DNA of 40,459 nt, taken from the IMG/VR virus record IMGVR_UViG_3300021437_000046, positions 1 through 40,459 of that record; one strand, given 5' to 3'. Below, piece after piece: positions 1 through 40,459 of this stretch. Both the position numbers and the translations under genes were made by a program. The notes under the pieces were generated by a model, which did no database searches, was not told where the DNA came from, and saw nothing but the letters and a program-made list of their open reading frames with translations. Position 1 is the stretch's first letter; each line of letters begins with the position of its first letter. The DNA comes from a virus.

Positions 1-216
1 GTGAGGCGGGAAGTAAAACCTAAATGGTCTAAAGACTAACACAGTACTGGCACTGTGTCTATCCCCTGAATGGGGGGTGACCCGCACCTGTGAGGCGGGA
101 AGTAAAACCTAAATGGTCTAAAGACTAACACAGTACTGGCACTGTGTCTATCCCCTGAATGGGGGGTGACCCGCACCTGTGAGGCGGGAAGTAAAACCTA
201 AATGGTCTAAAGACTA
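1..216. repeat. 89-bp tandem repeat, about 2.4 copies, at left end
   Basis: The unit beginning GTGAGGCGGGAAGTAAAACC starts at 1, 90 and 179, giving an exact 89-bp period; the third copy diverges after about position 216. Each unit holds several small inverted repeats: ACACAGT/ACTGTGT around ACTGGC, CCCC/GGGG around TGAAT, and GTCT-AA-AGAC. No open frame of note crosses it. A tandem array at the very edge of the window suggests either a genome end or a point where assembly stopped in a repeat. A packaging, replication or telomere-like role is only a guess. Confidence 0.9.
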
Positions 217-315
217 GTGTAGGCGAGGGGGGTAGTCAATGGGTGGTGGCTCCTCTGAATGGATGATTTGTAGTAGGGTGTGGGTACGAATTGGGACAAT
301 CGGTGTTTCACGGGC

Positions 316-337
316 TATCGGGGCGTAAGCCCCGATA
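316..337. other. GC-rich hairpin
   Basis: TATCGGGGC and GCCCCGATA pair perfectly (9 bp) around a GTAA loop, a GNRA-type tetraloop if transcribed. It sits shortly before the larger hairpin at 355-421. It has no T-tract on either side, so a classical intrinsic terminator is unlikely. Confidence 0.7.
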
Positions 338-354
338 AAGGTACGAAATATGCA

Positions 355-421
355 AGCTTTTACAGTAACAAGATCAACATCCCTCAAGGGATGTTGATTC
401 TTGTTACTGAATATAAAAGCT
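355..421. terminator. long nested hairpin, possible bidirectional terminator
   Basis: Three collinear arm pairs stack into one stem: AGCTTTTA/TAAAAGCT outside, CAGTAACAAG/CTTGTTACTG in the middle and ATCAACATCCC/GGGATGTTGAT inside, closed by a TCAA loop. Only one unpaired T and an AATA bulge interrupt about 29 bp. The outer A/T pairs give a weak T-rich run on each strand. It may end transcription entering from either side, or act as a processing or replication structure. Structure is certain; function is inferred. Confidence 0.55.
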
Positions 422-507
422 GTGGCATTTGTCCGATTTTAGTGGTATAAAGTAACCCTAGTGCAATTCTAGAAGCGCCTCAACCAAAAAGTTATGATCA
501 TTTTACC

Positions 508-535
508 TTGAAACAGTTCAAGTGGTGGGTATATC
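508..535 (+). promoter_or_regulatory. candidate sigma70-type promoter
   Basis: TTGAAA at 508-513 and TATATC at 530-535 are 16 bp apart and point towards the rightward gene block. The -35 box overlaps the inverted repeat CTTGAA/TTCAAG, which could be an operator. The match is moderate and the surrounding DNA is AT-rich, so chance matches are likely. Confidence 0.3.
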
Positions 536-693
536 CCATCTTATCCCATTTTGATATTATATGGTATGTATATACTAGTTGTACAGTTGCCTATATTATA
601 TAGGTACATGTACATGGGCTAAACGGCGTATCGAGGGCGTTTTCCGCTGCCGTTAACTAAACCTTAGAGAAACCTCAAGTAGATTAAATAATC

Positions 694-726
694 TCTTAAC
701 GTTCCCTTAACGTTCTCTTAATTCTC
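694..726. repeat. three 11-bp direct repeats
   Basis: CTTAACGTTC occurs at 695-704 and 706-715, followed by a degenerate TCTTAATTCTC at 716-726, all in 11-bp steps, about one helical turn. They lie directly after the AGATTA/TAATCT palindrome and before the motif array. Helically phased repeats suggest a protein-binding site. Confidence 0.55.
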
Positions 727-803
727 CTAGAGTATCCTAGATACTTCTACTCTAGATCCGACATAAGGGATACTTCCCTCAAGTAAAGGAGGCCTATATC
801 TCC

Positions 804-905
804 CTGTAGCGAGCACCGCACTGTAGCGAGCACCGCACTGTAGCGAGCACCGCACTGTAGCGAGCACCGCACTGTAGCGAGTAACTGTAGCGAGTAACTG
901 TAGCG
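804..905 (+). repeat. tandem array of seven CTGTAGCG motifs
   Basis: CTGTAGCG starts at 804, 821, 838, 855, 872, 885 and 898. The first five are spaced 17 bp (unit ACTGTAGCGAGCACCGC) and the last two 13 bp (ACTGTAGCGAGTA). The final copy runs directly into the ribosome-binding site (AAAGGAA) of the gene starting at 919. This is the densest cluster of the genome-wide motif. Confidence 0.95.
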
Positions 906-918
906 AAAGGAACATAAA

Positions 919-1464
919 GTGAAGTATGAACTGGTTAACTATAACCCCTGTACTAACCTGTACAGGATTAAGGCTCTCAAGCCATTCAATAATGTCAAGA
1001 TGGGGGATCTGGGGGGTTATGTTAGCGGGGAGCATAATCTTAGTCAGGAAGGGGATTGCTGGATCTACGGGTATGGCGTTGTGGAAGGGACTTCTACTGT
1101 CACTGGTAATAGTACTATTATTCATAACTCTAATATTGATAACTCTACTGTTCATAATTCTAATATTACTGATTCCAATGTTACTGACTCCGACGTTAAG
1201 GATTCTACTGTTAAGGGTTCCGTCATTAAGGATTCTGCTGTTACCTATGGATCTGTTGTTACTGATTCCGACGTTACTGATTCCAATATTGATAATTCCA
1301 TCATTACTGATTCCATCATTACTGATTCTGTTGTTACCTATGGATCTATCGTTACTGATTCTGTTGTTACCTATGGATCTATCGTTACTGATTCCAATGT
1401 TACTGACTATACCGTTGATGGTAAAATCCTTAACGGTGTAGTCAGTAACGATAGTGCTTGGTAG
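919..1464 (+). CDS. pentapeptide-repeat protein with YdcK-like N-terminus
   Basis: This 181-residue protein starts at GTG with AAAGGAA seven bases upstream. Residues 1-60 (KYELV, YRIKALKPF, GDLGGYVSGEHNLSQEGDCWIYG) match the N-terminal pattern of a phage/bacterial family related to YdcK, predicted to form a parallel beta-helix. From about residue 62 on, a five-residue repeat of type S-[NDT]-[VI]-[TDHK]-[DN] runs for about 20 turns, interrupted by TYGS. This fits the pentapeptide consensus with Val/Ile in the central position. Known pentapeptide proteins include DNA mimics that inhibit or protect gyrase (MfpA, Qnr). Whether this one does so is inference. It follows directly on the motif array. 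Confidence 0.75.
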   Translation: MKYELVNYNPCTNLYRIKALKPFNNVKMGDLGGYVSGEHNLSQEGDCWIYGYGVVEGTSTVTGNSTIIHNSNIDNSTVHNSNITDSNVTDSDVKDSTVKGSVIKDSAVTYGSVVTDSDVTDSNIDNSIITDSIITDSVVTYGSIVTDSVVTYGSIVTDSNVTDYTVDGKILNGVVSNDSAW

Positions 1465-1508
1465 GCAATGCCCCTGTAGCGATGTACTCAAAGGCGGTGA
1501 ATATCTCT

Positions 1509-3047
1509 ATGTTTTTTGATATGGGCTGGATAGAAAACCTAGGTAAGGAAATAGGTGAATTCGATAAGTATAAGTGGGGCAGCAGTATCTATCCCCATCA
1601 AATCCCTGTAGCGAAAGCCATTGCCCAGGGATCCCTCATTATCGGGGATGAGATGGGGCTAGGTAAAACGTTAGAATGCCTAGCAGGGTTAGACCTTGCA
1701 GGCAGCAAACGAGTATTGGTTATTACGCCAGCAGGGGTGGTAAAGAACTTCGAGAGGGAGGTAAAACAATGGACTAATCGCCCTGTAGTCCCAATGTACG
1801 GGATGAACCAGGGCGAGAAGCGTGCAATTATTAGCATGCTTCAAAGAATGGATAACTTCGTGGTTATCCTGAACTACGAATCCTGGCGTAAGGATGACGA
1901 ACTACTAACGCTGCTACAGAGTTTATTCTTTGATGCCGTGGTGTGTGATGAGGCACACTGCCTTAAGGATAGTAGTTCGATTGTAGCTAGGGGAGTTAAG
2001 AAGCTGGTATTGGGAGAGAACCTTCCAACCATTGAAGGTTGGAAGCCTTCCTGTAGCAGGGTTGTACTGATGACGGGTACCCCCATTTTAAATATTCCCA
2101 GTGACATCTATACCATGCTACACCTGGTTGACCCCGTTAAGTTCCCCGGTGAGAGTAACTTCATTCAAAGATACTGCGAAAATAACTGGGCTAACAAGCA
2201 GGTGTGGGCTCCCGGAGGGTTACATAGGCTTAAGTATGATATCTCCGGGATGTTTGTTGCCAGGGATAAGAAGGCGGCAGGGATTATACTTCCACCGCAG
2301 AGGGAGGTAATCCACGAACTTGTATTAGATCCCGAGAAGTACCCGCAGCAGTACAAGTACTACAAGATGCTGAGCAAGTACAGTCAGATACTGTTGGAGG
2401 ATGGTAAGACACTTACTGCCTTGGCTATTATCAGCCTTATTCTTAGGAAGAGGCAGATGGCTACATGGCCAGGGGGAATCGTACAGAAGGATAAGGAGGG
2501 AAATACCGTATTCTCTGTAGCGGAAGACTGTAAGGAGAGCGTCAAAGTAGATGCCGCTACAGAGATTATTGACGGGAGCGGTAAGAAGACAGTAGTGTTC
2601 TCCCAGTTCACAACCCCGCTTACTGAGCTGGGGAGTAGGCTCAGTAAGCGGGGCTATCGTGTAGCGACATATGATGGTAAGACCAGTAAGGAAGACAGGG
2701 CTAAGGTAGAAAAGGAGTTTGATAGGAGAACAACAGAGGGAAAGATTGACGTAGTACTGTGCAACTATAGTACTGGCGGTGTAGGCCTAAACCTTACCGC
2801 TGCCACACAGGTAGTACTGCTAGATGAGGCTTGGAATCCCGGTAAGAGGGATCAGGCGTATGCTCGTGTAGCGAGGATAGGCCAGACCCAAGAGACCACT
2901 ATTCACGTACTCCGTGTAACAGAAACTATTGATACCTGGATGGCGGGAATTATCCAGCTTAAGGAAGGAGTTGTTGGGGATTTCGATAGCGGCGTTGAAG
3001 ACCTTAATGAGGCACTAATGGAGGCTATCAAGGCAGGAGATATCTAA
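1509..3047 (+). CDS. SNF2-family helicase / DNA translocase
   Basis: A superfamily 2 ATPase of about 512 residues. It has Walker A DEMGLGKT (residues 47-54), motif II DEAH (about 147), motif III MTGTP, then helicase domain 2 with VVFSQF, DGKTS, STGGVGLNL and the motif VI region QAYARVARIGQ. This full SNF2 set predicts ATP-driven translocation on dsDNA, as in phage helicases used in replication, repair or transcription remodelling. ATG 1509 is preferred because AAAGGCGGTGAA ends seven bases before it. The frame is open from TTG 1458, which overlaps the previous stop, and from ATG 1482, but neither has a clear ribosome-binding site. The gene contains the 15-bp inverted repeat at 2614-2653. Confidence 0.92.
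   Translation: MFFDMGWIENLGKEIGEFDKYKWGSSIYPHQIPVAKAIAQGSLIIGDEMGLGKTLECLAGLDLAGSKRVLVITPAGVVKNFEREVKQWTNRPVVPMYGMNQGEKRAIISMLQRMDNFVVILNYESWRKDDELLTLLQSLFFDAVVCDEAHCLKDSSSIVARGVKKLVLGENLPTIEGWKPSCSRVVLMTGTPILNIPSDIYTMLHLVDPVKFPGESNFIQRYCENNWANKQVWAPGGLHRLKYDISGMFVARDKKAAGIILPPQREVIHELVLDPEKYPQQYKYYKMLSKYSQILLEDGKTLTALAIISLILRKRQMATWPGGIVQKDKEGNTVFSVAEDCKESVKVDAATEIIDGSGKKTVVFSQFTTPLTELGSRLSKRGYRVATYDGKTSKEDRAKVEKEFDRRTTEGKIDVVLCNYSTGGVGLNLTAATQVVLLDEAWNPGKRDQAYARVARIGQTQETTIHVLRVTETIDTWMAGIIQLKEGVVGDFDSGVEDLNEALMEAIKAGDI
2614..2653. other. 15-bp perfect inverted repeat inside the helicase gene
   Basis: CCCCGCTTACTGAGC (2614-2628) and GCTCAGTAAGCGGGG (2639-2653) are perfect complements around a 10-base loop. 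It lies in the coding region for helicase domain 2, just after VVFSQF. No T-tract follows. It is one of a series of intragenic hairpins. Confidence 0.9.
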
Positions 3048-3127
3048 TGGTTACACTGATGACTGCTACTATGGCAGTAGCTCTTGTTGTTATGTTTATT
3101 TGTGGGATATTCCGGGCTATGATGTGA
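3047..3127 (+). CDS. tiny membrane protein (26 aa)
   Basis: The start overlaps the helicase stop (TAATG). The product, beginning MVTLMTATMAVALVVMF, is a single hydrophobic segment with a short RAMM tail, so a one-pass membrane peptide is likely. It is the first of six tiny, tightly packed frames with overlapping or closely spaced starts and stops. No family was recognised. Coupling and hydrophobicity support it as a real gene, but its size limits confidence. Confidence 0.5.
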   Translation: MVTLMTATMAVALVVMFICGIFRAMM

Positions 3128-3186
3128 TAAGCTTAGCTATTGTTATTATCATCGGATTTATCATCGCTGAATATAATAGGAGTTAA
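3124..3186 (+). CDS. tiny membrane protein (20 aa)
   Basis: A GTG start overlaps the previous stop (GTGA). The peptide MISLAIVIIIGFIIAEYNRS is almost wholly a membrane helix with a polar end. Its last codons (AATAGGAGT) double as the ribosome-binding site of the next frame. Function is unknown. The tight packing argues for translation. Confidence 0.4.
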   Translation: MISLAIVIIIGFIIAEYNRS

Positions 3187-3187
3187 A

Positions 3188-3253
3188 ATGGTTACCTTTC
3201 TTGGCTGTATTGTTATCGCAAGTATTGTCGTGTCACTCGCAACCACTAAGTGA
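3188..3253 (+). CDS. tiny membrane protein (21 aa)
   Basis: ATG is preceded by TAGGAG at good spacing. The product MVTFLGCIVIASIVVSLATT plus Lys is a single transmembrane helix. It begins MVT like the 26-residue peptide at 3047, hinting at duplication within the cluster. Function is unknown. Confidence 0.45.
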   Translation: MVTFLGCIVIASIVVSLATTK

Positions 3254-3264
3254 GAGGTAGTATA

Positions 3265-3345
3265 ATGCATTTGTTCTTTAACTTCTTGGCGATGTTCGCT
3301 AGCCTGTTCGCTGACATCCTTAACATTCTTAACTCTAGGAGGTAA
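3265..3345 (+). CDS. tiny hydrophobic protein (26 aa)
   Basis: GAGAGGTAG lies upstream of the ATG. The product MHLFFNFLAMFASLFADILN followed by ILNSRR is rich in Phe and Leu and could be an amphipathic or membrane helix. The codons for its last residues (CTAGGAGGTAA) supply the strong ribosome-binding site of the next gene. Function is unknown. Confidence 0.45.
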   Translation: MHLFFNFLAMFASLFADILNILNSRR

Positions 3346-3347
3346 GA

Positions 3348-3455
3348 ATGTTGGAATTTCTTATTGGATACTGTATTACCCTGAGCGTTATTGTGTTTTT
3401 CTTCAGAGGATACATGAAAAGTGTAGCTAGGTATACTTCCTGTTTCTACAAGTAA
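3348..3455 (+). CDS. small membrane protein (35 aa)
   Basis: The frame follows a strong AGGAGG site. It has a transmembrane helix (residues about 3-19, ending VIVFFF), then a basic, Tyr-rich tail with R, K, R and two Cys residues overall. This fits a one-pass inner-membrane peptide with a positive cytoplasmic end. No family was recognised. Confidence 0.55.
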   Translation: MLEFLIGYCITLSVIVFFFRGYMKSVARYTSCFYK

Positions 3456-3469
3456 TGTAGGAGATCAAA

Positions 3470-3646
3470 ATGATTATGTTAGTCGGCACTCTGTGCCTCC
3501 TTGGGATGTTTTGTTTTCTCATCCTTAGATATGTCATCTATACCCTTAATAGGCTCGCTACACGGTACATCGGAAACATCGCGTGTACCGTGTACGTCGG
3601 AATGCGGCTCCTAGAGATGAGGGGAGATCTTACAATTGGCGATTAG
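3470..3646 (+). CDS. small membrane protein (58 aa)
   Basis: The start is preceded by GTAGGAGATC. A hydrophobic helix occupies about residues 3-22 (MLVGTLCLLGMFCFLILRYV), followed by a basic region and an amphipathic tail. It is the last and longest member of the tiny membrane-protein cluster and overlaps the start of the next gene by 11 bp. An 11-bp inverted repeat (3559-3569 with 3584-3594) lies in its coding sequence and includes one CGCTACA motif. Function is unknown. Confidence 0.6.
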   Translation: MIMLVGTLCLLGMFCFLILRYVIYTLNRLATRYIGNIACTVYVGMRLLEMRGDLTIGD

Positions 3647-3854
3647 GTTGTCGCCTATCACCTTCAAGGTAGGCGATAGGGTATATGCCACTATTAGCCC
3701 AGCGGAAGGTAACATCACCTGCGTCGGCACTGTAGCGAGAATCACGAAAGGGCATACGCTTATTGTTACCGGTGACTTTAGGCGTAAGGGTAAGAAGTTA
3801 GATCTTACTCAGCTTACTTTCTTTGACGGAGAGGTGAAACTACGTGGAAAATAA
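3636..3854 (+). CDS. small beta-rich protein, KOW/SH3-like
   Basis: Residues VGDRVYATI, CVGTVARITKGHTLIVTG and the following basic stretch FRRKGKKLDL resemble the short beta-barrels (KOW/SH3-like) of small phage proteins that bind nucleic acid. It is 72 residues from TTG 3636, with GAGGGGAGA nine bases upstream. The start lies inside the previous gene, suggesting translational coupling. The nucleic-acid-binding role is inferred only from composition and fold-like pattern. Confidence 0.6.
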   Translation: MAIRLSPITFKVGDRVYATISPAEGNITCVGTVARITKGHTLIVTGDFRRKGKKLDLTQLTFFDGEVKLRGK

Positions 3855-3927
3855 GTACTATGTAGAGGTAGCTGATTCAGAAAAGTATGTTGTATTCTCC
3901 GGAGAGGGGAGGAGTAGTGGATATTAG
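3844..3927 (+). CDS. possible 27-aa peptide
   Basis: GTG 3844 opens a frame overlapping the end of the preceding gene and running to TAG 3927. The product MENKYYVEVADSEKYVVFSG then EGRSSGY has natural-looking composition, and GAGAGGTG lies upstream. It fully spans the ribosome-binding site of the next gene, so it may act mainly in translational coupling. Weak but plausible. Confidence 0.35.
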   Translation: MENKYYVEVADSEKYVVFSGEGRSSGY

Positions 3928-4303
3928 AGACCCTAGCGGGTACATCATGTTCAAGGGTGAGGTAATTTCGTCTATTGTATGCTCAGGGTGTGGTATTGAG
4001 CTTGTCGAATGCAACGGTAGGCTTTACGGCATTCAAGGAACATACTACTTCACTACCGAAGAAGTTGAGAAGGGAGTTACTAAGAAGTCGAAGAAGTATA
4101 CGGATGTTAGGTATGATATGATTATATTTAGAGGTCTGGTATTCGTATTCGTTCCCACGTACATCACCATTGTAGCGAAGTGGTTTAATACCTCAGACAA
4201 TATCGCCTTCGCTCTAGGAGCAGGGGCAGCTATCTTTACAGCGGCCTATATTTTTCATAACTATCTTAAGAAGTCTGAGGACGATAACAAGGAGGAAAAG
4301 TGA
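3917..4303 (+). CDS. two-pass membrane protein with CxxC motif
   Basis: About 128 residues from GTG 3917, preceded by GGGGAGGAG; ATG 3887 in the same frame lacks such a site. The N-terminal half is beta-rich with one CSGC. The C-terminal half has two predicted membrane helices (MIIFRGLVFVFVPTYITIVA and IAFALGAGAAIFTAAYIFHN) and a charged tail KKSEDDNKEEK. This suggests a cytoplasmic domain anchored by a helical hairpin. No family was recognised. Its stop overlaps the next start (GTGA). Confidence 0.65.
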   Translation: MDIRDPSGYIMFKGEVISSIVCSGCGIELVECNGRLYGIQGTYYFTTEEVEKGVTKKSKKYTDVRYDMIIFRGLVFVFVPTYITIVAKWFNTSDNIAFALGAGAAIFTAAYIFHNYLKKSEDDNKEEK

Positions 4304-4599
4304 GGTACAGTGAAGGAGCCTACGTTACATTCGCTGTAGGAACAGCACCCCCTAAGTATTATACAGGGATTATTAAGGAGTACTTTCATGGATGTGATGA
4401 TATGCCTAACCTGTATCGTATCCTGAGTGATAGTGGAGTACTTACCATAGCCTACGAGGAGAAGATTGTGGGATACGCAACACCACAGAGGGACTGTAAC
4501 TTCTGGGAAGACGTCTGTTCCTGTTATGACGGGGCTAGTGATGAGGCCTATCCGGAACAGTGCGGTATCCACGGAGAAGAATACAGAAATGAGCGGTAG
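4300..4599 (+). CDS. hypothetical acidic protein (99 aa)
   Basis: It starts at GTG in a GTGA overlap with the membrane-protein stop, with GGAGG upstream. It begins RYSEGAYVTFAVGT-PPKYYTG and resembles a small beta-barrel. The C-terminal part is acidic and has six Cys (CDD, CNFWEDVCSC, EQCG), which might bind metal. No family was recognised. Confidence 0.6.
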   Translation: MRYSEGAYVTFAVGTAPPKYYTGIIKEYFHGCDDMPNLYRILSDSGVLTIAYEEKIVGYATPQRDCNFWEDVCSCYDGASDEAYPEQCGIHGEEYRNER

Positions 4600-4807
4600 C
4601 TACACAAGGTTTAGTAGGTCATCAGAGAAGGCCCATAACTACTCAATTACTGATGACCATAATCCTGAGATGGTCATGTATAATGCTGAGCAGTATAAGC
4701 TTATGTGTAAGAAGGCAGTACATTGGATTGAAAAGAACAGGCCAGAGGAAGATGAAGTAGCTTATAAGATGCTAGGATTGGAGGAATATAGAGATGGGAT
4801 CCTGTAA
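4589..4807 (+). CDS. hypothetical protein (72 aa)
   Basis: The frame is open further upstream, but ATG 4589, with ACGGAGAAG upstream and an 11-bp overlap with the preceding stop, gives a compact product starting MSGSYTRFSRSSEKAHNYS. The second half is helical (YNAEQYKLMCKKAVHWIEKN, then an acidic stretch and MLGLEEY). No family was recognised. Confidence 0.6.
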   Translation: MSGSYTRFSRSSEKAHNYSITDDHNPEMVMYNAEQYKLMCKKAVHWIEKNRPEEDEVAYKMLGLEEYRDGIL

Positions 4808-5048
4808 GCGCGGACCCGAGGATCCGCAGATGTACGTCGAGGTAGTACTCGCCAGATACGTCGACGGACTTACTTGGGCAGCTATAGAGGAAGAGTTCGG
4901 CAGATCGAAGAGATACCTAGATAGTTATATCAAGAGGCATAGGGATTGGGCAATCACTCATAATGTTATTCCTTACTTCTACAGAAATAAGCTTAGGGAT
5001 AACCCCAGTGCTCAGTGGTTTATTCACAACACGAATAGGAGTATCTAA
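4794..5048 (+). CDS. small helix-turn-helix protein
   Basis: An 84-residue protein whose ATG overlaps the previous gene, with GGAGG upstream. The segment VEVVLARYVDGLTWAAIEEE followed by FGRSKRYLDSYIKRHRDW has the spacing of a homeodomain-like helix-turn-helix, as in resolvases, sigma-4 regions and small phage regulators. It is probably a DNA-binding accessory protein. The specific family is unknown. Confidence 0.6.
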   Translation: MGSCKRGPEDPQMYVEVVLARYVDGLTWAAIEEEFGRSKRYLDSYIKRHRDWAITHNVIPYFYRNKLRDNPSAQWFIHNTNRSI

Positions 5049-5170
5049 TGTTTGAAGTTATGGATGTTAGGCACCTCATGCGTCTCCCTATCTCTGTAGC
5101 GGAACTTCAGTGTGCTAAGGGAGAGGATAGGATTATTAACTGCTACTGGAGTAGCAAGCATATCTACTAG
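5048..5170 (+). CDS. hypothetical 40-aa protein
   Basis: The start overlaps the preceding stop (TAATG). The product MFEVMDVRHLMRLPISVAEL followed by QCAKGEDRIINCYWSSKHIY contains a SVAE encoded by a copy of the CTGTAGCG motif. No family was recognised. Support is the coupling and the natural composition. Confidence 0.45.
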   Translation: MFEVMDVRHLMRLPISVAELQCAKGEDRIINCYWSSKHIY

Positions 5171-5196
5171 ATCTTACAACTACTATAGGAGGTAAG

Positions 5197-5979
5197 ATGA
5201 AGATACCCGGTAAGGCTATCCTGCTTAGTAATAAAAAGGTAGTAGCTGTAGCGGGATTTGCAATCGTAGGGATGATCCTGAATGACAGCGCTACAGTGAA
5301 TTCGCAGACACCTAATAAGTGCGATACTAAGTCTGTGGCTGTTATCACCCCTAGGCCCCATACAGCCCTGTTCGAAAAGATTATGCCCAAGAATCTACCT
5401 AGGCTTAGGGATGTGGTTGCCTCACGTATTCCAGATGCGCCCATCTCCCGTGTAGCGGAAGTAAACAAACTGGAGGTTATGGGGGATATCCCTAAAACAT
5501 CCGGCGGTGTCTACTGCCTCGCTACAGGAGGGGAAGTAACTATTAAACCTGTAGAGTTCGTAGCCCCTCCCAAACCGGCCCTGAGTATAAGGCCTATTCC
5601 CACTAAAATGCGTGGTAGATTGTCAGATAGAGAGATTATTGCGGCTGTTAGGGCCGCAGGCTTCTCCGGCAACTCCGCAATTATTATGGGCGCTATTGTA
5701 CTGGCAGAAAGTGGAGGCAACCCATCGTCCCGCTGCTATAATATGCACGGGACCTGCGTTCCTAGGTATGTTATGGGAGTAACGTCTGTAGACCGTGGTA
5801 TCTATCAGATCAATAACAAGGCACACAGAGATGTGAGTGATAGTTGTGCAGTGGATATTGACTGTAGCGGGCATGCCGCTTACAGAATTGCTAACCATGG
5901 ACGTAATTTTAGGCCTTGGTCTACTTACGGTAACCGCAGTTACCGTAAGTTTATGCCGAGGATCCAGGCGGCATCGTAG
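5197..5979 (+). CDS. membrane-anchored lysozyme-like / transglycosylase protein
   Basis: 260 residues with a strong TAGGAGG site. The N-terminus is basic followed by a hydrophobic segment (KKVVAVAGFAIVGMILN), a signal anchor or signal peptide. Residues about 140-255 form a lysozyme-fold domain: MGAIVLAESGGNP with the likely catalytic Glu, then DRGIYQINN, two Cys pairs and AYRIA..GRNFRPWSTY. This predicts cleavage of peptidoglycan glycan strands outside the membrane, either at lysis or during cell-wall remodelling. It is in the early rightward arm with an M15 peptidase nearby. A 12-bp hairpin (5923-5950) lies near its 3' end. Confidence 0.8.
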   Translation: MKIPGKAILLSNKKVVAVAGFAIVGMILNDSATVNSQTPNKCDTKSVAVITPRPHTALFEKIMPKNLPRLRDVVASRIPDAPISRVAEVNKLEVMGDIPKTSGGVYCLATGGEVTIKPVEFVAPPKPALSIRPIPTKMRGRLSDREIIAAVRAAGFSGNSAIIMGAIVLAESGGNPSSRCYNMHGTCVPRYVMGVTSVDRGIYQINNKAHRDVSDSCAVDIDCSGHAAYRIANHGRNFRPWSTYGNRSYRKFMPRIQAAS

Positions 5980-6145
5980 AATTGAGAAGATTATTTCCCT
6001 CGCTACAGGGGGCTCTGCGGCGGAAGTAACTACTGCTTTAGATATCAGTGACGTTCCGTTCTGGGAACTAGTCGGATGGAACACACACCTAGTAATGATC
6101 AGATATAAGGGTAATATTGTTACCCTTGAGTATAAGGAGAACTGA
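5897..6145 (+). CDS. small one-pass membrane protein overlapping lysozyme gene
   Basis: The frame begins inside the lysozyme-like gene (ATG 5897, 83-bp overlap). The product has a hydrophobic helix at residues 3-20 (VILGLGLLTVTAVTVSL), an Arg-rich stop-transfer (RGSRRHRR), then a 50-residue soluble domain. The embedded membrane-protein arrangement recalls lysis accessory genes, but no family was recognised. No strong ribosome-binding site precedes ATG 5897 and no later in-frame start exists, so the start is uncertain. Its stop overlaps the next ATG. Confidence 0.5.
   Translation: MDVILGLGLLTVTAVTVSLCRGSRRHRRIEKIISLATGGSAAEVTTALDISDVPFWELVGWNTHLVMIRYKGNIVTLEYKEN
5923..5950. other. 12-bp perfect hairpin in overlapping genes
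   Basis: ACTTACGGTAAC (5923-5934) and GTTACCGTAAGT (5939-5950) pair perfectly around CGCA. The sequence is translated in two frames at once (lysozyme C-terminus and the membrane helix of the overlapping gene), which makes its perfect symmetry notable. Confidence 0.9.
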
Positions 6146-6396
6146 TGAGCGCTATCCCGTGCAGTGACGACCTCTGTGATGGTACCTGTATCAACACTAC
6201 TACGCACTATACTGAAACCCCTGTAGCACAGGAGGCTGAGGAAGCGCTTGATATTACGCCCGAAGCTGTAGCGGAAGGATTGACCTACAACCTCGGTATG
6301 GTTGTTGCAAACACCATGACAGGCAATCTTATGGGTGCTAGGATCTATCTTGACAGGGAGATCAAGCGGCTCACTAAGCTTGGAAAGAGACTGTAA
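6145..6396 (+). CDS. hypothetical protein (83 aa)
   Basis: ATG overlaps the preceding stop (TGATG) and TAAGGAGA precedes it. The N-terminal part holds three Cys (IPCSDDLCDGTC), possibly a metal site. The rest is helical and ends with a basic amphipathic helix (RIYLDREIKRLTKLGKRL). Two motif copies encode ETPVAQ-like and EAVAEG-like segments. No family was recognised. Confidence 0.55.
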   Translation: MSAIPCSDDLCDGTCINTTTHYTETPVAQEAEEALDITPEAVAEGLTYNLGMVVANTMTGNLMGARIYLDREIKRLTKLGKRL

Positions 6397-6467
6397 TGTA
6401 CTGGCTGTATGTAATGGCGTTTAACTTCTTTGATGTAGTCTATACATCAATCTTCAAGGAGGGTTAA
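6396..6467 (+). CDS. tiny hydrophobic peptide (23 aa)
   Basis: The start overlaps the preceding stop (TAATG). The product MYWLYVMAFNFFDVVYTSIF plus KEG is aromatic-rich and membrane-like. Its last codons (AAGGAGGGT) form the ribosome-binding site of the next gene, so it may serve as a coupling leader. Confidence 0.4.
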   Translation: MYWLYVMAFNFFDVVYTSIFKEG

Positions 6468-6863
6468 ATGAGTACCCCTATTACTCCTCATTTTAAGCTA
6501 GAGGAATTTGCCTGTCATTGCTGCGGGAAATTGCCTATTAATACTACGCAGCTTCAGAAGTTGTGCTATGGACTTGAGAAGCTGAGAGCAGCATTTTATC
6601 CAGAGGGGCTTATTATCGTTTCTGGGGCTAGGTGTCGGGCCAACAATAACTCAGTAGGAGGTGCTCAGAACTCTATGCACCTCCTACCTAACTCATGCGC
6701 TGCCGATGTGAGCCCTGTAGCGACATACTCGCAGGTACGTGCCCTCAAGGTGTTCACAGGGATCGGAGTTAATAAGTCGACCGGTCTCGTGTCTCACGTG
6801 GACTGTCGCAAGGGTAATGTGTCGGCAGTAAATCCCGTGACGTGGCAGTACGCGAACCGCTAG
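6468..6863 (+). CDS. M15-family D,D- or L,D-carboxypeptidase (endolysin-type)
   Basis: 131 residues. Residues SGARCRANNN, then SMHLLPNSCAADV and SHVDC match the zinc-binding core of peptidase M15A (His and Asp of H-x(6)-D type and the distal His-x-Asp). Family members cut the stem peptides of peptidoglycan. It starts FKLEEFACHCCG, a common N-terminus in phage M15 enzymes. No signal peptide is visible, so it would need a holin or reach the wall from outside. With the lysozyme-like gene nearby it makes a two-enzyme wall-cleavage set. An 11-bp hairpin (6654-6664 with 6677-6687) spans the active-site codons. Confidence 0.85.
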   Translation: MSTPITPHFKLEEFACHCCGKLPINTTQLQKLCYGLEKLRAAFYPEGLIIVSGARCRANNNSVGGAQNSMHLLPNSCAADVSPVATYSQVRALKVFTGIGVNKSTGLVSHVDCRKGNVSAVNPVTWQYANR

Positions 6864-6877
6864 TCATGTGGTATGCT

Positions 6878-7020
6878 CTTCACCAGAAAGAGAAACTGGT
6901 GAAGCAGCGCACGTAGTAGCCAGGGTTTCTCGAACACCACCCTGGTGAAGAAGCGACAGAGTAACCAGGGATCTCGACAGAAAAGGTCGGGTAACCTACA
7001 GGGTTACCCGACCTTTTCTG
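6878..7020 (+). ncRNA. candidate structured small RNA
   Basis: The 171-bp gap between the M15 and HNH genes has no frame but much structure. CTTCACCAG/CTGGTGAAG form a hairpin at 6878-6904. An imperfect repeat of about 35-39 bases (CTGGTGAAG-AGCG...CCAGGG-TCTCGA) occurs at 6896-6934 and about 6944-6976. A TATGCT -10-like box lies at 6872-6877, just upstream. The region ends in a 19-bp intrinsic terminator. Promoter-like box, repeated domains and terminator together suggest an independent RNA of about 140 nt. It could equally be a 3' UTR of the M15 transcript. Confidence 0.4.
6978..7020. terminator. strong 19-bp hairpin terminator
   Basis: CAGAAAAGGTCGGGTAACC and GGTTACCCGACCTTTTCTG are perfect complements around TACAG. 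The arm ends in CCTTTT on either strand, so it can work in both directions. It separates the lysis-like block from the HNH/recombination block. Confidence 0.85.
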
Positions 7021-7033
7021 CTTAGGAGATAAT

Positions 7034-7594
7034 ATGCTTTGCTACTGTATGCTAGGATTTATGGAAGAATGCCCGAATAAGGACTCCGGCGGGTGCGCTC
7101 CCGACCCCAGGGACGACCCCGGGGATGCCCCGCCAGAGGGCACAGGGGGCGATTTCCCGGCCTCGCGGGGGCTCAAGGTGGACTTGGGTGTTGCCGATGT
7201 GAAAAGCACGGGCAGGAAGCGTGCTGTACTTGCAAAGCCTATTAAACCGGGCGCTCCGTGTGAGTGGTTGGGGTTGAGGTATGCAGGGGGCGGCGCTATT
7301 CCTATAGTCGGGTGCTTGGAGGGTACTCAAACTAATATCCATCACGGCCCTGACAAGAATACTCTGAATAATAGGCAGTCTAACCTACATGCCATCTGTA
7401 GCGAGTGCCATAATAGGTGGCATACGCTTAATGATAGCTACTACCCGGAGGAGAATCCCGGAGAAGAGTGGCTTCCGGAGCCTACTGTAGCCCATAGTAT
7501 AGAACCTGCTACAGATGAGGATAAGCTTAGAAATGACATATACTGGAACACTAAGAAGGGCGATAGGGAAGATGAATACGGAAGCTGGCGCTGA
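7034..7594 (+). CDS. HNH endonuclease
   Basis: 186 residues after TAGGAGATA. The C-terminal half carries the HNH pattern: CEWLG, then IHHGPDKNTLNNRQSNL, ICSECHNRWH, with the His-His pair, the Asn and the final His plus zinc-ligand Cys residues. Such nucleases cut dsDNA. In phages they may be homing enzymes or assist packaging. The N-terminal 45 residues are Pro/Gly/Asp-rich, encoded by unusually GC-rich DNA (about 7085-7190), suggesting a foreign insertion. One of the zinc Cys codons lies in a CTGTAGCG copy. Confidence 0.85.
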   Translation: MLCYCMLGFMEECPNKDSGGCAPDPRDDPGDAPPEGTGGDFPASRGLKVDLGVADVKSTGRKRAVLAKPIKPGAPCEWLGLRYAGGGAIPIVGCLEGTQTNIHHGPDKNTLNNRQSNLHAICSECHNRWHTLNDSYYPEENPGEEWLPEPTVAHSIEPATDEDKLRNDIYWNTKKGDREDEYGSWR

Positions 7595-7733
7595 GTTTGA
7601 CGCCACTCGTAAGCAGCTTATTAGGGCGGCTGCACTTGAGGCTGCTACTAATCTCAAGTGTGGTACAATTGACGAGTTGCTGAGTGCGGCAAATACTATT
7701 GAGGCATACCTTACTGTCGGTATGGGAGAGTAA
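7572..7733 (+). CDS. hypothetical helical protein (53 aa)
   Basis: ATG 7572 overlaps the HNH 3' end, with AGGGAAG directly upstream. The product begins MNTEAGAEFDATRKQLIRAA and looks like two helices. It lies two bases before the start of the RecB-like nuclease. No family was recognised. Confidence 0.55.
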   Translation: MNTEAGAEFDATRKQLIRAAALEAATNLKCGTIDELLSAANTIEAYLTVGMGE

Positions 7734-7734
7734 T

Positions 7735-8577
7735 TTGGCTATCTCGAATAGTGAGGCAGCTACTTTCAACGAATGTGAACAAAAATGGAAGTACGCCTTC
7801 GTAGATAAGCTTGCTAAACGGAGGAAGAGCCAGGCGCTTAATCGAGGAATTGTTGGCCACGAACTTATGGCCGTGTTCTTCAGCTCGTTGAAGAACACAC
7901 ACGACTGGGATTACGCTATGGAGTCCCTATTTGATGCCTCTATTAAGCTATCTAGTGATAGCGACCCCGATAGAGCATCCACTGCCTCCTATCTGGTTAA
8001 TACTATCGTGTCCTCTCTTAATTACTATAAGCAGCGTATTCTTAGTTGGGAAATTATATCGGTAGAAGAGGCCTATAGAGTAAACCTAGGCGACTTGGGC
8101 GATGGAATTACATATAATTTCAAAGTAGATCTGCTAGTAAGAGAGAATGGAGGCCTTATAAAGGTAATTGACTTCAAGTTTGTATACGACTTCTATAGTG
8201 ATGAGCAAGTAGACCTTCTTCCTCAGCTACCTCTATATGTAGGAGGGCTTAGGGCCTCAGGTATCCCTGTAGCGAGAGCTTACTATATGTTTATTCGCTA
8301 CAGGAATGTCAAGGAGTTGGGAGAGGGAAATAGATTCCTTCTCCGGCATGTAAATCCTAGTCATAGTAGGATTATACGAGCGTTCAAGGACATTATTCAA
8401 ACATCTGAGGTTATTGAGTTCAGGCGAGACAGAGTACCTAGGCGTATGCCATCCACACAGGGGTGCAAGATGTGTAGCTTCAAGCAACTCTGTGTAGCGG
8501 AACTTAATGACGTTGATACCAGTATCATGCGTGCTGAAGATTATGTTACTTCTGACTACGGGTATGGAGAAGAGTAA
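7735..8577 (+). CDS. Cas4/RecB-like PD-(D/E)XK exonuclease
   Basis: 280 residues from TTG 7735 (GGGAGAG upstream). It starts AISNSEAATFNECEQKWKYA, the classic opening of RecB-family nucleases with the first Fe-S Cys. The active-site strands follow: KVDLLV, IKVIDFKF (the D-x-K signature) and QLPLYVGGL. The last Cys residues (CKMCSFKQLC) complete a four-Cys Fe-S cluster as in Cas4/AddB. It likely resects DNA ends for the Sak4/ssDNA-binding recombination pair downstream. Hairpins of 10-bp arms lie at 7873-7898 and 8266-8304; the latter is built from two opposed motif copies. Confidence 0.88.
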   Translation: MAISNSEAATFNECEQKWKYAFVDKLAKRRKSQALNRGIVGHELMAVFFSSLKNTHDWDYAMESLFDASIKLSSDSDPDRASTASYLVNTIVSSLNYYKQRILSWEIISVEEAYRVNLGDLGDGITYNFKVDLLVRENGGLIKVIDFKFVYDFYSDEQVDLLPQLPLYVGGLRASGIPVARAYYMFIRYRNVKELGEGNRFLLRHVNPSHSRIIRAFKDIIQTSEVIEFRRDRVPRRMPSTQGCKMCSFKQLCVAELNDVDTSIMRAEDYVTSDYGYGEE

Positions 8578-8765
8578 TGAACGAGTACATTATTGAGGTT
8601 CGAGTTGTAACTAGTAGTGATAACGGCAGTAATCAGAGTGTATTCTATATCGAAGATGACGACAGAAATAGGGCTATCCTTAGGGCCGATGCCATGTTGA
8701 GGTTCTCTATCCCCTCGGATAAGGCTTCGGCATACCGTATCCCTAAGAAAAGGGAAGGTAACTAA
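8577..8765 (+). CDS. hypothetical small protein (62 aa)
   Basis: ATG overlaps the preceding stop (TAATG-type). The product starts MNEYIIEVRVVTSSDNGSNQ and has alternating hydrophobic strands, then a helix with RADAMLRF. It sits between the nuclease and the ATPase, so a recombination accessory role is possible. No family was recognised. Confidence 0.6.
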   Translation: MNEYIIEVRVVTSSDNGSNQSVFYIEDDDRNRAILRADAMLRFSIPSDKASAYRIPKKREGN

Positions 8766-9577
8766 TGGCTACAGGGGAAGAACTCCTTAACTCCCTCCTT
8801 GACAGCATGGCCCCTATGGAGGAAAATTCCCCCATGGCTAGGGTTATGCTTTACGGTAACTCTGGAGTAGGTAAGACAGTACTTGCGCTTAGGGTCGCTC
8901 AGGAACTTATTAATCCTGGGGAAAAGATTTTGTATATTGATTTTCGGGAAGGATTCACAACTGTTGCGGTGAATAGCATGTGGACTAGTCTCAGGAAAAA
9001 CGTAGTCCGCATGCGCTACACGGGTCTCGCTCAGATGACTTCTCTAGCTATGGCTATGGAAGCCAAGGTGCCAGCTGTAGCGGACTTCAAGGTACTTATT
9101 CTTGACGAGTCTAGTAGTATGGCAGATAGGGAAGTATCCCACGTCTGCCAGAATAGAGCTAAGAAGGATGCTACTAAGGATCCGGATGAGCCGAAGCTTC
9201 CGGACATGGGTGTAGCGAGCACTCGCTACAGGAATATGGTAGACTCTCTTGAAAGTCTACCTATTCATATTATTCATGTCGCTCATGAACGTGTGGATAA
9301 GGATGACCGAAGCGTTACCGTTACGGGACCGGCGTTCATGCCGGGACTTAGTGGTAAGCTTAGAGAGAACCAACAGATCGTAGCGCGAGTTACCGCTACG
9401 GAGACCGACGGTGGTACGATTAGGTCATGCACTGTGCAGCCCACGATGCGGGTAGTTGCTAAGACCCGCATTCATGGTCTTCCATCAGAAGTAACGTTTG
9501 ACCATCTGGTAGACGCTGTTAAGGCGTTTACCGACAAGCATATCGATATCACAGATCCTGCCATTATTACGGAGTAG
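8765..9577 (+). CDS. Sak4-like RecA-fold ATPase (recombination)
   Basis: 270 residues. Walker A GNSGVGKT is at about residues 31-38 and Walker B VLILDESSS at about 113. The short single-domain RecA-like layout and the DUF669-type partner just downstream fit the phage Sak4/AAA_24 group, which promotes ssDNA annealing. Alternatives such as a DnaB-like motor are less likely because no other helicase domains are present. The start overlaps the previous stop. A hairpin formed by opposed motif copies (9211-9230) lies within. Confidence 0.82.
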   Translation: MATGEELLNSLLDSMAPMEENSPMARVMLYGNSGVGKTVLALRVAQELINPGEKILYIDFREGFTTVAVNSMWTSLRKNVVRMRYTGLAQMTSLAMAMEAKVPAVADFKVLILDESSSMADREVSHVCQNRAKKDATKDPDEPKLPDMGVASTRYRNMVDSLESLPIHIIHVAHERVDKDDRSVTVTGPAFMPGLSGKLRENQQIVARVTATETDGGTIRSCTVQPTMRVVAKTRIHGLPSEVTFDHLVDAVKAFTDKHIDITDPAIITE

Positions 9578-9581
9578 ACTA

Positions 9582-10061
9582 ATGTCCATGTTTGACTTTA
9601 CCTTTGAGGGCGTAACTCCAGCGTCTTTTGCCGTTCCCGGAGGTACGTATAACGCTATCATCTCTGACGTTAACGTTAAGCCAACAGCTAGCGGGTATAA
9701 CGGATTTAATATTACGTTCACTGTCGTGGACGGGGAATACGAGAATCGTACTATTAGGCAGTGGCTCAGGCTGCCCAGTCCGAACACTAAGCCTTGGACT
9801 TCTGCTAACGGTAGGGTAGTGTCTCCAGAGAAGCAGAATGAAGATGCTAAGTCTAAGCTTCTTAGGTTTCTTTTGGATATTGGACTTACTCAGGATCAGA
9901 CCGATAGCGTGAACGCTGATATGCTTATCGGTAGGTCCGTACTTGTTACGGTACGGCCGCGCAAGGATGACCCTGGTAATGTAAATGTTACTAAGGTTCA
10001 GGGTACTGATAGCCCATTTGATACCGGGCAGCCTACCGGCAATCCGTTCCTCTCTATGTGA
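9582..10061 (+). CDS. DUF669-type ssDNA-binding protein
   Basis: 159 residues. The N-terminal strand-rich domain ([35 protein letters not shown]) and the acidic/Pro-rich end GNPFLSM match DUF669-like phage proteins, which act as single-stranded DNA-binding partners of Sak4 ATPases. Gene order (nuclease, small protein, ATPase, this protein) supports a recombination or replication-fork role. It starts four bases after the ATPase stop. Confidence 0.78.
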
Positions 10062-10093
10062 TAAATAGTCCAACGCTAACAAGGAGCTATACA

Positions 10094-10693
10094 ATGCGTA
10101 AGACTGCTATCGTTATTGCAGCAACTATTCTCGCTGTTGCCGGAACTACCGCAGCCACTGCTGCTCCCGCTACAGTTAAGGCCGCTAAGACTGTTACTGG
10201 ACCCCGCGGCCCGCAGGGTATTCAGGGTATTCAGGGTATTCGCGGACTCCAGGGTATTCGCGGACTCCAGGGTATTCAGGGTATTCCCGGTGTAGCTGGC
10301 AAGGACGGCGCTACTGGGGCTATCGGCGCTACGGGAGCTGTCGGACCTCAGGGTATTCAGGGACCTCAGGGTATTCAGGGGCCCGCCGGTCCTGAGAGTA
10401 TTGTTAGGCGCTGCGGTACTGTAGAGGTTAACGCCGACTACGAGGCTCTTCCTGCTAGTGACCGGCGTCTCACTATTACCGGCCTTCCGGCATTCGCCAG
10501 TACCGGTTCGTACGATCTCACGGCTAACAACGCACTTGGTATCCCGGACGGCTTTCTGGCAGCCATTGATGTGGTCGCCATTCCCCGAATCAATGGTCAG
10601 ACGACAGCTATGTTCCGTATCAAGCCTTCTGGCTTCAACGGAACTGAGTCCTATTCCCTCAGGGTCTGCGACTTCGCTCTTAGTCTTGGCTGA
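10094..10693 (+). CDS. secreted collagen-like protein
   Basis: 199 residues from ATG 10094, with AAGGAG upstream. It has a clear signal peptide ([20 protein letters not shown] ending ATAA), with no lipobox Cys. About 25 Gly-X-Y triplets follow ([20 protein letters not shown] and similar), interrupted by [12 protein letters not shown]-terminal domain of about 85 residues with two Cys could nucleate a trimer. Collagen-like repeats are common in phage fibres, but those lack signal peptides. Here export by the infected host is predicted. It is isolated from the structural genes, so it behaves like a moron gene. The repeats are nearly identical at DNA level. Confidence 0.85.
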
Positions 10694-10708
10694 TACGCAG
10701 TAGCACTA

Positions 10709-10744
10709 CTTCCCTGTAGCGAGGATATTCTCGCTACAGGGAAG
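10709..10744. terminator. 15-bp hairpin made of two opposed motif copies
   Basis: CTTCCCTGTAGCGAG (10709-10723) and CTCGCTACAGGGAAG (10730-10744) pair perfectly around GATATT. Each arm is an extended copy of the genome-wide motif. It lies between the collagen-like gene and the first tRNA. It may terminate the upstream message or define the 5' end for tRNA processing. The lack of a T-tract makes simple termination uncertain. Confidence 0.55.
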
Positions 10745-10747
10745 CCA

Positions 10748-10821
10748 GGGGCGGTAGCTCAGTAGGTTAGAGCAGTAGTCTTATAAACTACCGGTCATGG
10801 GTTCAATCCCCATCCGCCCCA
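10748..10821 (+). tRNA. tRNA-Ile (anticodon UAU)
   Basis: A full cloverleaf is visible: acceptor GGGGCGG/CCGCCCC, D-stem GCTC/GAGC, anticodon stem GTAGT/ACTAC with loop CTTATAA (anticodon TAT), T-arm ATGGG-TTCAATC-CCCAT and discriminator A. The 3' CCA is not encoded. It would read AUA, a codon that is frequent by eye in the late leftward genes. Confidence 0.92.
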
Positions 10822-10831
10822 CGTATTACTT

Positions 10832-10903
10832 GGACTAGTAGCTCAGTGGAAGAGCGCTGCCTTTACACGGCAGATGTCGTAGGTTCGAACCCTACCTAGT
10901 CTA
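10832..10903 (+). tRNA. tRNA-Val (anticodon UAC)
   Basis: Cloverleaf: acceptor GGACTAG/CTAGTCT (first pair G-U), D-stem GCTC/GAGC, anticodon stem CTGCC/GGCAG with loop TTTACAC (anticodon TAC), and T-arm GTAGG-TTCGAAC-CCTAC. CCA is not encoded. It reads GUA, the Val codon contained in the main sense frame of the CTGTAGCG motif (CCT-GTA-GCG). Confidence 0.92.
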
Positions 10904-10928
10904 CTCCATACCCACTAAAGGAGGCATA

Positions 10929-11114
10929 ATGAAAATGCATACTATAATTACGTGTACCTTTGAACTCCCATTCTACTACAAGGATAACCTAGACGTAGAT
11001 GAAGATCTTAGCGCAGAAGAGGATATTTCTGATTGGATAGGCGAGTATGGTATGGATGAGACGCTACTGGATTACCTTACTACCGTTGCTGTAGCAATTA
11101 AGGAGAAGAAGTAA
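10929..11114 (+). CDS. small acidic protein (61 aa)
   Basis: AAAGGAGGCATA precedes ATG. The N-terminus is a beta strand (MHTIITCTFELPFYY), then a strongly acidic segment (DNLDVDEDLSAEEDISDW) and a helix ending in KEKK. The charge pattern recalls small DNA-mimic or inhibitor proteins, but that is speculation. A degenerate copy of its first 14 codons follows directly downstream (11111-11160). Confidence 0.6.
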   Translation: MKMHTIITCTFELPFYYKDNLDVDEDLSAEEDISDWIGEYGMDETLLDYLTTVAVAIKEKK

Positions 11115-11160
11115 GTAAAACGTATACTATTACGCGCACGTTCGAAGTACCGCGGGCCTA
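11111..11160 (+). pseudogene. degenerate partial copy of the preceding gene
   Basis: The frame GTA-AGT-AAA-ACG... translates as VSKTYTITRTFEVPRA then stops. It aligns with MKMHTIITCTFELP at the start of the 61-residue gene, with clear DNA similarity (ACGTATACTATTACGCGCAC against GCATACTATAATTACGTGTA). GGAGAAG precedes it at the right distance, but the start codon position holds GTA. It is probably a remnant of a tandem duplication. A leader peptide is a less likely alternative. Confidence 0.45.
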
Positions 11161-11170
11161 AAGGAGAAGC

Positions 11171-11554
11171 ATGCTAAAGATAATTAGCTACAATGAGCTG
11201 TCTCCGGAAGTTAGACGGTTAATCTGTACCTGTAGCAGTGATGGTACCCCATGGGGTACCAGGCCTACTATCAAGCCTGTAACTAAGCAGCTGTACGTAT
11301 GTATTAAGTGCCATAAACACAGGATACACGATGCCTACATATGTATTAGGTGTACTAAAACATTTGTGAAGAATTTCATGCATCCAGGATTTTGCTGGAA
11401 AGCGCCAGTATGTTGGGAATGCTTAGATGATAGTGATTGGTGCCACCACTGTCAGGAACAATATCCGGCTCTCTTTAGAGAAGATAAATACACAACCAAG
11501 ATAAATTATGGCCCGCCAGATAACGAAACACTGTCATTTCTCAATTCCCTGTAG
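11171..11554 (+). CDS. multi-Cys zinc-binding protein
   Basis: 127 residues after AAAGGAGAAG. Cys residues are paired as C19/C21, C44/C47, C58/C61, C81/C84 and C91/C94, plus C75 and several His, suggesting two or more zinc ribbons (CIKC...CIRC and CWEC...CHHC). It precedes the primase-helicase gene, so a role in replication or transcription is plausible. No family was recognised. A 20-bp perfect palindrome (11242-11261, centred on CCATGG) lies in its 5' part. Confidence 0.65.
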   Translation: MLKIISYNELSPEVRRLICTCSSDGTPWGTRPTIKPVTKQLYVCIKCHKHRIHDAYICIRCTKTFVKNFMHPGFCWKAPVCWECLDDSDWCHHCQEQYPALFREDKYTTKINYGPPDNETLSFLNSL

Positions 11555-11568
11555 CAAGGGGTAGCAGT

Positions 11569-13341
11569 ATGATAACAGGAGACCCAAGAGAAGATCTTAT
11601 AGAGTTCTTTACTTTAGTCTGGGGTAAAGATACTAATGGTCTTGTCTATCTTCCAGTAATTATGGAAGACGGTAATGTCAGGAAGACGTGGTATAAATGG
11701 CCAGTGCACCAAGATTTTGTAGTAAAGCACGTACTAGCTAATGCTGAGAATAGCGATGTATACTTCTCACCCGTGCTATGGAAAGAACCTAGAATAGCTA
11801 AAGATGCTGTTCTTCACACTAACGTGGTGTGGGTCGACGTAGACGGGAAGGTCCCAGATACCTGGGACCCGGTACCTCCAAACATAATAGTACAGAGTAG
11901 TAGAAGTAATAAGATTCATACGTATTGGTCGCTTAGCTCACCTATCACCGATCCATCTGTAGCGGAGTCTATAAACAGATCATTAGCGTATAAGCACGAT
12001 GCTGACCCCTCGGGCTGGGATATTGAGCAACTACTTAGACCACCCTATACTATAAACCATGGAAGAAATCTACCTACAGTACTACGTAAGATTGAACATG
12101 TATACAGTACATTAGAGGAGTTTGGAGAACTACCAAAAGTAAAAGCTGCTGTATACGAAGCAATTGATGACTCCGACCTTCCGGATATGGTAGGAATTCT
12201 AGGTAAGTATTCCTGGGATGAGGATACCCTAGAGTTGTTACAGAAAGATATGCAAGGTAGAGATAGATCCGACGCGCTTATGCGTATAGGATTTAGGTGC
12301 GCAGAGCTAGGACTAACCGATACTGAATCCTTTGCAGTACTACTACATATGGATGACAGAATTGGCAAGTTCAAGGGAAGGTCTGATAGAAAGAAGCGTC
12401 TAACAGCTATTATAGTTAGAGCTAAGACTAAGTACCCCAAACCTCTTCCTGTAGCGGAAGAGTTAACCGTATCTAGTACTGAGGAAGAGGTGAAATATAG
12501 TTACAAGTTTAAAGAATTTGTAACAGAGGACATAAAGGTAGAATGGGCGATAGACAACTTAATGGAGAAAGGAGGATGTGGTCTAATTGTCGCAGATCCT
12601 GGAGTTGGGAAGTCCCAGTTGCTTATGCAGCTGGGACTTCGTCATGTTCTGGGCAAATCTATCTTGGGGTTCGACTTCCCAGGACCTGCTACAGGGGTAC
12701 TATTTAGCCTTGAGATGTCTATAACTGGTACCCATAGGCTCCTTAGCACTATGGCTAGGGACTTTACGGAGGAAGAACTAGACGCGCTAGAGCGAGGTTT
12801 CACAGTTGTTCCTCGTGGTGAGTCTATGATTCTAGGAAGAAAAGGTAGTGGAGCTACCTTCTTTGAGTCTATCCTGAAAGAGACTACTCCAGATTTTATT
12901 CTTATAGACTCGCTACAGATGGTGCTAGACGGGGGTCCCCAGGATGATATAGCGGTAAAGGAGCTATTTGCTTACCTTGGGTTGGTTAAGAAATACTTTG
13001 GCTGCTATATATGGATAGTCCACCACCAGAGGAAACAAAGTCAAGATAGTTCTTCTAAAGCTATTAAGACTATTTCTGACGTGTTCGGCTCTGTGTATAT
13101 TACAGCTAATACGGATACTATTATAGCCCTAAGTAAGAATGACCTTAATAACCCTAAAGCAGGACTTACTCTTAGACAAGTTAAAAATAGGTATGCTGAA
13201 GAAGGTACCTGCTTTAGTATCTGGCGAACAGATAATCTATCCTTCACGAGGGAGGATTTAAGTGGAGGTACGGAATTGGGAAGTAGTGCCCCTGCTGAAA
13301 GACCAGCAAATAGGACGGCCAATAACGGACTCAATTACTAG
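11569..13341 (+). CDS. primase-helicase fusion (AEP-like + RecA-like)
   Basis: 590 residues. The N-terminal part has archaeo-eukaryotic/RepB-type primase motifs: VDVDG (89-93) for metal binding, SSRSNKIHTYW (110-120) with the Ser/His pair, and LLRPPYTINH near 155. The C-terminal part is a RepA/DnaB-type RecA-fold ATPase: ADPGVGKS (about 341-348), LFSLEMS, FILIDS (about 443) and IVHHQRK. This combines primer synthesis and helicase activity at the fork, comparable in role to T7 gp4 but with a different primase fold. It overlaps the polymerase gene by 80 bp. A 10-bp inverted repeat (12609-12640) spans the Walker A codons. Confidence 0.85.
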   Translation: MITGDPREDLIEFFTLVWGKDTNGLVYLPVIMEDGNVRKTWYKWPVHQDFVVKHVLANAENSDVYFSPVLWKEPRIAKDAVLHTNVVWVDVDGKVPDTWDPVPPNIIVQSSRSNKIHTYWSLSSPITDPSVAESINRSLAYKHDADPSGWDIEQLLRPPYTINHGRNLPTVLRKIEHVYSTLEEFGELPKVKAAVYEAIDDSDLPDMVGILGKYSWDEDTLELLQKDMQGRDRSDALMRIGFRCAELGLTDTESFAVLLHMDDRIGKFKGRSDRKKRLTAIIVRAKTKYPKPLPVAEELTVSSTEEEVKYSYKFKEFVTEDIKVEWAIDNLMEKGGCGLIVADPGVGKSQLLMQLGLRHVLGKSILGFDFPGPATGVLFSLEMSITGTHRLLSTMARDFTEEELDALERGFTVVPRGESMILGRKGSGATFFESILKETTPDFILIDSLQMVLDGGPQDDIAVKELFAYLGLVKKYFGCYIWIVHHQRKQSQDSSSKAIKTISDVFGSVYITANTDTIIALSKNDLNNPKAGLTLRQVKNRYAEEGTCFSIWRTDNLSFTREDLSGGTELGSSAPAERPANRTANNGLNY

Positions 13342-15079
13342 TACGACAATCTCTATGATAGAGTTTTTCGCACTAGTAGTTGAGACTCCGATACTCTTTA
13401 TTGACACAGAGACTAATGGAGACGATATTAGAGATGGTAGAGGATATTGTCAAGGAGTCAGCCTCGCATTGCCCATCTGTAGTGGAATGTACGCGGGGAT
13501 GTGGGCCTGTCATTACATGCCCTTACGGCATAAGTTTGGATTCAATTATTCGGGGCACTGGAGATCCGCTCTATATAGGGCGCTACAGTACAGGAAGGAT
13601 AGAGGATTACCCAACGTCTACCATAACGCTAAATTCGACATTGCCTCTATCCGTACTCTTGGAGTAGATCCAGGATACACATTCTATTGTACGATGCTAA
13701 TGGACCATCTCATGAGAGAAGAGGATCCTCTTCGCCATAGTTTGAACTCTACTGCTGCGTATTGGGTGGGGGAAGAGGTAAGTAAGCAGAATAAAGATAT
13801 TTCTATTTTAACGAAAAGTCTTGGGTGGGAAAATGTACCGTCCGAGCTTATGTACCACTATGCGATGCAGGACGCCGCGTTAGTTGGCCTTATCTTTATG
13901 GCTATGCAGAATAGATGGAGAAAGGAGGGACTTGAAGACTATTGGGTAAGTCAAAAAAGAGAGATGGTAAAAGCCATCTTGGATATGGAGAAAATAGGGA
14001 TAGGTGTAGACGAGGATATTTGTAACCTTAATATTGCCATTGGTAATAGTGTAATGGCGGAACTGGAGGACAAGTACGAGGCACGAATAAACACAAGAAA
14101 ATTTCTTGAAGACGCGCTTATAACTAAGCTGGGATTACCTGTCTTCTATAACAAAAAAACAGGTAATCCCACATTTGATAAAGAGGCAATGGAAAAGTAT
14201 GATAGCCTGCTACAGGACATGGACAGTGAACTAGCTCAGGATGTCATTACTTATAGGGGATGGCAGAAGACTGTTAGCTCCAACTATAAGGCCTATCTAG
14301 AATTACGTAGCCATGATGGTAAACTTAGGCCTAATTACTGGCTACACGGAACTAAGACAGGAAGGCTTTCCTGTAGAGAACCCAATCTGCAACAAATACC
14401 TAGGGAATCCTCCAAGCCATGGAACGGGCAAACTAAACTAGCATTCAAGGTTGACGACGGTTTCGAAGGCTGGGAAGTCGACTATAGTCAGCTTGAGTTG
14501 CGTATAGCTACCTCCTACGCTGGAGAAGAGGGACTTGTACGAGTATTCAACGAAGATAGAGACCTATTTACTGAAATGGCTAAGGAGATGGGGATACCTA
14601 GACAGCAAGTAAAAACATTCGTCTACGCTACACAGTATGGGGCAGGGGATGGTAGAATAGCAGAGGTTCTACACATACCAAATAATGAGGCAAAAGAACT
14701 TATAGTCAACTACTACGCCACATATCCGGGATTCAAGGAAATTAAAGATGCTGCCGTAAAAGCAGCTAGATTACGAGGATATGTAAAACTATGGTCCGGA
14801 AGAAGGAGACACCTAGACAAATTCTCAGCTAAGGATGCCTTTAATTCTATCGTACAAGGAGGTGCGGCCGATATCGTAGAAAGAGCTATGGTTAGATTAA
14901 ATAGGGAGTTAGTTAACGTAGATTGTAGGATGCTACTTCAGGTCCACGATAGCATTATTTTTCAGATTAGAAATGGCAAGTCGGACTACTATCTTCCTAA
15001 GATTGCAGCAATCATGGTGGACAATCCTGAGTTCGGAGTAAAATTTAATGTCGAAGCTAAGAGGTTCGGACAAGTATAA
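13262..15079 (+). CDS. family-A DNA polymerase with proofreading
   Basis: 605 residues from GTG 13262 (GGGAGG upstream), overlapping the helicase end. The 3'-5' exonuclease motifs are FIDTET (Asp48, Glu50), NAKFD and YAMQDA. Polymerase motifs are VDYSQLELR (A), R...VKTFVYATQYGAG (B) and LQVHDS (C). Motif B carries Tyr at the position of E. coli Pol I Phe762, as in T7 polymerase. Motif C has Ser where Glu is usual (HDE), a common but notable variation in some phage enzymes. It lacks a 5'-3' nuclease domain. A 13-bp inverted repeat (14130-14142/14159-14171) lies between the exonuclease and polymerase regions. Confidence 0.95.
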   Translation: MEVRNWEVVPLLKDQQIGRPITDSITSTTISMIEFFALVVETPILFIDTETNGDDIRDGRGYCQGVSLALPICSGMYAGMWACHYMPLRHKFGFNYSGHWRSALYRALQYRKDRGLPNVYHNAKFDIASIRTLGVDPGYTFYCTMLMDHLMREEDPLRHSLNSTAAYWVGEEVSKQNKDISILTKSLGWENVPSELMYHYAMQDAALVGLIFMAMQNRWRKEGLEDYWVSQKREMVKAILDMEKIGIGVDEDICNLNIAIGNSVMAELEDKYEARINTRKFLEDALITKLGLPVFYNKKTGNPTFDKEAMEKYDSLLQDMDSELAQDVITYRGWQKTVSSNYKAYLELRSHDGKLRPNYWLHGTKTGRLSCREPNLQQIPRESSKPWNGQTKLAFKVDDGFEGWEVDYSQLELRIATSYAGEEGLVRVFNEDRDLFTEMAKEMGIPRQQVKTFVYATQYGAGDGRIAEVLHIPNNEAKELIVNYYATYPGFKEIKDAAVKAARLRGYVKLWSGRRRHLDKFSAKDAFNSIVQGGAADIVERAMVRLNRELVNVDCRMLLQVHDSIIFQIRNGKSDYYLPKIAAIMVDNPEFGVKFNVEAKRFGQV

Positions 15080-15543
15080 TGTATATAGCCATTGATCCCG
15101 GAGAGGGAATACGTAAGCCTAGTATTGGTGTAGCAGTATTTTCTAACACCGGAGAGCTTATACTCGCTCACCAGTTCTATATGCAGGGATTTGTCGACTG
15201 GTTAGAGCATGTATCTGACAGTGACGGAGATGTGACTATTGACCACATTATCTTTGAAGAATACCGCGTAAGAAAAAATAAGGCTATGGCGCATGTAGGT
15301 AGCAGATTGCCTACCCCTGAGACGATAGGGTATATTAAGACCTTCTGCTACAGGAAGGGGATACCCTGGACTGCACAGCGAGATGTGGACGTACTTGGCC
15401 CAGCGCAGAAACTATTTCAAATAAAGATGCCTAGTAACCATGATAATTCCCATAGTGTGTCAGCTGAACTACACGGAAGATACTGGCTATGGCAGAATGG
15501 TATAATTAAGACAGCATTGGAGACCGAGTATGCGAAAAGATAA
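15079..15543 (+). CDS. RuvC-like Holliday junction resolvase
   Basis: 154 residues; ATG overlaps the polymerase stop (TAATG). RNase-H-fold motifs are YIAIDPGEG (Asp6), HIIFEEYR (Glu) and the C-terminal HSVSAELHGRYW. This matches phage RuvC-like nucleases that resolve branched replication or recombination intermediates before packaging. The usual C-terminal Asp pair is not obvious (NHDNSHSVSAE), so the last metal ligand is uncertain. Confidence 0.75.
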   Translation: MYIAIDPGEGIRKPSIGVAVFSNTGELILAHQFYMQGFVDWLEHVSDSDGDVTIDHIIFEEYRVRKNKAMAHVGSRLPTPETIGYIKTFCYRKGIPWTAQRDVDVLGPAQKLFQIKMPSNHDNSHSVSAELHGRYWLWQNGIIKTALETEYAKR

Positions 15544-16039
15544 ACTAGAAGAGCGCAGCAAAAAGAGGGCTGCCGATAAGCTGGCAGCCCTCTTGGGTAT
15601 TACGGATCAAGATATTATCGATACAGAAGTAGAAAAAGCAGTTAGAAAAGAGGAAGTGGGCCTAGAAGCAGAAGCGGTACTGTATTATATCCGTAAGCCC
15701 GGAGCGTTTATTACTAAGCTGTGTTTACGCTGTGAAGAACCCTTCGCCACGAACTATAAGTACGTAACCTACTGTAGCGATAACTGTAGACGAAAAGCTC
15801 TACTGGCTATTGGAATCAAGTGGGATAGCTCTAAAAGACAGGAAGATAGATGGAGAGGTGAGCCACCTCTAGTTATACCTGCGACTGCTCTCGCTGTAGC
15901 GAAAGGTAGAGCTGCCGAATACGAGAGCCCTGTCGAAGAGTCGTATCAAGAAACTCAAGATGAAAAAGTTGGAGAGAAACAGCCTCCTGCAAAAGTAGAA
16001 GCAGATCCTGATCTGATATCCTTCTTCTCTCAGTTCTAG
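15530..16039 (+). CDS. zinc-ribbon protein with basic N-terminus
   Basis: 169 residues, starting inside the resolvase gene. The N-terminus is Lys/Arg-rich and helical. Residues about 64-91 form a zinc ribbon (CLRCEEPFATNYKYVTYCSD-NC) with four Cys, as in small phage DNA-binding proteins. The tail from about residue 115 is Glu/Pro/Gln-rich and low-complexity. Its last 167 bp overlap the opposing WhiB-like gene. A perfect 12-bp hairpin (15563-15574/15583-15594) sits near the start, and one motif copy encodes a zinc-ligand Cys (Tyr-Cys-Ser). Confidence 0.7.
   Translation: MRKDKLEERSKKRAADKLAALLGITDQDIIDTEVEKAVRKEEVGLEAEAVLYYIRKPGAFITKLCLRCEEPFATNYKYVTYCSDNCRRKALLAIGIKWDSSKRQEDRWRGEPPLVIPATALAVAKGRAAEYESPVEESYQETQDEKVGEKQPPAKVEADPDLISFFSQF
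15563..15594. other. 12-bp perfect inverted repeat
   Basis: AAGAGGGCTGCC (15563-15574) and GGCAGCCCTCTT (15583-15594) pair around GATAAGCT. It begins about 20 bases after the resolvase stop, within the first codons of the zinc-ribbon gene. It could end some transcripts, since TTGGGT follows the TCTT, but it lacks a true T-tract. Confidence 0.85.
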
Positions 16040-16259
16040 TCTTACCGCCCCATAGTCCATTTTCATTATGGACAGTACCGAGCATATAGCATCTATAGAC
16101 TATGGGGCACCTATCACATACCTTCTTATACGGATGGTTCTCAGAGGAGATCTTACCCTCTGGTTCGTCGAAAGAAGGAGAAATAGCGCAAATGGCGGCA
16201 TCACGCTCAGCACGGTACTCACGTCTCATGAGTACTAGCTTACAGCATGATGCCGCCAT
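15873..16259 (-). CDS. whiB: WhiB-family iron-sulphur regulator
   Basis: 128 residues. The family signature is present: Cys24, then C48-x2-C51-x5-C57 (CDRCPIVYRC) to bind [4Fe-4S], followed by the G[VIL]WGG turn (GLWGG, 68-72) and the basic TRTERRR segment that contacts DNA or sigma factor. WhiB proteins bind region 4 of the primary sigma factor in actinobacteria, and phage copies can repress or redirect host genes. ATG 16259 lies three bases after the upstream gene's stop; ATG 16229 (MRREYRAERDAA) is an alternative. Residues after about 85 overlap the opposing zinc-ribbon gene and look non-conserved. Two nested hairpins lie within the gene. Confidence 0.88.
   Translation of the reverse strand: MAASCCKLVLMRREYRAERDAAICAISPSFDEPEGKISSENHPYKKVCDRCPIVYRCYMLGTVHNENGLWGGKTRTERRRISDQDLLLLLQEAVSLQLFHLEFLDTTLRQGSRIRQLYLSLQREQSQV
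16047..16108. other. nested hairpin at the convergence of the two arms
   Basis: GCCCCATAGTC (16047-16057) pairs with GACTATGGGGC (16098-16108). Inside it GTCCAT/ATGGAC (16055-16060/16068-16073) forms a smaller hairpin that shares three bases with the outer arm, so the two are partly exclusive. It begins eight bases after the stop of the rightward block, a place where a terminator is expected. It also lies in the WhiB coding region, over the Cys-cluster codons. Confidence 0.75.
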
Positions 16260-16261
16260 TT
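16190..16261. promoter_or_regulatory. long hairpin over the WhiB start region
   Basis: AAATGGCGGCATCA (16190-16203) and TGATGCCGCCATTT (16248-16261) are perfect 14-bp arms. Between them GTACTCA/TGAGTAC (16215-16221/16229-16235) form a second hairpin. On the WhiB message both candidate start codons (16259 and 16229) fall in paired positions, suggesting translational control. Protein binding to the DNA palindrome is an alternative. Confidence 0.7.
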
Positions 16262-16262
16262 G

Positions 16263-16484
16263 TCATTTCACCGCAGGATCGTCGATAAGAGGCGTAGAGG
16301 TAGACAGCGGAGATTTCATATACGCAGCTACAGCAGTCAGTGCCGAGCTAGTTACCGCGTATAAAAGCTCTCCCCACGTAATCTTGCCATCTTCCCCTGT
16401 AGCGAGAACAGAAGTTGCTACAGCTACTCCTATTACGAACCATGCTCTGGATCTAGTTCGTGTAGTACTATGCCTTGCTGCCAT
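16263..16484 (-). CDS. holin-like membrane protein
   Basis: 73 residues from ATG 16484 (TTAGGATGG upstream; TTG 16505 is an alternative). A basic N-terminus (RHSTTRTRSR) precedes helix 1 (WFVIGVAVATSVLA). A turn with GEDGKITWGE leads to helix 2 (LLYAVTSSALTAVAAYM) and a polar tail. Size and topology fit a class II holin. It lies next to a second membrane protein and a transglycosylase at the end of the late operon. Holin identity is inferred from topology and context. Confidence 0.6.
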   Translation of the reverse strand: MAARHSTTRTRSRAWFVIGVAVATSVLATGEDGKITWGELLYAVTSSALTAVAAYMKSPLSTSTPLIDDPAVK

Positions 16485-16683
16485 CCCATACCATCCTAAC
16501 CACAATATCTACGATAGTAGCTACAAGTGCACCTATTATAAGCCACAATAAGTGCGCCCTATCTGCCTTTAGACAGTTGACTTCTTTTATTAGGTTAGAT
16601 GTTACTGCATTAAATTCAGTTTCTAGCCTTGCAAGTGCAATACGTATTTCTACTAGCGCATCCTTAAGCTGATCATTTGTCAC
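16468..16683 (-). CDS. XhlA-like coiled-coil membrane protein
   Basis: 71 residues from GTG 16683, overlapping the transglycosylase stop. Residues 4-45 are an amphipathic helix (LKDALVEIRIALARLETEFN and on) and residues 46-65 a membrane helix (LLWLIIGALVATIVDIVV). This N-terminal coil plus C-terminal helix layout resembles XhlA/haemolysin-type lysis partners that work with holins. The role is inferred. Confidence 0.6.
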   Translation of the reverse strand: MTNDQLKDALVEIRIALARLETEFNAVTSNLIKEVNCLKADRAHLLWLIIGALVATIVDIVVRMVWDGSKA

Positions 16684-17423
16684 TATCCAATTCCCATTCG
16701 CTTAAGGACACTCATAGCATACGCATTTATGCTAGGATACGCACCCTGCTTTTTATTATATCCAGACGGATTTCTTACATAATTAGAGGCAGTTCTAGGC
16801 CCTGCATACCAGGCTACAGCTGCTCCTGCTGGTCCCCACTTAGAGTAGTATTGCTGTAACTGATGAGAAGCTACTGCATCCTGTATTTGTGGACTATGGA
16901 GATACTGTGCTGGTGTAACGCTATACCCTAGTGCTGCTTTACTCCAGGAGGCTACATTAATAGGCATTACTTGGTACTTACCTAAAGCACCGGAACTCTT
17001 ATTTACCTTAGAATAAACTCCACCAGATTCCTGGCCAATTATAGCATTCCTAAAATTCTCGAATGTATTGCCCTTACTTGGTGCAAAGTGCATTGGAGAA
17101 CCTCCTGTCGTCCCCCCACCTACGGGCGCAGAAGTAGTAGGCACACTCGGAACTGTAGTACTTTCCGCTACAGGTGGAGTGAACCTTATATTCTTTAGCT
17201 GGTCTAGGTACGCTTTTTGCTGTTTAGCTAGAGCTGCCGCTTGTGCAGCCTGCCATTTGGCCTGAGCAGCCGCAGCTAGTTTCTGCTGCCTTGCTGCTTC
17301 TTCCTGCTGCTTAACCTGTAGCGTCTTATCAGCTAGCTGGGAAGCAAAAGCAGAGGCAGTAGTACCCATGCCATTAATAAAGTCCAGGCGTTCCCGCAGA
17401 TTTTTATCGTAGTTCTCAGCCAC
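16683..17423 (-). CDS. virion transglycosylase-like protein (SLT domain)
   Basis: 246 residues. Residues 1-85 are Ala/Gln/Lys-rich coiled coil. A Pro/Thr/Gly-rich linker follows. Residues about 120-246 form an SLT-type lysozyme domain: AIIGQESGG with the catalytic Glu, GALGKYQVMP, then GPAGAAVAWYAG. Position right after the giant internal protein suggests that it is carried in the virion and opens the cell wall during DNA entry. A lysis role with the adjacent holin-like genes is also possible. GTG start overlaps the upstream stop. Confidence 0.82.
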   Translation of the reverse strand: MAENYDKNLRERLDFINGMGTTASAFASQLADKTLQVKQQEEAARQQKLAAAAQAKWQAAQAAALAKQQKAYLDQLKNIRFTPPVAESTTVPSVPTTSAPVGGGTTGGSPMHFAPSKGNTFENFRNAIIGQESGGVYSKVNKSSGALGKYQVMPINVASWSKAALGYSVTPAQYLHSPQIQDAVASHQLQQYYSKWGPAGAAVAWYAGPRTASNYVRNPSGYNKKQGAYPSINAYAMSVLKRMGIG

Positions 17424-20400
17424 GGTTATTCTTAGCCCTTTCCTTCGCCATGTCAGAATACTTCTGCCTAAGCTCCGCTAGTGTTCCCTTCTTAATACTT
17501 GGAGTACTATAGTCTGTAATGCCCAACCCTGTCATCCAGTTAGTAAGCGCCACAGGGTTGATACCTGCCGGTACGTTTCCCTTATCTACGGCACCAGTAG
17601 AGCCAAGCCCACCAGTAACTGAATGCCCGGTAATAGCGGCGATAGGCCCAGCTATTGGTATCTGCCTATCCAAGTAGTCAGTAGTATTTCCTATAGGTAT
17701 ACCGGTACCGAATCCTGTACCAGTAGCCAACTCATATGGCACCTTAGCAAATGGAGTAGCCGCCTGTAGCAGAGTGCTAATAGGGTTACCCTTTAATGTG
17801 GAGTTTAGGGTTCCAGCTACGGGATCACCGGACAAACTAGCGCCGTAGTTATGCGCACCTATAGAGAATTCTGGACCGGTAATTACGTTATTGCGCAAAT
17901 AAGAAGGAAGCATAGCATCTATAGGAAAGGGATCGGCTATACTATCAGGGTCCATTCCCATAACTTGAGCGAAGTTATGCTGAGCCTTAGGTATAACCAG
18001 AGTGCGGCCAGGCTTCGTAGCTAGGGCCTCTATAATAAGAGGAGTACTCTTTCGCATCCAGCTATAGAAAGGTATTGCTCTACGCATAACCTTTCGTTCA
18101 AAGTTAGTCAAGTCTGTACCGTCAGGGTGCCACTTTCGTGTAGCAGCACCTGCTTCTGCTACAGCTTCGTCCAAAGTCTTAGCGGTAGACTTTTCAAGAA
18201 CGTCTATAAACTGAGCCATACGCGTATGATGGTTAATAAGATCTGATGTTCTTCCGGCGGTCTTAAGTATAGTGCGGCCTATCTTGCGTACAGGATTTGC
18301 TGTACCTCTCGCTACAGCGGCGGGAGAAAGTTCTTCTGCCGTTCTGAAGTCGCTCAGTAATCCCTGTGCATGCGCACTACGCCATACCTCATCATCAGTG
18401 ATAGCGAATTTACCCGCTACTAGTATTTTACTTCCCTTAGCTGCTGACTTAGCAAGAGGTATGTCATTCTGTAGCGCAGCAAGGCCATCCCAGTCAGCAT
18501 ACATCTTAGACCTACCAGAAAGTACTCTAGCTGCCTTCGTATATTGAGCAGGATTATTGACACCTGCTAGCCAATTTAGGATAACATCTCCCATACCGTT
18601 AGCTACATGGTGCCCAGGCCTAAGTACCGTTACGCCAGATTTCCATATGTTCTGTGCCCTGTCGAATACGTTAAGCACAGAAGTAAGATTACTATTCTTA
18701 GACCCCGTAGATGCTAAGTTACGTATTGACTCGTAGTACGGGAGTTGCTTTATTATGTCTCTACTATAGTACATATTAGGGTCCATGTACTGATAGAGAT
18801 TACTAAGACCTCTATCATCAGTCAGCTTAACAAAGCCTTCTTTAGGTACCTTACTAGCAAACTCAGAGGTAGTACTTATAGTTCTACCTATGGTCGCGTC
18901 AGTTAGTGCAAACTGGTATGCAGAATGTATGCGGTCAAGAGTATCTAGTGGATCGCCTACATCAGCCCAAGATTTCCATACCTCTGCTTGATCAGTAAGG
19001 GGATTAGAGACATCAAAACGTATATGCTTAGGTACTCCATAGTAATCCATAAGTTTATTTACATGCTGAGGAAAGAAGCCATTTCTAGTTATAAACGATC
19101 CATTCTTACCACCAGAAAATACTATATCTATAGACTTTCTCATACTGTCCATTACTTCAAGCATACCAGGATCTGTAATATTAGACCCGAACTGCAAGTG
19201 CCTGAACGCCTCAGATAGCATTTTACTGGCATCATTTCCAGCGTACTTCACTGCTACCTGCGCTGTAGCGGACATAAGGGTTCGATGCATTTCATTGAAC
19301 TCTCTAGCTGCATTAGTACTACCCCATAGCATATCATGCATGCCAGATATCCCGTAGCTGCCTACAAAAGTCTTTCCACCAACCTCCTTCGCTACACGTA
19401 GTTTATTAAGCAGCCCTACGTTACCCCTAAACAAACCAGCGTTTAGTTTTACAGCAAACTCTTCTTCCAGGTCCACCACGTTTTCACCCATGGCAGCGGA
19501 AGCGGTACGCGCCTCGGCCTCTCGGCTGGCCTGCTGTGCCGTCCCAGAGGCCTTCAGGGACGCCTCGGCTGCCTTCCCTACCGTACTACCGCCACTAGTA
19601 ACGGTTCTTGCAGTATCAGCCTCTGCGAGGTCACCAGGGCCGATACCGCGAGAAGAAAGCTCAGTATCGACAAGTACTCTAGCGATAGGATTAGCTTCCG
19701 CCGGAGCTCCGATGGCGCTTCCGACTTTACCAATCTCATTGCTGCGGTTAACAACAGAAGAAAATGCGTCAGAAGAAGATATGGCGGCATCCGATATTCC
19801 CTGCATTAGCTTGGTTACTACTTCTTCTGTCATGGACTGCACTGCGGTGCCTACCTGAAGGCTATGAGACGCATAGTTCTCGTTTACCTTCTGTAGTATA
19901 GATGGCATAGCTTTGGATATAGATTCTACTATGCTAGCTGCTGCCGCTTCTCCGGCCTTGTGCTTACTAAGATTTCCGCCAGTCTTAGCATCCTTTAGTG
20001 CGAATGCAGCTGCCTGCTTAGCTAAATCTGCGTTGCCGCCGTGTATAGCAGCAGTTACCATATGTTCTGCGGCGTTCAGAAACCCTGTTGGATACACATT
20101 CATGTACATAGCGGGGTTCTTGAACATGAACTTCTCTACAACGTCACGAGGTAGAGAAGTAAGAACATCTCCAAGTGATAGTAGAATTCCATTATTATCT
20201 ACACCAGCAATAAGCTTAACACCAGTTTTACGGAGAGCATCTTCCGCTACAGTAAGAGCCGGCACTACCTCGTCGTACATATCTCTAGGCCGAGTAGTCT
20301 TCCAATAGGCTGTCTTCTCTGCCCCCTTGAGCTTAGAACCTATCGCTGAACTTCGCTCTGTAGCGGATTTTATAAGACTGCGCATTAGGTCTGACTGAGC

Positions 20401-22446
20401 AAAACTATGCCAACCGTAATAGTTTCTAGCCCTACCCTCAAACGGCTTAGGACTAGTCCTAAGTGCCTTATCTATATCAGTTACCCACGCCCACTTAACC
20501 TTATCAGTAGGGTCTATAACATTCTTAAATATAGCAGTAGGAAGAGCTTGTCTGAGGTCTGAAGCTATCTGAGCGGTTACGGGAACTCCAGCACTTCTTA
20601 CTATAGACTCTCCACCTGTAGCAGCTATTCTACCCATCGCTACAGATGGTGTCTCTACGCCACTCCACCACTTATCATGCAAAGTAGGCCTAGCGGTACG
20701 AGAGGTAGTAGTCTCCGCCATGGGTATAGCTCGTGCCGAAGAGTTACCTGACTTGGAAAGAACCTTATTTGCCTTAGCTTCAAGCTCCGACAGCGACCTG
20801 ACACCTTGCTGCTTAAGTACAGTATCTATATAGTCCTGTGGGATATGGCCTTTACTTGCCATATCCATAAACTGAGATAAGGTCTTTACTGACCCTCCGA
20901 CTATAGTCTTAGTCTGCATTTCTGCTACTCTCTTAGCAAATAGTGCCGGAGAGTTAGCTGAACCTATATACTTTACTTCTTCCGGAGTAAGTTTGGCGGA
21001 GTGCTTTATAGTCCAGGCAAGCTTCTCTGCCTTACTAATACGAGTAGGTGTAGTCACGTTGGCGTCCACCATAGTAACTACTTTACGAGTCTTAGTAGCA
21101 GGCTCGACTGACTTTCCTAGATCTTCTAGAAATGTCATATCAAACGGGGAGTCTGTCTTAGCTGCCCCATCTAGAACTCTCTGAAGTCCCTTAGCATTCT
21201 TTATACCAGTAAAGTCTCTAGATTCGCTTATTCTTTGCACATGCTTCTGTAGCAGAAGCTCTAGATCCTTATCAGCAAGACCAGCTGCCCAGGATGATAC
21301 GGGAAATCCCGCTATTTTATAGCTAGGAGTCTTTAATATAGCATCCCTAATAGCAGCTTCCCTGGCCCCTGAGCCAAGAGGGGTAGGTCCCTTAGCTATA
21401 GGATATGACTCAACTACATCTATTAATTTAGGTACCTTTGTAGTAGTAGTTACCCCCTTATACAGGGGATCTACAGTAAGTCCAGGATACTTATAGGTAG
21501 GGGCCTCTTGTACTGCCTTGGTTATATTCTGCCTTGTAAGCGCGTCAGCAAACTGTACAGGATTTAATTTATCAGCTATACCTTCTGTACCTGCCGCAAA
21601 CCTAGGACCGGGCGCGGTAAGTGCAAGCATATCCTTTACAGGATTAGTAGGATCATGTATTCCAGAAGGGCCAGCTGTAAAAACCCTAGGTGGGGCTTCT
21701 ATCGCCTTAGTGGGAGTATAACCAATAGCCTTAGGCGTACTATCTACTATTATACCTTCTAGTGGTTTAGCTGCAACTTCCGCTACAGAGGCCGCTTTGC
21801 TACCAACTAGCGCTCCCTTTATAGCCTTGACGCCCTTAACGATAGGGCCCAAACCTGTGTAGGTTACAGGATCCATAAGTATATCGGCAGAGAGCGCTGT
21901 AGCGAACTTAAGTGCAGAATTATCTACCTTTTCTGCTACTACGTCACCTGGGGATATATGTTCCTGGCCAGATAATCCCTTCCAGGCTCCCTTAGCTAGG
22001 GATTCCCAGCCCCCAATACTATACAGTCCACGTTCGGAAGAATTAGGATTAGGATAGTCATTCTTAAGCTGATTAAGTGCAGAACCTACACCATGCATTG
22101 GCCTAGTAAGCATATCCAGGCCAAACTTACCAACAGATTTAGTTCCGCCCCATACGCTATCCCATATACCGCCACTTTTTACTGCGCCAGAAGTGGCCTG
22201 TGCAGGCGTAGTCTGTACTTTAAGAACAGCCTGAGCAAGATTCCAAGTGGGGTTATTAAGTTGGTTATTTGGATCGGAGAGTCCCTGAAGCGCTGCCAGC
22301 TGTAGCATGGCAGTTTGGTGCTTAGTACTAGAGTTAATGGCCTGAAGTTTAGCCATACTACCAGCAAAATCATATCCGCTTGCAGCTGCCTTACTTGCGT
22401 AGGACGCGGATAGGTTCTTCATTATTGCATCAAAAGCAGTGCCCAC
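17416..22446 (-). CDS. giant internal virion / ejection protein (1676 aa)
   Basis: The largest gene, from GTG 22446 with GGGAGGGTAG upstream. No catalytic motif is recognised. It is rich in Ala, Ser, Thr and Lys. Many segments look helical, and a C-terminal part (ERKVMRRAIPFYSWMRKSTP, then Gly/Pro-rich hydrophobic stretches such as DRQIPIAGPIAAITGH) resembles internal proteins of podoviruses with very large gp16-like ejection proteins. Its place between other Ala/Gln-rich virion proteins and the transglycosylase supports a role in the channel that carries DNA across the envelope. Function is inferred from size and order. Confidence 0.65.
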   Translation of the reverse strand: MGTAFDAIMKNLSASYASKAAASGYDFAGSMAKLQAINSSTKHQTAMLQLAALQGLSDPNNQLNNPTWNLAQAVLKVQTTPAQATSGAVKSGGIWDSVWGGTKSVGKFGLDMLTRPMHGVGSALNQLKNDYPNPNSSERGLYSIGGWESLAKGAWKGLSGQEHISPGDVVAEKVDNSALKFATALSADILMDPVTYTGLGPIVKGVKAIKGALVGSKAASVAEVAAKPLEGIIVDSTPKAIGYTPTKAIEAPPRVFTAGPSGIHDPTNPVKDMLALTAPGPRFAAGTEGIADKLNPVQFADALTRQNITKAVQEAPTYKYPGLTVDPLYKGVTTTTKVPKLIDVVESYPIAKGPTPLGSGAREAAIRDAILKTPSYKIAGFPVSSWAAGLADKDLELLLQKHVQRISESRDFTGIKNAKGLQRVLDGAAKTDSPFDMTFLEDLGKSVEPATKTRKVVTMVDANVTTPTRISKAEKLAWTIKHSAKLTPEEVKYIGSANSPALFAKRVAEMQTKTIVGGSVKTLSQFMDMASKGHIPQDYIDTVLKQQGVRSLSELEAKANKVLSKSGNSSARAIPMAETTTSRTARPTLHDKWWSGVETPSVAMGRIAATGGESIVRSAGVPVTAQIASDLRQALPTAIFKNVIDPTDKVKWAWVTDIDKALRTSPKPFEGRARNYYGWHSFAQSDLMRSLIKSATERSSAIGSKLKGAEKTAYWKTTRPRDMYDEVVPALTVAEDALRKTGVKLIAGVDNNGILLSLGDVLTSLPRDVVEKFMFKNPAMYMNVYPTGFLNAAEHMVTAAIHGGNADLAKQAAAFALKDAKTGGNLSKHKAGEAAAASIVESISKAMPSILQKVNENYASHSLQVGTAVQSMTEEVVTKLMQGISDAAISSSDAFSSVVNRSNEIGKVGSAIGAPAEANPIARVLVDTELSSRGIGPGDLAEADTARTVTSGGSTVGKAAEASLKASGTAQQASREAEARTASAAMGENVVDLEEEFAVKLNAGLFRGNVGLLNKLRVAKEVGGKTFVGSYGISGMHDMLWGSTNAAREFNEMHRTLMSATAQVAVKYAGNDASKMLSEAFRHLQFGSNITDPGMLEVMDSMRKSIDIVFSGGKNGSFITRNGFFPQHVNKLMDYYGVPKHIRFDVSNPLTDQAEVWKSWADVGDPLDTLDRIHSAYQFALTDATIGRTISTTSEFASKVPKEGFVKLTDDRGLSNLYQYMDPNMYYSRDIIKQLPYYESIRNLASTGSKNSNLTSVLNVFDRAQNIWKSGVTVLRPGHHVANGMGDVILNWLAGVNNPAQYTKAARVLSGRSKMYADWDGLAALQNDIPLAKSAAKGSKILVAGKFAITDDEVWRSAHAQGLLSDFRTAEELSPAAVARGTANPVRKIGRTILKTAGRTSDLINHHTRMAQFIDVLEKSTAKTLDEAVAEAGAATRKWHPDGTDLTNFERKVMRRAIPFYSWMRKSTPLIIEALATKPGRTLVIPKAQHNFAQVMGMDPDSIADPFPIDAMLPSYLRNNVITGPEFSIGAHNYGASLSGDPVAGTLNSTLKGNPISTLLQAATPFAKVPYELATGTGFGTGIPIGNTTDYLDRQIPIAGPIAAITGHSVTGGLGSTGAVDKGNVPAGINPVALTNWMTGLGITDYSTPSIKKGTLAELRQKYSDMAKERAKNNRG

Positions 22447-22451
22447 TTTTA

Positions 22452-23891
22452 CTACCCTCCCATCTGAACGAATGAGTTAGGCCTGGCCCCTGTAGCCCCG
22501 TACATAGATATAGCAAGCGCCATAAGCTGATTAGTCATTCCAGAAAGCTGCGGATCCTTTCTTGCTGCTTCCGCTACACGTTGTGCGTATTGTATACCAG
22601 ACGACGCTGTAGCGGGATCTATGCTACTTGCTAGCTGTATTGCCTTGCTGGCTAGATCTGCCTGCCCACCAAATATTTGATTAGCCTGAGAATAAAGCTG
22701 CTGCCCAGCACCGGACATACTGTAGTTCTGAGAAGCAGTGGGTGTACGGCTAAGTTGCAGCTTAGCCAAGTCAAGTGCCGCGGCATCCTGAGCAGCTGCG
22801 CTATTAGCTAAAGCAGCCTGCTGCTGCGCCTGAAGTTGAGCCATTCCAAGATTATAGTTATTCTTAGCAGTGTACGACTGAATAAGAGCATTAGCTCTAT
22901 CAGAAAGCGACTGAGTATACTGGGACTGAAGCTGCGAGGCTAACTGTGTGGCACCAAGAGCAGAATTACTCTGAATTTCGGATCTTCTAGACGCCAACTG
23001 TGCTAGTTTATTACTCAAGTCCATCTGATTAGACTTACGGGCCTGCACGCCCTCAAACTTAGCTATATTCTGCTGCTGCCCAGCGAAATTAGCCGCGTTC
23101 TGGCCAGTCTGGGCAGCGAGATTCTGAGCTGCTAAGGCTGCATTACTCGCTACAGAGCCCATGAATGCCTGATCTGATGCTGTCTTAGGCGCAGTATCTA
23201 CTGCTGCTGCCTGTATACCGAGCTTTGACAACATATCCGCAGACTGCTGAGCGGCTGTAGAGTAGTTACCCGCTACAGCGCCACTGGCCTGGGACCCAAT
23301 ACCCTTGATAGTAGACAGGGTACCTGCGTTGCTAGCAGCTATAGCCGCGTTATCTTTTGCCATGCTCCCCTGTAGCGCGGCATACATTGAAGTAAGCTGA
23401 GCATCGTTATACTTAGCGTTACTGCTAGCCTTATTAGACGACTGGGTAAGATCGGCTAGTACAGGAGCGTAGGCTCTCTGCATCTGCCCTGTAGCGTCAC
23501 CAATAAAATTAGGAGCTTTTACGCTAAAGAGCTTACTAATCTCTGCTGTAGGATCAGCGTAGGTAAACTGGCCAGTAAAGTTAGTATCAGGCTGTATAGT
23601 AGTCTGACTCGGGTTGCTGGCTACCTGGCCTGTAGCCATCGCTGCATCTCCACCACCCTGTAGCGCGGCAAGCCCTAAATCAAATGGACTTGCTTGGCTG
23701 GGAGCAGTAAGTGCAGTAGGGTTAGGCACAGAATTAGGATTAGCTGGCAAAGTGGTAGCATTAGGTACCGTACTAGGCACATTAAAGTTAGTGCCACCAA
23801 TAAGCCAAGGATAGTTAGGTATTGACGGCCTTCCTGGTGATACCTTTTTAGGGGCAGCCTTAGGGGCGCTGCCATACGGATCAGCCCTCAA
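22452..23891 (-). CDS. Ala/Gln/Ser-rich internal virion protein
   Basis: 479 residues from TTG 23891, overlapping the previous stop region, with GGCGGTG upstream. The N-terminal 110 residues are Pro/Asn/Thr-rich and disordered. The rest is a long helical, Ala/Gln-rich coil (for example MAQLQAQQQAALANSAAAQD). Composition and position suggest a core or ejection protein made with the 1676-residue protein. No catalytic motif is visible. Confidence 0.6.
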   Translation of the reverse strand: MRADPYGSAPKAAPKKVSPGRPSIPNYPWLIGGTNFNVPSTVPNATTLPANPNSVPNPTALTAPSQASPFDLGLAALQGGGDAAMATGQVASNPSQTTIQPDTNFTGQFTYADPTAEISKLFSVKAPNFIGDATGQMQRAYAPVLADLTQSSNKASSNAKYNDAQLTSMYAALQGSMAKDNAAIAASNAGTLSTIKGIGSQASGAVAGNYSTAAQQSADMLSKLGIQAAAVDTAPKTASDQAFMGSVASNAALAAQNLAAQTGQNAANFAGQQQNIAKFEGVQARKSNQMDLSNKLAQLASRRSEIQSNSALGATQLASQLQSQYTQSLSDRANALIQSYTAKNNYNLGMAQLQAQQQAALANSAAAQDAAALDLAKLQLSRTPTASQNYSMSGAGQQLYSQANQIFGGQADLASKAIQLASSIDPATASSGIQYAQRVAEAARKDPQLSGMTNQLMALAISMYGATGARPNSFVQMGG

Positions 23892-23892
23892 T

Positions 23893-24690
23893 TTACACCG
23901 CCGATACTGAAGATGAGCCCACTAGTCCTAGAGCCCTTCGGTTAATTGCTTCCTGCCTGGCTTGCTGCTGAGCCAACTGCTGCTGAGTTATATACTGGCC
24001 CATATCTTGCTGTATACCCTGTAGGTATGCCTGCCGGGATGTATCCAACTGAGTCTGCTGTCTAGCATAGTTATTAAGAAGATTTGAGTCCGCAACACCA
24101 AACAACCCAGATCTAAGCATGCCTCTGGAGGCATAGTCTTCATTCTGATTTATTCGTGACTCATCCTGCTGCGTGTTAAGGTCTCTGCTATTTAGCGCGT
24201 ACTGATTATTATAGTTAGTTTCCGCTGCAAGTTCCGAAGCTTGGTAGTCAGCCAAAGCCTTAAGAATAGCCGCTTGCTGACTTTGATACCCTGTATCGTT
24301 AGTAAGATATTCATCTATACTCGGCACCTTAGGCGCTTTGGGGTCTATTACGGGCTTATTTATAGAACCAGTAGGCGGCTTCTTAACTGCTGGGGCCTTA
24401 ACTACTGGCTTCTTAACTATTCCTGATACCGGCTTCCTCGCTACAGGGGTAGTAGGCGGCCTGAGAGTTACATTAGCCATACCTGGAGGCTTAGGCTGCG
24501 CGGGTAACGTGGCAGGCTTAGAGGTGCCTACAGGTTGTATACCTACCTTAGTAGGTATAGGCATGGTACTTACTCTACCCGGGGCTGGTGTTCTAGTCCC
24601 TATAGGAAGAGCGTATACTTTTCCAGGTACTGTAGGACTAGGTGCGGGCGTAGCTTTTCCTACAGGCTGAATAGTAACCTTAGTGGCCAT
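23893..24690 (-). CDS. virion protein with Pro/Lys-rich head and coiled tail
   Basis: 265 residues with AGGAGGT upstream. Residues 1-120 are Pro/Val/Lys-rich with repeated blocks (IQPVG, PIGT, KKPV), likely extended. From about 125 a helical region runs (NDTGYQSQQAAILKALADYQ, RDLNTQQDESR, DYASRGMLRSGL). The DYASRGMLRSG segment is recurrent in phage virion proteins. It is probably structural or an ejection accessory. One motif copy gives TTPVARK. Confidence 0.6.
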   Translation of the reverse strand: MATKVTIQPVGKATPAPSPTVPGKVYALPIGTRTPAPGRVSTMPIPTKVGIQPVGTSKPATLPAQPKPPGMANVTLRPPTTPVARKPVSGIVKKPVVKAPAVKKPPTGSINKPVIDPKAPKVPSIDEYLTNDTGYQSQQAAILKALADYQASELAAETNYNNQYALNSRDLNTQQDESRINQNEDYASRGMLRSGLFGVADSNLLNNYARQQTQLDTSRQAYLQGIQQDMGQYITQQQLAQQQARQEAINRRALGLVGSSSVSAV

Positions 24691-24925
24691 AAGGAGACGG
24701 ACCTCCTAGCGCGTCTATGCTGGCAAAATTTCCCCGCTGCTGGGCCTGTAACTGCCTAAGCATGGCGTTACGCCTGGCCCTAGCTTTAGCGTCCCTTTCC
24801 CTGTAGCCGATAGGGTCCACAGGACCTATAGTTGGCATAGATCTTCCACCTCCGTATACTTTATTTCCAGCTGCCAGGTTGCTAAATCCGCCTCCTGCAA
24901 CTGATACGCCAGAATACATACTCAT
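24680..24925 (-). CDS. small virion-associated protein (81 aa)
   Basis: ATG lies in an ATGA overlap with the tail nozzle stop. The Gly-rich start (VAGGGFSNLAAGNKVYGGGR) and GPVDPIGYRERDAKARARRN followed by a basic/Gln helix resemble short proteins found after the tail hub in actinophage podoviruses. It is likely a minor structural protein. Confidence 0.6.
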   Translation of the reverse strand: MSMYSGVSVAGGGFSNLAAGNKVYGGGRSMPTIGPVDPIGYRERDAKARARRNAMLRQLQAQQRGNFASIDALGGPSPYGH

Positions 24926-26475
24926 ATTTCTGCGCCCTCACTTCTCGCTACAGGGGCCTGCTTCTGTGATACTTCAGCTACTATATGGTTAATGCTACTG
25001 CTAGCTGTATGTCTATACCCAGTAAGCTGAACAGAGAATTGTATACGTGGGAATCTGAGACTATTATGGGCCTTTATATATTTTCTATTTGGAGAGGTAA
25101 CGCTAACTTGAGTTACCGTACTATACGCGTTTACAAGTAAGTCAGCCCAGCTGTAGTTATTGGCCTGATCCCAAGTCATACTAGCAAGAGTAGTCCAGGT
25201 ATAGTAAGGAATAAAGGCATAAGGTATAGCTAGGAGTCTACAGCTGGCTTGGTTATTTGCTTCGCTTATGATGGCGTCTATACCCCACCAGTGTAGCCTC
25301 TTAAATGAATGTGGGCTGTCCATTGGATACATCTTAGTTTTAATTCTTGGGTCTGTTCTAACCATATCTTCTGGCATTCCTGTAGCGTATTCAGCATCCT
25401 GGATACTAACTACGGATCCAGTACTAGGTGCATTAGAGTTAATCGCACCAAGATATATTTTATACCCATAAGTGGATGTGCTATTGGCCACCTCTATAAA
25501 CTTGCTTATAGGGCCTATATCCCACTGAGTCCAAGTATTATTTATGGGATAGTAGACAAAAGTTAAGTCTTTATAGCATATAACTATTCTATCTCCTACG
25601 GTACTAATACTTCCCGCTACAGGGTACGTCCCAGGAGTGGCTCCGCGCGTAATAGATACCTTAGTACCTATGCGAGTATACGTATATTGATCCAATCTGT
25701 ACACGTTAGAGCCGTACAGTACGAATATAGCACTCTCGTACACCGTAACCCGTAGCGGGGAACTTGTACCAACAGTCTTAGATATATTCTGAACAAACCC
25801 TCTAGTCGGGGCAGAGTCGTAAGTTAGGACGTAAGTGCTATTAGATTTAAACAGATACAGAGAGGACTGTACTGCTATAACAGTGGTAAGGTACTGTCCA
25901 TCACCTGTATTTATATCGATAAAATCAGAGCCACTCCACGTCTCCGGTGTGGCTAGGTTTGAGAAGTATAGTCTAGACGAAGATCCGGAGGCAGCCCACA
26001 GTCTTTCCTTGAACACGGCTATAGACGTCGCTGAGGGTATACCTCCTACTGCTGCACCTGTAGTTCCATTCCAGGAGTATCCACCAGCAGATGCCTTAGT
26101 TATATAAAACTTATCATTGTATTGCACGCCAGACGTAGCAACACCAAAGCTACCTGTAATCTGTACCCAACTAGTGGCATCCACGTAAGTAGTAGATGCC
26201 ACCCTATAGTACAGTCCAGTACCTATATTAGCTATGGCATGAACTACACCACTAGTGTAAACAAAATACCCTAGTAGGTTAAAATAAGTATTATTAAGAG
26301 CTCCCCCCGGCAACGGTTCTATCGCTACAGGGGGTCTAGTCACAAGTGTGCCATCTACAGTGTAATCAAAATCGACGCACTCTACTAGTTCGTTATCTGC
26401 TATGGTGTCTGGTACCCCTGTAGCGTTGTTCAATCCGCCTAGGAAAGGACCTAGAGTAATTAGTGACCTACTCAC
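24922..26475 (-). CDS. tail hub/nozzle protein (beta-propeller-like)
   Basis: 517 residues from GTG 26475 (GGAGGAGG upstream). It opens with LGPFLGGLNNATGVPDTIAD, typical of podoviral tail hub proteins. Propeller-type strands follow: NDKFYITKASAGGYSWNG, FKERLWAASGSSSRLYFSNL, ATPETW, DINTGDG, LYLFKSNSTYVLT. It would form the distal tube of the short tail (P22 gp10 / T7 gp12 role). GTG overlaps the adaptor stop, so the two are coupled. Confidence 0.8.
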   Translation of the reverse strand: MSRSLITLGPFLGGLNNATGVPDTIADNELVECVDFDYTVDGTLVTRPPVAIEPLPGGALNNTYFNLLGYFVYTSGVVHAIANIGTGLYYRVASTTYVDATSWVQITGSFGVATSGVQYNDKFYITKASAGGYSWNGTTGAAVGGIPSATSIAVFKERLWAASGSSSRLYFSNLATPETWSGSDFIDINTGDGQYLTTVIAVQSSLYLFKSNSTYVLTYDSAPTRGFVQNISKTVGTSSPLRVTVYESAIFVLYGSNVYRLDQYTYTRIGTKVSITRGATPGTYPVAGSISTVGDRIVICYKDLTFVYYPINNTWTQWDIGPISKFIEVANSTSTYGYKIYLGAINSNAPSTGSVVSIQDAEYATGMPEDMVRTDPRIKTKMYPMDSPHSFKRLHWWGIDAIISEANNQASCRLLAIPYAFIPYYTWTTLASMTWDQANNYSWADLLVNAYSTVTQVSVTSPNRKYIKAHNSLRFPRIQFSVQLTGYRHTASSSINHIVAEVSQKQAPVARSEGAEI

Positions 26476-27116
26476 ATATCCTCCTCCATAATAGTTATTA
26501 CATCGTAGAACCTAGAACTTGCCTGTAGCGAGAGCTCTTTTAATCCAGCACTGCTCTGATTTGCCTTTATCTGGGCTGAATTAAAATCATCATCCAACTC
26601 ATAAGCCTGAGATAAGACATACTGTAGAAGTACTTCGTAATGCGTATCAGGAAGGCCTATATTATCTGATAGGCTAGTAATAGTAGGTGGCGTCTTACTG
26701 CAATATATCTTTATTGTTACGTCACTACTATCCGGTATAGGAAATAGATTTATACTATTCTCCCACTCGTACCAAGCAAAGGGAGTAGCTGTCTGTGTAG
26801 TACTTCCATACTCTGCAAGCAGGCTAGTTTGTGCCTGCTCAAACGTATAGTTTTCAAGCGGTATATTGTCATAGAATACTGCATTAAGTACCAGTATTGA
26901 ATCAGAAGGGAAATTATACGTACTCTGTCCCGCTACAGAGAGTGTAGTGGCGGTAGTTCTGGTAGCCTCTCCTTGCTGTGCAATAGAGAGCTGACCCTGA
27001 TTTATCCATCGGATTATATCGTTATCACTTATCTGCGTACCTGACTCGTCTCCGAACTGGCGCTTTACAGCAAGCGCCAGTTCGGAGACAAGCTTGGTAG
27101 CGGGAGCTATAGGCAC
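26472..27116 (-). CDS. head-tail adaptor (tail tubular A-like)
   Basis: 214 residues from GTG 27116 (AAGGATG upstream). The pattern SDNDIIRWINQGQLSIAQQG, then YNFPSDSILVLNAVFYDN, PFAWYEWENSINLFPIPDSS and HYEVLLQYVLSQAYELDDD matches the podoviral adaptor that sits between portal and tail nozzle. It is adjacent to the nozzle gene as expected. Its fifth to twenty-fifth codons hold an 18-bp perfect hairpin. Confidence 0.75.
   Translation of the reverse strand: MPIAPATKLVSELALAVKRQFGDESGTQISDNDIIRWINQGQLSIAQQGEATRTTATTLSVAGQSTYNFPSDSILVLNAVFYDNIPLENYTFEQAQTSLLAEYGSTTQTATPFAWYEWENSINLFPIPDSSDVTIKIYCSKTPPTITSLSDNIGLPDTHYEVLLQYVLSQAYELDDDFNSAQIKANQSSAGLKELSLQASSRFYDVITIMEEDM
27048..27089. promoter_or_regulatory. 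18-bp perfect hairpin in the adaptor gene
   Basis: GTCTCCGAACTGGCGCTT (27048-27065) and AAGCGCCAGTTCGGAGAC (27072-27089) pair perfectly around TACAGC. On the message it starts about 27 bases after the adaptor start codon. It is the longest intragenic stem seen and would be very stable. It could slow ribosomes or RNA polymerase, or protect a processed end. No T-tract is present. Confidence 0.9.
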
Positions 27117-27127
27117 CCGTTACATCC

Positions 27128-27424
27128 TTACTCTACAGTGTCCGAAGTTGTGGAGTTTACGGAGTTGCTAGGGATCATCACAAGGATGTTCCTATCAACG
27201 ACACACCAGTATCCATTCTCATCCTGGCTAACGTACATGCGCATATACCAGAGACCCTCCGGGGGAAGAGGAGTAGGAATGTCAGTGTCTGCCTCATACA
27301 CTGCGTACAGGGCAGCCCTAATCTCATCGTCAGTTGGAAGGGTCTCAATCTCTTCCGGCTCAGTCCACTCCTGACCGAACATGTAGTTGTTATTACGAAC
27401 AGTGCTCATGATATAGGAAGTCAT
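27128..27424 (-). CDS. small hypothetical virion-region protein (98 aa)
   Basis: ATG 27424 has GAGGGATAAG upstream; GTG 27436 in frame overlaps the previous stop and is an alternative. An acidic middle (EWTEPEEIETLPTDDEIRAA) is followed by a strand-rich part (LWYMRMYVSQDENGYWCVVD). It lies between the 794-residue structural gene and the adaptor. No family was recognised. Confidence 0.6.
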   Translation of the reverse strand: MTSYIMSTVRNNNYMFGQEWTEPEEIETLPTDDEIRAALYAVYEADTDIPTPLPPEGLWYMRMYVSQDENGYWCVVDRNILVMIPSNSVNSTTSDTVE

Positions 27425-27432
27425 CTTATCCC

Positions 27433-29817
27433 TCACTTAGCCGTTAGTACGCAGTACTTATGAGAACTTCCAGTGCCTGCTGTCTTTATGTAGGCACGAA
27501 CATATGTAGCAGGAAACTCAGTAGTAATACTTCCTACTACATTGCTGGAAGCAGGGACTGTAATAGACAGTCCCATATCTGCCCAATCGTTTCCGTCAGG
27601 AGAGCACTGAAGGCCGTAAACTGGCGCTACAGTGGCCCCTGCATTGGAGGAAACAAACAGGGAGAACTTAGTGCAGCAGTCTACAAACCTAGTTGCAGAC
27701 GCCGAGTTAAGGGTATCAGATACGATTGATCTATCAATCGCCTGGTGTACTATATCTACCGGAGCGTCAGAGACCATACCAGATATAACTAGGGTGCATG
27801 TGGCGCCGCTCCCTGCTACAACCCATGCCCACCTACGTCTACCTGCTATAACCAGCGCAGGTGTCTTATAGGTACCGTTAGTCGTTATACGCGGCATTAC
27901 ATAGTAGTCGTGCCACGTAGTTCCATTATCGTACGACTGCTGTAGAGTAATATCAAATGTAGGTGAAGTACCAGATACTCCACTAACGTTTAGCATAAAA
28001 ACCCCCGTGCATCCTGCATCGGCGGCTATAGTTCCAGCATTACTGTTAGAATTAATTACGCCAGTAGACTTATCCAGAACGTTAGTAGGCGCCATCCCTG
28101 CCGTTACTTGGTATCTAGATGTACCTGCCTGGTTAAGCAATAAGGCAACTGCGTACCCACAGATTGTATTTACTGATACAGCTGGTGAATTATTAAAAAT
28201 TACAGGCACGGAGTTCTGGCTACGCGTGTGACCAACGCTAGAGGTTACCTCTACCCCTACTCGTGAGTGGGATATACCTCTAATAAAATGAAGCCTAAAT
28301 TCGGCACAGCCTACGTACATGCCGCCGCAGGTAATCGTGGACCCGGGAATAGGCTGGCCCTGTAGCGGCTCAAGTTCTGTTATAAACGTAGATGTAGAAC
28401 TTGTCGCTACACGGTAGAGTCCCTCGTACTGCGCGAGGTTGGTATTAGTATTATCTACAATACCACAAAGAAGTACAGTCTCGCCAGGGTTAAGCGTACC
28501 CTGGCTAGCGGCGAATGTTACAGCAGTTCTTCCGCTAAGCGGCGCTATCTGCTGTATTGAGGAAGTACCGTAATACGGAATAGCCGACGCATTTATTCTA
28601 TACACACAGCCACCGTAGCTAGTAGCTGTGGCAGAAGCACCGAAAGTAACGGTAATAGTATTAGAGTCTACTACGCTGGTTATGTTTATTGCTGTTACCT
28701 GGTTTGTAAAATTAGTCTGATCCCTAATTCCGTATATTGCTACTAGATCATTTGGACCTAGTCCATGATTAGGCACAGTAAGAGTCGCTACAGTGCTGCC
28801 AGACCTACTCGCTACAGTGATAGGACCCACAGGTACGCTGAGGTTGGGTAGGTTAGTAACCTTAACCCTAGGAACAAACCCGCCAGACGGCGTTGGGATA
28901 TTCTGGTCGCGGCTATACATACTGGAAGGGTTTCCAGTATAATCAGTAAGTGCTACCTGACCTGAAATCCAGTCGCCTTCATGAGCAAATTGTACGGTAG
29001 TTTTAGGCGTAAGCGGGTAAGTATATGAGGCCTGATAGTTTATTATATCATTAGGTACTACAGCGATGTCGAATGAAGATCCTGGATTCCATAAGTGTGA
29101 ATAGGTACTTCCTCCAGCACTAGAGTTGACAAAATCTACGTTACCAATAACATTGTCTCTAAAGAGACACCCTATAGTATCTCTGTACCCAAGATTAGCT
29201 CTCCACTTAGTTATAGTTCCTGTGGTACCATACGTTCCGTTAGAAAAGGTCTGAGTATAAGAAAATACGTTATTAGCTGCGCCTAAACCTATAACGACAG
29301 TGCATACGTTAAGCCTAGGATCAAGTACCCCATTAATTACTATACGATCTCCCACATTAAGCCCGTGAGGAGTATCAGTAGTGATAGTGGCTACATTGCT
29401 AAGGACAGTTATACCGGAACTAAAGGTAATGGAGGGAAGTAGTTTAGCTACAGATGTCCCAGCTACGTAGTCCGCACTGGGGTTTAGTGCTGCCTTTTTA
29501 GTGCTAGAATCTACTCCTACAAGGCCAAACCACATATGGGTCTGTAGTGACCTGCGAGAAGTAGTAATCCCAAAGCCCACCCTAAATGGATGGGTTACAC
29601 AAAGAGAATTAGCTCCTACCATATCAAAACTAGCCGAAGGATCCCTAGGATCAAGAGCTACACGAAGATAACTAGATCCGGCTGCATTTCCCTCAATACC
29701 ATATACTACAGAGCCGCTAGTAACCGGAGCTTCCCAGTTACTAGGATTAAGGGAAGTAAATTCATCCCTATACTCTGTATTTATATCTACGCCGTCTGTC
29801 CTAGGCGATAGTATCAT
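27433..29817 (-). CDS. large beta-rich structural protein (794 aa)
   Basis: ATG 29817 follows TAGGAG. Almost all beta-strand/Ser-Thr-Gly-rich. Three related segments recur: HGLNVGDRIVINGVLD, HGLGPNDLVAIYGIRD and GTLNPGETVLLCGIVD, about 180 and 90 residues apart. The C-terminal 200 residues contain SYDNGTTWHDYYVMPR and CSPDGNDWADMGL, Ig-like patterns common in tail or capsid decoration proteins. A virion surface, fibre or tailspike role is likely. The N-terminal YRDEFTSLNPSNWE resembles jelly-roll/lectin-like starts. Confidence 0.6.
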   Translation of the reverse strand: MILSPRTDGVDINTEYRDEFTSLNPSNWEAPVTSGSVVYGIEGNAAGSSYLRVALDPRDPSASFDMVGANSLCVTHPFRVGFGITTSRRSLQTHMWFGLVGVDSSTKKAALNPSADYVAGTSVAKLLPSITFSSGITVLSNVATITTDTPHGLNVGDRIVINGVLDPRLNVCTVVIGLGAANNVFSYTQTFSNGTYGTTGTITKWRANLGYRDTIGCLFRDNVIGNVDFVNSSAGGSTYSHLWNPGSSFDIAVVPNDIINYQASYTYPLTPKTTVQFAHEGDWISGQVALTDYTGNPSSMYSRDQNIPTPSGGFVPRVKVTNLPNLSVPVGPITVASRSGSTVATLTVPNHGLGPNDLVAIYGIRDQTNFTNQVTAINITSVVDSNTITVTFGASATATSYGGCVYRINASAIPYYGTSSIQQIAPLSGRTAVTFAASQGTLNPGETVLLCGIVDNTNTNLAQYEGLYRVATSSTSTFITELEPLQGQPIPGSTITCGGMYVGCAEFRLHFIRGISHSRVGVEVTSSVGHTRSQNSVPVIFNNSPAVSVNTICGYAVALLLNQAGTSRYQVTAGMAPTNVLDKSTGVINSNSNAGTIAADAGCTGVFMLNVSGVSGTSPTFDITLQQSYDNGTTWHDYYVMPRITTNGTYKTPALVIAGRRRWAWVVAGSGATCTLVISGMVSDAPVDIVHQAIDRSIVSDTLNSASATRFVDCCTKFSLFVSSNAGATVAPVYGLQCSPDGNDWADMGLSITVPASSNVVGSITTEFPATYVRAYIKTAGTGSSHKYCVLTAK

Positions 29818-29825
29818 ACACGCTC

Positions 29826-30218
29826 CTAAGAATAAGTTATACCGTTATGCTTATACCAGTTCTTTCCACCTACTATAGAGGATACTAGGTCCCTAGACTC
29901 GCCTAATATATCCTCCATCCTTTTATCCTCTACTGCCTTCTTTGCCTTTTCCTGCAATTCAAGGTACTGTAGAAGGTCCTTTGGATTCCTCACCATATCA
30001 TTTGCGTATACCCACGCAAGAAGCTTTGGGTTCATGTCCTCTATAGATACGTATCTGACAGGGTAGCTGCTGCCATCCTCTCTGGTATGCATTATTCTAT
30101 AGGGAAACTGAGGAATCTCTCTGGACTCCTCTTGAATAAGTTCTACGCTAAGTGAACTATCATACTCGTGTATTAATTCCGCTACACGGGAGTGGTCGTC
30201 GCTCAGAAAATCATACAT
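29826..30218 (-). CDS. hypothetical protein in head-tail region (130 aa)
   Basis: ATG 30218 follows GAGGTG. Helical and charged, with REDGSSYPVRYVSIEDMNPK and a Lys/Glu helix LQYLELQEKAKKAVEDKRME. It lies after the capsid terminator. By position it could be a head completion or tail assembly chaperone-like protein, but no family was recognised. Confidence 0.6.
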   Translation of the reverse strand: MYDFLSDDHSRVAELIHEYDSSLSVELIQEESREIPQFPYRIMHTREDGSSYPVRYVSIEDMNPKLLAWVYANDMVRNPKDLLQYLELQEKAKKAVEDKRMEDILGESRDLVSSIVGGKNWYKHNGITYS

Positions 30219-30239
30219 AGGAACACCTCGATATTAAAC

Positions 30240-30274
30240 AAAAGGGCGGGACCTTACCTAGGTCCCGCCCTTTT
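30240..30274. terminator. 15-bp terminator after the capsid gene
   Basis: AAAAGGGCGGGACCT and AGGTCCCGCCCTTTT pair perfectly around TACCT. The GC-rich stem flanked by A-run and T-run works in both directions. In the leftward direction it follows the capsid stop, where many phages partly terminate to raise capsid over downstream gene levels. Confidence 0.88.
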
Positions 30275-30276
30275 GC

Positions 30277-30321
30277 TTGCGTCAGCTTTTGTTTGCGTCA
30301 GCTTTTGTTTGCGTCAGCTTT
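30277..30321. repeat. 16-bp tandem repeat at the capsid stop
   Basis: TTGCGTCAGCTTTTGT repeats from 30277, 30293 and (partial) 30309. The third unit contains the capsid stop codon (complement of TCA at 30314-30316). The repeats fill the space between the stop and the terminator. They look like local slippage duplication of the gene end. Confidence 0.85.
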
Positions 30322-31519
30322 CGATTATATCGCCAATAAAGAAGTGGGCGTTACGTCGGTGGGTACCGAGCTCACTGTACTGGTACATAGTAGCGTCGTA
30401 CGCGTCATACCCGGGAACTCGATCCCACGTGCTGTTATCCCTGTTCATAAACTCCCAATCAGCGGCACGATACCACTTAAGTTCCTTCTCGTTAAGGCCG
30501 TAGATAGAGTTAGGAGGGCAGTGAGTATCGGTGACAAGGGGAACATCCCCCTTGTCAGTAGTAAAGGCGAGGCCACTAAATCCGCCCTTGAACTCCTGCA
30601 CGTTAGTGAATCGGCGCTGCTGCACGAGAAGATTAGCGTAGGAACGCCTAACTCCAAGGTTGCAGAACATAACGCTAGGAGTAGACCCACCGCGCTTGCG
30701 AGCTACGTCACAGGCAGTAGTCATAAGTCCCTCAGAAAGAGCCCTAGCAGTGCCGCTGTTGGTGAACAGATTGCTGGTCCATACCGGGTCGGTGAGGTTA
30801 TACAGAGTACCAATAGAGCTTACAATAGCCCCAAGCCCGGTCCACTCACGCTGAACTGAGAGGTCAGCCTTTCCTACAGAACCGGTACGCACAATGATAT
30901 CAGTACTAACAACAGTTACGTTAGCCCCAGATATAGTTACCTGGGTGTCAGTAATGGTAGTAATAGTACGACCAGTGGCCTTCTGAGTTACACCTGTAGC
31001 GTCGTAAATATCCACTACACAGCCAATCTGGCTATCAAGCCAGAGAGTATGCGCTACAGTGAAGGTAGTACCAGTGGTTCCAGCAGTGATAGCAGCAAGG
31101 GTACCAGTTCCGTTGCCATATACCTGACGGTTAAGGTCTACGGCCAGATCAGTCTTAAGGGAAGTAGTCTCGTCCTCAAGAGTAGACGCGAAGGCCTGAG
31201 TATTGGTCTTAGCCAGCTCGAATACCTGGCCAGTAAGTCGCATAGTACCGTACAGGTGCCTAAGACCTACTCGTGCAGTCTTCCTACCCTGGTTACCGGC
31301 AGCAGGAAGCGCTTCCATCTCAAGACGGGCGCCTATTCCCTGGTTGCGCGAGGTCTTAACAGGGAAGGTTACGTACCTACCACCTACCTCGGAGGTTACT
31401 CCCTCCGAGGTCTTCTGAACCCTAGTAAGCGTAGTTACTTCAGCGTTAAGCTGCTCCCGCATAGTAGGCTCATATATCTCCTTGAGTATAGTTGCCACGG
31501 AGCTCATAGTAGCTGCCAT
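30314..31519 (-). CDS. major capsid protein (HK97 fold)
   Basis: 401 residues from ATG 31519 with AAGGAG upstream. Features of podoviral HK97-fold capsids include ATILKEIYEPTMREQLNAEV at the start, a spine-helix region (LEDETTSLKTDLAVDLNRQVYGNG) and an Ig-like or I-domain insertion (about residues 140-210). ARKRGGSTPSVMFCNLGVRR and EKELKWYRAADWEFMNRDNS complete it. It is preceded by scaffold and portal genes and followed by a terminator. Base composition is more GC- and codon-optimised than neighbours, fitting high expression. Confidence 0.88.
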   Translation of the reverse strand: MAATMSSVATILKEIYEPTMREQLNAEVTTLTRVQKTSEGVTSEVGGRYVTFPVKTSRNQGIGARLEMEALPAAGNQGRKTARVGLRHLYGTMRLTGQVFELAKTNTQAFASTLEDETTSLKTDLAVDLNRQVYGNGTGTLAAITAGTTGTTFTVAHTLWLDSQIGCVVDIYDATGVTQKATGRTITTITDTQVTISGANVTVVSTDIIVRTGSVGKADLSVQREWTGLGAIVSSIGTLYNLTDPVWTSNLFTNSGTARALSEGLMTTACDVARKRGGSTPSVMFCNLGVRRSYANLLVQQRRFTNVQEFKGGFSGLAFTTDKGDVPLVTDTHCPPNSIYGLNEKELKWYRAADWEFMNRDNSTWDRVPGYDAYDATMYQYSELGTHRRNAHFFIGDIIES

Positions 31520-31523
31520 TATA

Positions 31524-32291
31524 TTACTCCTTAAGTTGCTGTGTAATAAGCTGCGCAACAAACGACCTACGCTCATCCGGACTCATCTTTGAGGGATCAA
31601 ACGTAGTCGATGCCACAGACGAATTAGGCTTGAATACAGGAGGAGCCCCGGCATTCGCTACAGGGGCCCTGTACTTGCCAACAAGGTTCTCGAATGCCGC
31701 TACAGCCGATGCCATGGCCTTATCATTATCGCCAATCTGCTGAGCTGTAGCGGAAGCCCTAGTCAGGATAAACTCCCAATCAGGGGTTATACCCTTAGCC
31801 TCAAGCTCAGCGCTGTATTTAGCCTGCTGAGTCTTGAGCCATACATCAGCCTCCTGCGCTACACGTGCTTCTTCCCTAGCGAGAAGCTGCTGCTGCTGCT
31901 CTTGAAGCTGGCGTACTACTGGATTGCTAGCTATACTGGTATCAAATTCCTCATCTACAGGATTATCCTCAACTGTAGAGTTGAAATTATAGTGCTCTGC
32001 GAGCTGGTCGTACAGGGCCTTAGGGTCTGCATTAAGCGCCCTAAAGATATTAAGTCCTGCTTCTATCTCGTTAGCAGGTGTGCCTACGAACTGCTCGTAG
32101 GGCTTATACTTCTCAAACTGGCTCTGTACTCCAGAATCCCACTTAGTAAGATGCGGAGTAACTACATCATGTAGCGCAGATGGTATAGAACTAAGAAGTT
32201 CTCCCCATGCGGGATTACCTGAGTTTGCTACAGGGGTTCCCTCAGCCGCTACAGGGGTTCCCTCAGCCGCTACAGTGCCTTCGTCTTCCAT
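31524..32291 (-). CDS. scaffolding protein
   Basis: 255 residues, acidic, helical and Gln-rich (VVRQLQEQQQQLLAREEARV), with a disordered end and a C-terminal PSKMSPDERRSFVAQLITQQ helix that could bind capsid. Location between portal and capsid is typical. The N-terminus has an in-frame tandem repeat TPVAAEG-TPVAAEG-TPVA encoded by three motif copies or near-copies in 21-bp steps (about 32224-32277). Confidence 0.82.
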   Translation of the reverse strand: MEDEGTVAAEGTPVAAEGTPVANSGNPAWGELLSSIPSALHDVVTPHLTKWDSGVQSQFEKYKPYEQFVGTPANEIEAGLNIFRALNADPKALYDQLAEHYNFNSTVEDNPVDEEFDTSIASNPVVRQLQEQQQQLLAREEARVAQEADVWLKTQQAKYSAELEAKGITPDWEFILTRASATAQQIGDNDKAMASAVAAFENLVGKYRAPVANAGAPPVFKPNSSVASTTFDPSKMSPDERRSFVAQLITQQLKE

Positions 32292-32338
32292 GATAACTCC
32301 TTGCGCTGTTCCGTATAAGGTCCTGGCGCGCTAGTAAA

Positions 32339-32593
32339 TCAGATTGTGTTCGATTCCCTGTTAAGTCTAAGCGCATAAGTCTTGTCATTCTTGTTCAAGG
32401 TACGCAGATAGGCCTGAGTATACGTGCCCGCGTCAAGTGCCTGAAGTCTGGTGTCCAGGTCATTCATATTGCCGTAACTATCGTCCTCTACTAGCGTAGT
32501 AGTAATCCTACCGCCCTGCCTAGTAGTGTTAGCGCACTGGGCATCAACAAACCCGTGATTAGCAGTAATGTCAAGCTGAAGGCTGTTCGCCAC
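32339..32593 (-). CDS. small protein between portal and scaffold (84 aa)
   Basis: GTG 32593 follows GGAGG at good spacing; ATG 32608 in frame lacks one. The product starts MANSLQLDITANHGFVDAQC and continues with RITTTLVEDDSYGNMNDLDT. It overlaps the portal end by 23 bp. Possibly a head accessory or decoration protein. No family was recognised. Confidence 0.6.
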   Translation of the reverse strand: MANSLQLDITANHGFVDAQCANTTRQGGRITTTLVEDDSYGNMNDLDTRLQALDAGTYTQAYLRTLNKNDKTYALRLNRESNTI

Positions 32594-34610
32594 TTGGTAT
32601 ACCTCCATTCGGGTCTTGATTAGTCGCTACAGGGGTACCCTGAGCCATACTAGCCTGCTGCATAGCTTGATTAGCGGCAGCAACATGCATATTTACATGC
32701 GACTCAAATTCAATCTTTACAGCGTCAGGAAGTAGTTCGAACTGCTGAGTCTTCCTAAAAGTATTATGTACTTCTATATGTATGGCGTGATTATCCCAGG
32801 AATTTACTGGAAGAAGTGACTCCATGGGCGTAGGCTGCGGGGAATTTATCCCGTCTACACTAGCCTGGGGCGTAGATTGAAGTAGCTGCGCCTGTGCCTC
32901 TTGGAACTGCTGTATAAGCGCAGGATCTACCTTCTTGAGCTTTATATTCTCGCGCTGGGCCTGAGACTCATCTATCCTGAGTCTTTCCCACAGCCGCTGA
33001 GTACCTCCCATATCAAGCATCTTAAGACCATCCTGAGGACTAATGAATCCCATCTTCATCATGTCCATAAGAAGCGCTTGCCTCGCGGCCTTAGATACTG
33101 GGAGAGCACTACCGCCCTCCATTACTACATCGGTATTATTCTTTATATCGCTTCCCTTGAGAAGCATAACATCAAACCCGGCATCCGCGCCAGTGGTCCT
33201 GACCGTTCGCTCCTGATCCCAGTACTGAACAACTAAGTTAAGGGTCTGGTAGGCAATGTTTTCCCAGGCCTCTTCTACTGATGCGTATGTAGTACTAAGT
33301 ATACCGTCGTCTTTTTCCTGCAAGAAGGAGATAGCTGTAGCAGCAGTAACTCCAGTAGGAGCAGAACCTGTACTTACCTGGTGCTGCCCAGACAGGTCTT
33401 CTATATCCGATAGTATTCTATCCTGCTCCTGTATAACATAACCAGGAAGAGGAGTAAGAGCTACCTGAGTAGGGGGAGCCATCCCTGGAGTATACTGTAT
33501 TACCTGCCCGGGTTCCGTAGTCATCCTGCTTACATCTACAGAACCGGCTTGTGCAACCCACTGAGGTTTAGCCATTCTATTTCTGGCCTCAGTTATCTGA
33601 GACCGTACTCTATTATATTCCTGCTGTAGCGGGCGTACATCAGTAATAGAGGATTCGGTATAGAATACGCCAGTAGGTATATGCTCTATCTTAGTAAATG
33701 GGTACTGCCCATGGCTGTAAGGAATACCCTTATCGCTACAGTACACTACTCTATCGCCTATTACATGTACCAGACCCCCGTTGGGCAAGTACTTGCAGCC
33801 GTTGGGCTTAACCCACATCTCATAGCACATTACCGAATCAGGTTCGGCATTATTACCATTTAGATCCAGTACTATATCACTGAGAAGTTCATTACTGCTA
33901 CACACCTTGGATTCCATGCCCTTAAGCATTTCACCGTACTGCATACGAGCAGCTGCAAGAGTCATAGTGTGTACAGAAAGAACATAAGGCTGTTCCTGTA
34001 TATCTGTAATCCTAAGAAGAGGCACAAATAAGTGGTAAGGGGTTACAGCTGCAAACTTAACGTCACCAAGAGGTATACCTGGTCCTAGTGGGTTAGCAGG
34101 ATCAGGCGCTACAGGCCCCGCTGTCTTATCCCACCATGTTTTAATAAATCCAGTGCCACACACTACTGTCCAGAAAGCGGCTTCACGAAAAGCTCTAGGA
34201 GCTTTACTATTCCTAGATACACTTTCCCATATCTGTTCCGCAGCAAACGCCGCAGCCATATCTTCATCTTCAGACGTAGCAGGTATAACTGAGGCCGATG
34301 GCTTCTGCTGCGTAAGTCTAGCAAGTTCGGTTCTAATCATAGGTCGTATACGGTTAACAGTAAGTCGTACTCTATGCTTAGGCGCCTTAGGTACCATAAG
34401 TCTACCGCCCTGGGCGGTAGTAAACTCAAGGTACTGTTTCCCTGCAAAAAAGCTTATACTTATATCCCATTTAAGCTGCGTTTTATTTCTGGCAGCCTTC
34501 ATTTCCTTGTGAGCGTTAGTAATCCAGGATACAAGCTCACCATTTCGTTTTACTTCAGATAATAGCGAAGCCGGATCCGGTGTTACCGAGGTATTGCTCG
34601 AAGTCTCCAT
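32571..34610 (-). CDS. portal protein
   Basis: 679 residues, the length of P22-type portals. Recognised features include HRVRLTVNRIRPMIRTELAR, PRAFREAAFWTVVCGTGFIK-TWW, GQYPFTKIEHIPTGVFY, RPLQQEYNRVRSQITEARNR, DIEDLSGQHQVSTG and a long Gln/Ala-rich C-terminal barrel-like tail. It forms the dodecameric DNA entry ring. GGAGG precedes the ATG at 13 bases, with a minimal ATGTAA start-stop between them. Order terminase-portal-scaffold-capsid is canonical. Confidence 0.9.
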   Translation of the reverse strand: METSSNTSVTPDPASLLSEVKRNGELVSWITNAHKEMKAARNKTQLKWDISISFFAGKQYLEFTTAQGGRLMVPKAPKHRVRLTVNRIRPMIRTELARLTQQKPSASVIPATSEDEDMAAAFAAEQIWESVSRNSKAPRAFREAAFWTVVCGTGFIKTWWDKTAGPVAPDPANPLGPGIPLGDVKFAAVTPYHLFVPLLRITDIQEQPYVLSVHTMTLAAARMQYGEMLKGMESKVCSSNELLSDIVLDLNGNNAEPDSVMCYEMWVKPNGCKYLPNGGLVHVIGDRVVYCSDKGIPYSHGQYPFTKIEHIPTGVFYTESSITDVRPLQQEYNRVRSQITEARNRMAKPQWVAQAGSVDVSRMTTEPGQVIQYTPGMAPPTQVALTPLPGYVIQEQDRILSDIEDLSGQHQVSTGSAPTGVTAATAISFLQEKDDGILSTTYASVEEAWENIAYQTLNLVVQYWDQERTVRTTGADAGFDVMLLKGSDIKNNTDVVMEGGSALPVSKAARQALLMDMMKMGFISPQDGLKMLDMGGTQRLWERLRIDESQAQRENIKLKKVDPALIQQFQEAQAQLLQSTPQASVDGINSPQPTPMESLLPVNSWDNHAIHIEVHNTFRKTQQFELLPDAVKIEFESHVNMHVAAANQAMQQASMAQGTPVATNQDPNGGIPSGEQPSA

Positions 34611-34746
34611 CGCTTACATCGTCCCTCCTATTAATCCTATCCGCCTCAGCCTCATCCGAGGGATCAAATTCTATACTAGAAGGGCAAACTAACTCCTGGT
34701 TCAGGCTTAATGCCTGAAACTCTAGCGGCCCCTTCGCTGCTAACAT
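34555..34746 (-). CDS. possible small acidic protein overlapping portal start
   Basis: The frame from ATG 34746 encodes 63 residues, with an acidic C-terminus (SSIEFDPSDEAEADRINRRD, DDVSDGDFEQYLG). It overlaps the zinc-ribbon gene by 71 bp and the portal gene by 56 bp. A weak GAAGGA site lies upstream. Natural composition in the gap (34611-34675) supports it. The start is uncertain. Confidence 0.4.
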   Translation of the reverse strand: MLAAKGPLEFQALSLNQELVCPSSIEFDPSDEAEADRINRRDDVSDGDFEQYLGNTGSGFAII

Positions 34747-35110
34747 TGTTACTGTATCCTTCAACAGTGCTACTTCCTGCTGCCTTGTCTTCAGCACTAT
34801 TGTATGATTTTCTAATAGTTGGCTGATAAGAAAGTAGCATGTTATGCAAATCATCAAGCATACTAGCGGTACCACTAGCAATAACACCGGCAACCTTTCC
34901 CTTAAGGTCAGCTATATCATGAATTTCACGGGGCTTATCTATAACTCCCGCTACAGTAGCCATATCGCTAAGGCACGGCAGGCAGAAAGTAAGGGCACCA
35001 TAGTAATCGAAGGATAAGGTAACGTCCAGTTGCGGGGTATTATGCGTCCCACAAACTCCACAGGCAGCTGGGGATGCCACAAGATTATCTGCAAGTATAA
35101 ACCTGCTCAT
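34676..35110 (-). CDS. zinc-ribbon protein between terminase and portal
   Basis: 144 residues with GAGGGGGGC upstream. CGVCGTHNT and CLPCLSD form a four-Cys zinc ribbon in the first 50 residues; the rest is helical, then Ser/Gly-rich. It sits 22 bp after the terminase stop. Small zinc-ribbon proteins occur at this place in some actinophages. The role is unknown, perhaps in packaging. Confidence 0.6.
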   Translation of the reverse strand: MSRFILADNLVASPAACGVCGTHNTPQLDVTLSFDYYGALTFCLPCLSDMATVAGVIDKPREIHDIADLKGKVAGVIASGTASMLDDLHNMLLSYQPTIRKSYNSAEDKAAGSSTVEGYSNNVSSEGAARVSGIKPEPGVSLPF

Positions 35111-35132
35111 CAGTTGCCCCCCTCTTCCGAGG

Positions 35133-36623
35133 CTATTCCCACTCTAGAGAACATAGTGTATCTACTCCTTCCGTAAATGCCCAGCTAGTTCTTGCTAAAT
35201 TAGTATCGTACCGCTTACCGCTAGTATCAATTTCCGCTACAGGTGGCTCTACCTCCGGGCCCTGTAGCGAAGGCATGAAGCTGAAAAAGTATCTAGCGGA
35301 ATCGCAAGCGTGGTCGTCCTTCTTGTGTATCTGTTCCTGCGGATTTCTATCTAACTGCGCAGCCTTAGTGGCAGCCGTCTTCCACCTAAGTCTAGGTATT
35401 TCCCAGATAAGGTTAGTGCAGTTATCCGCTATAATCCAATAGGGTTTATTAGTGTTAGGGTTAATTCCAAGGTACTGTTGAACCTTCAGTACTCCAGTCA
35501 TTACATCATTATTACCCGAGGATAAGCCTATACCGTTTATAGCGTATTCAGTCTGAATACTAGTCCCAGTAACTCCCTGCCGCTGCGCTGTAGCGGGATC
35601 AGCTATCCTAATAAGTGGCTTTGGTATCTTAAGCTCTTTTTCTACTCTTTTAACTTCTTTACAGTGCTCCGCTACAGTCATCTCCGCTTTGGAGTGCTCA
35701 TAGAAGGTAATAATGGTTCCGTCAGCCATAACGCTATGCCAAAGCCATGATGTCATGGCGTTATAGCCATGATCCATACTAGTATAAATAGTTCCCTTAA
35801 GCGCCTCTTCCAGTACTTCCTTAGTAAATGGTATAGTATGAGTATCTCTTTTCCAGTTCTTATATACTAGTCCGCCCATTTCAATGAAAGCTCCACACTC
35901 TCGTGCTTTTCTTTCATCAGGGTCAAGGCTATCTAGGTATCTCGCTACAGCTTCAGGGTTGAGGTAGGGATTCTCATGTATATCTACCTGGGTTACCGCG
36001 TCAGTTCCTTCACCAGGTTTATAAATAGCATCATGAATCCAGCTCATGCCATGAATAGGGGTAAGGGTAAGCCAGGCATCACCATTAGTGTCGATAAGTC
36101 GAGCCATGCACTCGTCATAAATAGTCTTAGGTGGCTCTTCATCAAACATAACGAAATGCCTACTAGTTCCAGCAAACGCGTCCAACCGCTGCTCGTAGCT
36201 CATAAATTCTAAAGTGGAGCCGTTCTTAAAAGTTAGAACTTTATCGTCACTATGATAGGCCCGTTCCCAACTCCCACCCTTTAACTCACTAGGGGGAACC
36301 CACTGCTTAAACTGAGGTATTAGTATCTGTTTAATTCCCTTATTATAGTCAACGCATACCGCTCTACCCCTAACTGGCGCTACAGGGGTACTCTTGTACG
36401 GGTGAGTTCCAGTCAGGTACCATATAGCCTCTACAACTCCCCCCACAGTCTTGCCACTTCGGTTACCACCAATATACAGTCTTGTCTTACTAGTACTTCT
36501 ATGAAAAGTCTCCTGCTTAGGGTGAGGTTTATAGGCGAGAACATTAGGTTCCCTGGCCTGTTGCCTAAGCTTCTCCGCCAGGTATCCCCAAGCTTCTATA
36601 TTGGTTACCGCACTACTGGCCAC
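35133..36623 (-). CDS. terL: terminase large subunit
   Basis: 496 residues. ATPase: Walker A GGNRSGKT (52-59), Walker B HFVMFDEE (156-163) and the coupling motif LTPIHG. Nuclease (RNase-H fold): SMDHGYNAM, IADPA and KKDDHACDSARYFF. It drives DNA packaging and cuts concatemers. It starts within the end of the Acb2-like gene (11-bp overlap). Motif copies encode PVAPV, DPATAQ and EPPVAE. Confidence 0.95.
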   Translation of the reverse strand: MASSAVTNIEAWGYLAEKLRQQAREPNVLAYKPHPKQETFHRSTSKTRLYIGGNRSGKTVGGVVEAIWYLTGTHPYKSTPVAPVRGRAVCVDYNKGIKQILIPQFKQWVPPSELKGGSWERAYHSDDKVLTFKNGSTLEFMSYEQRLDAFAGTSRHFVMFDEEPPKTIYDECMARLIDTNGDAWLTLTPIHGMSWIHDAIYKPGEGTDAVTQVDIHENPYLNPEAVARYLDSLDPDERKARECGAFIEMGGLVYKNWKRDTHTIPFTKEVLEEALKGTIYTSMDHGYNAMTSWLWHSVMADGTIITFYEHSKAEMTVAEHCKEVKRVEKELKIPKPLIRIADPATAQRQGVTGTSIQTEYAINGIGLSSGNNDVMTGVLKVQQYLGINPNTNKPYWIIADNCTNLIWEIPRLRWKTAATKAAQLDRNPQEQIHKKDDHACDSARYFFSFMPSLQGPEVEPPVAEIDTSGKRYDTNLARTSWAFTEGVDTLCSLEWE

Positions 36624-36813
36624 TATTCCTCGCTACAGCGGCAATGGCCCACATAAGTGCCTCCTCAAGATTAGTCATAGCCAGTGATTTCTCCCTACTA
36701 TCCGGTATAGCCCCGTTTATAATACCCATAGTAGCCCTAATGGCTTCCTTAATAGTTATGCAACCTGTGCTAGCATCAAAGTTAACCCGCTTATCAAGCT
36801 CTTCCGGTGTCAT
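36613..36813 (-). CDS. acb2: Acb2-like anti-CBASS cyclic-nucleotide sponge
   Basis: 66 residues. The C-terminal half PDSREKSLAMTNLEEALMWA followed by IAAVARN matches the hairpin motif of the Acb2/Tad1-type family (typically GREKSLA-T-LEEA-MWA-AAIAR). Acb2 proteins form small helical oligomers that bind cyclic di- and trinucleotides, so they block CBASS and related signalling defences. The N-terminal RVNFDAST corresponds to the usual RFSYHPP-like lead. It is encoded directly upstream of terL with an 11-bp overlap, so it may be expressed late as well as early. Activity is inferred from family. Confidence 0.78.
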   Translation of the reverse strand: MTPEELDKRVNFDASTGCITIKEAIRATMGIINGAIPDSREKSLAMTNLEEALMWAIAAVARNSGQ

Positions 36814-36845
36814 CTCAACCCTCTTTATAAGCTCTTTCGCTACAG

Positions 36846-37049
36846 TCAGGTTGTGCTATCCGTAGCCCCAAGCTTAACCAGTAGCGCTATAACGCTAGTT
36901 AAGGCAGAGTTGCCTGCTTTGGCTCCGGTTATAGCCATTCCGCTACACAGCAGTTCAGAGTCATCGCCATTATGCTTGTGGGCCCCCGGGCTGGCCTGGT
37001 ATTGGCCCCTCCCAAGGGAGTGGTTGGGATCCATAGGTGAGGTATCCAT
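36846..37049 (-). CDS. small structural-type protein with His-rich motif
   Basis: 67 residues from ATG 37049 (GGAGAGG upstream). The centre reads QASPGAHKHNGDDSELL, an H-x-H-x-G-x-D-S pattern found in phage tail-fibre or decoration proteins where it may bind metal. The rest is helical and hydrophobic (GNSALTSVIALLVKLGA). Likely a minor virion protein. Confidence 0.55.
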   Translation of the reverse strand: MDTSPMDPNHSLGRGQYQASPGAHKHNGDDSELLCSGMAITGAKAGNSALTSVIALLVKLGATDSTT

Positions 37050-37082
37050 TATATAATCCTCTCCACTATACAATCCTGCCTA

Positions 37083-37802
37083 TCAGCTAAGTCTAGTTAT
37101 AATCATAGTGCTACCGGCTACTATATTAGGAGTGTACATAAAAGTAAGTCCTATGGTTCCAGTACTTGTAAACTGAACCATCCACTCTACTTCGGGCTGG
37201 AAGCTATCGCTAACCCCACTAAGGTTAACACCACACAATGGTATAGCCGTGCTTAACCCATATAGGTATTTAAAAGCGTTGTACTCGTAAGTACTAGTGT
37301 CTATCCTACGCCATTTAGCAGTATTAAAAGTATAACTAACGGAGGTCTGAATAGCTACATAGGGAGTATTAGAACTACTTGAGTTCATAACTGGTAGGAA
37401 TTTAATATTCCACAGCCCCGGAACTATATTCCCGAAGATAAGCTCAGGTTCCGCTACAAAGCTACCATTATTATTACTATAGGTAGTTCCGGTCTTAGTT
37501 ACTATATTAGTGCTTCCAGCCCCAGTGAACACATTACTATAGTAGTCCTCTACCCACGCTCCCCCGGTGTATATCCCGTTACTCCAGGTTCCCGTGCTAT
37601 CCAAATAGTAGTGTTTCCCTGAGTCAGTGCACTTTATGAACTTCCCAGGATAATTATCCGCTACAGGTTTAGTGCTCTCGGTCACCAGTATAAGTCCCGA
37701 GGTCCCATCAAGCCTATTCCAGTTCCTAGTTATATCAGCCAAGGCCGCAGGATCTGAATTCTCAGGTATCCTAAGGCCAGTCCTACTAGTATAAGTTGCC
37801 AT
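37083..37802 (-). CDS. putative tail fibre / receptor-binding protein
   Basis: 239 residues; ATG overlaps the previous stop. It begins TYTSRTGLRIPENSDPAALA followed by DITRNWNRLD, an attachment-type start seen in phage tail proteins. Beta-rich, Asn/Ser/Thr-rich body follows (YYLDSTGTWSNGIYTGGAWV) and a jelly-roll-like C-terminus. A host-binding role is inferred. Confidence 0.6.
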   Translation of the reverse strand: MATYTSRTGLRIPENSDPAALADITRNWNRLDGTSGLILVTESTKPVADNYPGKFIKCTDSGKHYYLDSTGTWSNGIYTGGAWVEDYYSNVFTGAGSTNIVTKTGTTYSNNNGSFVAEPELIFGNIVPGLWNIKFLPVMNSSSSNTPYVAIQTSVSYTFNTAKWRRIDTSTYEYNAFKYLYGLSTAIPLCGVNLSGVSDSFQPEVEWMVQFTSTGTIGLTFMYTPNIVAGSTMIITRLS

Positions 37803-38629
37803 TAGTTCTCCTCTATAGCCGCTACAGTGCCACCTACGCCCCTACTCCCTGCCAGTAGGGCTAGCTCCCCGCCTATCTTATCTAGTACCGCAGGGTCAAC
37901 AACATTCCTGCTAATAATGTCGATAACCTTACTTAATACCTCAAGAGTAGTACTACCTGTAGTAGCCCCAGTATTATCCGCTACAGAGTCCCCTCCTGAC
38001 TTATGAAGATTATGGAGCATCTTGAAGGCAGTAGTATTACCTATAACTGCCTGCTCCACTAGCGCCTGAGTAACCTCAGGCATGTTATTATCAATAATAG
38101 ATTGAGTTCTATTAAATACTAGGTTCCTAAAGCTAGGTTCCTTCATCCAACAGTCATACATATTATAGCTACATCCGGCAGCTGCAAGCCTTTCCCTAAG
38201 ACTCTTTCCCGCTACAGTGGGATCAGTGAGGTACATTGCTACTTTAAACTGATCCTCAGTTAAACCATAGATAGCCTTAAGCTCATCTATTTCAGAGCCC
38301 CTGACAGGCCTATAGTAGTTCTCAGGCGGGGATGTAACTGTCGCTACAGGGGATGTAGCGACAGTATCAACCTGTGACCCCGCACCCGGAACCACATAAG
38401 CTACCCGCTCCAGTTCCTTAAGGTGAGGATTCACCGCGCTATCAGGCCACTTTAGGTTAAGCCCACGCATAAGAGCTTTATGCTGAAACCCCTTAGTAGC
38501 CATTATACCTCTTACTATAGTGACTGTAGTGTCTGCCGCTATCGCGGCATCCGCTACAGTCACACGCTTACCTAAGGCCACATTACCAGACAGATAGTTC
38601 AGAAGCTTAATCTCGATACTTGGAGCCAC
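37802..38629 (-). CDS. terminase small subunit-like protein
   Basis: 275 residues from GTG 38629 with AGGAGGTG upstream. The centre (MYLTDPTVAGKSLRERLAAA, then GCSYNMYDCWMKEPSFRNLV) is a helix-turn-helix of the phBC6A51 type. It is followed by the oligomerisation helices MPEVTQALVEQAVIGNTTAF typical of small terminases. It is the first late gene and would select phage DNA for packaging. The N-terminal region contains a second helix-turn-helix-like segment. A 12-bp hairpin of opposed motif copies lies in it. Confidence 0.7.
   Translation of the reverse strand: MAPSIEIKLLNYLSGNVALGKRVTVADAAIAADTTVTIVRGIMATKGFQHKALMRGLNLKWPDSAVNPHLKELERVAYVVPGAGSQVDTVATSPVATVTSPPENYYRPVRGSEIDELKAIYGLTEDQFKVAMYLTDPTVAGKSLRERLAAAGCSYNMYDCWMKEPSFRNLVFNRTQSIIDNNMPEVTQALVEQAVIGNTTAFKMLHNLHKSGGDSVADNTGATTGSTTLEVLSKVIDIISRNVVDPAVLDKIGGELALLAGSRGVGGTVAAIEEN
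38337..38365. other. 12-bp hairpin of opposed motif copies in the terminase gene
   Basis: ACTGTCGCTACA (38337-38348) and TGTAGCGACAGT (38354-38365) pair perfectly around GGGGA. The symmetry creates the peptide TVATSPVATV. As this gene is the likely packaging-site recogniser, the position invites comparison with a pac site. Confidence 0.85.
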
Positions 38630-38667
38630 GCTACACCTCCTATACCACTCCCGCTACAGGGAAGCAT

Positions 38668-38753
38668 CTATTCTCTATTCTCTATTCTCTATTCTCTATT
38701 CTCTATTCTCTATTCTCTATTCTCTATTCTCTATTCTCTATTCTCTATTCTCT
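38668..38753. repeat. heptamer tandem repeat (CTATTCT)n, about 12 copies
   Basis: CTATTCT repeats without error for about 86 bp in the gap between the leftward late genes and the rightward gene at 39054. The period is not a multiple of three and the repeated translation it gives is not a plausible protein. It may be a slippage-prone microsatellite, an iteron-like array or a DNA-bending element. Confidence 0.92.
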
Positions 38754-38844
38754 TAATGATCTTGCTCTATTCTCTACTTTTTTGGGGATGGGTTACGGAT
38801 AACATGTTTCCACATTGTTTCACCTATACAAGATGTTGATGTAC

Positions 38845-38880
38845 TTGACCTTATGTATTTGATCTTAGTATTTGACCTTA
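38845..38880. repeat. three TTGAyCTTA direct repeats
   Basis: TTGACCTTA (38845), TTGATCTTA (38859) and TTGACCTTA (38872) lie 14 and 13 bp apart. They sit in an AT-rich stretch between the heptamer array and the operator at 39008. Iteron-like spacing suggests repeated protein binding. Their TTGACC cores also resemble -35 boxes, but no matching -10 boxes were found. Confidence 0.6.
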
Positions 38881-39007
38881 GTATCTAAGTTACTCGAAAG
38901 TAGCGCGAGATAAGCCGAAAAGATCTTCCCGCCGCACTAAAGTCCCTCCCCCCGATGCCGATACAACTACTATACACGGGAGCCGTCAGAGTGGCGGCCA
39001 CACAGCG

Positions 39008-39031
39008 GGCCTGCTATGATGACAGCAGGCC
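39008..39031 (+). promoter_or_regulatory. operator-like palindrome over a -10 box
   Basis: GGCCTGCT (39008-39015) and AGCAGGCC (39024-39031) are perfect 8-bp arms around ATGATGAC. A TATGAT -10-like box lies at 39015-39020, within the palindrome. The gene at 39054 starts 22 bases later. A convincing -35 box was not found, so an activator or extended element may be needed. A repressor binding here would block the promoter. Confidence 0.5.
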
Positions 39032-39053
39032 AACAACCAAAGGAGATAGTAAA

Positions 39054-39797
39054 ATGACCGAGCTTCCTATCAACTCAACGTTCGCAACCGCCGCTCTTCC
39101 TATTCTGGCGGAGCACGCCGCCAAGCTGCAGGCCCTTGCAGCTGAGTTCGGCTCCGCAGATGGTAGCACTAACCTTATCTTTGAGGTCAGGGACACTACC
39201 CCTACCACTGATGAGGTTATTTTGCAGTACCGCGCGAATATGGAGGTTATTAACTCCAAGGTTCTTGAGATGCAGGCCGCGGTTGAGGCACACATCCGGA
39301 GTATCACTCCGGAGCCTGCTGATAGGCGTCCTACCGACGTTATCGTGGCGGAGTACAGGGCCGAGAAGGCCAAGTACTCCAACGTCGTAAGCTCCCTCTC
39401 CGTCTTCATTGGCGAAGAGGATGCTGCAAAGTTCAAGGAGTACATCTCCGAGAGCGCAGAGATGTACTTCCCCCCCATCAAGGGAGTTCGTACTACTCCC
39501 GCTACAGGTGGCGTCAGCACCCCCAAGCCCCGCATTATCGAGGCATACGTTGATGGGGTTCACGTCACGAGTAAGTCCCCAATGAAGGACGCCAACGGTA
39601 ATAACCGTATCTCGTCAAACTTCACCAGTGTTGCTGCGCACCTGAGTAAGGTTAGCGGCACAAAGGTGGAGGTTACTGCTCTTCACGCCGCCGCATTCTC
39701 TGCCGCTGGAACTAACGAGCTCAAGGGGCACGGTCCCGTTGAGTTCAACTTCACGGTGAATGCCGTGAACTACCTCATCAAAGTAGTCCCCAACTGA
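39054..39797 (+). CDS. unknown early protein (247 aa)
   Basis: ATG 39054 follows AAAGGAG. The frame is open upstream to 38955 but without a site. The first half is helical (LPILAEHAAKLQALAAEFGS, then MEVINSKVLEMQAAVEAHIR). The second half is mixed with YVDGVHVTSKSPMKDANGNN and a beta-rich end (PVEFNFTVNAVNYLIKVV). No family was recognised. Codon use is more GC-rich than most of the genome, resembling the capsid gene, so strong expression is likely. It stands alone between its own operator-like promoter and a strong terminator. Confidence 0.8.
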   Translation: MTELPINSTFATAALPILAEHAAKLQALAAEFGSADGSTNLIFEVRDTTPTTDEVILQYRANMEVINSKVLEMQAAVEAHIRSITPEPADRRPTDVIVAEYRAEKAKYSNVVSSLSVFIGEEDAAKFKEYISESAEMYFPPIKGVRTTPATGGVSTPKPRIIEAYVDGVHVTSKSPMKDANGNNRISSNFTSVAAHLSKVSGTKVEVTALHAAAFSAAGTNELKGHGPVEFNFTVNAVNYLIKVVPN

Positions 39798-39812
39798 TAT
39801 AACTGCGCTCGC

Positions 39813-39856
39813 AGTAGGGCCCTACCGACTAATTACCTAGTCGGTAGGGCCCTACT
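39813..39856. terminator. strong 19-bp terminator
   Basis: AGTAGGGCCCTACCGACTA and TAGTCGGTAGGGCCCTACT pair perfectly around ATTACC, followed by TTGTGTTTCT. Each arm itself contains the palindrome GTAGGGCCCTAC, so alternative folds exist. It closes the 39 kb gene. Confidence 0.88.
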
Positions 39857-39859
39857 TGT

Positions 39860-40294
39860 GTTTCTCCCCTTCCACTGACACGCGGGGCAGTCACGAGGCC
39901 GGGAGACGGGCGTACAGGGCCGGAGAGAGGCACTTCCGGGGCGCTCGCGGTGCCGCCGGGAGGTGATCCACTTGACCCTAGCATACCACACCGAATCGGA
40001 CTAAGGGGGGATAAAACACGAGCTGGGCTAGACTAAACGAGTGAAAGAAAACTCAGCCGTTTCGGTACTCAAGTTCTCGCTACAGGGGGACGATAATGTA
40101 CTTGTAAGCGAGAAGAGAAAATAAAAGCTCCTTGACACGTGAATAGTGGACCTGAAGGCAAGGGGATACAGTTCCCGCTACAGGGAAGTGGCGATGGCTG
40201 GTCTTAACTCCTACTGTACCAATTCTGTGAATAACCCGGGAAGTGGAGGTAGTTGAAGTTGACCCGCGAAACTGTATCCCGAAAATCGGAGGAT
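39860..40294. other. non-coding right-end region rich in inverted repeats
   Basis: No credible gene was seen. GC-rich at first (39880-39970), then AT-richer. Copies of the motif occur near 40078 and 40174, each within small inverted repeats: TTCTCGCT...AGCGAGAA (about 40074-40110) and TTCCC-GCTACA-GGGAA. Distant arms GGGATACAGTT and AACTGTATCCC lie about 100 bp apart. These structures and the flanking tandem array suggest an origin, packaging or terminal region. Confidence 0.55.
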
Positions 40295-40332
40295 AGTACT
40301 TCTCGCTACAGGGAGAGGTGACGAGAAGTACT
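40295..40332. other. inverted repeat joining the motif to the terminal array
   Basis: AGTACTTCTCG (40295-40305) is the perfect complement of CGAGAAGTACT (40322-40332), which is the core of the first unit of the 15-bp array. A CGCTACAG motif starts inside the left arm and extends into the loop (40304-40311). The left arm can pair with any of the nine array units. Confidence 0.85.
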
Positions 40333-40459
40333 GTGACGAGAAGTACTGTGACGAGAAGTACTGTGACGAGAAGTACTGTGACGAGAAGTACTGTGACGAG
40401 AAGTACTGTGACGAGAAGTACTGTGACGAGAAGTACTGTGACGAGAAGTACTGTGACGA
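40319..40459. repeat. 15-bp tandem repeat at right end, 9+ copies
   Basis: ACGAGAAGTACTGTG repeats exactly every 15 bp from 40321 to the end of the window, where it is cut in the tenth copy. Each unit contains the palindrome AGTACT. The array runs off the edge, so its true length is unknown; it probably stopped the assembly. No match to the left-end 89-bp repeat beyond short words was seen. Confidence 0.95.

Follow-up and report, generated by a model that had tools for sequence, protein, structure and literature searches.

A divergent Acb2-family gene overlapping the large terminase gene in an uncultivated, probably actinobacterial phage

Characterised Acb2 proteins are hexamers, and the Acb2 homo-hexamer offers three CDN and two CTN pockets. 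In the Acb2 of Pseudomonas phage p26, Y11 and K26 represent the dinucleotide site and R67 the trinucleotide site. This protein (p26/gp24; PDB 7UQ2, 8H2J) and T4 Acb2 (Vs.4) are the founding Acb2s. In T4 Acb2, the exchange Y8A abolishes cyclic-dinucleotide binding (PMC12657218). The published Acb2 protomer consists of a short N-terminal helix and two long helices (PMC10419184, PMC12043709). In Tad1, an N-terminal antiparallel beta-sheet precedes two helices (PMC12043709).

The window, i.e., the entire 40,459-nt stretch of DNA analysed here (virus record IMGVR_UViG_3300021437_000046), encodes TerL, portal, DNA polymerase and SNF2-type helicase proteins whose best annotated matches (~34-44% identity) stem from Jasmine-group Arthrobacter phages, Cellulosimicrobium phage DS1 and Microbacterium phage Shocker. 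Its genome plan is the same as that of these relatives, and judged by such matches the window phage is a divergent relative of the actinophages Jasmine, DS1 and Shocker. Since its closest relatives are actinophages, an actinobacterial host is likely. The spring-water relative ctEqG8 carries whiB genes, whiB being an actinobacterial marker, and the G+C content of the window record is 46.5%. The initial annotation spoke of an actinobacterial phage, which is plausible in the light of these relatives. It further concluded that the host lineage carries cyclic-nucleotide defences. This step is not justified: within one plausible host order, a SMODS CD-NTase domain scored over the cutoff in only 13 of 149 sampled genomes, a lower bound obtained with one CD-NTase domain model only.

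The gene of interest lies in a late operon on the minus strand with the order probable terS, 239-aa gene, 75-aa gene, acb2, terL, 144-aa gene and portal. The relevant features are:

37802-38629, minus strand: 275-aa gene that opens the late operon, probably the small terminase subunit (phrog_24579, E 6e-4)
37083-37802, minus strand: 239-aa late-operon gene, no assigned function
36846-37073, minus strand: 75-aa conserved protein (phrog_36468, 8.6e-20)
36819-36824, minus strand: AGAGGG, Shine-Dalgarno-like site of acb2 by sequence, 5 nt upstream of the ATG
36613-36813, minus strand: acb2-like gene, 66 aa, Acb2/Tad1 hairpin PF24729
36627-36630, minus strand: AGGA inside the acb2 3' end, by sequence, 3 nt before the terL GTG
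35133-36623, minus strand: terL, large terminase, 496 aa (PF03237 46.8 bits, phrog_2), GTG start, overlaps acb2 by 11 nt
32571-34610, minus strand: portal protein, downstream in the acb2 operon (PF16510, 111 bits)

The acb2-like frame starts with ATG and its product reads MTPEELDKRVNFDASTGCITIKEAIRATMGIINGAIPDSREKSLAMTNLEEALMWAIAAVARNSGQ. Thus, the 66-residue frame overlapping terL exists as initially described and encodes the peptide quoted at that time, SREKSLAMTNLEEALMWAIA. Pfam profile PF24729 (Acb2/Tad1 hairpin) matched this product with 57.3 bits (curated cutoff 27; E 1.9e-15) over profile positions 15-58 of 58, and no other product of the 40.5 kb record gave such a match. PHROG 1454 matched as well (E 1.2e-14), and an independent family HMM, trained on 60-odd relatives with the window protein left out, recovered it with ~70 bits (E 3.3e-20). 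The profile search against the Acb2/Tad1 family that had been proposed as a check therefore returned a clear family match, and the window protein is a member of the Acb2/Tad1 hairpin family PF24729. None of the PADLOC models matched the window protein. One might argue that such a short frame, overlapped by several opposite-strand ORFs, is no real gene but a spurious ORF, out of frame with the genes it overlaps. However, multiple independent family matches (E 1e-14 to 1e-20) and the fit of acb2 into the operon with its 11-nt terL overlap leave this view with practically no probability, and on grounds of homology it is already refuted.

The tight coupling of acb2 and terL claimed in the initial annotation is supported as well, and the AGGA within the acb2 3' end possibly mediates translational coupling to terL. 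In relatives, the 75-aa phrog_36468 protein normally immediately precedes terL, whereas here acb2 intervenes. Homologues of this 75-aa protein were found in the related loci L002 and L004-L006, in Shocker (gp16) and in DS1. It carries the motif HTLGPG..QA..G.H.H.G.DS..LL.G..I.G..G..AL.SVI..L...GATDSTT.

An AlphaFold2 model of the window protein (pLDDT 89.4) comprises helices at residues 3-10, 16-35 and 40-64 and no strands. The predicted protomer thus has the Acb2-type layout of one short and two long helices, unlike Tad1. The nearest solved structure by sequence is PDB 9ptq, 'Acb2 homolog 43' (E 1.4e-3 with the single sequence, 3.4e-10 with a profile), for which our literature search found no describing paper; Tad1 chains rank after it in the profile match (E 4e-6). 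Similarity to T4 Vs.4 is weak by profile (E 0.1-0.4), and hhalign aligned only 22 residues of the last helix (45% identity, P 72.5%). In a viral fold search, six of the top eight hits bear the name Acb2/Tad1 hairpin protein, Jasmine gp9 among them, although the E-values are modest (6e-3 at best, the others weaker). Foldseek against the PDB recovered no Acb2 with the model, a search that is uninformative for such a small helical chain. Taken together, the Acb2-like family call of the initial annotation is backed by its matches in Pfam, in PHROG, among PDB sequences and among viral folds, as well as by the helix layout.

Within this family, the window protein is divergent, as judged from its residues. 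In 60 homologous viral proteins, conservation reaches 85% or more at 18 positions; the window protein differs at five of them (F10V, H13D, R22K, A29M and N57I), whereas each other member of the set differs at two at most. In addition, a loop adjoining H13D is ~6 residues shorter than in relatives. Position 13 is basic in all 60 relatives, in T4 (K), in p26 (R) and in 9ptq (H), while the window protein carries an acidic D. In contrast, the hairpin-core invariants R40, E41, A45, T47, E50, W55, A58 and R62 are all present. Residue mapping was stable in three alignments: F12 corresponds to T4 Y8 and p26 Y11, K22 to T4 K23 and p26 K26, and R40 to p26 R67. Pairing T4 Y8 with F10, whereby the key aromatic residue would be lost, was rejected, as all three alignments place F12 there. 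F10V, H13D and the loop deletion flank the mapped ligand-site residues. Given five changed near-invariant residues and a shorter loop, the ligand range of the window protein may differ from that of the family. Since F12, K22 and R40 are kept but H13D and the shorter loop are not family-like, we expect that cyclic-trinucleotide binding is likelier to be preserved than classical cyclic-dinucleotide binding.

The acb2 gene is accessory within the window phage group. It is absent from DS1, ctEqG8 and 13 TerL-related viral contigs (several of which are short fragments), and in Shocker a homologue is located at the start of the late operon. In Arthrobacter phage Jasmine (L016), two adjacent Acb2/Tad1-hairpin genes (4149-4448 and 4472-4672) lie directly before terL. 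Jasmine gp9 is a clear Acb2/Tad1 hairpin protein (63.8 bits); it is followed by the weak gp10 (66 aa, 22.3 bits, below cutoff), whose gene adjoins terL and whose product has lost RE and W of the hairpin motif. In Brad, only the weak hairpin gene remains before terL. Beyond this group, a direct search of viral contigs with the window protein as single query gave no matches, and an alignment query used in its place yielded 80 viral loci with acb2 homologues. In 29 of these terL was located, and acb2 is on the terL strand in all but one (28/29). After removal of near-duplicates and of contigs <20 kb, 19 contigs remained for a placement statistic: acb2 lies at most 2 kb from a TerL domain in seven, compared to 2.1 expected (p ~0.003, lineage-uncorrected and picked by similarity to the window protein), and within 5 kb in 12, compared to 4.7 expected (small sample, lineage-uncorrected). 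Thus, in a small sample, acb2 homologues are found near terL more often than by chance. Location in the late operon is not confined to actinophages.

What might such a gene do? The window protein is probably an Acb2-family cyclic-oligonucleotide sponge that serves phage counter-defence; hexamerisation, ligand binding and anti-CBASS activity are properties that we infer, the anti-CBASS function from homology. It would be made alongside the packaging and head genes, and its helical hairpins would assemble into an oligomer that would bind cyclic oligonucleotides from host CD-NTases. Sequestration would starve the effectors of CBASS, and of related type III CRISPR systems, of their signal without degrading it, and synthesis late in infection might be of use against CBASS systems that sense late phage products. 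A Tad1-type sponge, mainly directed at Thoeris signals (gcADPR) instead of CBASS signals, would leave a similar trace, as PF24729 does not distinguish Acb2 from Tad1, Tad1 chains match by profile at E 4e-6 and cross-reaction of sponges has been reported (PMC12043709). However, at 66 aa the window protein is all-helical in the model, lacks the N-terminal beta domain and finds its best PDB match in an Acb2 homologue, which makes a Tad1-type sponge quite improbable; Tad1 as the closer subtype was rejected for the missing beta domain.

Alternatively, the gene might encode an Acb2 relic, decaying or put to a new use, that kept the hairpin while ligand binding was lost, or that now serves the neighbouring packaging genes. 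The five altered near-invariant positions and the shortened loop would fit such a decay, as would the below-cutoff 66-aa hairpin protein (22.3 bits) whose gene is likewise the one immediately ahead of terL in Jasmine and Brad. Yet the reading frame is intact and preceded by a ribosome-binding site, the hairpin-core invariants are retained, the fold is confidently predicted, and since the relatives DS1, ctEqG8 and L002-L014 lack the gene, packaging does not need acb2. Consequently, we consider a relic unlikely and favour a sponge.

The position of such a sponge invites speculation. In staphylococci, the CBASS trigger cabRNA comes from the terS-terL region (PMC10686824). By analogy, acb2 might reside inside the terS-terL unit because transcripts of this unit can trigger CBASS, in combination with a remodelled pocket of new ligand preference; trigger and antidote would then be produced together. 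We regard this combined view as very doubtful, and the link of late placement to a terS-terL cabRNA trigger as speculative. RNA folding of the acb2 region revealed no excess structure (z 0.00), so that a local cabRNA-like element is not supported for the stretch that was folded. If terminase-side placement holds in wider sampling, the position of a counter-defence gene would be tied to what CBASS senses.

Besides acb2, the window shows further features. The octamer CTGTAGCG, which is not palindromic and often extends to CCTGTAGCGR, is present in 94 copies throughout the 40.5 kb, for example at 804-906, 36630-36638 and 36837-36845. Inside genes, 71 copies were counted, whereas reshuffling of synonymous codons gave an expectation of 3.5 (maximum 9), and TGTAGCG occurs 113 times against 5.2 expected. 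By analogy, this density is like that of HIP1 or uptake signals, and the octamer is possibly more unusual than the acb2 finding. Its density is low in the related loci checked (Jasmine, DS1 and Shocker). Host identification via the octamer failed, as genome matches were scattered and the viral contigs found hold local arrays only. Two tRNA genes lie at 10748-10904 (plus strand), one for Ile(TAT) and one for Val(TAC); the anticodon of the latter decodes GTA, the codon contained in the octamer. Perfect tandem arrays occupy the left end (89-nt unit, 1-216), 38667-38753 (7-nt TCTATTC, 12 copies) and the right end (15-nt GTGACGAGAAGTACT, 9.5 copies, 40318-40459). In the early region, a 211-aa protein (10058-10693, plus strand) contains collagen-like triple-helix repeats (PF01391).

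Compared to known systems, the window protein shares with T4 and p26 Acb2 the short N-terminal helix and two long helices in its model, the C-terminal hairpin motif A-x-T-x-L-x-E-A-x-M-W and the aligned pairs F12/Y8, K22/K23 and R40/p26 R67. In contrast, it measures 66 aa instead of 88-94 aa, lacks a long inter-helix insertion, has an acidic residue, D13, in place of the K or R of T4 and p26, and is only weakly similar overall. With Tad1 it has the C-terminal two-helix hairpin with SRE..A.T..EEALMW in common, but it reaches about half the Tad1 length, without the N-terminal beta domain. Its length class (typically 65-76 aa) is that of the PF24729-only proteins of actinophages and Firmicutes phages (PHROG 1454), such as Jasmine gp9, SpeedDemon gp77, Octobien14 gp100 and PDB 9ptq. 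The best matches among them reach 37-56% identity, and the signature RF-x-[YF]H ... [DG][SG]REKSLA-x-T-x-LEEA-x-MWANA-x-IARN is common to both, except that the window protein lacks signature residues F10, H13, R22, A29 and N57 and ~6 loop residues. Acb2-type genes of actinophages have already been described: Microbacterium phage Statler encodes a putative Acb2 (PMC13348362), and Mycobacterium phage StellaBean carries the annotation 'cyclic nucleotide sequestering protein'. Both belong to other lineages, however, and terL adjacency is not recorded for them. What sets the present case apart is how far the protein has diverged and where its gene lies relative to terL. The Acb2 family gains a divergent member from an uncultivated phage that probably infects actinobacteria, and its changed pocket residues would help to map those that set the ligand range.
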